This document shows, in pieces, positions 1 through 43,162 of a DNA stretch of 43,162 nucleotides; position 1 is the first letter of the stretch, and every line of letters starts with the position of its first letter. The notes under the pieces were generated by a model that was given only the letters and a program-made list of their open reading frames with translations, was not told the origin of the DNA and searched no databases. Source of the stretch: an uncultured Chlorobiaceae bacterium (GTDB lineage: Bacteria > Bacteroidota > Chlorobiia > Chlorobiales > Chlorobiaceae). The DNA lies in NCBI GenBank assembly GCA_903865705.1, contig CAIPKT010000042.1:1-43162 (forward strand), given 5' to 3'. The translations under genes and the position numbers were made by a program.

Positions 1-191
1 CAATCATGGTTGAACCGACAGAGACAGAGTCAAAAGAGACGCTTGAAGCGTTTGCCAAGGCACTGCTCAGCATTGCCAATGAAGCCGCAAACAACCCGGA
101 TCTGGTACGCTCAGCCCCGGTAACAACCCCGGTTAAACGACTTGATGACGCTATGGCCTCGAGGCAGTTGAACATCTGCTGCTCATTGTAA
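1..191 (+). CDS. gcvPB: Glycine dehydrogenase (decarboxylating) subunit 2, C-terminal fragment (5' truncated by window)
   Basis: Frame reads [27 protein letters not shown]...[22 protein letters not shown], matching the remembered GcvP C-terminal pattern (EPTESES..ELDRF; PVRRLDE..AARQ). Confidence 0.75.
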
Positions 192-283
192 GCGGCGCGA
201 CTAAAAAAAATTATCGGAAAGTTTACCTGACAAATTTTGAAGTAATAATCCATGCCGTTATACTGTAAAGAAACTCTATTGGG

Positions 284-796
284 ATGCTCTTACATCACAC
301 AAAAGTTCTTGTACTTAACAGCAGCTATGAACCTTTAAGTATTTGTGACGCTCAGAAGGCTGTTCTTTTACTCTTTGGAGGTAAAGCCGTGCAGGTGGCC
401 CACCATCCTGAGCGGGTCATCAGCACAGTGTCACGCAGCTTTCCTCTTCCGAGTATCGTACGGTTGACCTGTTTTGTGAGGGTACCCTACAAGAGCATCA
501 TACTGAACCGGAAAAACATCCTCCTTAGAGACGGTTTCCGGTGCCAGTACTGCGGCAAAACCGATCCGCCCTTAACCATTGATCACATCGTGCCGCGCTC
601 CAGAGGCGGTGAGGATTCATGGGAGAACCTCATTACGGCTTGCCCGCGCTGCAACTCGAAAAAAGGAAGCAAAACCCCCCGCGAAGCCGGGATGCACCCT
701 TTAAAACAGGCGATCAGGCCCAATAACCTGATGTTCATGCAGCTCCTGACAACAACGGTTTCCGATGATTGGAAACCTTATCTTTATATGAGCTGA
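284..796 (+). CDS. HNH endonuclease family protein
   Basis: 170 aa; [47 protein letters not shown] is a typical zinc-ribbon HNH motif. Confidence 0.9.
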
Positions 797-840
797 GTGA
801 CGGCGGCTCAAACAATCCAATTTTTGCTGAAGAGTATTTT

Positions 841-1422
841 ATGCCTGACTGTAATTTTGAAGCCATTTTGCCTCCATGGCTTAAAAAGTTTTTCGCCGAA
901 CACCGCGAAGCACTTTTGTCGGACGATGAGCGCATGAAGTTTGCCATCGAACTTGCCCGTCTGAACGTCATTAACGGAACCGGCGGCCCATTCGGTGCGG
1001 CTGTTTTTGAGCGTTCTTCAGGCAATCTGGTTGCTGTCGGGGTCAATCTGGTTGTCCAAAGCAACTGCTCTCATGCCCACGCCGAGATGCTGGCTCTCGC
1101 AATTGCCCAGCATAACCTCTCATCATACTCGCTCAACCAGCCCGGCTTTCCGGGGTATGAGCTGGTCACATCAACAGAACCATGTGCCATGTGTTTCGGT
1201 GCAATCATCTGGTCTGGAGTCAGCCGTCTGGTCTGCGGAGCCTGCACCGCTGATGCGGAACATGCGGGGTTTGATGAAGGAGCAAAACCAGGGAATTGGA
1301 TTGCTGAGCTTGAAAAACGCGGAATTGAAGTGGTTACAGGCACCTGCCGCAGCGAAGCCGGCGCGGTTCTGCAGCTCTACATTGATCGCGGTGGTATGGT
1401 CTACAATGGAAGGGCAAGGTAA
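841..1422 (+). CDS. Nucleoside/cytidine deaminase family protein (guanine deaminase/TadA-like fold)
   Basis: HAEMLAL and TEPCAMCFGAIIWSGV zinc-binding motifs. ORF opens at 769, but ATG 841 (MPDCNF) avoids overlap with the HNH gene. Confidence 0.85.
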   Translation: MPDCNFEAILPPWLKKFFAEHREALLSDDERMKFAIELARLNVINGTGGPFGAAVFERSSGNLVAVGVNLVVQSNCSHAHAEMLALAIAQHNLSSYSLNQPGFPGYELVTSTEPCAMCFGAIIWSGVSRLVCGACTADAEHAGFDEGAKPGNWIAELEKRGIEVVTGTCRSEAGAVLQLYIDRGGMVYNGRAR

Positions 1423-1537
1423 CAGAATTGTGGTATTTCCTTAAAACAATGTAGCATTCTGATTCCTGCAGTAATGGATTGTCGGGATTTTTTTTACTTT
1501 TCAGCAGATAACCCGACGCACGCTACCAATAAACCGT

Positions 1538-3316
1538 GTGCCCGGAAAGAATAAAATACCTATGAAAATAAGTTCGCGTCGTTTGCTTTTTTGCATTTTT
1601 ATCTTTCTGCTCATCACAGCAGCAACATCGAGCCTGTCGGCCAGCTCAAAGCCGGGCCGCGAAAAGTGGTGCGCCCAGCAGATTTTCAGCCATACCGATT
1701 CGCGCATAGAGGAGAGTCTGAAAAGTATGACCCTGTCGGAAAAAGTTGGTGAAATGCTTATTGCACAAATTGAAGGCCATTACAACAGCAGTGATGACAA
1801 AGAGTACCAACTTCTGAGTCGCCTTGTACAGGAAGGGAAAGTCGGAGGCATCATGTTTCTCAAAGGAGATGCTTTCAGCGCCGCCATGCTCGCGAACCAT
1901 TTTCAGTCGATTGCACCACGCCCTTTGTTGATAAGCGCCGATATGGAACGGGGTGTAGCCATGCGCCTCGACGGAGCTACCGAATTTTCGCCAAACATGG
2001 CCGTTGCCGCTACCGGGGACCCTAAGCTCGCCGCGGACATGGCAAAAGCCATCGCTGAAGAGGCTAAATTGATCGGACTCAATCAGAACTATGCTCCTAC
2101 GGTTGACCTGAATATCAACCCGTTAAACCCCATCATCAATACCCGTTCGTTCGGCGACAGTGTTCCGCTGGCCATTACCATGTCGAACGCCATCATCAAA
2201 GGATTCCAGTCGCACGGGATCATTGCAACAGCGAAACATTTTCCGGGACATGGCGATGTTACCATCGACAGCCATCTTTCGCTCCCTGTTCTACTGGCTG
2301 ATCGCCAGCAACTGGATGCGTACGAACTGAAACCTTTCAAGGCTGCCATAGAGCAAGGCGTCATCAGTATCATGACCGGACATCTGGCGGTACCAAAACT
2401 GACCGGCACCATGGAGCCTGCTTCCATTTCAAAAGCAATTGTCACCGATCTGCTCCGCCGGGAGCTCGGCTTCACCGGGCTGATCATTACCGATGCCCTG
2501 AACATGAAAGCGCTCTATAACGGCCAGAACGTACCGGAAATTTCAGTCAAAGCCGTTCAGGCCGGCAACGACCTCTTGCTCTTTTCACCTGATCCTGAAC
2601 TTGCCCACCGCTCAATTGTCAATGCGGTCGAAGAGGGAGTTATTCCGATAGAACAGATCAATGCCTCGGTACGCAGAATTCTTCAGGTCAAAAAGTGGCT
2701 TGACCTCGATAACCGGAAACTTGTCGATCTTAGCCGGATCAAGGATGAGATAAATCCGGAACCACACCGCATTCTTGCCAGAAATATTGCCTCACGCGCC
2801 GTCACGCTGGTAAGCGACGTCAACCACTACTTCCCGCTAAAAAAAGATCCCTCTTCAAAAAGCATTCTCAATATTATGCTGCAGGATAAAACCAACAGCG
2901 AAACAGGAAAAGAATATATAAAGGACCTCGACCAGTATTACAGCGTAAACCATATCAGAATTGACCCCGATACCGACTCTACGGGATATTTGAACGCTAG
3001 TGATCTGGCAATGAAAGCGCCTGCCGTTATGGTCACCGCATATGTCAAAGCGCTCTCCGGCTCAGGCACCCTGAAACTAACCGAAAAACAGCAGCAATTC
3101 ATCCACTCACTGGCAGGAATGGTGCCGAAGGAGAGGCCACTGATCTTTGTATCGCTCGGCACCCCTTACATCATCAACTACTTTCCGGAAATAACCACTT
3201 ACCTCTGCACCTACTCATCAAACGAGGCAAGTGAAAAATCGGCGATAGATGCTCTGAGAGGAGAACTTAAACCCGAGGGAGTGCTTCCTGTTTCATTGCA
3301 GGGGCAATCACGCTAA
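1538..3316 (+). CDS. Glycoside hydrolase family 3 (beta-N-acetylhexosaminidase-like), exported
   Basis: N-terminal hydrophobic segment; KHFPGHGDVTIDSHLSLP motif of NagZ-type GH3. Start may be ATG 1562. Confidence 0.85.
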   Translation: MPGKNKIPMKISSRRLLFCIFIFLLITAATSSLSASSKPGREKWCAQQIFSHTDSRIEESLKSMTLSEKVGEMLIAQIEGHYNSSDDKEYQLLSRLVQEGKVGGIMFLKGDAFSAAMLANHFQSIAPRPLLISADMERGVAMRLDGATEFSPNMAVAATGDPKLAADMAKAIAEEAKLIGLNQNYAPTVDLNINPLNPIINTRSFGDSVPLAITMSNAIIKGFQSHGIIATAKHFPGHGDVTIDSHLSLPVLLADRQQLDAYELKPFKAAIEQGVISIMTGHLAVPKLTGTMEPASISKAIVTDLLRRELGFTGLIITDALNMKALYNGQNVPEISVKAVQAGNDLLLFSPDPELAHRSIVNAVEEGVIPIEQINASVRRILQVKKWLDLDNRKLVDLSRIKDEINPEPHRILARNIASRAVTLVSDVNHYFPLKKDPSSKSILNIMLQDKTNSETGKEYIKDLDQYYSVNHIRIDPDTDSTGYLNASDLAMKAPAVMVTAYVKALSGSGTLKLTEKQQQFIHSLAGMVPKERPLIFVSLGTPYIINYFPEITTYLCTYSSNEASEKSAIDALRGELKPEGVLPVSLQGQSR

Positions 3317-3357
3317 AGAAATCAGCATCATAAAAAACGATTACCAGATTTCGACTT

Positions 3358-4767
3358 ATGGGAAAAACCGTTCGGGACGAATCGACCGCAAGCGCTTACT
3401 GGGGAGCAGTCAACACCTTTTGCGCACTCCAGGATGTCCACGTCATTGCCGATGCTCCGGTTGGCTGCTACAACCTGGTGGGTGTGGCCGTCATCGACTA
3501 TACCGATGCCGTGCCTTACCTTGAAAACTTTACCCCCACCAGCCTGACCGAGAAGGAGATCGCCTCTTCAGGCAGCTCGGAGATTGTGAGGGAAACCATC
3601 GAAAAACTCCAGGCACCGGGGCTGCAACTGATTCTGGTATCAAGCGCCGAGAGTGAGATGATTGGCAGCGACCACGAACGGATGCTCACCATGAAATACC
3701 CCGACGTCCGCTTTTTCCCCTCAAATTCCCTTGGTGAAAATGAGTGGCAGGGACGAGACCGCGCCCTCCTCTGGCTTCATAAAACGTTCGGCGACAACCA
3801 ACCGGCTACCGTCAAACCCGCCACGGTTTCCATTATCGGCCCAACTTACGGCTGCTTCAACAGCCCCTCAGATCTGGCTGAACTCAAACGCCTTATTGCA
3901 GGAGTCGGTGGAGAGTTGCTCCATGTCTACCCGTTTGAAAGCTCGCTGCACGATATTGCCGATCTTAAAAACTCTGACGTCGTGGTGCAGATGTACCACG
4001 AATTTGGTCATGCCCTGGCCGAAATACTCGAGCGTCCAGTGCTTCAGGCACCCTTCGGCATTGGCGAAACCGAAAAGTTTATTCGTGACCTTGGCTGCCT
4101 CCTGAAGAGAGAAAAAGAGGCGGAAGTGTTCATGCAGAAAGAGAAACGCACCATACTGAAGCCCATCTGGGATCTCTGGCGCGGGCCACAGGCAGAGTGG
4201 TTCCCTACCATACGGTTCGCCGTCACCGCTTCAAAAACCTACGCGCTCGGGCTTGAAACCTTTCTTGCAGGAGAGATGGGCATGCAGTGCCTCTTCAGCC
4301 ACGATACCGCCGAAGCGGACAACACCCTTATCCGGGAGGAGATTCAGCAAAAACAGCCGCAGTTCCTCTTCGGCAGGATTGTTGATAAAATCTATCTGGC
4401 CGAACTCGACGCAAAAACACGATTTATTCCGGCAGGCTTCCCTGGCCCGATTGTGCGCAGAGCACTTGGAACCCCCTTCATGGGCCACAGCGGAGCGGTC
4501 TATCTATTGCAGGAGATTGTTAACGCTCTCTACGACATGCTCTTCAACTTCCTGCCGCTTAACCGGCGCACAACGGCAATGGAGGAACCATCACAGAAAG
4601 TTGCCTGGAGCAGCGAAGCCAATGCACTCCTGAACGAAATGGTTAAAAAAGCCCCTTTCATCAGCCAGATTTCATACGGGCGAGAGCTTAAACGAAAAGC
4701 GGAGTTGCTCGCACTGAAGCAGGGCAAGGAAAGCGTCACACCTGAACTGCTCGGAATGATCAACTGA
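3358..4767 (+). CDS. bchZ: Chlorophyllide reductase subunit Z
   Basis: Nitrogenase-like BchZ features (SAYWGAVNTFCALQDVHVIADAPVGCYNLVGVAVIDYTDAVPYLENF); 469 aa. Confidence 0.85.
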   Translation: MGKTVRDESTASAYWGAVNTFCALQDVHVIADAPVGCYNLVGVAVIDYTDAVPYLENFTPTSLTEKEIASSGSSEIVRETIEKLQAPGLQLILVSSAESEMIGSDHERMLTMKYPDVRFFPSNSLGENEWQGRDRALLWLHKTFGDNQPATVKPATVSIIGPTYGCFNSPSDLAELKRLIAGVGGELLHVYPFESSLHDIADLKNSDVVVQMYHEFGHALAEILERPVLQAPFGIGETEKFIRDLGCLLKREKEAEVFMQKEKRTILKPIWDLWRGPQAEWFPTIRFAVTASKTYALGLETFLAGEMGMQCLFSHDTAEADNTLIREEIQQKQPQFLFGRIVDKIYLAELDAKTRFIPAGFPGPIVRRALGTPFMGHSGAVYLLQEIVNALYDMLFNFLPLNRRTTAMEEPSQKVAWSSEANALLNEMVKKAPFISQISYGRELKRKAELLALKQGKESVTPELLGMIN

Positions 4768-4947
4768 TTTGGAATATTTTAATATTATATGTATAGTCTA
4801 AGTCCACATTACGGAACCGGGGAAAACAGTTTTAAACTGAGTAGCCCCCCCGGCCCGACAGTACTAACATAAAGCGGCTGCATTGATATTTTCCAGCAAA
4901 GGAGCAATGGCGCACCTTTCGCATGGATTGAAACGACAGAAAAAAGA

Positions 4948-6921
4948 ATGTCTGACAATCAGGAACTACTGGCTTTGATAGCCCTTACCCTTCCCGATGG
5001 GAGTGTTAAAACATTTCCTTCTGGCTCGACCGGCAACGACGTTGCGCTTTCCATCGGACGCAAACTTGCACAGGATGCCCTGGCGATCAAGGTAAACGGC
5101 ATTACGATTGACCTTAACACACCCCTTACCGCTGATGCGGCAATAGAGATTGTTACTTTCAACGCCCCTGCTGGCCCGGATATTTTCTGGCACAGCTCAA
5201 GCCACCTTATGGCCCAGGCAATTGAGGAGCTTTATCCAGGCAGCAAATTCGGCGCTGGCCCTTCTATCGAACAGGGGTTCTACTACGATGTCGCTTCCTC
5301 GCACCGCTTCCGCGAAGAGGATCTCCGAAAGATCGAAGTGAGGATGCTGGAAATCAGCAAACGCGATATCCAGATCCGGCGCGAAGAGATGAGCCGCACA
5401 GCCGCTATAGATTTTTTCAAAACCGTTCGGAACGACCCCTACAAGGTTGAGATTCTTGAAGATACCCTGAAGGATGTCGAGAGCGTGTCGCTTTATCATC
5501 AGGATGGATTTACCGACCTTTGCATCGGGCCGCATATTCCTTCAACCAGCAAAGTGAAGGCTGTTCTTCTGACCAATATCTCTTCCTCTTACTGGCGTGG
5601 AGATTCGGCACGAGAGAATATGCAGCGCATCTACGGCATCACCTTCCCGACCGAAAAGCTACTGAAAGAGTATGTCACCCGACAGGAAGAGGCCAAACGA
5701 CGCGATCACCGCAAACTCGGCACCGAGCTTGAGCTCTTCATGCTCTCGCCCGAAGTTGGAAGCGGTCTGCCGATCTGGCTCCCCAAAGGGGCCATCATCC
5801 GCAACGAACTTGAAGCTTTCCTCAAAGAGGAGCAGCGCAAGCGTGGCTACCTGCCCGTCTATACGCCGCATATTGGCAATATTGAACTTTACAAGCGTTC
5901 AGGCCACTATCCCTATTACAGCGACTCGCAGTTTCCGCCGCTGACCTATCACGATGAAGAGGGCAAACAGGAGCAGTATCTTCTCAAACCGATGAACTGC
6001 CCGCACCACCACCTCATCTACAGCTCAAAGATGCGGAGCTACCGCGATTTGCCTATTCGTCTGACGGAGTTTGGAACAGTCTATCGCCACGAGCAGTCAG
6101 GCGAACTGAACGGCCTTGTGCGAGCGAGAGGCTTCACGCAGGACGATTCGCACATCTACTGCCGCCCCGACCAGCTTGTTGACGAGATCTGCAGTGCCAT
6201 TGAACTGACACAGTTTGTTTTTGGAACGCTGGGCTTTTCAGAGGTACAAACCCGCCTTTCCATGCACGATCCCGAAAACCGCGCAAAGTATGGCGGTACC
6301 GCCGAAGTGTGGGAACAGGCAGAGAAGGATGTCAAAGAAGCGGCCGACCGTATGGGCATCGACTACTTTATCGGAATTGGCGAAGCGAGCTTCTACGGCC
6401 CTAAAATCGACTTTATTGTGCGTGACGCCCTTGGCAGAAAATGGCAGCTCGGCACCGTCCAGGTTGACTATGTGATGCCTGAACGGTTCGACCTCACCTA
6501 TACCGGCAGCGACGGACAGAAGCATCGACCCGTTGTGATTCACCGGGCCCCGTTTGGCTCCATGGAACGCTTTATCGGCGTCCTCATTGAGCACACCGCC
6601 GGGAACTTCCCTCTCTGGCTTGCTCCCGTTCAGGCTGTTGTGCTCCCGATTGCCGAAGATGTTCTCGACTATGCAAAAAGCGTATACCAGGCGCTCCTCG
6701 CAGCAGGAATCCGCGCCGAACTTGACACCAGAAGTGAAAAAATAGGCAAAAAAATCCGCGACGCTGAAGTCAGCAAAATCCCCTGCATGATTGTCATCGG
6801 ACAAAAAGAGCAGGAGAGCGGTGAAGTTTCGCTCCGCCGTCATCGCATCGGTGATGAAGGGCGGTTCAGCGTAAGCGGACTGATCGAAAAACTCAAGACA
6901 GAGATCACCGGAAAATCCTGA
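4948..6921 (+). CDS. thrS: Threonyl-tRNA synthetase
   Basis: TGS domain start, HSSSHLMAQAIEELYPG, class II motifs MNCPHHHLIY, RLTEFGTVYRHEQSGEL; 657 aa. Confidence 0.97.
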   Translation: MSDNQELLALIALTLPDGSVKTFPSGSTGNDVALSIGRKLAQDALAIKVNGITIDLNTPLTADAAIEIVTFNAPAGPDIFWHSSSHLMAQAIEELYPGSKFGAGPSIEQGFYYDVASSHRFREEDLRKIEVRMLEISKRDIQIRREEMSRTAAIDFFKTVRNDPYKVEILEDTLKDVESVSLYHQDGFTDLCIGPHIPSTSKVKAVLLTNISSSYWRGDSARENMQRIYGITFPTEKLLKEYVTRQEEAKRRDHRKLGTELELFMLSPEVGSGLPIWLPKGAIIRNELEAFLKEEQRKRGYLPVYTPHIGNIELYKRSGHYPYYSDSQFPPLTYHDEEGKQEQYLLKPMNCPHHHLIYSSKMRSYRDLPIRLTEFGTVYRHEQSGELNGLVRARGFTQDDSHIYCRPDQLVDEICSAIELTQFVFGTLGFSEVQTRLSMHDPENRAKYGGTAEVWEQAEKDVKEAADRMGIDYFIGIGEASFYGPKIDFIVRDALGRKWQLGTVQVDYVMPERFDLTYTGSDGQKHRPVVIHRAPFGSMERFIGVLIEHTAGNFPLWLAPVQAVVLPIAEDVLDYAKSVYQALLAAGIRAELDTRSEKIGKKIRDAEVSKIPCMIVIGQKEQESGEVSLRRHRIGDEGRFSVSGLIEKLKTEITGKS

Positions 6922-6944
6922 CTATCTAAACAAAACCTGAACGC

Positions 6945-7577
6945 ATGAAGAAACAAAAGGTTACGACTCAAAAGCCGAAACTCACCTATCGGGTCAATGA
7001 CCAGATCCGTGTTCCGGAAGTTCGCATAATTTTTCCGGACGGAACACAGGAGGTGATGAAGACCATTGACGCAAAGCGGGTAGCCGAAGAGCGGAATCAA
7101 GATTTGATTGAAGTACAGCCGAACGCCGAACCACCGGTATGCAAGTTCGACAACCTCGGCAGGTTACTCTATAAAATGGACAAGAGGGACAAGGATCTCA
7201 AGAAAAAGCAGAAAACGACAACCCTCAAAGAGTTGCGCTTTCATCCGAATACCGACAAGCACGACTTCGACTTCAAGAGCGCTCATCTTGAAGAGTTTCT
7301 GCGCAAAGGCAACCGGGTCAGGGCCACCATTGTTTTTCTTGGTCGATCGATCATCTATAAAGAAAAAGGACTGGAACTTGCAGAACGCTTGACCGAGAGG
7401 CTCAGCGTTGTCAGTACCCGTGACGGCGATCCGAAATTCGAAGGCAAAAAACTTTTCGTTTATTTCGAGCCTGACAAAAAGAAGATTGATGCCTATGACC
7501 GGATTAGAGCAAAAACAAATCAGCCTCTGGCAGCACCACTTGCGCCACTGGCACCTGAGGATCTGATAGAAGAGTAA
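6945..7577 (+). CDS. infC: Translation initiation factor IF-3
   Basis: [15 protein letters not shown] and [16 protein letters not shown]; conserved thrS-infC-rpmI-rplT order. Confidence 0.96.
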
Positions 7578-7625
7578 TCACAAAAAAATTCGAACATTTT
7601 ATCTACCAATAAATAAACGACGATC

Positions 7626-7820
7626 ATGCCTAAAATGAAATCCCACCGTGGAGCATGCAAACGGTTTAAGACTACATCATCCGGAAAAATCAAGCGTGAA
7701 CGCATGAATGGCTCGCACAACCTTGAGAAAAAGAACAGTAAACGCTGCCGCCGTCTCCACCAGACAGCACTGCTTTTGGGATTGAAGGCAAAGCAGATCA
7801 AACGGATGATTCAGGCGTAA
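7626..7820 (+). CDS. rpmI: Ribosomal protein L35
   Basis: MPKMKSHRGACKRFKTTSSGKIKRERMNGSH; 64 aa. Confidence 0.97.
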   Translation: MPKMKSHRGACKRFKTTSSGKIKRERMNGSHNLEKKNSKRCRRLHQTALLLGLKAKQIKRMIQA

Positions 7821-7846
7821 ATTTTTAACATTAACTCGACACAACG

Positions 7847-8194
7847 ATGCCTAAAGCAAATAACGCCGTTGCCTCAAAAGCACGGAGAAAAAGAGTAATA
7901 AAAAAAGCCAAAGGGTTCTGGGGATCGCGCGGCAATATTCTGACCGTTGTCAAACATGCGGTCGATAAAGCAGAACAGTACGCCTACCGTGACCGTCGCG
8001 TCAAAAAACGCACCTTCCGTTCGCTCTGGATCATGCGTATCAACGCTGCTGCACGCCTGAACGGCACCACCTACTCCCGCCTGGTTAACGCCATGCTGAA
8101 GAAGAGCGTCGAAATCGACCGCAAGGCACTTGCCGAGATTGCCGTCAAGGATCCGGCTGCATTTACCGTGATTGTCAAAAGCGTTTTAGAATAA
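7847..8194 (+). CDS. rplT: Ribosomal protein L20
   Basis: [30 protein letters not shown]; 115 aa. Confidence 0.97.
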
Positions 8195-8214
8195 GTTCTT
8201 ACACCCGGTTACAA

Positions 8215-9243
8215 ATGGAAAACACCATTCGCAGTTTACAGCAGGAGATTCTGGAGTTTGAGATTGCCTCAACCGGAGATATCGAAGCCTTCCGTCTCAA
8301 GTACACGGTTCGAAAAGGGCTCATCGCAGCTCTTTTCGGCCAACTCAAGTCGGTTGACCCTGCTGACAAGCCGCGAATGGGCCAGTTGCTCAACCAGCTC
8401 AAGCAGACGGCTGATGCAAAGCTCACCGAAGCGGAGGAGCGGCTTGCATCAACCGAAAGCAGCGACGGCAAAAGAGGTATCGACCTAACCCTCCCCGGAC
8501 GACGCTCCTTTACGGGCAGCGAACATCCGGTGCAGAAGGTGCTCGGCGAGATGAAGCAGATTTTTTCAGCCATGGGATTCGGCATCGCAACCGGCCCCGA
8601 ACTGGAGCTCGACCGGTACAACTTCGACATGCTCAACTTTCCGCCCGACCACCCCGCTCGCGACATGCAAGACACCTTTTTTGTCACCAGCGGCAACCCC
8701 GGCTCCGACGTGCTCCTCAGAACCCACACCTCACCGGTGCAGGTCAGGGTCATGCTCGACCAGAAACCGCCCATACGGGTAATCTGCCCGGGAAAAGTGT
8801 ACCGAAACGAAGCCATCAGCTCACGAAGCTACTGCGTCTTCCACCAGCTCGAAGGGCTCTACATCGACAAGGGTGTCTCCTTCGCCGATCTCAAAGCTAC
8901 CATCTACTCCTTCGCCAAGCAAATGTTCGGCACCGACGTCAAACTCAGGTTCCGCCCAAGCTTTTTCCCCTTCACCGAACCATCAGCCGAAGTGGACGTC
9001 ACCTGCTACCTCTGCGGCGGCAAGGGATGTAAAGTCTGCAAAAAGTCAGGCTGGCTCGAAATCATGGGCTGTGGCATGGTTCACCCCAACGTCATGCGCA
9101 ACTGCGGCATAGACCCCGAAGAATGGTCAGGCTACGCCTTTGGTATGGGCGTTGACCGCACAGTGCTGCTGAGGTACAAGATTGACGATATTCGGTTGTT
9201 GTTTGAGAATGATTTGAGGATGTTGAGGCAGTTTGGGGCGTAG
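8215..9243 (+). CDS. pheS: Phenylalanyl-tRNA synthetase alpha subunit
   Basis: Motif [54 protein letters not shown] near the C-terminus. Confidence 0.97.
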
Positions 9244-9248
9244 TGGAA

Positions 9249-9623
9249 TTACGGCGTAAGAGATGCTATCATTTGCTTAACGGCATCATGCAGACTGCCA
9301 AGATGCTCTTCGCAGATTCCAAAAATTTCCTCAGCATCAATGTTAAAATATTGATGTGAAAGAATATCCCGTAACCCTTTTACTCCTGACCAGTTGATAT
9401 GAGGATATGAAGCGAAAAGTGTACCCTTCGTTTCCTTGTCAATTGTTTTGAAGTTCTCCCCAATAGCGATGAGCATCATGGCTATCGCATCAAGCATATC
9501 CATTCCCTGATCACTGTCCAAAAAATCATCAGCCGTTTTGATTAGGGCAAACCGGCGGTTAATTTTCTCTATGGAAGTATTAATTTGCACAAGTTTTTCC
9601 AGCAGTAAGGCTTTATCATACAT
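9249..9623 (-). CDS. hepT: HepT-like HEPN toxin (DUF86 family)
   Basis: RDILSHQY fits the HEPN RX4HXY motif; adjacent to a MntA-like nucleotidyltransferase. ORF open to 9641; ATG at 9623 (MYDKALLLEKL) preferred. Confidence 0.85.
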   Translation of the reverse strand: MYDKALLLEKLVQINTSIEKINRRFALIKTADDFLDSDQGMDMLDAIAMMLIAIGENFKTIDKETKGTLFASYPHINWSGVKGLRDILSHQYFNIDAEEIFGICEEHLGSLHDAVKQMIASLTP

Positions 9624-9909
9624 AGCGTGCCTCCCTGTCAATGCGAGCCTTGAGGTAAGGGTTCATTCTTTCCCAATACCTGATCAAGTCAACTTTGCTG
9701 CCCAGCAATTGTTCCAGCTCTTCTTTAAGCTGTACCTTGAGCAGGATATTCGGTTCCATCTCAACAACAATATCAATATCGCTGTCATCCTTGGCAGAAT
9801 TTCTGGCAACAGAGCCGAAAATACCGACTTTTTTCAGGTGATAACGCTGCTCCAGATCTATTTTATGACTGCCCAAGACAGTAAGGACGTGATCTCGCTG
9901 AATGATCAT
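9616..9909 (-). CDS. mntA: MntA-like minimal nucleotidyltransferase antitoxin
   Basis: GSVARNSAKDDSDIDI fits the GSX10DXD nucleotidyltransferase motif; overlaps the hepT start. Confidence 0.85.
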   Translation of the reverse strand: MIIQRDHVLTVLGSHKIDLEQRYHLKKVGIFGSVARNSAKDDSDIDIVVEMEPNILLKVQLKEELEQLLGSKVDLIRYWERMNPYLKARIDREARYV

Positions 9910-10045
9910 GACTATAACTTGTTAAAAAACAAATCGATAAAATTACTTTTTTCTGTACCGCAACAAAGCCGTGTATCCTCTTCATCATGGTGCTGCCAGT
10001 CGTACTTCAGAAATATACTCGTTCCCCTGGTTTTTCATATCAGAA

Positions 10046-10451
<406 letters not shown>

Positions 10452-10511
10452 GATTTCACGATGTGGTTTAAAAATGTTTCAGAGATCAGTCTTTAATGCT
10501 CCGAAAAAAAA

Positions 10512-10540
10512 CTCCGCCTCATGCAGAACATCAGGCGGAG
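10512..10540 (-). terminator. Rho-independent terminator downstream of hemE
   Basis: Stem ctccgcct/aggcggag; A-run upstream on + gives a U-tract on -. Confidence 0.75.
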
Positions 10541-10569
10541 TCGGAAAGCAGTAAATAAAAAGAGGTCGC

Positions 10570-11625
10570 TTAGTGGTACTGGGCGCTCTCTTCTTTAACA
10601 AATTCAACAAGCAGTTTCAGGTTTTCGGGATTCATATCGGGCAGGATGCCGTGACCGAGGTTGAAAACGTGGCCTGAATGTTCGGTATGCTGGCCGAAAG
10701 AGCGGAGAATCTTGGAGGCTTCAGCCTTGATTCTTTCGGGTGTACCATAAAGCACGGTCGGATCGAGGTTACCCTGCAGGGCAACACGGTCACCGAGTTC
10801 GGCGCGTGCCTTGCCGATGTCGATACCCCAACCGAGACCCATAGCCTCACAGCCGGTATCAGCGATGTCGGAAAGAATGGTGTTGCAATCCTTTGAGAAA
10901 ACGATAACCGGAGTGTCAGGGTATTTTGCCTTGATTGCCTGTACCGTATCCTTGATGTAAGGAAGGGCATACTCGCGGTAGTCATCCTCGGAGAGTGCGC
11001 TTGCCCATGAGTCAAAAATCTGAATGGCATCAGCGCCAGCTTCGATCTGCTTCAACACGTAAGCGGTGATAACGCCGGAGATCTTGCCGAGCAGTTCATG
11101 TGCCATTGCTGGCTCACGGTACATCATCTTTTTGGCGTAGGCATAGTTTTTTGATCCGCCGCCTTCAACCGCGTAGGTAAAGAGGGTCCATGCAGCACCG
11201 GTAAAACCGATAAGGGGGACACGGTTGTTGAGCGCTCTTTTGGTCATTCTGAGCGCATCCATCACGTAGCCGAGTTTTTCATCGATATCAGGTACAATCA
11301 GCTTGTCAATATCTGCCTGGCAGCGGATCGGCGGAGTGAGCTTGATCCCTTTGGATTCGATGATCTCGACATTCATGCCCATGGCTTCATTGACCACAAG
11401 AATATCAGAGAATATAATAGCAGCATCCACACCCATCAGTTCAACAGGCTGAATGGTTACCTCGGTTGCCAGTTCCGGGGTTTTACAGAGGGTTAAAAAA
11501 TCAGTTTTTTCTCTCACAGCACGGTACTCCGGCAAATAACGACCTGCCTGACGCATCACCCAGATTGGGGTTCTGGAACATGGCTGGCGCTTTAATGCCC
11601 GGAGAAAAAGATCATTTTTGAGCAT
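10570..11625 (-). CDS. hemE: Uroporphyrinogen decarboxylase
   Basis: TPIWVMRQAGRYLPEYRAVR and GFTGAAWTLFTYAVEGGGSKNY signatures; ORF opens at 11634. Confidence 0.96.
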   Translation of the reverse strand: MLKNDLFLRALKRQPCSRTPIWVMRQAGRYLPEYRAVREKTDFLTLCKTPELATEVTIQPVELMGVDAAIIFSDILVVNEAMGMNVEIIESKGIKLTPPIRCQADIDKLIVPDIDEKLGYVMDALRMTKRALNNRVPLIGFTGAAWTLFTYAVEGGGSKNYAYAKKMMYREPAMAHELLGKISGVITAYVLKQIEAGADAIQIFDSWASALSEDDYREYALPYIKDTVQAIKAKYPDTPVIVFSKDCNTILSDIADTGCEAMGLGWGIDIGKARAELGDRVALQGNLDPTVLYGTPERIKAEASKILRSFGQHTEHSGHVFNLGHGILPDMNPENLKLLVEFVKEESAQYH

Positions 11626-11797
11626 GCAATGCAATAATTTGATGGGTTAACAAAACAAGAGGCCCGTCAGATCGTCCGGTAAATCCCCGGCTGAGAGCAA
11701 AGTAAAAGTGCAAAGTTACGTTTTTTCAGCCTTTATTTAAAACTTTCCGGAAGATCAGTACCCAATACCTCAGCTTTTTCCAAAACCAAAAGCATCT

Positions 11798-12646
11798 TCA
11801 ACTCACAATGTGGCGTTTGATGCCCAGTTGCTTTGCACTGTATCCGAGCGCAAGACCGATCATTTCGGAAATATGAAAAACAGGAATAGAGCTTTCAACA
11901 CCGGCATGTTTGAGTGCCTTCGACTGATAGCCATCAAGCGAAGTATGGCAGAGCGGGCAAGGCGTAACAATAAAATCGGCTTTTGAATCAATAGCCTCTT
12001 TCAGCGCCTCTGCTGCAACATTGAGTGACTCTTCCTCAGCAACCAGCAGAGTATGAAATCCGCAACAGCGATTTTTATGGTTGTACGGAATAGTTTGTCC
12101 GCCAAGTGCCTCAATCAACTGGTCAAGGGAAGTTGGATCACGAGGATTGTCGTGGCCAAGAACTGTTGACGGGCGAAGTATATGACAGCCATAAAAGGGA
12201 GCAATCCGGTAATTTTTCAGCGGAACCTTAACCTTCGCGCGGATGGTATCGAGTCCGACATCATCGACCAGTACCCAGAGCAGATGCCGGACATCTGAAG
12301 TGCCAAGGTATTCAAGCCCCTCCATTTTCAAGAGGTCATTGATCTCTTTTTTCAGTTCCGGTGATTCATCAAGCTTTTTCTTTGCCGTACGGATCGTCAT
12401 CAGGCAGGTATTGCAAGAGACAATAAGATCCATCCCCATCTTTTCGGCAAGAGCAATATTTCGTCCATTGACCAGTGCAAAATGTTTTGGACTGACATAC
12501 TCAAGATTACTCCCACCGCAACAGGTGCCTTCGTGCAGTTTGACAAGCTCAATTCCAAGATCATTCTGCCAGAGCTCAATTGAACGATCCACCTCTTTGG
12601 TCATGGACTCATTGATGCAGCTCAGATAATATGCGTATCGCTTCAT
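11798..12646 (-). CDS. sdhE: HdrB-like CCG-domain subunit of type E succinate dehydrogenase/fumarate reductase
   Basis: Two CCG-type cysteine motifs (GTCCGGSNLEY; KNRCCGFH) plus CNTCL and CPLCHTSLD; downstream of sdhB. Confidence 0.8.
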   Translation of the reverse strand: MKRYAYYLSCINESMTKEVDRSIELWQNDLGIELVKLHEGTCCGGSNLEYVSPKHFALVNGRNIALAEKMGMDLIVSCNTCLMTIRTAKKKLDESPELKKEINDLLKMEGLEYLGTSDVRHLLWVLVDDVGLDTIRAKVKVPLKNYRIAPFYGCHILRPSTVLGHDNPRDPTSLDQLIEALGGQTIPYNHKNRCCGFHTLLVAEEESLNVAAEALKEAIDSKADFIVTPCPLCHTSLDGYQSKALKHAGVESSIPVFHISEMIGLALGYSAKQLGIKRHIVS

Positions 12647-12663
12647 CCAGCAGTTCTCCCCAG

Positions 12664-13704
12664 TTAATTTTTATGAGATTTGTGATCCTGCTTTACATGT
12701 TCTGTCATCTCCCTGAACATCTCCCGAAATATTTTTATCCCTTTAGCCGACTTAACCAGAGGCGGAGGAGGCGGTGTACGGCGTTTCATGATCATTTTTA
12801 CGGCCATCGGCAGGAGGTTCTGCAGTGTCCAGATAACGCCATTGGTACGTATCGGAAGAGTAGCTTCGACAAGCTTGCCTTTCTTTTCAATATCAATCAT
12901 AAAGGCTTCTGCGTGTTTGGAACCACTGGTATCCTTCATTCCTCTGCTCTCGATAGCGTCTTCACGTATTCCATGAATGGCATCCATGATCGGAATGCTT
13001 TTGACGCAGCTTTCCTGACAGCGATAGCAGTGCGTACAGTCCCAGACACCATGATCCTTGACAAGCTCTGCAAGGCGCTGCTCATGAAGAGAGTCGCGAC
13101 TGTCTACACTCATGCGGTATGATTTCAGCAGCACGGCCGGAGAAACATAATCCTTGTTCGCCCGTAAAATGCTGCACTCTGAAACACACGAAGCACAAAG
13201 AATACAGTCCGTCGCCTTATCGTAGCGAAGGAACTCCGCTTCGGAAATCAGGAACTCCTTTTTACCCATCTCGGCCTCAGGCATGGTTGAGTCAACCCAG
13301 TTGGAGTAGTGCTTCATCTTGTCGACAAGGGGATCCATATCAACAATGAGATCCTTGATGAGCGGCAGGTTACGCAATGGCTCAACCTTGATGATGCCGG
13401 GCTCCCTGCTTTTGGCAAGCACATCCCATACCTGGGTTGTGCAGGCAAGCTGGGAGAGGCCGTTCACCCGCATCCCGCAGGAACCGCAAATTCCTGCCTG
13501 ACAGAAGGCCCTGAAACTGACCGATCCGTCAATATGTTCCTTGATATAATTCAACGACCTGAGCACCGTTATACCCTTCTCAACGGGAATGGTATAATCG
13601 TCAAAATAGGGCTTGCTGTCGACCTGCGGATTGAAGCGGAAAACCCGGAAGGTCACATCTTTCTTCCCTTCTGTATGCTGAACTGTTGGCACCGTCATAA
13701 GCAA
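12664..13704 (-). CDS. sdhB: Succinate dehydrogenase/fumarate reductase iron-sulfur subunit
   Basis: FCQAGICGSCGMRVNG plus CILCASCVSEC and CTHCYRCQESC clusters. Confidence 0.92.
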   Translation of the reverse strand: MLMTVPTVQHTEGKKDVTFRVFRFNPQVDSKPYFDDYTIPVEKGITVLRSLNYIKEHIDGSVSFRAFCQAGICGSCGMRVNGLSQLACTTQVWDVLAKSREPGIIKVEPLRNLPLIKDLIVDMDPLVDKMKHYSNWVDSTMPEAEMGKKEFLISEAEFLRYDKATDCILCASCVSECSILRANKDYVSPAVLLKSYRMSVDSRDSLHEQRLAELVKDHGVWDCTHCYRCQESCVKSIPIMDAIHGIREDAIESRGMKDTSGSKHAEAFMIDIEKKGKLVEATLPIRTNGVIWTLQNLLPMAVKMIMKRRTPPPPPLVKSAKGIKIFREMFREMTEHVKQDHKSHKN

Positions 13705-13709
13705 AATAG

Positions 13710-15413
13710 TTAATATGTTCTTTCCTGGAGTTCATAACGACCCATAGTCACAGGCTTTTCACCAAGAGTGACTTTCCCCTTGACCTGAGTAGCAAGTGTA
13801 TGCTTGTGCCAGTTCGCGTCGTCCCTCACTGGAAAATCGATCCGGGTATGAGAGCCCCTGCTTTCCTGACGGGCGTGTGCGCCGGCGGCGACGGTTTCAG
13901 CCAGATCCAGCATATTTTTCAGTTCAAGCACCTGCATAAGATTGGTGTTGAAAACATCACTCGTATCAAAAATACGGAGTTTTTTGGCACGTTCTTTAAG
14001 CTCAGCAATATCAGCAATCCCTTTCTTCAAAAGTGAGGCTTCCCGGAAAATACCCACGTTGAGTGCAAGCGTCTGACCAAGCTCCTCACGCAACTCGCCA
14101 TACCGTTCATAATGACCGGAAGCATGCATTCCACTCCTGATCTCATCCCACTGCCCGGCAATCTCAGCTTCCGATATTGTTCCAGGTGTAAATTTGCCAG
14201 CCTCCTCAGCCGCCGTACGACCGGCAATGCGGCCAAAAACAAGGATGTCAAGAAGCGAATTTCCTCCGAGGCGATTTGCACCATGAACCGAAACACAACC
14301 GCACTCCCCGGCAGCATAGATACCATCCATGACCGTACGGGTCTGATTATCAGTATCAATTCCACCCATCGAATAATGAGCGGTCGGCCGGACAGGAATA
14401 GGCTCCTCAATGGGGTCAACACCTTCAAAGTTCATCGACATCTCCCGTATCTGCGGAAGACGCGATTTGATGAGATCCGCACCAAGATGGGTCAGATCAA
14501 GATGAAGATATTTGCCGGCCGGACTGTCAAATCCCCTTCCTTCCAGAATTTCTGTTTCAAGCGATCGGGAAACAAGATCGCGCGGGCCAAGCTCCATTTT
14601 TTCGGGCGCATAGCGGGCCATGAAACGCTCGCCATCTTTGTTCAGAAGGTAGCCACCCTCACCTCTTGCCCCTTCAGTAACAAGCAGACCGCTCTTTCTC
14701 AAACCTGTTGGATGAAACTGGACAAACTCCATGTCTTTCATTGGGATGCCTGCCCTATAGGCGATGGCCTGACCGTCACCGGTATTGCCCGCAGCATTGC
14801 TTGAACGATTCCAGTACATCTTGGCATAGCCGCCAGTAGCAAAAATAACCGTTTTAGCAGGGAAGGCTTCGACCTTGCCGCTCTTCATATTCATGGCAAT
14901 AAGCCCGTTCGAACGACTCCCGCTGACCGACAGATTCAGGGCGAAATATTCATTAAAGAACTGTACCCCTTTTTTCAGGCACTGTTCATAGAGTGTCTGC
15001 AGAATGGTATGACCGGTTTTATCAGAGCAGTAACAACAACGTGGCCGACCAGCTCCGCCGAAAGGCCTTTGGGCTATGGTATTGTCTTCCAGCCTTGACC
15101 ACGGTGTGCCGATGTTTTCAAGTTCACGGATAATTTTAGGCGCTTCAGAGCAAAGCACATCAACAGCATCCTGATCAGCAAGGTAATCACTGCCCTTGAT
15201 GGTATCAAAAATATGCATCTCAACCGTATCGTCCTTTGCCTTGTTGGCAAGCGCAGCATTGGCTCCGCCCTGGGCAGCAGAAGTATGTGAACGGTTGGGA
15301 TAGACTTTTGACAGAACGGCGATATTCAGTGCCGGATTAGTCTTCATTGCCTCCATGGCGGCATACAGCCCTGCCCCCCCGCCTCCGACAATAACAATAT
15401 CAAATGGTTTCAT
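13710..15413 (-). CDS. sdhA: Succinate dehydrogenase/fumarate reductase flavoprotein subunit
   Basis: FAD-binding GGGGAGLYAAMEA, SHTSAAQGGANAAL, HPTGLRKSGLLVTEGARGEGG, HGANRLGGNSLLD. Confidence 0.94.
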   Translation of the reverse strand: MKPFDIVIVGGGGAGLYAAMEAMKTNPALNIAVLSKVYPNRSHTSAAQGGANAALANKAKDDTVEMHIFDTIKGSDYLADQDAVDVLCSEAPKIIRELENIGTPWSRLEDNTIAQRPFGGAGRPRCCYCSDKTGHTILQTLYEQCLKKGVQFFNEYFALNLSVSGSRSNGLIAMNMKSGKVEAFPAKTVIFATGGYAKMYWNRSSNAAGNTGDGQAIAYRAGIPMKDMEFVQFHPTGLRKSGLLVTEGARGEGGYLLNKDGERFMARYAPEKMELGPRDLVSRSLETEILEGRGFDSPAGKYLHLDLTHLGADLIKSRLPQIREMSMNFEGVDPIEEPIPVRPTAHYSMGGIDTDNQTRTVMDGIYAAGECGCVSVHGANRLGGNSLLDILVFGRIAGRTAAEEAGKFTPGTISEAEIAGQWDEIRSGMHASGHYERYGELREELGQTLALNVGIFREASLLKKGIADIAELKERAKKLRIFDTSDVFNTNLMQVLELKNMLDLAETVAAGAHARQESRGSHTRIDFPVRDDANWHKHTLATQVKGKVTLGEKPVTMGRYELQERTY

Positions 15414-15550
15414 ACGCTCAAATCTCCTTATGAAGCTGTAAAGTGAGCCTCACTGATTAAATGGCCGGGCACTGCAAGGGCAAGCGCCAGGCACATTGAA
15501 ATTGGTCTTTCTGGTATTACTGAGGAAAGCTGAACAGGGTACCCTGAATG

Positions 15551-16003
15551 CTACAGCGCGACATGATCGTCATGAACAGGAAGTTCCTCGACAGCATGAA
15601 GCACATCTGTCATATTGAGGAGACCCATGATTTTATTGTTTTCCATAACGGTAAGACGCCTGATATTGCTCCTTTTCATCAGACGAAGGGCATACTTTAT
15701 GCGAAGGCTGGGATTAACACTGATAACAGGCTTGCTCATGATCTGAAAAACAGGAGTATTCCATGGATCACGATGAACATCTTCGCCCGGATCAATCACT
15801 TTTTCAAGAATATCTTTTTCTGTTACAATACCGTAACAGTCGTCCTCGTTACGAGGTTCAACAATGAGACCACTCTCTTTGCTCTTTTTCATAATCTGCA
15901 GAGCTTCGGCAACCGTACAGCTTCCTTTGATTATGTGAAAATCTTTCTGCATAAGAGCAGATACCGGCAGCGTACGTAATGTTATAAGCTGATCCATAAT
16001 CAT
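15551..16003 (-). CDS. Tandem CBS-domain protein
   Basis: Two repeats, [12 protein letters not shown] and [14 protein letters not shown]. Confidence 0.85.
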
Positions 16004-16200
16004 CAGGTTACTTAAAATTAAAAAAAACAGATATTGCCTATTTTTTACTGTTCAGCGCCAAGAAAACAACTGGCCACCGATTTTATGTAAGAAAGTAGAA
16101 AAAGAAGGAAGGCGATTTTTTGCCTTCAGAATTGACGTAAGATTTTAATTTATAAAAAAAAACGACATAATTGCAAAAGCTGACCTCTCAAAAAGAGAAA

Positions 16201-16839
16201 TCATGCAATTCCGTGTATTTTTTTATAGGCTGCCCAGTTCTCTTTCAAGGCAAGAAAAGCTTTGAAATCACACTGAAGCAGAAAGGGATTGGAAGCACGT
16301 TCTGTGCTGATGGATGAGCGGGGCGACAACCCGTAGTCATGACCCGGATAGACCGTTGTGTCACCGGGCAACCGCATAATTTTTTGCAGCGAATGGTATT
16401 CATCTAATGCCTGCTCTTCAGTTCTGGTGCCGCCCACCTTACCCGTAAAGAGGGTATCACCGGTAAAAAGAGCATCGCCAATATGCAGGCAGATGGAATC
16501 CTTAGTATGCCCTGGAGTGTGCAGAATACGCGCCTCAAGAGAGCCAAGAGAAAAATGAGCTCCATCTTCTACCTTAATACCTGTCAGGGAACAGGTATCT
16601 CCGTAAAGCAATGGAATAATCCCTGTCAGACGCCTGAAGGCATCATTGCCATTGGTATGATCGTCATGACCGTGGGTTGAAAAAACAAATCTGATCACAA
16701 AACCCCGCTCAGCAGCATACCGGACAATCATACCGGGATTGTAAGAGGCATCTATGACCATGGCATCTTTCGAAACCTCATCGGCGACAAGGTAACCGAA
16801 ATTCCTGTCGCCGCCGGTACGGAACTGTTCTACAATCAT
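16201..16839 (-). CDS. Metallo-beta-lactamase-fold hydrolase (glyoxalase II-like)
   Basis: [13 protein letters not shown] (HXHXDH), [31 protein letters not shown]. Start MIVEQF at 16839 preferred; ORF opens at 16872. Confidence 0.88.
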
Positions 16840-16852
16840 GGAAGAACCTTCA

Positions 16853-17161
16853 TCAGGCTGTTTTTTCAACATTCATGAGAAATGCCCTTGCCGGGAAATC
16901 CTTATCCACAGCAATAGGGGTTTTTTCAAGTTCACGCATGATGGCTTCGGCCTTGTCATCATCAAGAATGGCAAAACAAAGCGATGAATAGGCTCCGGGC
17001 GTTGCATCGGTCGGCCACCATGATTGCGCTACTGTTCCCTGGCCTTCGCAGTTGCACCCCATGATATCAAAACTGCTGAACATCTTCACCTGATGTTCCT
17101 TGAAGAGAGCCCGCACTTTCGGGCGGGTCTCTTCGTGTCCCATAATGGCAAGAAACTTCAT
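16853..17161 (-). CDS. P-II-like (ferredoxin-like fold) small protein associated with an RND operon
   Basis: [40 protein letters not shown]...; positioned 13 bp after the RND gene. Confidence 0.55.
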
Positions 17162-17174
17162 GATATTGCCTCCT

Positions 17175-20100
17175 CTAAGGTTTTGCTGATTTCTTTTCCA
17201 CCATATAATAGACAATCGGCACAACAACGAGGGTCAGAATGGTTGAAAGAACACCACCCCAGATCAGCGATATGGCAAGTCCCTGAAAAATCGGATCAAA
17301 CAGCATGACAATAGAGCCGATAACAACCGCACCTGAGGTAAGAATGATCGGCCGTGTACGAACAGCTGCTGACTCAATGACCGCCTGCTTGAGACCGGCA
17401 CCTTCCGCCCTGCGAATCTGGATAAAATCAATGAGCAGCACCGAGTTGCGCACCATGATGCCAGCCAGGGCAATCATACCGATCATGCTGGTTGCCGTAA
17501 AGAACGCACCATGCAACATATGACCGGGAATAATACCCACAAGACTGAGCGGAATGGCGATCATCATGATCAGAGGAGTCTTAAAAGACTGGAACCAGCC
17601 AATAATCAAAAGGTAAATAATTACCAGAACAACGGCAAAGGCGGTACCAAGATCCCTGAAAACTTCAAAGGTAATCTGCCACTCCCCATCCCATTTCATC
17701 GACAACTTATCCTCCGATGTCGGGTTAGCAGTGTAAAGCGGGCTGACACTGTATCCTCCCGGAACCTTGAGCTTTTCGATTTTCTTATCCATATCGAGCA
17801 TAGCATAGACAGGACTCTCCGTCGCACCGGCAACATCAGCCGTCACATAGACCACACGGCGGAGATCCTTGCGATAAATACTCTTGTCCTGAATTTTTTC
17901 TTCAACCTTCACAAGCTCTGAAAGCGGAATCATCTCACCGGCACGCAAACGGGTTGTCAAGGTACCCATACCCTGCGACTGCACAAAAATACCTGAAAGA
18001 TCCTGCAGTGAGGTTCTGTCGGACTGTGGAAGCCGCACCTGAATGGTTACCGGTTCAAGCTCCTTGTCCGTATGCAGTACCCCGACATCCATGCCCGCAA
18101 GCGACATGCGCAGCGTCTGGGCTATCTGTTCGGCTGTAACACCACGGAAGGCCGCACGCTCTTTGTTGACAACCAGATTGAAGACCTTCTGGTCAGATTC
18201 AACCATCCAGTCAACATCGACCACCCCGGGGGTCTCTTCAAAGACCTTTTTGACCTGTTTGGCCAATGCAATCTGTTGCTCCTGCGAAGGACCGTAAATT
18301 TCAGCAACAAGCGTTGACATAACAGGAGGGCCAGGAGGAATTTCAACAATCTTGGCGTTTGCGTTATACCGCATGGCAATCTGCTGTACCCCTGCCCTCA
18401 CCTTTTTGGCAATATCGTGGCTCTGCGCCTTGCGCTCATCTTTAGGAACAAGGTTAACCTGGATATCACCCATATTCTTTGCCTGACGCAGGTAGTAGTG
18501 CCGCACCAGACCGTTGAAATTGATAGGCGCATTGGTTCCCACATAGTACTGATAGCTGCGAACTTCAGGAACGGTTTTCAGATAGGCTGAAATTTCCTTG
18601 GTCACCCTTGCCGTCTGCTCAAGTGCGGTGCCTTCAGGCATATCAACAATCACCTGAAACTCATTCTTGTTGTCAAACGGAAGCATCTTCATTTGTACGG
18701 CCTTCAACGGCACCAGCGCAATTGCTCCAACAAGCATCAGCCCTACAACTCCAAAAGCGAGCCATCGCTTGAAACTGCTCTCTATAAAAGGAGTGAGAAT
18801 CGTGTTGAAAAGCTTGTAATAGCCCGTCTTGGTAATATCATACTCTTCATGATGACCTTCTTCGGTTTTGAGAAGACGGAAAGAGAGCCACGGTGTTGCA
18901 ATCAGTGCAACAAGCAACGAAAAAATCATGGCCAGCGAAGCGCCGATCGGCATAGGACTCATGTAGGGGCCCATCAGACCAGAAACAAAGACCATCGGCA
19001 ATACGGCGGCAATAACCGTGAAGGTTGCAAGAATAGTCGGGTTACCCACCTCATTGATGGCCGTGATAGCCGCCTGTAACTTGGGCTGCCGTTTCATGGC
19101 GAAGTGACGATGAATGTTCTCGGCAATAATGATTGAGTCATCAACAACAATACCGGTAACAAAGATCAGTGCAAACAGGGTCACCCTGTTAAGCGAATAG
19201 TCGAGCAGGTAGTAGATCAGCAGGGTAAGTGCGAAGGTGATCGGTACCGAGGCCAGAACCACAAGAGCTCCGCGCCAGCCAAGAAAGAAACCAACCACAA
19301 TCGTTACCGCGACTACGGCCATAAGCAGATGCTCCAGAAGGGTCGTCACCTTGTCGGTTGCCGTTGCGCCGTAGTTCCTTGTTTCGGACACCGTCACACC
19401 TGCGGGAATTGAACTCTTCTTAAGGCCATCAACTCTTGCAAGCACTTTGTCAGCAAGCTTGGAAGCATCACTCCCCTGCCGCTTGGCCACCGTCAGCGTC
19501 ACCGCAGGATACTCTCCTGTAGCAGAGCCATTCGGGGCTGCCGCTGCCCAGCCAAAAAAGTTGTAATTGTTGACCTCTTCAGGCCCGTCAACGACACTGG
19601 CAACATCCCGGAGGTAAACCGGCGATGCTCCATAGATACCGACAACAATATTGCCGACATCGCTGGCGTTTTCAAGAAACCTTCCCGAGCGGACAATGAT
19701 TTCCTGATTTGTCTGCTTGAAATCACCTGCCGTCATCTGACTGTTGGCTACCTGAACCTGACGGGCAATCTGCAGCGGGCTCACATTGTACTGCTGGAGT
19801 TTTTCTTTGTTGAGCACAATCTTTACCTGGCGTTTCAATCCTCCCTTTATTTCAACATCACCGATATTCTTGATTTTTTTCAACTCATCGGCGACCTCAA
19901 CAGCGGTTTTCCGGAGCTCGAACGGATCTTTTGTCTTGCTCCAGAAGGTGAGATTAAGCACCGGAACATCGTCAATCGAGACCTTTTTCATCAAAGGGAA
20001 CTGGACGCCAGAGGGCATCTTGTCCATGTTTTTCATCAGGGTAGACCACAACTTGACCATGCTTTTCTCAGCATCCTCACCAACCTTATAGCGAACAGTC

Positions 20101-20387
20101 ACCACGGCAAAGTCTGGCATTGAGGTAGAGTAGACATAATCGACTCCCGGAATTTCGGTCAAGGTACGCTCAACCGGTTTGGCAACACGTAACTCCACCT
20201 CACCAGGAGTCGCTCCCGGATAGGGGATATACAGATCAACCATCGGCACTACAATCTGTGGTTCTTCTTCTCTTGGCGTCATGAATGTCGCCATTATACC
20301 CACCAAAAGAGATGCCACCATCAAGAGCGGCGTAATCTTTGAATTGATAAACTGTTTTGCAAGTTTACCGGCAATACCATCATTCAT
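17175..20387 (-). CDS. RND-family efflux transporter permease (AcrB/CusA superfamily)
   Basis: 1070 aa with a large repeated transmembrane architecture; FVTGIVVDDSIIIAENIHRH and ALAGIMVRNSVLLIDFI motifs. Confidence 0.95.
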   Translation of the reverse strand: MNDGIAGKLAKQFINSKITPLLMVASLLVGIMATFMTPREEEPQIVVPMVDLYIPYPGATPGEVELRVAKPVERTLTEIPGVDYVYSTSMPDFAVVTVRYKVGEDAEKSMVKLWSTLMKNMDKMPSGVQFPLMKKVSIDDVPVLNLTFWSKTKDPFELRKTAVEVADELKKIKNIGDVEIKGGLKRQVKIVLNKEKLQQYNVSPLQIARQVQVANSQMTAGDFKQTNQEIIVRSGRFLENASDVGNIVVGIYGASPVYLRDVASVVDGPEEVNNYNFFGWAAAAPNGSATGEYPAVTLTVAKRQGSDASKLADKVLARVDGLKKSSIPAGVTVSETRNYGATATDKVTTLLEHLLMAVVAVTIVVGFFLGWRGALVVLASVPITFALTLLIYYLLDYSLNRVTLFALIFVTGIVVDDSIIIAENIHRHFAMKRQPKLQAAITAINEVGNPTILATFTVIAAVLPMVFVSGLMGPYMSPMPIGASLAMIFSLLVALIATPWLSFRLLKTEEGHHEEYDITKTGYYKLFNTILTPFIESSFKRWLAFGVVGLMLVGAIALVPLKAVQMKMLPFDNKNEFQVIVDMPEGTALEQTARVTKEISAYLKTVPEVRSYQYYVGTNAPINFNGLVRHYYLRQAKNMGDIQVNLVPKDERKAQSHDIAKKVRAGVQQIAMRYNANAKIVEIPPGPPVMSTLVAEIYGPSQEQQIALAKQVKKVFEETPGVVDVDWMVESDQKVFNLVVNKERAAFRGVTAEQIAQTLRMSLAGMDVGVLHTDKELEPVTIQVRLPQSDRTSLQDLSGIFVQSQGMGTLTTRLRAGEMIPLSELVKVEEKIQDKSIYRKDLRRVVYVTADVAGATESPVYAMLDMDKKIEKLKVPGGYSVSPLYTANPTSEDKLSMKWDGEWQITFEVFRDLGTAFAVVLVIIYLLIIGWFQSFKTPLIMMIAIPLSLVGIIPGHMLHGAFFTATSMIGMIALAGIMVRNSVLLIDFIQIRRAEGAGLKQAVIESAAVRTRPIILTSGAVVIGSIVMLFDPIFQGLAISLIWGGVLSTILTLVVVPIVYYMVEKKSAKP

Positions 20388-20784
20388 TGGTTTGATCCTC
20401 CGCAGTCACACTTTTTATTACTGTTACACCTTCATGAAGTGCAGGACTATATGACCCCACCACTCTTTCTTCTTTATCCAACCCGCTGAGAACAACAAAA
20501 TCATTGTTCATGGAGCGCCCTGTACTGATCCAGCGGACAGTAAGGCGGTTATCAGCCCCGACAACAAAAACTCCGGAAAGCTCACCTTTATGGAAAATAG
20601 CCTTTGCAGGCACAAGCAAGACCTCTCCCCCGTCATCCTTAACAGCAAGGACAGCAATGCTTTCGACCGCAACAGGAGGTTCCTGACTCTGGCTTATTTT
20701 CGGTCCTTGCTCCTGATTGCCGCACCCCGCAACAAGCAGAGGAATGGCCACCAGAAGAAGTTTCTTTTTTATATCCATTCTCAT
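20380..20784 (-). CDS. Shortened RND periplasmic adaptor (membrane-fusion)-like lipoprotein
   Basis: Lipobox LLVAGCGNQ, then a segment resembling the adaptor membrane-proximal domain (VLLVPAKAIFHKGELSGVFVVGADNRLTVRWISTGR); 134 aa only. Confidence 0.7.
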   Translation of the reverse strand: MRMDIKKKLLLVAIPLLVAGCGNQEQGPKISQSQEPPVAVESIAVLAVKDDGGEVLLVPAKAIFHKGELSGVFVVGADNRLTVRWISTGRSMNNDFVVLSGLDKEERVVGSYSPALHEGVTVIKSVTAEDQTNE

Positions 20785-20815
20785 TGCATTATTCTGCTTC
20801 AGTTAAAAAAGCCTG

Positions 20816-22150
20816 TCAGTTACCACGGTAATAGTCAAGTTCACTTTTTGAGACACAATAGTCATACGTGGCCTGGTTCAGCCTCATTTTGGCATACGTA
20901 TAGGCTTGTTCCCTCATCAAAAGCTCAAACGTCATAGCCATACCGGTTTTGAACTGCATACCGATATAATCAAGGCTTACCTTTGCTTCCTCCAGAGCTT
21001 TGCGGGCAACCGCAATTCTTGCTTTCGCGGTCCTCATCGAACGGAGTGATTTGCTTACCTCAGCCACACTGTTGCTTTTAGCCGATTCATAGTTGTACAT
21101 CGCTTCACGCTTTTGGGCTTTGGCTTCCTGAATACGGCCAGCCGTTGCCATACCGTCAAAAATGTTCCACTGCATATTCATGCCAACCGCCCAGCTTGAG
21201 CCTCCGCTGAAAATATTGTCGCTGTGCAAGTTTGTCTGCATAAAGGCGTTCAACCGGGGAAGCCTTGACGCATGAATCATCTCTTCCTGGTAGGCAGCTA
21301 CCTGCCGGTAGGTGTCGAGCGCTTTGAGATCGGCCCTGTTCTCCGGGATCAACTTTTCATTTACTGCCGGCAGCACACCGTCAACCACAAAGTCACCGGT
21401 TGGCTCAATGGTAACGCCAGACTCGAGGTTCAGCATCACGATCAGAACGTCTGTTGCATTTTTTATTTCATCATGCAGCAGCAGTTTCTGCTCCTGAAGT
21501 TCAGCAAGCCTTACATCCGTTGAAAGCTTGTCAGATTTTGTCAGCAAGCCGGCACTGAATCCTTTGGCGGCATCTTTGCTGTGAGCCTGCATAGTTTTTA
21601 TGGACTGTTCGACCGCCACAATGTTTTTACGGGCCAGGATAAGGCCGTAATAGACTTTGCTGACCTGGAACCCAACATTCTCCTCAGTACGCAGAGCCAT
21701 CAGCTCCTGACCTTTTTTGGCGGTTAACGCCATCGTCCGGCCTATGGCGGCGTCAGCATTGTAAACAGGCTGCATCACCTGAAGGGAGGTATTGAAATCG
21801 TCGATAACATCGGCGTTATTAAGCGCTTCAGCTGTAAAATCCTTCTGAGGATCAGCAATGTTCTGCTGCAGCTTGAAAACAAGCGCTGCCCCAGGGTCAT
21901 TGGTCACCAAAAACGTCTCTGACAGCGTGACTTTCGGCAAATACGACTGCCGCGTCTGGACCACCCTTGCATCAGCCTGCTCAACCCGGCTACGGGCCGC
22001 CTTGACGCTATAATTGTTTTGACGGGCCATGGTAATAGCATCGGCAAGAGAGAGCCTCAAAGGACGATCACCGCCTTCTGCCTGTAGCGGAGATGCCAGA
22101 GCACCCGCCACACAGAAACCGATCAACACTTTATATATCTTCATGGTCAT
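20816..22150 (-). CDS. TolC-family outer-membrane efflux protein
   Basis: Signal peptide plus coiled-coil repeats (LRLSLADAITMARQNNYSVKAARSRVEQADARVVQTRQSYLPKVTLSE). Confidence 0.93.
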   Translation of the reverse strand: MTMKIYKVLIGFCVAGALASPLQAEGGDRPLRLSLADAITMARQNNYSVKAARSRVEQADARVVQTRQSYLPKVTLSETFLVTNDPGAALVFKLQQNIADPQKDFTAEALNNADVIDDFNTSLQVMQPVYNADAAIGRTMALTAKKGQELMALRTEENVGFQVSKVYYGLILARKNIVAVEQSIKTMQAHSKDAAKGFSAGLLTKSDKLSTDVRLAELQEQKLLLHDEIKNATDVLIVMLNLESGVTIEPTGDFVVDGVLPAVNEKLIPENRADLKALDTYRQVAAYQEEMIHASRLPRLNAFMQTNLHSDNIFSGGSSWAVGMNMQWNIFDGMATAGRIQEAKAQKREAMYNYESAKSNSVAEVSKSLRSMRTAKARIAVARKALEEAKVSLDYIGMQFKTGMAMTFELLMREQAYTYAKMRLNQATYDYCVSKSELDYYRGN

Positions 22151-22402
22151 TTACTGTTTAGAAATGAGTTTTAAAATCTTTTCAACACTTATTGAGTCGT
22201 TATTACTCATACACTCCTTAAGGTTGCGGTGGAGCACCAATGAAAAAGTGTTATCAAGAGCTGCCTTGGCAGCTTGAAACTGGGTAATAATCTGGGCGCA
22301 CTCTTCCTCCCGTTCAATCATCCTGACAAGTCCCTCAACCTGACCACCGACCCGTTTCAATCTGAGAATGACATCTTTCATAGAACATTCCGTTTTAACC
22401 AT
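22151..22402 (-). CDS. CsoR/FrmR/CstR-family (DUF156) transcriptional repressor
   Basis: LRLKRVGGQVEGLVRMIEREEECAQIITQFQAAKAALDNTFSLVLHRNLKECM; 1 bp from the tolC-like gene. Confidence 0.92.
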   Translation of the reverse strand: MVKTECSMKDVILRLKRVGGQVEGLVRMIEREEECAQIITQFQAAKAALDNTFSLVLHRNLKECMSNNDSISVEKILKLISKQ

Positions 22403-22433
22403 AAATATCGCAGATAAGAAATTGGTTTATACC

Positions 22434-22452
22434 TATACCCCGTACGGGTATA
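22434..22452. promoter_or_regulatory. Putative CsoR-family operator
   Basis: Inverted repeat TATACCC-CGTAC-GGGTATA 32 bp upstream of the CsoR-family start, of the ATACCC..GGGTAT type expected for this family. Confidence 0.75.
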
Positions 22453-22534
22453 AAAATATAAAAAAAATTGCACTACGCAAACGTTTTAATCGTCTGCGGA
22501 AAAAGGCTTGTCATGTTACAAGGGGGACAGTAAT

Positions 22535-23161
22535 CTATTTTTTTTTGCCACCCTCCGCATTCACCTCAGGAATACTGCAACAAATATCTGACTGTACCTG
22601 ACAGAGCATACTTTCCGTTGCCTGCTGCATGATCTGTGACATGACCGCTTCGCTCATGAACTTGAGTATACCCTCCGGCATGAGGTTTAAGGGAAAAGAG
22701 AGATCAAAATCAAGCGCAATATTGGTGTCAAAATAAACTGATGTACGGCCATCATGCTGATGCAGCAGGCAAATTTCGGAACTTGCCTTACCGACAAAGG
22801 TATGAGGAGCAACCGCGTCAAACTGAGGATAATCATGAACAGCCTCCATGCGAATCCGCTTTCCATTCCCATTGAGATGGGCCATATTTTTCACCCTGGC
22901 AGCCAATTGCTGACCATAACTGTCTTCAAACGAAAACGCCTCTTCAACTTGGCGGACAAAAAAAACCGCCGTGATCGGATTGTTTCGGGGATCAGCAACC
23001 TGAAAAACCCATTGAAACATATCGAGTTCTATTAAATGCTTGACGTTACTGCAATAAGGATTACAGTTCATCAGCTTTGTATGATCTGAGAAATAGAGGA
23101 CCGATTCATGTAAACATGAGTCAAGAACAACATGCGCTTTGCTTTTACCAACAACTTCCAT
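22535..23161 (-). CDS. DUF1997/START-like hypothetical protein
   Basis: MEVVGKSKAHVVLDSCLHESVLYFSDHTKLMNCNPYCSNVKHL... is organised like SRPBCC/DUF1997 proteins; family call from memory. Confidence 0.5.
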   Translation of the reverse strand: MEVVGKSKAHVVLDSCLHESVLYFSDHTKLMNCNPYCSNVKHLIELDMFQWVFQVADPRNNPITAVFFVRQVEEAFSFEDSYGQQLAARVKNMAHLNGNGKRIRMEAVHDYPQFDAVAPHTFVGKASSEICLLHQHDGRTSVYFDTNIALDFDLSFPLNLMPEGILKFMSEAVMSQIMQQATESMLCQVQSDICCSIPEVNAEGGKKK

Positions 23162-23250
23162 GGCAATATTAAAAAAGATTAAAAATCCCAATAAAGAGTT
23201 TTATTTTTTTAAAACGCTTGTCGTCGGTTGAGAGTTCCACCCATAAATTG

Positions 23251-23487
23251 TCAACACTGTTCAGCCTTTTGCTGCATCACCTGTCCTAAATTTTCAGCAA
23301 ACTTTTCAACAACCTTGTCTGCAACTTTTCCAGCCAATAACCCTCCAAGTCCTGCAAGCAGGATCCGTGGAACTCCATGAACAAAAAAAGGAATCCCGAA
23401 AGGAGATAAAAGAAATGCACCGCCGACAATCGTTGCTACAGGCTTGATCAGCCCTTCCGGTGAAAGGCGCTGTTGATGGTTGTCCAT
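23251..23487 (-). CDS. Small hydrophobic Gly-rich hypothetical protein
   Basis: 78 aa; IVGGAFLLSPFGIPFFVHGVPRILLAGLGGLLAGKVADKVVEKFAENLG. Confidence 0.6.
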   Translation of the reverse strand: MDNHQQRLSPEGLIKPVATIVGGAFLLSPFGIPFFVHGVPRILLAGLGGLLAGKVADKVVEKFAENLGQVMQQKAEQC

Positions 23488-23566
23488 AAAAACTTTTTTT
23501 TTAGCATAAGACCGGGACCTGATAACTCATCATCAACCCTGAATCGGAAAACCTGAACGAAGCCGC

Positions 23567-23926
23567 CTACTCTTTTGCTTTTGCTCCATTCACAATTTTA
23601 TTGAGTGAATTTGAAAACATACTGAGCGCCATCTCTATAACCTTCAACTGCGAGTTGGTAATATCAACCAGAGCAATACATAAGACATTGAAAGCCTCAA
23701 CAGTATCAATAGGAGATTCTGATGATGCTGGAGCCGCAGCCACGGGCGCGACAGGTTGCGCAGCGGTCGCCAAAGAGCTCTTGGTTTCAGGTTTCGTCAC
23801 GACGTTGCGGCTTTGCTGTTGAACTGCCGGAGGCGTTGAAGGCTTGATGCTGGGCGCCTCCTGATCAGAAGCTGATTTTTTTTTGAATCGGGAAAAAAAT
23901 CCGCCTTTTTGTTCATCATTTGCCAT
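23567..23926 (-). CDS. Hypothetical protein with low-complexity Ala/Pro/Gln linker; possible chlorosome-envelope-like C-terminus
   Basis: 119 aa; charged N-terminus, P/A/Q linker, C-terminal ALVDITNSQLKVIEMALSMFSNSLNKIVNGAKAKE weakly reminiscent of CsmB. Confidence 0.55.
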   Translation of the reverse strand: MANDEQKGGFFSRFKKKSASDQEAPSIKPSTPPAVQQQSRNVVTKPETKSSLATAAQPVAPVAAAPASSESPIDTVEAFNVLCIALVDITNSQLKVIEMALSMFSNSLNKIVNGAKAKE

Positions 23927-24069
23927 AATCGTTATGCATTTGAATGTTTAAAATAATAACCGGTTAATTGCACACTCTTCAGCCTTAATCAAAAAAGCAG
24001 AAGCTCCCTTAGCATCTTGGTATTACCATGTCAATGGGTAATGTAACCAAAAAGAGGCGCAACAGGAGA

Positions 24070-24276
24070 TCATCCATTATGAAAAAGTTTTTCAAGCATA
24101 CAGAATTTTGTAATTTTAGCACATGAAGTGCACTGGTACTCATAACATCGCCTTTTCGTTTCAATAGAACCTCCGGAAACAGCTTGATACGTTCGAACGC
24201 CATCACAACATTTGAAAATATAAGCCACCAAACCACCAATAAAACCAGCTATGCAAAACAGAAGTCGTAAAATCAT
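24070..24276 (-). CDS. Small membrane-anchored Cys-containing hypothetical protein
   Basis: 68 aa; MILRLLFCIAGFIGGLVAYIFKCCDGVRTYQAVSGGSIETKRRCYEYQCTSC... One N-terminal hydrophobic helix; a competing frame overlaps. Confidence 0.35.
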   Translation of the reverse strand: MILRLLFCIAGFIGGLVAYIFKCCDGVRTYQAVSGGSIETKRRCYEYQCTSCAKITKFCMLEKLFHNG

Positions 24277-24451
24277 GCACTATCTGAAGTTCTGTGGTTT
24301 TCGATTTTTAATCAACCATATTTTTAATATCTTTATTTTCTATTTTTCGCAGAACTACGCGAAGAACAGCGGATTTACTTTTGATGCACTTTAACATATC
24401 GCGAAATAAACAGGCATTCTTGATAAATCAATTTATCCTTAGGCAAGTAAT

Positions 24452-25849
24452 ATGACGAATCCTGTCACTCAAAAAAAGTCACTCAAACTGCTGTTTATTG
24501 CTCCAAAAGGGAAAAAAGACTCAAAGACAAACCAGAAGCCCTTATTCCATATGGCCATAGGTGTTCTCGTCAGCCTTACTCCCAAAGAGCACCATATTGA
24601 AATCGCCGATGAACATTTTGAAGACCCCATCAACTATGACGGTGACTACGATTTAGTAGGCATTACCTCTCGAACTATCGACGCAACAAGAGCCTATGAG
24701 ATAGCTGACAAGTTCCGTGAAAAAGGCAAAAAAGTAATCCTGGGCGGCCTTCATGTATCCTTTAATGCTGAAGAAGCCATGGTTCATGCCGACTGCACCG
24801 TGAGCGGAGAAGCAGAAAATTTATGGGCTACCGTTCTTGAAGATGTAAGTCTTGGGTGTTTAAAACCAACATACAACGCGAAAGATTTCCCACCTGTAAC
24901 AAAAATTGTTCCGTTAGATTACGAAAGAATTGCCCAGGCTTCCAAAAGGGGAAAAGTTGACGGGTCAAAATCCATACCGATCTATGTAACACGCGGTTGC
25001 CCCTACGAGTGCTCATTTTGTGTTACACCTAATTTCACCGGGAAGTTATATCGATCACAGAAACCGGAAGACCTGAAACGCCAGATTGAAACTGCTAAAA
25101 AAGTATTTTTCAAAGCAAAATCGAAGTCATCAAAACCTTGGTTTATGCTTTGCGACGAGAACCTCGGTGTTAGCAAAAAAAGGCTATGGGAAACACTGGA
25201 TCTTTTAAAAGGATGCAATATCAACTACAGCGTATTTTTCAGCATGAACTTCCTTGAAGACAAAGAGACGATAAAAAAACTGGTTGAGTCGGGCTGCAAT
25301 ATGGTACTGGTTGGATTTGAGTCTATTAAGCAGAGCACCCTTGAAGCGTATAATAAAGGCCATATAAACTCAGCCGAAAAATTTTCCCAGGTCATTGAAG
25401 AGTGCAGACAAGCCGGACTGAATGTCCAGGGAAACTTCCTTGTCAACCCGGATCTTGACTCCTTTAAGGATATGGACGATCTGGTTCGTTTTGTGGGCAA
25501 GAATAATATCTTTATGCCGATTTTTCAAATCATCACTCCCTATCCGGGTACGAAAATGTACTGGGAATACAAGGAGAAGGGGCTTATCACCGATTATGAT
25601 TGGGAAAAATACAATGCCATAAATCTAGTAATTCACTCAGAACACTACGACCCGATAGCCTTTCAGCATAAGTTCATGACCAGCTATTACAAAACATACT
25701 CATGGATAAATATCGCCAATAGAGTCAAGCATAACCCCTATAAATTGCTCAACCTTATCACAAGTCTTGCATTCAAAAAAAATCTTAAGGAGCAGCTCAA
25801 TACCTTTGAAGTTAACCATAACATCAGAACAACAAGATCCATTAAATAA
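24452..25849 (+). CDS. Radical SAM protein with N-terminal B12-binding-like domain (BchE-like architecture)
   Basis: CPYECSFC (CX3CX2C) radical SAM motif; N-terminal [13 protein letters not shown]...[22 protein letters not shown] resembles B12-binding/BchE-like proteins; 465 aa. Confidence 0.88.
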
Positions 25850-25854
25850 CAGAC

Positions 25855-25971
25855 GTGCAGAATTTTATAGACTATACCACACTTGTCGCACCCGTAGTTT
25901 TTTACCTGTCCGGTATTATTATAGTTGTGATGCTAAACATGTTTATCGGAAAAAAGGCCGCCCCGAAATAA
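25855..25971 (+). CDS. 38-aa single-pass transmembrane microprotein
   Basis: GTG start 5 nt after the radical SAM stop: VQNFIDYTTLVAPVVFYLSGIIIVVMLNMFIGKKAAPK*. Absent from the ORF track. Confidence 0.45.
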   Translation: MQNFIDYTTLVAPVVFYLSGIIIVVMLNMFIGKKAAPK

Positions 25972-25985
25972 TCCAGCTTTAAGAA

Positions 25986-26150
25986 TTAAGGCAAGGAGTA
26001 ACCTCGGGCAGCCGCCTTTAACAACTGGATTTTGCTGTTTATTCCTTCCGGCAATGCGTTGCTGACTTTATGCTCCAGCCCCTTGGAGGTAGAGTCGTCA
26101 AACCACGGCGCGCCGTTTTCCGGCACCTGGCTTACCTGACTGCTTCGGCC
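25986..26150 (-). pseudogene. Transposase C-terminal remnant (ISL3-like)
   Basis: Reverse strand reads ...KGLEHKVSNALPEGINSKIQLLKAAARGYSLP*, resembling the ISL3-type C-terminal motif (N.K.Q.LK..ARGY); no intact N-terminus. Confidence 0.6.
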
Positions 26151-26320
26151 CAAAGCTTCTTAGGGTGTCTATTATTATTGTTGCACGTTCAGAGCCCCAA
26201 TAATGGTTAAAATATCAACCATTTGAATCATGATCCAAACCATCAAACCTTGGAGACGGATGCCCCGGATATTTTTCTTTTTTTGATCCGGACTTATTGG
26301 TTAACTTCTTGATTTTACAA

Positions 26321-26335
26321 TTGATTATCAATCAA
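26321..26335. promoter_or_regulatory. Inverted repeat upstream of the Nif11-like gene
   Basis: TTGATT-ATC-AATCAA palindrome just upstream of the AAAGGAG Shine-Dalgarno sequence. Confidence 0.4.
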
Positions 26336-26354
26336 AAAAAGGAGAACTATTCAT

Positions 26355-26576
26355 ATGTCACAGGACTCTGCAAAGTTGTTTCTTGCAAAAATGAAGCAGG
26401 ACAAGGAATTGTCTGACAAGATGCACAATGCTACGACAAAAGATACCCGCTGGGCAATCATTGAGCAGGAAGGCTTCGAGTTCTCCAGAGAAGAGCTTGA
26501 TCATGCAACGGTAACAGAATTGAATCACTTTGAACGATGGAGCTGGGAAGCGAAGTTGCTCGCTGACTGGCTCTGA
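26355..26576 (+). CDS. Nif11-family leader-like peptide
   Basis: 73 aa; MSQDSAKLFLAKMKQDKELSDKMHNATTKDTRWAIIEQEGFEFSREELDHA fits the Nif11 pattern. Confidence 0.75.
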   Translation: MSQDSAKLFLAKMKQDKELSDKMHNATTKDTRWAIIEQEGFEFSREELDHATVTELNHFERWSWEAKLLADWL

Positions 26577-26675
26577 CCTCTACCTGAGTTAAGCGATTCT
26601 TAATAAAAAAGCCCATGTCAATTCCCTGCCGCACCCTCCTCCGATAGCACGGCATGACATGATCAGAACAAAAAA

Positions 26676-26714
26676 ATAGCCGTTTACCATCGATAAAGCA
26701 TGGTAAACGGCTAT
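26676..26714 (-). terminator. Strong Rho-independent terminator
   Basis: Perfect 15-bp stem atagccgtttaccat/atggtaaacggctat, 9-nt loop; U-tract on the - strand, downstream of the radical SAM gene ending at 26738. Confidence 0.85.
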
Positions 26715-26737
26715 TGCAACTATGCGGTTCTAAACCG

Positions 26738-27943
26738 TTAAACAGGATATGCTGCAGGTAGTTCATAACCCTGATCATACAATCTGCGTGCGATCACATC
26801 AGCAGTCAACATAATGTACTGAGAACGTCCCATTCGCGTATAACCATGCCTGTGATCCATAGCAAGGGGCATATCGAGACGATCCTCATATTTAAAATAC
26901 AGATCTGAGATTTTTTCTGATGCCTCGACCAGCCAATCTGCATTTGGGGGTGGCATTCTGAACATGTCTGCACCCGGAACAGGTTGATAGACGAGCATAT
27001 TAGGGTAAACACCTTTCGACAAACGCTCTTCAACACCTTCCAACAGATAATTCATAGGCTCAAGCCCCATAAGAATAAAGCTCGTGGTACCCCGGCCGGG
27101 ACCAAATATTTCAACTGAAGCATCCTGAGCCGCAAGCCAGTATTCAAGGGGGTAAGTTGCATTTTTTCCGGGACAGATCGCCTTGAAATAGTCCGGATGT
27201 GTCACTTCAAGATCAAATTCAGTTGAATTAATGCCAGAAGCTTTCCAGCGCTCCATCTCCTTGAAATCATCAGGAGGATACAAATTCGCCGTAATATGCA
27301 ATTCATTAAATATCTCAGGACTCAACTGCTCACGCAATGGGGCCATAACAATTTCAACAAGTTCGGAAACTTGTGCCCGTCTTTCGGGTGCAACAAGCCC
27401 TCCGATAATGACCAAGGTCCCACGCCATCCGTGATCCGTTGCTATTTTTACAGCTTCTGCCTGCTCTTTTGCCAATGCCTCAATCTTGGAAAACGGCATT
27501 TTTGCAAGGTCCTGTCCTACCGAAACATGCTGATTAGCAAAGAAAAAACAGAATTTGCATGATTTTCCGGTATTGTTATTGTCACAACTGTAACTGTAAT
27601 GAATATTGATAATATCCTGGTTCATCCCTATTACCGCAGCATTAACTGGACGACCGTTGCTTAACACTCCGTCACGCCAAGAAAACCACTCCTGCATTCT
27701 TCCGCTTGCAAGATGTTTTCCGCAGTCATAAAACTCCACGTCATCACCATTAACCTGCACTTCAAGACGGCTATACGGCTCTTGACGCACAAGAGTCGCC
27801 AGATCGCTTCCATTGAATACCATAGCGCGAAACGGGTTGTATCCCATTGTCGGCGATTTATTTACAGTCACCTTCGCCCCCTCAGAAAGCAGGCGTGCCT
27901 TTAAATGAATGTCCGCCTCTGTAATTACTCTCTTTGTATTCAT
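26738..27943 (-). CDS. Radical SAM protein with atypical CX8CX2C motif; candidate bacteriochlorophyll-modifying enzyme
   Basis: YSYSCDNNNTGKSCKFCFFFANQ; GTLVIIGGLVAPERR; 401 aa; no B12 domain visible; beside the BchF-like gene. Confidence 0.75.
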   Translation of the reverse strand: MNTKRVITEADIHLKARLLSEGAKVTVNKSPTMGYNPFRAMVFNGSDLATLVRQEPYSRLEVQVNGDDVEFYDCGKHLASGRMQEWFSWRDGVLSNGRPVNAAVIGMNQDIINIHYSYSCDNNNTGKSCKFCFFFANQHVSVGQDLAKMPFSKIEALAKEQAEAVKIATDHGWRGTLVIIGGLVAPERRAQVSELVEIVMAPLREQLSPEIFNELHITANLYPPDDFKEMERWKASGINSTEFDLEVTHPDYFKAICPGKNATYPLEYWLAAQDASVEIFGPGRGTTSFILMGLEPMNYLLEGVEERLSKGVYPNMLVYQPVPGADMFRMPPPNADWLVEASEKISDLYFKYEDRLDMPLAMDHRHGYTRMGRSQYIMLTADVIARRLYDQGYELPAAYPV

Positions 27944-28194
27944 AGCATAGAAATATTATTGCTTGTTAAAAAGATTCTGAATAGCACTTTCCCTTCAAAG
28001 GGAGCACCTGATTTCTATCCTTAACAGAAAATTCACCTTAACTCTATTCTGTATGTATCCGTGATTACATTTAATCTTTATAGATCAATTCCCCGAAGCT
28101 TTGCTTCATGAATGAATTCTATTAAAAAATAAATAATACCCTGTCGCTCTGCTGCGATGATGCTTTATAAATACAATATAAAAGCCCAATTTTA

Positions 28195-28428
28195 TTAGCC
28201 ATTTGCAGTTTTACTGAGTGGCAACTTCTTTTGATGAAGAGAGTTAATGAAAAAACCAAAAAAATAAATCACCAAATATCCAAACACCAAGACACCTGCA
28301 AACAATAAGTGGTCCGCAACGGTAACAATATAGCATGAATCCCAAACCATACCTATCAAAATTAACCAACCGATACCGATGTATAAAAACGTCTTGTTCC
28401 ATAAAGCGTTAAAATCACCTGTCAGCAT
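28195..28428 (-). CDS. Small integral membrane protein (about 2 TM)
   Basis: 77 aa; FLYIGIGWLILIGMVW and HLLFAGVLVFGYLVIYFFGFFI; same strand, downstream of the BchF-like gene. Confidence 0.5.
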   Translation of the reverse strand: MLTGDFNALWNKTFLYIGIGWLILIGMVWDSCYIVTVADHLLFAGVLVFGYLVIYFFGFFINSLHQKKLPLSKTANG

Positions 28429-28544
28429 AAAAAAAGTTGTTTAGAGTTTTAATCAACTACCCCATAGCTGGGCATGGGGTATGAGTTCATGTTTAAGAAC
28501 TCATTCACGAAGCCGGGCTTAGTAAGAATATGTTTTATAACGAT

Positions 28545-29015
28545 TCAAGCATGACCCTGCAACGAGTGCCTCTCGCCCCTTTTTTCAAGACTTATTCTCA
28601 CAAGATACTGCACAGAGTTAGCGCAGTAGACGAAGTATGCTATAAAAGCTGCCCAGACAAGGACCTCTTTAGATGCGCCGGTAAAGGCAAGGAAATAATA
28701 GGGCACAAAGAATATCCCGGCAATAACACTTCCGATATCTTCCAGCATAAATTCTTTTGAGAAGATCCATTTATCAAAAAGTTCCTTTTCAAAATAGGCT
28801 CCGGTATAAAACATAAGAGCAAACATAAATGTTTTAAAAAGAAAAGCAGCGCCCACCCAATAAAAGGGAAATGTTCCACTATCTCTATAGTAGAAATAGG
28901 TTACCGCAACACCGACAAGAAAAGCAACAAACTGAATCGGGGCCAACATAAGCTGTACAGTCGTCCATATTGAGGCGTTTCTTAGTGCAAGCTGTTCCGG
29001 AGTGTAACGAGGCAT
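28545..29015 (-). CDS. bchF: 3-vinyl bacteriochlorophyllide hydratase family (BchF/BchV)
   Basis: MPRYTPEQLALRNASIWTTVQLMLAPIQFVAFLVGVAVTY matches the BchF N-terminal signature; 156 aa membrane protein. BchF versus BchV paralog not resolvable here. Confidence 0.9.
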   Translation of the reverse strand: MPRYTPEQLALRNASIWTTVQLMLAPIQFVAFLVGVAVTYFYYRDSGTFPFYWVGAAFLFKTFMFALMFYTGAYFEKELFDKWIFSKEFMLEDIGSVIAGIFFVPYYFLAFTGASKEVLVWAAFIAYFVYCANSVQYLVRISLEKRGERHSLQGHA

Positions 29016-29341
29016 TTCATTTGGGAATTACGGGTTATCGATAGCTGTTTTAAGTTCGATATTTTAATGAAACTAACGGTATTAACCAAATATTGCATTT
29101 ACAATCGGGAGCAGCCGCGAACCTCTTCATCCGCAGACGCATTGTTCGAAGTTCCTTAGCAAAATAAACCTGTAAACTATTGAATCTCTATAAATCGCAG
29201 TGCTTTGGCGTGCTTTGCGCCCAGGTAAATCACGTAAAACGATCAATAGTGCCTGGTAAAAAACAAAGGCCATCTCTATTTATTCGAGAATGATATATCT
29301 TTATAAAAAGCAATGACTTATATTCATAAAATGAGCATTAT

Positions 29342-29566
29342 ATGCCGTGTTTTCAACGAAAGAGCTCAATTTCGCCCTTTATCATGAAAAACATCAATCC
29401 GTTAGGCATGTTTGACGAGCATTTTCTGCCAGAAAAACTCACAAAACTCAAAGGTCCTCTCGTCAAACTTGAAGCGCATATCGACTGGATGACTATTTTG
29501 GGTGAAATTGTACAACCGTTTCGGGGCAAGTGTACAACGGTGCATCGATTGAAATGGCAAAAATAA
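29342..29566 (+). pseudogene. IS5/IS1182-like transposase N-terminal fragment
   Basis: NPLGMFDEHFLPEKLTKLKGPLVKLEAHIDWMTILGEIVQPF resembles the N-terminus of IS5-type transposases; truncated. Confidence 0.65.
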
Positions 29567-29574
29567 TATAAGGT

Positions 29575-29913
29575 TATTTTTTCTTTCTGAGCGACTCCGC
29601 GTCCGGACCGTGCTTTGCAGTTCCACATTCCTCTTGTTCCCACCCCTTCCCTCCATGGATTCCCCCGCTTTGTTCGCCCGCTTTGTTCGCCCGCTTTGTT
29701 CGCCTGCTTTGTTCGCCCGCTTTGTTCGCCCGCTTCTCCGGTAGTATGGGCCGGTCTGACTTCTCCGTACCGTACATCATCGGCTTTGACTATTAGTCTT
29801 CCCGATGCGACCCGCCAACGACGACAGGTGGTATCGGAGATCTTCCGTTCCCGTGCAGGAGACTTACGTACATGCCAGGGGCTCCGACGACGTGGTGACA
29901 AACCTGGGCGCAC
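29575..29913 (-). mobile_element. Group II intron 5' remnant with truncated maturase/RT N-terminus
   Basis: Reverse strand MMYGTEKSDRPILPEKRANKAG... resembles group II intron RT N-termini (MMHG.EKSD..IVP.KP.NKA). Preceded by TTGGCGGGTCGCATCGGGAAG and a GTGCGCCC candidate 5' end at 29913; catalytic RT domain missing. Confidence 0.6.
29666..29735. repeat. 13-nt tandem repeat, about 5 copies
   Basis: (cgctttgttcgcc)n with one c-to-t variant; encodes ANKAGEQSGRTKR-type repeats on the - strand inside the RT N-terminus. Confidence 0.9.
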
Positions 29914-30350
29914 GCATTAACGCACAGGCTCATATTACCTTCAGCCAACTTGAGAGCATCGGCTCAGGCGACCAACTTAAATTTTGCCACTTTTTGCCTA
30001 CCGGTTGGGGGCCACTACACAATTGAATTTATTTGATTTATAATTGGACGGTAGTGGGATTTTTTCTAAATTATTTAACAAAAAGGTTGCGTCAGTTATT
30101 GTACCTATAGCACTCTGGATAAAGTGAATCGATCAGAGTGACATGGTGGTTTGACTGCAAAAATACTATACAGAAACTTAGTACACAGACAGAACTGTGG
30201 TGAATAACGGGGAAATTTGATAAGTATATTGGGATGGGCCTGCTTTGGATGGTTAGTTTATTTTCAAATAGCTACAATGTGGACTCATTCAAATTCGTGC
30301 AAGTAACTATCAATTTAAAATCTCTTTAACTATTTAGCAATACTTCTATT

Positions 30351-31370
30351 ATGAGCGTCAACGAGTTACTGAAGCAAAATCACAGAGCCACTGAACTTAT
30401 TTTTAAAGGTCTTGTGGAAAGTGGCTGCTTGAAAGCAGCTCTTGAACTTGACCTTTTTACTCACCTTGCTAACGAAGCAAAAGAGATCGAAACATTGGCA
30501 GCCAATGTTGGCGCGATTCCGCAAAGACTCATCATGTTGCTCGAGACCCTGCGGCAAATGGGGATTACTGCCGAAGAGAATGGAAAGTGGAGCCTCACCC
30601 CGTTTACGATTAATATGTTTCTGCCAAACAATGAGCTTCCTAACCTTTATATGACTCCCGTGGCGAAGGCCATGGCGAACCTTTCGGATAATTTTTACAT
30701 GAAAATAGCAGATGCCGTCAAAGGTAACCGGAATTTCAAGGCCGAGGTCGCCTATCCTCCTGTTACGCGAGAAGACAACTGGTATTTTGAAGAAATTCAC
30801 CGTAGCAACGCCCATTTTGCCATCATGCTTCTGCTTGAAGAGGCTGACCTGTCGGCTGCAAAAACCCTCGTAGATGTCGGTGGTGGAATCGGTGATATTT
30901 CTGCCGCCCTTTTAAAAAAGTTTCCTCAGCTTGATTCCACCATTCTGAATCTTCCCGGTGCGGTTGAACTGGTAAATGAAAATGCTATCGAAAAAGGAGT
31001 TGGAGCTCGTTTGAGAGGCGTAGCCGTAGATATATACAAGGACGTATACCCTAAAGCGGATGCCGTCATGTTCTGCAGAATCCTTTATTCAGCAAATGAG
31101 CAATTAACCAAAATGCTCTGCCAAAAAGCCTATGACGCTCTTCCACCAGGCGGGAAAGTGCTCATCCTCGACATGATTATCGATGATCAGGAAAACCCGA
31201 ACTTTGACTATCTGAGCCACTATGTCCTTGGTGCAGGTATGCCGTTTTCGGTACTCGGCTTCAAGGAGCAGAGCGCCTACAAGGAAATTCTTGAATCAAT
31301 CGGCTTCAGCAATGTTCGCACAGTCAGGAAGTACGGCCACTTGTTGTGTGAGGCGGTAAAAGCGGTTTGA
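30351..31370 (+). CDS. bchU: Bacteriochlorophyllide C-20 methyltransferase
   Basis: 339 aa; LVDVGGGIGDISAALLKKFPQLDSTILNLPGAVELVNENAIEKGV and FDYLSHYVLGAGMPFSVLGFKEQ match remembered C. tepidum BchU closely. Confidence 0.95.
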   Translation: MSVNELLKQNHRATELIFKGLVESGCLKAALELDLFTHLANEAKEIETLAANVGAIPQRLIMLLETLRQMGITAEENGKWSLTPFTINMFLPNNELPNLYMTPVAKAMANLSDNFYMKIADAVKGNRNFKAEVAYPPVTREDNWYFEEIHRSNAHFAIMLLLEEADLSAAKTLVDVGGGIGDISAALLKKFPQLDSTILNLPGAVELVNENAIEKGVGARLRGVAVDIYKDVYPKADAVMFCRILYSANEQLTKMLCQKAYDALPPGGKVLILDMIIDDQENPNFDYLSHYVLGAGMPFSVLGFKEQSAYKEILESIGFSNVRTVRKYGHLLCEAVKAV

Positions 31371-31521
31371 TCAGTACGGAAATTTTTGTACTGTGCAAAT
31401 TAGATCATATTTATAAGTTTGCTCATATTTGAAAATATTTTAAATTGAGGAAAATAACCTCTTGTAATAACTAGAGTGTTTTAACATATAATTACGCCAA
31501 CAACATTTAATAATATATACC

Positions 31522-31737
31522 ATGGCAAACGAAACCAACAATGATTTTTCTGCATCCATCAGCAATATTGTTGATACATTAACTAAACTTGGACAGCAGC
31601 AGGCTGAAATACTGAACAACACAATCCCAGCGATTGAGCCTTTAGTTAAGACCTGCACAGAACTTATCAGCAATGTACTTGGCAGTGCTAATCAGGCTCT
31701 ACAGAGCTTCTCTGCCTCTATTGCACCAAAAAAGTAA
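31522..31737 (+). CDS. csmF: Chlorosome envelope protein of the CsmB/CsmF family (CsmF-like)
   Basis: 71 aa; MANETNNDFSASISNIVDTL...NQALQSFSASIAPKK; paralog of the CDS at 33112. Confidence 0.7.
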   Translation: MANETNNDFSASISNIVDTLTKLGQQQAEILNNTIPAIEPLVKTCTELISNVLGSANQALQSFSASIAPKK

Positions 31738-31751
31738 GTTGTCTTTTTTTC

Positions 31752-31792
31752 AAAAAAGCACCTTATACGTTGCCGTATAGGGTGCTTTTTTT
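31752..31792 (+). terminator. Rho-independent terminator after the csmF-like gene
   Basis: aaaaaagcaccttatacg-ttgc-cgtatagggtgctttttttt. Confidence 0.9.
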
Positions 31793-31969
31793 TTGTTTTC
31801 TTCAATAGCAAAATATACCGTCGAACGATTAACGAACGCAAGTACGCATTGCTTTGCCATCGGCAATGGCTCGTTGTCGCTAACCCACTGTCTGCAAGTA
31901 TACTCATAGGGATAGACCGGATTTTTAAGCCAGTCCAACTCGACCTTTAACCAGCTCAAGTAATAGCCG

Positions 31970-32596
31970 TTACGGAGCGCCAAAGCTGCCCTTCGCTTCT
32001 TCAAGCACAGCCAGGGTAATCTCCTTATATCCCATATCTTCGGCATACTCTTCAGCCATTGTCCTGAACTTTTCGTGGACAAAAGAGGGCATGGACTGAT
32101 AACACTCCTGGGCCTCTTCGGTCCACTTCGCCGACAAAGCTTTGGATTTCGGGCCTCTATTGTACTCATAAAGCAAATCCTCAACAAACGAATCAATAAG
32201 ATCCCCATCTGAAAAAGCATCGGGTGCAAAAATTTTTTCAACAAGAATTTTATTGCGGATAAGATGGATTTTTAACTGTGGCAGATAAAAAAGCGTCGCT
32301 GTGGACTGCGAGCTTCCGCAGGTGAGAAAGAGCGCAATCTTTTTCCTTTTAAGATTTATCTTCAGATTGCCTTGGATCAATGCGCCCAAAAGCTGTGAGG
32401 CAACGATAAAGTTGTAGACTGGCGCGCCAAGAATAACCAGATCAAAATCCTTGACAAAACTGTAGTCTGCCATCGCCTTGCATTTTGCTTTTTCCACATA
32501 AACTCCTGACTCCGCCAGACTGAGGCCGATGGCATCAATAACCGCTTCCGTAGAACCAGTTGAAGTTCCCGTATCATACAATATAATCGCTTTCAT
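31970..32596 (-). CDS. Flavodoxin-like protein
   Basis: MKAIILYDTGTSTGSTEAVIDAIGLSLAESG and DLVILGAPVYNF; ATG at 32596. Confidence 0.85.
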   Translation of the reverse strand: MKAIILYDTGTSTGSTEAVIDAIGLSLAESGVYVEKAKCKAMADYSFVKDFDLVILGAPVYNFIVASQLLGALIQGNLKINLKRKKIALFLTCGSSQSTATLFYLPQLKIHLIRNKILVEKIFAPDAFSDGDLIDSFVEDLLYEYNRGPKSKALSAKWTEEAQECYQSMPSFVHEKFRTMAEEYAEDMGYKEITLAVLEEAKGSFGAP

Positions 32597-33111
32597 TGGA
32601 CAATGAGTAATATTTAGAGGGTAAAAGTATTCTTTATATACACTTAACCACATAAAACGTCATGCATACCTGATCAAAACTCTCTATAAACCAACACACT
32701 TTTCTGCCCCCACCCTCAATATTCATGCATGTTGCGTTTTCCCTTTAATCTTTATGGAGAAGATACCGAAAAGAAAAAAGATAAAGAGAGAACGCGAATC
32801 TGTAAAACTAGAAATTACACTCTTTTTGGAGCCATGCGCCAAAAAAGAAGGATTTGTCAATACCCGCAAACAGTTCAAGGCACGAGAAAACCGGACTGAT
32901 TGATTGACGGCGGGGAGCGTTTTGAACTGCTGAATCAAGGCTCATAAATTTAACTTCGCAATTCGGGGCAAAGTGACATTAAAGTAATGCATGCGCCGTT
33001 TTCTTTTTGCTCTATTGTTGAAAATGTTATAATTTGTTCAAAATAGGTAAAAGATACCTGAAACTAATTTCGACCAACATTCGGCTTAATAACCATAAAA
33101 CAAAACACACT

Positions 33112-33339
33112 ATGTCAAACGGATCAAACATTGATTTATCAGGTGCTATCAACAGCTTGGTTGATGCAGCAGGAAAGATTTTCCAGCTACAGATTGATTT
33201 CCTGAGCAATAGCCTTAACGTTCTTTCAAATGCGTCAGGTCCTATTGCCAAAGCAGCAACAGATCTTATTACTAGCCTTGCAAATACGACCACACAGGCT
33301 TTGCAGAGTCTTTCATCAGCCATTGCTCCTAAAAAGTAA
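33112..33339 (+). CDS. csmB: Chlorosome envelope protein B
   Basis: 75 aa; MSNGSNIDLSGAINSLVDAAGKIFQLQIDFLSNSLNVLSN...TTQALQSLSSAIAPKK fits CsmB. Confidence 0.85.
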   Translation: MSNGSNIDLSGAINSLVDAAGKIFQLQIDFLSNSLNVLSNASGPIAKAATDLITSLANTTTQALQSLSSAIAPKK

Positions 33340-33353
33340 GGGCTATTATTTTT

Positions 33354-33394
33354 AGAAAAAGCACCTTATACCTTTAGTATGGGGTGCTTTTTTT
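33354..33394 (+). terminator. Rho-independent terminator after csmB
   Basis: gaaaaagcaccttata..tatggggtgctttttttt. Confidence 0.88.
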
Positions 33395-33427
33395 TGCTTT
33401 ACGCAAAGGATTTTTCGAAGTTGACGA

Positions 33428-34432
33428 ATGACCATCCAGAAAAACATTACCGCCCTTTTCAGCGGTTGTTGCAGCAAGCCACTTTTCATTACAAAAATAC
33501 AGGGCGATGCTTCAAGCCGTCAGTATTTCCGTGTTACCGGGATGAATGATTCGGCCGTGGCCTGTTACGATCCGGCATTGAACCCTTCATCGGCTGACAC
33601 CTACCCTTTTCTCGTACTCCACACCCTGTTATCACGGCACGCCATCCCTGTTCCGGCAATCTTGGCCGTGGATGCCGAAAAAAACATTCTACTTCTTGAA
33701 GACTGCGGTGATCTGCTCTTGCAAAACGTCTTCAATTCGGCCATACAGCATACGATTCCTGACCGGTACAGGGAAATTATCGATATTCTTGTACAACTTC
33801 AGGCTATAAGCGGGCAAAACAACCAGATTCCCTTCAGCATCAGTTTCGACAAGGAAAAACTGATGTTCGAATTTGATTTCTTTATCCAGCATGGCCTGCG
33901 CGGCTACTTTGCTCCGATGTTCGGTGATGAATTGATTGGGCGATTACGATATGAATTTGAAACAATTGCAGAAATTCTCGTCAAACCAAAGCACTTTGTG
34001 CTGAACCACCGGGATTTTCACAGCCGCAATATTCTGATTCACCAGAACAAACCGGTCATTATAGACTTTCAGGATGCCCGTATGGGACTGCCTCAATACG
34101 ACGCCGTATCGCTGATAAAAGATTCTTATGTCAAGCTTGACCCCTCACTGACAGATGAACTGAAAGCATACCACTATCATGCTCTCTCGGGCAACGGGCT
34201 GACCAGTATGAGTTTTGATGAATACCTTTTTTATTTCGACATCTCTGCATTTCAGCGGAATATCAAGGCGATCGGAACCTTTTGTTACCAGACCAGAGTT
34301 GCAAAAAACAACGCTTTCGAGCACTCGATTCCGCCGACACTGGCCTACATTCCCGATTACATTGACGCAAGATGCGAGCTTAAAAAAGCAGGAAACCTTC
34401 TCCAGCCCCTCTTTGAAGGGATTGCAGAATGA
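33428..34432 (+). CDS. amgK: APH-fold sugar kinase, AmgK-like (N-acetylmuramate/N-acetylglucosamine kinase)
   Basis: VLNHRDFHSRNILIHQNKPVIIDFQDARMGLPQYDAVSLIKDSYV; start codon of next gene overlaps. Confidence 0.85.
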   Translation: MTIQKNITALFSGCCSKPLFITKIQGDASSRQYFRVTGMNDSAVACYDPALNPSSADTYPFLVLHTLLSRHAIPVPAILAVDAEKNILLLEDCGDLLLQNVFNSAIQHTIPDRYREIIDILVQLQAISGQNNQIPFSISFDKEKLMFEFDFFIQHGLRGYFAPMFGDELIGRLRYEFETIAEILVKPKHFVLNHRDFHSRNILIHQNKPVIIDFQDARMGLPQYDAVSLIKDSYVKLDPSLTDELKAYHYHALSGNGLTSMSFDEYLFYFDISAFQRNIKAIGTFCYQTRVAKNNAFEHSIPPTLAYIPDYIDARCELKKAGNLLQPLFEGIAE

Positions 34433-35385
34433 AAGCATTTGTCCTGGCCGCAGGCCTCGGTACTCGTCTGGCTCCTTTGACCAATCATACCCCAAAGCCA
34501 CTAATCCCTGTCCTCAATGTCCCCAGCCTTTTCTACTCTTTTTTTCTTTTAAAGCAGGCAGGAATAACAGAAATTATCTGCAATATTCACCATCACGGTG
34601 ATGCCATCAGGCGATTTATCGAAACAAGTGACCTGACAGGATTGACTATCACGTTTTCAGAAGAACCAGAAATTCTCGGAACAGGGGGGGGACTGAAAAA
34701 ATGCGAAAAACTCCTTGGGGATGACGAATTTATTCTGGTCAACAGTGATATTATTACCGATATTGATTTCAACGCGCTCATAAGCCAGCATCATCGCTCT
34801 TGTTGCCCGGGAACCCTTACCCTGTTTGAGACACCGGAAGCTGCTACAATAGGATATGTCGGTGTTGAGGATGGTCTGGTAAAAGACTTCAGAGATATGC
34901 GCCATACCGGACTTGTATCCTCATTCATCTATACCGGAGTAGCCGTTCTCAGCCCGAAAATATTTCGTTTTATGAACCCGAAATTTTCGGGGATTGTTGA
35001 TACAGGATTTACAGGACTGATCGATAACGGTGGATTAAGTTTTTACCAGCATAGGGGTGTTTGGATGGATATCGGAACCATGCAGAACTACTGGCTTGCA
35101 AATATTGACACCCCCTCAGTCATGAACCATCTGGCCGTACCAATGAAGAGGGCAATAGGCATCTCTCCACACTCCATCTCATCGGAGGCAATCATCAGTC
35201 CCGATGCAAAACTTTCACGCTCCGTCATCGGCAAGGGATGCTCCATCGGGACGGAATGCACCATCACCAATTCGATACTTCTGCCCGGAGTAACACTCCA
35301 ACCGGGAAGCACGATTATTAATGCCGTTGTCGACCCCTACAGTATCACGATCATGGATGAGCCGAATCAAAACAGGAACAAATGA
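34429..35385 (+). CDS. murU: Sugar-1-phosphate nucleotidyltransferase, MurU-like with C-terminal left-handed beta-helix
   Basis: MKAFVLAAGLGTRLAPLTNHTPKPLIPVLN; C-terminal hexapeptide-like repeats (ISPDAKLSRSVIGKGCSIGTECTITNSILLPGV). Confidence 0.82.
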   Translation: MKAFVLAAGLGTRLAPLTNHTPKPLIPVLNVPSLFYSFFLLKQAGITEIICNIHHHGDAIRRFIETSDLTGLTITFSEEPEILGTGGGLKKCEKLLGDDEFILVNSDIITDIDFNALISQHHRSCCPGTLTLFETPEAATIGYVGVEDGLVKDFRDMRHTGLVSSFIYTGVAVLSPKIFRFMNPKFSGIVDTGFTGLIDNGGLSFYQHRGVWMDIGTMQNYWLANIDTPSVMNHLAVPMKRAIGISPHSISSEAIISPDAKLSRSVIGKGCSIGTECTITNSILLPGVTLQPGSTIINAVVDPYSITIMDEPNQNRNK

Positions 35386-36548
35386 TGGTAGCAACAGGAC
35401 TGGATATCCTGCTCAGTAAGAGTGAGCATTTTCAAAACAGAAGCATTGGACTGATTGTCAATCAGAGCTCTGTAACTGCTGACCTTAAATACTCATGGAA
35501 TGAGCTGAAAGAAAGAGGAATTCATGTCAACATGATTTTTTCTCCTGAGCACGGCCTTTTCGCTACAGAACAAGACCAGATTGCCGTAAGCTACCAGCCG
35601 GCACTGGGCTGTGAAGTGGCCAGCCTTTACGGCGACTCTGCTGAGTCACTTCTTCCCGACAAAACCCTGCTCGATAATCTTGACCTTATTTTATTCGATA
35701 TTCAGGATGTCGGCTCCCGTTATTATACCTATGTCAACACCTTGGCACTCTTTATGGAAGCTGTTTCTGGCAGGGATATCGAAATCATGGTGCTCGACCG
35801 GCCGAATCCGCTGGGCGGAACGATTGTTGAGGGCCCACTGCTTGATCCTGCATTCCGCTCTTTTGTAGGAATTTTTCCTGTCCCGGTACGGCATGGCATG
35901 ACGGCCGGTGAACTAGCTCTTTTCTACCGTGATGTCAAAAAACTTGATCTCAATCTCAGTATCATCAAAATGGAAGGGTGGCGACGGTCCATGCTTTTCG
36001 GGGAAACAGGCCTGCCCTGGATTCCTCCCTCCCCGAATATGCCAACCTTTGCTACTGCTGAGGTTTATCCGGGCATGTGCCTTTTTGAAGGATTGAATGT
36101 TTCGGAAGGAAGAGGCACAACAACCCCGTTCCAGCTCTCCGGAGCACCCTTCATCAATCCGGAAGACCTTGCCGAACAATGCACGACTTACGGCCTCGAA
36201 GGGGTTCTCTTTCGCCCGGTATGGTTCAAACCAACATTTCACAAGTTCTCGGGAGAGGTTATCGGCGGTATTGGGCTGCACGTGACCGATCACTCCCGCT
36301 TCCGTTCCTTCGCCACCGGGGTTGCCATGACAGCTGCGATCCATGAGCTCTACGGGGAACACCTGCAGTTTTTAAACGGTGTTTACGAATTCAACGACAC
36401 CATCCCGGCCTTCGATCTTCTGGCTGGAAATTCCAGCATCCGTACTGCCATACTGAACGGCTGCGATACCAGGAGCACTCTTGCATCGTGGCAACGTGAC
36501 GAAGCTGAATTCTTGAGGCTCAAGCAGAATTATCACCTGTACGAATAA
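35382..36548 (+). CDS. DUF1343 / NamZ-like exo-beta-N-acetylmuramidase family protein
   Basis: GLIVNQSSVT, FSPEHGLFATEQDQ, LILFDIQDVGSRYYTYVNTLA, DRPNPLGGTIVEGPLL, SEGRGTTTPFQLSGAPFI. Confidence 0.88.
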   Translation: MMVATGLDILLSKSEHFQNRSIGLIVNQSSVTADLKYSWNELKERGIHVNMIFSPEHGLFATEQDQIAVSYQPALGCEVASLYGDSAESLLPDKTLLDNLDLILFDIQDVGSRYYTYVNTLALFMEAVSGRDIEIMVLDRPNPLGGTIVEGPLLDPAFRSFVGIFPVPVRHGMTAGELALFYRDVKKLDLNLSIIKMEGWRRSMLFGETGLPWIPPSPNMPTFATAEVYPGMCLFEGLNVSEGRGTTTPFQLSGAPFINPEDLAEQCTTYGLEGVLFRPVWFKPTFHKFSGEVIGGIGLHVTDHSRFRSFATGVAMTAAIHELYGEHLQFLNGVYEFNDTIPAFDLLAGNSSIRTAILNGCDTRSTLASWQRDEAEFLRLKQNYHLYE

Positions 36549-36630
36549 CAGAGACATCATATCCGTCGAACACGAAAAATCATACGATACCTCAGTTAAT
36601 ACCATTTATCAACAATCTTCGAATCAGCTC

Positions 36631-38031
36631 ATGCAGCCTCTCGATCTTGCCATCATCATTCTGTTTCTGGCCGGCAACACCTTTTTCGGCCTTTGGCATG
36701 GCAAAAGCAATAAAAGCACAAAAGATTATTTCATCGGCAACCATACACTGCCCTGGATAGTCTCGATGCTCTCCATTGTCGCATCAGAAACCTCTGTACT
36801 GACCTTCGTCAGCGTACCCGGCCTTGCATTCCGAGGCAACTGGAGCTTCTTGCAGCTTGCCATGGGCTACATCATCGGAAGGATTCTGGTCAGCTTCGTG
36901 CTCCTGCCAATGTATTTCAAGCACGGCGTCAGCTCTATCTATGAAATCATCGGTATCCGCTTCGGTCCGGGCATGCAGAAACTGGCTGCTGTCATTTTTC
37001 TGGTTACCAGGACGCTTGGCGATGCCATCAGATTTCTGGCTGCCGGTGTTATTGTGCAGGTGGTTACCGGCTGGTCACTGCCGCAGTCCGTCATGATTAT
37101 TGGTATCGTGACACTTGTCTACACCCTCTCTGGCGGCATCAAAGCCGTGGTCTGGCTTGAAAGCTTCCAGTTCGCACTTTATCTTCTCGGCGGCATTCTC
37201 TCCATACTCTTCCTGCTTGAGAGCATCAACATGGGTATCCCCGAAATTGTAGCCTCGCTTGCAAACGCCGGCAAACTCAAAATCATCAATCCAGATCCCA
37301 ATATTTTAACCAATCCGTTCGCATTTTTCAGCGCATTTATCGGAGGTATTCTGCTTTCTCTCTCCTCGCACGGTGTCGACCACATGATGGTACAACGTGT
37401 TCTTGGCTGCAAAGATCTCCGATCAGCAAAAAAAGCGATGATAGGAAGCGGCATTTTTGTTTTTTTCCAGTTTTCTGTTTTTCTTCTTGTCGGCTCTCTG
37501 CTCTCCGTGTTCATGCAGGGCATACCCATGGAAAAAGACCGGGAATTTGCCTATTTTATTGTGAACTATCTGCCTACAGGACTGAAAGGTTTGCTGATTG
37601 CCGGCGTCCTGTCAGCAGCTATGTCTACGCACAGTTCGGCCATCAACGCCCTCGCATCCTCCACAGTAAATGATATTCTTGGCGGAAAAAGCTCTCTTGG
37701 CTCATCACGGCTGATCAGTCTCGCCTGGGCAATCCTCCTTATCATCATTGCACTCATGTTTGATGCCGGAAACGAGGCCATTATCATGGTTGGACTTGAA
37801 ATTGCATCATTCACCTATGGCGGACTTCTAGGACTCTTTCTCTTGTCAAAAAGCAAGCGAGCATTTCACCCTGCAAGTCTCGGCATCGGGCTTGTTGCCA
37901 GTATGGGCATCGTTTTTCTCCTTAAATTTCTCGGGCTGGCATGGACCTGGTACATCACCGTTTCGGTTTTGGTGAATTTACTGGTCACCACAGGTTTTGA
38001 TCTGACGTTCTTTAAAAAAAAGATTAAATGA
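36631..38031 (+). CDS. Sodium:solute symporter (SSS) family transporter
   Basis: Multi-TM; LWHGKSNKSTKDYFIGNHTLPW, SAAMSTHSSAINALASSTVNDI signatures. Confidence 0.93.
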   Translation: MQPLDLAIIILFLAGNTFFGLWHGKSNKSTKDYFIGNHTLPWIVSMLSIVASETSVLTFVSVPGLAFRGNWSFLQLAMGYIIGRILVSFVLLPMYFKHGVSSIYEIIGIRFGPGMQKLAAVIFLVTRTLGDAIRFLAAGVIVQVVTGWSLPQSVMIIGIVTLVYTLSGGIKAVVWLESFQFALYLLGGILSILFLLESINMGIPEIVASLANAGKLKIINPDPNILTNPFAFFSAFIGGILLSLSSHGVDHMMVQRVLGCKDLRSAKKAMIGSGIFVFFQFSVFLLVGSLLSVFMQGIPMEKDREFAYFIVNYLPTGLKGLLIAGVLSAAMSTHSSAINALASSTVNDILGGKSSLGSSRLISLAWAILLIIIALMFDAGNEAIIMVGLEIASFTYGGLLGLFLLSKSKRAFHPASLGIGLVASMGIVFLLKFLGLAWTWYITVSVLVNLLVTTGFDLTFFKKKIK

Positions 38032-38115
38032 AGCGCAATAGTTTTATTACGAAATAAAACCCTTATTTTCTCCGCAACAGAACGCGAGGGATTAAGCAAA
38101 AATTGCGTTTCGGCT

Positions 38116-38135
38116 GATAAGTCTTCAGACTTATC
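38116..38135. other. Perfect hairpin gataagtc-ttca-gacttatc between SSS gene and kinase
   Basis: 8-bp perfect stem, 4-nt loop; no U-tract follows. Confidence 0.5.
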
Positions 38136-38248
38136 CCCTCTTTAACGGAGGAGGTGTTAAAGCTGTATGCAAATAACCCCGGCAACACCAGGAAGATGAT
38201 CACCTAACAAGACGGCACTGTTCAGAACGTTCGAATCGGTAATACATC

Positions 38249-41200
38249 ATGCATAACAAAGAGAGAGTCGATTTAGACATCGAACCTGAGGGCTGGCTAA
38301 AGGAGAATGCTGCTCTCAAAAAAAAGCTTTACGCCCTTGAAGAGAGTACCCTTACTCTGGAAGCATCAAACAAGTTGCTCCGCATGGTTGTGGATGGGAC
38401 ACAAGCTGGGTACTGGGACTGGAATATCAAGACAGGAGAGTTGTCCATTAATACCTATTGGGCATCAATAGTCGGCTACAGCCTTGATGAGCTTAAACCG
38501 ATAACCTTCGACACCTGGACAGCTCTATGTCACCCGGATGATATACCCCTCATCAATCAACACCTTGAAAAGCATTTTGCCGGGAACACAACTTATTATG
38601 ACCTTGAACTCCGGATGCGTCACAAACTCGGACACTGGATCCGGGTACACGCCAAGGGCAAGATTTTTGAGCACGACACAGACGGCAAGCCGCTCCGCAT
38701 GGTCGGTTCCCATCAGGATATCACCGCACGATATAACTCGGAACAGGCGCTCGCCCGCAGCCGGGAATTTGAACATCTCGTAACAGCCCTCTCAAATAAG
38801 TTTATCAATCTGCCATTCGAGCAAATTGATGCCGTGATCTCTGACACACTCCAGCGCATCGCTGAATATGTCGAAGCTGACCGGAGCTACGTTTTCCAGT
38901 TTCGTGACGATCTTCGCTTCATGAACAATACCCATGAATGGTGTGCAGAAGGCGTTAATCCAGAGATCGATTCACTGCAAGGACTTGAAACCAGCGGCTT
39001 CCCCTGGTGGATGGGGCAGATAAGAAACAATATGGTCATTCATCTCCCCCGGATCGCCGATATGGGAATGGAGGTGGCAGCCGAAAAAGAGATTCTTGAA
39101 TCCCAGAATATCAAATCGCTTATTGTCATTCCACTTGTCTCAGGGTCAAACGCTTTTGGTTATATCGGTTTTGATGCCGTGAAACAAGAAAAAGAGTGGC
39201 CACCGGAAACCATCTCCATTTTGAAGCTCGCAGGAGTCATTATTGCCAATGCACTGCAACGTAACCAAGCTGAACACTTTATCCAGGCAGAGTTGGATCT
39301 TGCCATTCAACTTAACCGATCATCAAGCGTTCTGGAAACCCTGCAAATTTGCCTTCATGTAGCAATTTTAGTTTCCGGACTGGATTGTGGAGGTATTTAT
39401 CTGGTTAACCAGCTCGAGAAAACAATCACCCTTGCCATTCATGAAGGGTTACCACAGCACTTCATCAATCACTCAGCATTATACCACTTCGATTCCGAAA
39501 ATGCCCGGCTGATCCTGAAGGGAAAGCCAGTATATGCACAATTTAATGAACTTGACCTGAAAATCCGTCTGCCAATCCAGACTGAACAACTGAAAGCCAT
39601 TGCCCTCCTCCCGATAACCTATCGAGGAGAGGTTATCGCATGCCTCAATGTCGCTTCACACACCATGGCAAAGGTGCCAACATTTACCCGGAAAAGGCTC
39701 GAAACCATTACATCGCATATCGGATCAGCAATCATGCAAGCGCGTCATGAAGAGTCAATCTCTGAAGAAAAAAGAAACCTTGAATCGCTGTTTGACACCA
39801 TTGATGATTTCCTCTTCATTGTAAACATGGATGGCAATATTATTCACACGAATGCTACGGTAAGAAAAAAACTGGGCTACTCTGCAGAAGAGATCGTCAA
39901 TAAGCCTGTGCTTTATTTTCACCCCGAAAAGCAGTGGAATACCGCAAATGAAAATATTGCCGGGATGCTTTCCGGGACTAAGAGTGCCTGCCAAGTCCCA
40001 TTAATAACAAGTTCCGGTAACCTGATACCCGTCGAAACAAAGGTTACTAAAGGCCTCTGGAACAACAAGCCGGCCCTGTTCGGCATCAGCCGCGATTTTT
40101 CAGAGCGCATCCTTTCTGAAAAAAAATTGATCGAAAGTGAAAAAAGGTTCCGGGAACTGACCGAACTGCTCCCACTCACGCTTTTTGAGACTGATATCAG
40201 AGGTGTTGTGACGTATGCCAATGCCAAAAGCTTCGAAGTCTTCGACTACAACGCCCCTGGCATCACCAAGAAGAGAGCTTTCGACTGCACCACCCCGGAG
40301 ATCAAAAAGAAAAGTTTTTTCGCCATTAATTTCTGGATTCCGCAAGATGCAAAAAAAGCATTACTCCATTTAGAAGCTATAAAAAAAGGGCATCATATTT
40401 CCGCGGAGTATACGGCTCGAAGAAAAAATGGAAGCACCTTCCCCGTCCAGGTCTACAGCTTGCCGATCATTCATGACGATCTGGTCAAGGGAATTCGAAG
40501 CATCGTCGTAGACCTTTCTGAAATGAAAAAAGCGGAATCTGCCCGAAGAAACAATGAGATTCAAAAACGGATTGCCAAGGAGTTCGAAGCCCTAATTCAT
40601 AACATTCCCGGAACTGTCTATCAAACCAATCATGAAGGCAATACGACAATCTTCTCAATGTTCAATGATATTCTGAATGATTATACCAAAGAGGAGTTTG
40701 CTCATGGACTTTTTGAAACCGGGATGATCATCCATCAAGACGATCGGGACGAAGTCGTCGCTGCAAACCTGAAACTGAAATCGACAAAAGCATCCCAAGC
40801 CCTTTTGTACCGGATCATCATGCCAAACGGATCCATCAAGTGGCTCGAAGACAGGAAGACCCCCATTTTTTCAGTCGCGGGGCGCTTCACTGGAGTAGAC
40901 GGCATTCTGTTTGACGTCACAGGACGCGTCTTAGCGCAGGAAGAAAAACTACAGCTCGAATCCAATATCCGCAGAAAATTGCGTCTTGAATCAATCGGAA
41001 CACTTGCCGGCGGTATTGCGCATGATTTCAACAATATCCTCACACCTATACTTGGTTATGCTGAAATGGGAATATTCAGCATAACCAAGGACACACTGCT
41101 CTATGGATATTTCAGCGAAATTATCCAAGCCGCAGAACGCGCAAAAAATCTGGTTGCACAAATCCTGACATTCAGCATGGCCCAGGATAGTACTCCGGAT

Positions 41201-42109
41201 ATTGTCAGCGTTCAGGAAATTATCGATGAAGCACTCCAGCTTCTCCGACCATCAATACCCTCGACGATCACTATTAAAAAACATCTTGATAAATCGTGCC
41301 GCTCAATACTAGCCGATCCATCACAAATCCATCAGGTCATTATCAATCTTTGCATCAATGCATTCCAGGCAATGGAAAAATCTGGAGGCTTATTGACGAT
41401 TACACTCAAAGAGATCATTGTCGATAAAGTCATGCAAAAAATGCTCCCAAAACTTGATGAGGAATGCTATGTCAAGCTCAGCATTTCCGATACTGGATCA
41501 GGAATTAGTGAGAACAACATTGACCGAATATTCGAACCATTCTTTACAACAAAATCAGTCAATGAGGGAACCGGCCTCGGTCTTTCCGTTGTCCACGGTA
41601 TTATCGCAAGCTTTAAAGGCGATATTAGTGTTAACAGTATTTCCGGCAAAGGAACCACCTTCAATATCTATCTTCCGGTTGTCAACAAAGCATGCGAAAA
41701 GAAAGCCTTAATTGAATCCATTGCAAAAGGATATGGCAACATTCTCTTTGTTGATGATGAATCGACAATACTGAAAATGATGACGATAATGATCACGAAT
41801 CTTGGATTCAAGATAAAGGCAATGAGCTCGCCCTTGAAGGCACTTTCACTATTTCAGAAAAAGCTGGACAACTTTAACCTTGTTATTACGGATATGACCA
41901 TGCCAGAAATGACAGGACTTGAACTTGCCAGTGAAATACACAAAATAAGTCCCAAAATGCCTATTATCCTTTTAACCGGGTATGAGAAGGATATTGAGCA
42001 AACCAAAACTCTCGCTGATTACGGAATTTGCAAATTATTGATAAAACCGGTCAGACTCGCAGATATGGCCGCAACAATCAATGACGTAATTTTTTCAACT
42101 ACTGCATAA
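38249..42109 (+). CDS. Multi-PAS/GAF hybrid sensor histidine kinase with C-terminal receiver
   Basis: 1286 aa; PAS segments (GYWDWNIKTGELS; SHQDITAR), GAF-like segments, H-box GGIAHDFNNILTPILGYAEM, ATPase GTGLGLSVVHGI, receiver VDDE...TDMTMPEMTG. Confidence 0.93.
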   Translation: MHNKERVDLDIEPEGWLKENAALKKKLYALEESTLTLEASNKLLRMVVDGTQAGYWDWNIKTGELSINTYWASIVGYSLDELKPITFDTWTALCHPDDIPLINQHLEKHFAGNTTYYDLELRMRHKLGHWIRVHAKGKIFEHDTDGKPLRMVGSHQDITARYNSEQALARSREFEHLVTALSNKFINLPFEQIDAVISDTLQRIAEYVEADRSYVFQFRDDLRFMNNTHEWCAEGVNPEIDSLQGLETSGFPWWMGQIRNNMVIHLPRIADMGMEVAAEKEILESQNIKSLIVIPLVSGSNAFGYIGFDAVKQEKEWPPETISILKLAGVIIANALQRNQAEHFIQAELDLAIQLNRSSSVLETLQICLHVAILVSGLDCGGIYLVNQLEKTITLAIHEGLPQHFINHSALYHFDSENARLILKGKPVYAQFNELDLKIRLPIQTEQLKAIALLPITYRGEVIACLNVASHTMAKVPTFTRKRLETITSHIGSAIMQARHEESISEEKRNLESLFDTIDDFLFIVNMDGNIIHTNATVRKKLGYSAEEIVNKPVLYFHPEKQWNTANENIAGMLSGTKSACQVPLITSSGNLIPVETKVTKGLWNNKPALFGISRDFSERILSEKKLIESEKRFRELTELLPLTLFETDIRGVVTYANAKSFEVFDYNAPGITKKRAFDCTTPEIKKKSFFAINFWIPQDAKKALLHLEAIKKGHHISAEYTARRKNGSTFPVQVYSLPIIHDDLVKGIRSIVVDLSEMKKAESARRNNEIQKRIAKEFEALIHNIPGTVYQTNHEGNTTIFSMFNDILNDYTKEEFAHGLFETGMIIHQDDRDEVVAANLKLKSTKASQALLYRIIMPNGSIKWLEDRKTPIFSVAGRFTGVDGILFDVTGRVLAQEEKLQLESNIRRKLRLESIGTLAGGIAHDFNNILTPILGYAEMGIFSITKDTLLYGYFSEIIQAAERAKNLVAQILTFSMAQDSTPDIVSVQEIIDEALQLLRPSIPSTITIKKHLDKSCRSILADPSQIHQVIINLCINAFQAMEKSGGLLTITLKEIIVDKVMQKMLPKLDEECYVKLSISDTGSGISENNIDRIFEPFFTTKSVNEGTGLGLSVVHGIIASFKGDISVNSISGKGTTFNIYLPVVNKACEKKALIESIAKGYGNILFVDDESTILKMMTIMITNLGFKIKAMSSPLKALSLFQKKLDNFNLVITDMTMPEMTGLELASEIHKISPKMPIILLTGYEKDIEQTKTLADYGICKLLIKPVRLADMAATINDVIFSTTA

Positions 42110-42119
42110 CTCTGTCCTT

Positions 42120-42479
42120 ATGAAAATACTTGTTATCGACGATGACGCTGCGGTCAGAAAATTTATCACCCTGATACTGCAGAGAAAAAAACATACCGTT
42201 TTGGAAGCTGATAACGGGGTAAACGGCCTCAAGCTTTTGCAGGAGCACCAAGACATTTCAGTCATGATAACTGACCTCATCATGCCCGAAAAAGAGGGAA
42301 TTGAAACAATTATAGAAGTCCGGCAACAATACCCGGGTATAAAAATCCTTGCAATTTCGGGTGGAGGCAAAGTCAGTCCTGATAATTATCTCGTTATCGC
42401 GGATGCTCTCGGAGCGCACTCCACCCTAAAAAAGCCGTTCAGTGGTCAGGAACTGATACAGGCCATTGAAAATCTCTAA
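42120..42479 (+). CDS. Stand-alone response regulator receiver (CheY-like)
   Basis: MKILVIDDDAAVRKFITLIL...MITDLIMPEKEG...LKKPF; 119 aa. Confidence 0.93.
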   Translation: MKILVIDDDAAVRKFITLILQRKKHTVLEADNGVNGLKLLQEHQDISVMITDLIMPEKEGIETIIEVRQQYPGIKILAISGGGKVSPDNYLVIADALGAHSTLKKPFSGQELIQAIENL

Positions 42480-42519
42480 TAAAAATTAATGTCTACAATG
42501 GAAACGGGCGATGAACAAA

Positions 42520-43162
42520 CTATCCTGGAAGTAAATCATAGTATTGCTCAAGACCCGATTGCTCCTCCTCACTCTCATTGATGACTTCAAAGGTTTTATT
42601 TTTAGCTTTTTCAGTCCATAAAGCCGCCACAAGAAGCTCTGCAACATCAGATCGGTTAATCCATCCGTTCCACAACCTGTCTCCGGTTTCAACATGGAGC
42701 TTATGCTTTAACGGTTCGCCATCTTTCAAACCACCAGGCCTGACGATGGTATAGGAGAGTGGTGATTGTGAAAATACCGCCCGCACGTGCTCCTCTGCTT
42801 CCCATTTTTTCAGCAAGACACCAGCAAAAAGATTAAGCGGATGATACCACCGTGTTACAGCAAGAGAACTGACAAGCCCGAAATGCTTTACCCCAGCTTT
42901 AGCAGCTTCATCTACAAGCCTTATAACCCCATCCCTGTCAACATCAGCCGGTGATGACTCCCCCGAGTAGGAACTGGAGCCAAGGGCTGATATAACTGCT
43001 TCACACCCCTTGACCGCAAGGCCTATGTCGGAAGCACTTTGTATTTTACCTTCAACAATCTCAACACCCTCTCCAAACAAACTAATAGCTTTAGCTTTGT
43101 CCCGTGCAAACACCCTAACCGGAACCCCGTACTGCAGAAGCCTTTTCACCACCCACTGACCA
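42520..43162 (-). CDS. NAD(P)-binding atypical SDR/NmrA-like protein (5' end beyond window)
   Basis: Window-end translation GQWVVKRLLQYGVPVRVFARDKAKA...AVISALGSSSYS. Confidence 0.82.
   Translation of the reverse strand, partial: GQWVVKRLLQYGVPVRVFARDKAKAISLFGEGVEIVEGKIQSASDIGLAVKGCEAVISALGSSSYSGESSPADVDRDGVIRLVDEAAKAGVKHFGLVSSLAVTRWYHPLNLFAGVLLKKWEAEEHVRAVFSQSPLSYTIVRPGGLKDGEPLKHKLHVETGDRLWNGWINRSDVAELLVAALWTEKAKNKTFEVINESEEEQSGLEQYYDLLPG

What the first reader, a model, noticed from the sequence alone, without database searches (positions are those of the whole stretch)
24452..33394. Candidate bacteriochlorophyll/chlorosome modification island scarred by mobile elements
Within about 9 kb lie a B12-type radical SAM protein, a membrane microprotein, a Nif11-like peptide, an atypical radical SAM protein, a BchF/BchV-family hydratase with a small membrane protein, BchU, and CsmF/CsmB-like chlorosome proteins. 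They are interspersed with transposase and group II intron relics. Established: BchF/BchV act at C-3 and BchU methylates C-20 of chlorosome BChls; BChl e (C-7 formyl) of brown green sulfur bacteria needs the radical SAM enzyme BciD. Inference: this is a specialised, possibly horizontally moved, antenna-pigment module including BciD and undescribed partners.
Basis: partly seen in the sequence, partly recalled or inferred. Interest (0 to 1): 0.85.

Follow-up and report, generated by a model that had tools for sequence, protein, structure and literature searches.

The report
Travelling gene cassette for brown antenna pigment
This stretch of a green sulfur bacterium's DNA holds the known genes for turning its light-harvesting pigment into the "brown" form used in very dim water, packed as a cassette that has moved between species and, unlike the described versions, lacks the carotenoid gene (cruB) that normally goes with it.

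Summary
The window carries an intact bacteriochlorophyll e (BChl e) module: bchQ, a Nif11-type small protein, bciD, a two-helix membrane protein, a third vinyl hydratase (bchF2) and bchU, with ISL3, IS5-like and group II intron relics. BciD is 86% identical over its full length to the proven enzyme of Chlorobaculum limnaeum and occurs in only 9 of 98 Chlorobiales genomes. The B12-type radical SAM protein is not a new partner: it is BchQ, present in all 98.

The module is mobile. Its proteins are 85-91% identical to those of "luteolum" CIII while flanking genes are 55-69%. In three other MAGs the same cassette (enzymes 95-98%) sits in a cobalamin locus beside a Tn3 terminal repeat; in the two checked, the native bchQ and bchU survive only as fragments. 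Remnants of CIII-type genes between Nif11 and bciD show descent from a CIII-like island.

New points: the cassette lacks cruB in four genomes, while at least seven relatives have cruB without bciD, so the two "brown" traits are separable. The Nif11-type protein is conserved only with the BChl e/cruB module. The membrane protein follows every BchV/BchF2 gene checked. Chemistry is inferred from characterised homologues; pigments were not measured.

The parts
24452..25849 (+). bchQ (B12/radical SAM C8(2) methyltransferase); island-type copy and the only bchQ found in this genome
   Evidence: 69% to Cba. tepidum BchQ vs 30% to BchR; tree, nearest the CIII island bchQ; dN/dS 0.14-0.20
26355..26576 (+). 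Nif11-domain small protein (73 aa), convergent with bciD; conserved only with the BChl e/cruB module
   Evidence: PF07862 E 2e-14; 65-96% identity only in 8 bciD genomes plus G047, others <=45%; dN/dS 0.11-0.15; alignment
26738..27943 (-). bciD (radical SAM C7-methyl oxidase; Cys motif C120-X8-C129-X2-C132)
   Evidence: 86% over 401 aa to Cba. limnaeum DSM 1677T BciD; 9 of 98 genomes; motif invariant
28195..28428 (-). two-helix membrane protein, companion of the BchF2/BchV hydratase
   Evidence: homologue directly downstream of 27 of 27 BchV/BchF2 genes examined; conserved LWN, W, C-terminal H
28545..29015 (-). bchF2 (also called bchF3): third C3(1) vinyl hydratase of BChl e producers
   Evidence: PF07284 E 6e-51; groups with the CIII/G048 island copies, 95/90
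30351..31370 (+). bchU (C20 methyltransferase), intact; the only copy in this genome
   Evidence: TIGR02716; PDB 1x19 E 8e-157; single match in G000; dN/dS 0.14
31522..31737 (+). CsmF-like short chlorosome protein carried by the cassette
   Evidence: 86-87% in G085, G073, G078 cassettes; named by resemblance only
31970..32653 (-). flavodoxin fused to BchB C-terminal (PCP_red) domain; native gene of the locus; the moved cassette ends inside it
   Evidence: PF08369 E 1.5e-15, Flavodoxin_5; only its last 40 aa in G085/G073/G078 cassettes
33109..33339 (+). CsmB-like short chlorosome protein, native to the locus
   Evidence: resemblance to the CsmF-like protein (36-48%)
23927..24451 (.). position where relatives carry cruB (between ORF 23567-23926 and bchQ): no cruB, no remnant
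   Evidence: tblastn with 40 CruA/CruB proteins found nothing significant; part matches the cruB-bchQ spacer of relatives; synteny
25989..26153 (-). ISL3 transposase C-terminal relic
   Evidence: PF01610 E 5e-6; NF033550 E 2e-5
29266..29566 (.). dispersed repeat, probably a transposase relic, present in many Chlorobium genomes
   Evidence: 74-81% copies elsewhere
29598..29964 (.). insertion absent from the three related cassettes; holds a 13-bp tandem repeat (29660-29735)
29878..30057 (-). probable group II intron domain relic
   Evidence: RF02005 27 bits, E 1e-4, below gathering score
31811..31955 (.). dispersed about 145-bp repeat, absent from the cassette copy in G085
   Evidence: 84-90% copies elsewhere

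Best explanation
This is a horizontally moved BChl e conversion cassette. Shown by sequence: it carries intact bchQ, bchF2 with its membrane companion, bciD and bchU under purifying selection, and it is the genome's only source of bchQ, bciD and bchU. Inferred from characterised homologues: BchQ adds methyl groups at C8(2), BchF2 hydrates the C3 vinyl group (probably of heavily methylated substrates), BchU methylates C20 and BciD oxidises the C7 methyl to formyl, so the host makes BChl e suited to dim blue-green light. Shown: the cassette descends from a CIII-like brown island, lacks cruB and the neighbouring aldolase genes, and later moved as a unit to a new locus in a second lineage, next to a Tn3-family element, where it displaced native bchQ and bchU. 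Inferred: because only CruA remains, these strains should pair BChl e with chlorobactene instead of isorenieratene.
For: BciD is 86% identical to the biochemically proven enzyme and restricted to 9 of 98 Chlorobiales and 9 of 395 phylum genomes. Window vs CIII: bciD 91%, Nif11 88%, bchQ 85-93%, against kinase 55%, NTP-transferase 59%, TolC 62%. Window vs G078/G085/G073: cassette enzymes 95-98%, membrane protein 90%, but CruA only 77-80%. The cassette sits in a cobalamin locus in G085/G073/G078 with an identical right junction at a 38-bp Tn3-type terminal repeat and a Tn3 transposase (E 1e-70). Native bchQ and bchU survive only as fragments in G078 and G085. A CIII-type aldolase remnant lies between Nif11 and bciD (84%, 68 aa). 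CruA/CruB tree: only CruA in the four genomes, and the cruB site in the window is contiguous and empty. dN/dS is 0.11-0.21 for all enzymes and Nif11.
Against: Most of the genomes are draft or metagenome assemblies; strain mixing could hide cruB, though four separate assemblies agree. No pigment was measured. The role of bchF2 is unknown in the literature (PMC7242693). How the Tn3 element took part is unresolved, since its terminal repeat flanks the cassette on one side only. Pigment capacity is read from homology.
Confidence: 0.85

Rival explanations
1. It is the ordinary, already described BChl e gene cluster (bciD, bchF2/bchF3, cruB), inherited as usual, with nothing new.
For: bciD and bchF2 are the published brown-specific genes (PMC3613366, PMC6639628); other named strains show the canonical order cruB-Nif11-bciD-mem-bchF2-bchQ.
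Against: cruB is absent from the whole genome and from its site; bchQ lies on the opposite side and bchU is included; the cassette moved to a second locus in three MAGs.
Confidence: 0.1
2. The cassette is decaying: bciD and partners are leftovers in a strain turning green.
For: cruB and the aldolases are missing, mobile relics are many, and the membrane protein evolves fast (dN/dS 0.52).
Against: All enzyme frames are intact with dN/dS 0.11-0.21; the cassette holds the only bchQ and bchU; it spread into another lineage and replaced native genes.
Confidence: 0.05
3. The Nif11 protein is a RiPP precursor and one of the two radical SAM proteins modifies it, so part of the block is a peptide pathway unrelated to pigment.
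For: TIGR03798 leader_Nif11 is over its cut-off (48 vs 32 bits); two radical SAM genes are adjacent.
Against: No Gly-Gly cleavage site, no Cys/Ser/Thr-rich variable core; the C-terminal tail is its most conserved part. Both radical SAM proteins have known tetrapyrrole homologues. BciD-like arrays elsewhere carry no Nif11.
Confidence: 0.07

Closest known systems
BChl e gene cluster of Chlorobaculum limnaeum DSM 1677T and other brown green sulfur bacteria (bciD, bchF2/bchF3, cruB)
   Same: bciD 86%, bchF2 69%, membrane companion 43%, Nif11 64%, bchQ 72%; same RND-TolC to kinase neighbourhood
   Different: no cruB; bchQ on the other side of Nif11; bchU and a CsmF-like gene included; mobile relics; in relatives moved to the cob locus
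Chlorobium (Pelodictyon) luteolum CIII island, the genome behind the cited report of BChl e cluster transfer (paper itself not readable here)
   Same: closest relative: bciD 91%, Nif11 88%, bchQ 85-93%, bchF2 70%
   Different: CIII keeps cruB and two aldolase genes between Nif11 and bciD; its island bchQ appears frame-shifted
BchQ-BchV locus of Chlorobaculum tepidum TLS
   Same: BchQ 69%; BchV followed by the same kind of small membrane protein
   Different: no bciD or cruB and no close Nif11 relative; bchQ and bchV divergent, bchU elsewhere
IsrB/NFL-associated radical SAM proteins (isethionate assimilation, PMC11423573) and the BciD-like arrays in Chlorobium
   Same: same variant radical SAM family; the Chlorobium array members share the CX8CX2C motif
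   Different: only 28-33% identity; one array beside a nitrogenase-like gene, no Nif11, no bchF seen

Membership tests
BciD (C7-methyl oxidase) | full-length similarity to characterised Cba. limnaeum BciD | tested here: met
   86% over 401 aa; G001 has exactly the published length of DSM 1677T, 2,797,276 bp
BciD (C7-methyl oxidase) | restricted to brown (BChl e) strains | tested here: met
   9 of 98 Chlorobiales; all other matches <=33% identity. The colour of the MAG hosts is not known
BciD (C7-methyl oxidase) | radical SAM cluster cysteines | tested here: met
   C120-X8-C129-X2-C132 invariant in the orthologues
BciD (C7-methyl oxidase) | oxidises C7 methyl to formyl | not testable with these tools
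   inferred from the orthologue
canonical BChl e/isorenieratene cluster | bciD with a third BCHF-family hydratase | tested here: met
   G000 has three BCHF genes; the island one groups with CIII
canonical BChl e/isorenieratene cluster | cruB in the cluster | tested here: not met
   single CruA only; site empty
BchQ | groups with Cba. tepidum BchQ and not BchR | tested here: met
BchU | equivalog model and match to solved BchU | tested here: met
   TIGR02716 472 bits (cut-off 276); 1x19 E 8e-157
BchF/BchV vinyl hydratase | PF07284/TIGR02020 above cut-off | tested here: met
   172.6 and 152 bits
Nif11-type RiPP precursor | leader_Nif11 profile above cut-off | tested here: met
   47.8 vs 32.3 bits
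Nif11-type RiPP precursor | Gly-Gly-type cleavage site and hypervariable core | tested here: not met
   tail EELDHATV..LNHFERW.WEAKLLADWL is nearly invariant, no such site
Tn3 composite transposon | Tn3 terminal repeats on both sides of the cassette | tested here: not met
   38-bp repeat at the right end only in G085/G073/G078; none in the window

The most novel reading that the evidence does not exclude
The 73-aa Nif11-type protein is a dedicated partner of the BChl e pathway (for example binding BciD or handing it bacteriochlorophyllide), and the small membrane protein is the membrane anchor or pigment-binding partner of BchV/BchF2, so that BChl e antenna synthesis uses two small proteins not so far assigned to it.
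Probability: 0.3. Interest if true: 0.7.

Novelty: new variant of a known kind. Interest (0 to 1): 0.57.

Why it matters
BChl e and isorenieratene are treated as one "brown" package: bciD and cruB are reported to occur together, and isorenieratene residues in rocks are read as a sign of low-light green sulfur bacteria. Here bciD travels without cruB in four genomes, while at least seven close relatives have cruB without bciD at the same locus, so colour type and carotenoid biomarker can come apart. The cassette also shows how a whole low-light antenna can be acquired in one step, bringing its own bchQ and bchU and replacing the host's. It names two small proteins whose role can be tested directly in a transformable lab strain.

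Tried and rejected
Nif11-BciD as a general radical SAM/RiPP pairing: BciD-like arrays in seven loci hold no Nif11-like ORF. Phage or plasmid carriage: no relative of BciD in viral contigs; plasmid matches only below 60%, best about 24-28%. A cruB pseudogene at its site: none. BciD structure: AlphaFold model too poor to use (pLDDT 42). Nif11 model (five helices, pLDDT 76) has no significant PDB match. The main earlier papers on the cluster (doi 10.1038/ismej.2016.93; the JBC BciD paper PMC5270479) were not held, so whether they already mention the Nif11 gene could not be checked; a text search for Nif11 with bacteriochlorophyll found nothing relevant. The window genome is not recognisably C. 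phaeoferrooxidans KB01 (2.573 Mb, 116 contigs, against 2.477 Mb, 226 contigs).
Full report
WHAT IS THERE. In order: bchQ (24452-25849 +), an ISL3 transposase relic (25989-26153 -), a Nif11-type protein (26355-26576 +), bciD (26738-27943 -), a 77-aa membrane protein (28195-28428 -), bchF2 (28545-29015 -), repeat and intron relics (29266-30057), bchU (30351-31370 +), a CsmF-like protein (31522-31737 +), a flavodoxin/PCP_red fusion (31970-32653 -) and a CsmB-like protein (33109-33339 +). Relics: ISL3 over the Pfam cut-off, a sub-threshold group II intron fragment, a 13-bp tandem repeat inside a segment absent from relatives, and dispersed repeats found elsewhere in Chlorobium genomes.

BciD. The atypical radical SAM protein has orthologues of 86-98% identity in eight other genomes (nine with this one), and every other match in 98 Chlorobiales is at or below 33%. 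One 86% orthologue lies in a single contig of 2,797,276 bp, exactly the published length of Cba. limnaeum DSM 1677T. The bciD gene of Cba. limnaeum was knocked out, giving green cells without BChl e (PMC3613366), and the recombinant enzyme turns the C7 methyl into a formyl group (PMC7242693). The cysteines form CX8CX2C and are invariant. In a draw of 395 genomes of the phylum only these nine have it.

THE B12 RADICAL SAM PROTEIN IS BchQ. It occurs in all 98 genomes. In the tree BchR is a far outlier and all the rest are BchQ. The window copy is nearest to the island copy of CIII.

THE CANONICAL ISLAND AND HOW THIS ONE DIFFERS. In Cba. limnaeum the order between RND/TolC and a kinase gene is DUF1997, cruB, Nif11, bciD, membrane protein, bchF2, bchQ. 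CIII and G048 are alike; CIII has two aldolase-like genes between Nif11 and bciD. The window has the same outer neighbours but no cruB, bchQ left of Nif11, and bchU plus a CsmF-like gene on the right. In green relatives such as G035 bchQ and bchU are adjacent at this locus, so the module lies between them.

HORIZONTAL MOVEMENT. (i) G026 (CIII) and G048 share island proteins at 97-100% but TolC at 61% and RND at 74%. (ii) Window and CIII share bciD 91%, Nif11 88%, bchQ 85-93%, while kinase, NTP-transferase and TolC are 55-62%. (iii) G078, G085 and G073 carry the cassette with enzymes at 95-98% (membrane protein 90%) while CruA is only 77-80% identical to that of the window genome. There the cassette lies among cobalamin and neighbouring genes (cbiB and pyruvate-carboxylase-like genes on one side, cobO/btuC on the other; gene names from reading the ORFs). 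The right end is identical in all three: inside the flavodoxin/PCP_red gene at window position about 32090, joined to a 38-bp repeat GGGGTCGCTTCAGGAAACGGATTTTAAAGCCCGTTAAG, which looks like a Tn3-family end, with a Tn3 transposase next to it in G085 (E 1e-70). The left end differs (about 23521 in G078, 24298 in G085). A 167-bp piece of cbiB stands on both sides in G085. The flavodoxin fragment shows that a window-like arrangement was the source. A Tn3 copy serving as shared homology is a plausible route, but this is inference. (iv) In G078 and G085 the native locus keeps its flanking genes but only fragments of bchQ or bchU, so the cassette copies replaced them. (v) Between Nif11 and bciD in G085 and G078 lie remnants of the CIII aldolase gene (84% over 68 aa): the window-type cassette descends from a CIII-type island.

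NO cruB. CruA and CruB separate cleanly (99/97 and 99/96). G000, G078, G085 and G073 have only CruA. In the window the cruB position is contiguous and empty, with no remnant found with 40 CruA/CruB queries, although part of the usual cruB-bchQ spacer is kept. Conversely G054, G056, G059, G062, G066, G068 and G079 have a true CruB at that locus as well as CruA, and no bciD. The literature held reports that bciD and cruB co-occur (PMC10158934) and says that brown strains "usually" make isorenieratene (PMC5473272). Both dissociated genotypes therefore appear to be new. The pigment consequences are inferred. Whether cruB was lost by the window lineage before or after the transfer is not settled.

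SMALL PARTNERS. The Nif11-type protein is 65-96% identical in eight of the nine bciD genomes (in the ninth, G073, the contig ends within bciD) and in G047, where it lies beside cruB at a contig end. Elsewhere the best matches are 45% or less. It is under purifying selection (dN/dS 0.11-0.15), and its C-terminal tail is the most conserved part, with no leader-peptidase site, so it is unlikely to be a RiPP precursor. It is convergent with bciD and, in canonical islands, divergent from cruB. A role with BciD is possible, although recombinant BciD is sufficient in vitro (PMC7242693). The membrane protein follows 27 of 27 BchV/BchF2 genes examined, but no homologue was found beside the one BchF-type gene examined. 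It has two predicted helices and a conserved C-terminal histidine. A companion role with the hydratase is inference.

HOW IT PROBABLY WORKS. BchQ, BchF2, BchU and BciD act on different side groups of the same chlorosome pigment, so carrying them together gives a host a complete low-light BChl e antenna in one transfer. A BChl e photoferrotroph from Kabuno Bay is reported to make highly alkylated BChl e homologues (PMC4562300), in keeping with bchQ travelling in the module. Steps shown: gene identity, integrity, selection, transfer, replacement, absence of cruB. Steps inferred: enzyme activities in this host, BChl e with chlorobactene, the Tn3 route, the roles of the two small proteins and of bchF2.

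LIMITS. Most of these genomes are draft or metagenome assemblies without pigment data. The main earlier papers on the cluster were not readable here. Chlorosome protein names rest on resemblance.

Noticed in passing
G054, G056, G059, G062, G066, G068, G079 (L184-L187, L196, L199, L200): True cruB beside CruA but no bciD, at the same locus: predicted BChl c/d with isorenieratene, which bears on isorenieratane as a biomarker.
   Followed up: partly
L263 (G037:C26), L264 (G061:C8), L265-L269: Arrays of several BciD-like CX8CX2C radical SAM genes (28-33% to BciD), one beside a nitrogenase-like NifH gene, in Chlorobium MAGs; reminiscent of IsrB of isethionate assimilation. A 2013 paper stated that green strains lack bciD paralogues.
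   Followed up: partly
window 31970-32653 -: Flavodoxin fused to the C-terminal PCP_red domain of the protochlorophyllide reductase subunit BchB; conserved at this locus across Chlorobium, function unknown.
   Followed up: partly
G047:C23:183-2114 (L188): Nif11-type gene and cruB at a contig start with no bciD found in the genome: either an assembly gap or a bciD loss that kept Nif11.
   Followed up: no
L011:7377-8725: The island bchQ of CIII reads in two overlapping frames, apparently frame-shifted; CIII also has a native bchQ (L193).
   Followed up: no
G062, G066: No bchU match of ortholog strength: possibly BChl d producers.
   Followed up: no
window 28070-28156 and 28451-28548: Diverged inverted copies (72%) of a dispersed repeat flank the membrane-protein gene; many copies elsewhere in Chlorobium genomes.
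   Followed up: partly
L260:1790-3907 (G078:C71): Element bounded by inverted 38-bp Tn3-type repeats but holding an ISAzo13-type/Fic ORF where a Tn3 transposase would be expected.
   Followed up: no
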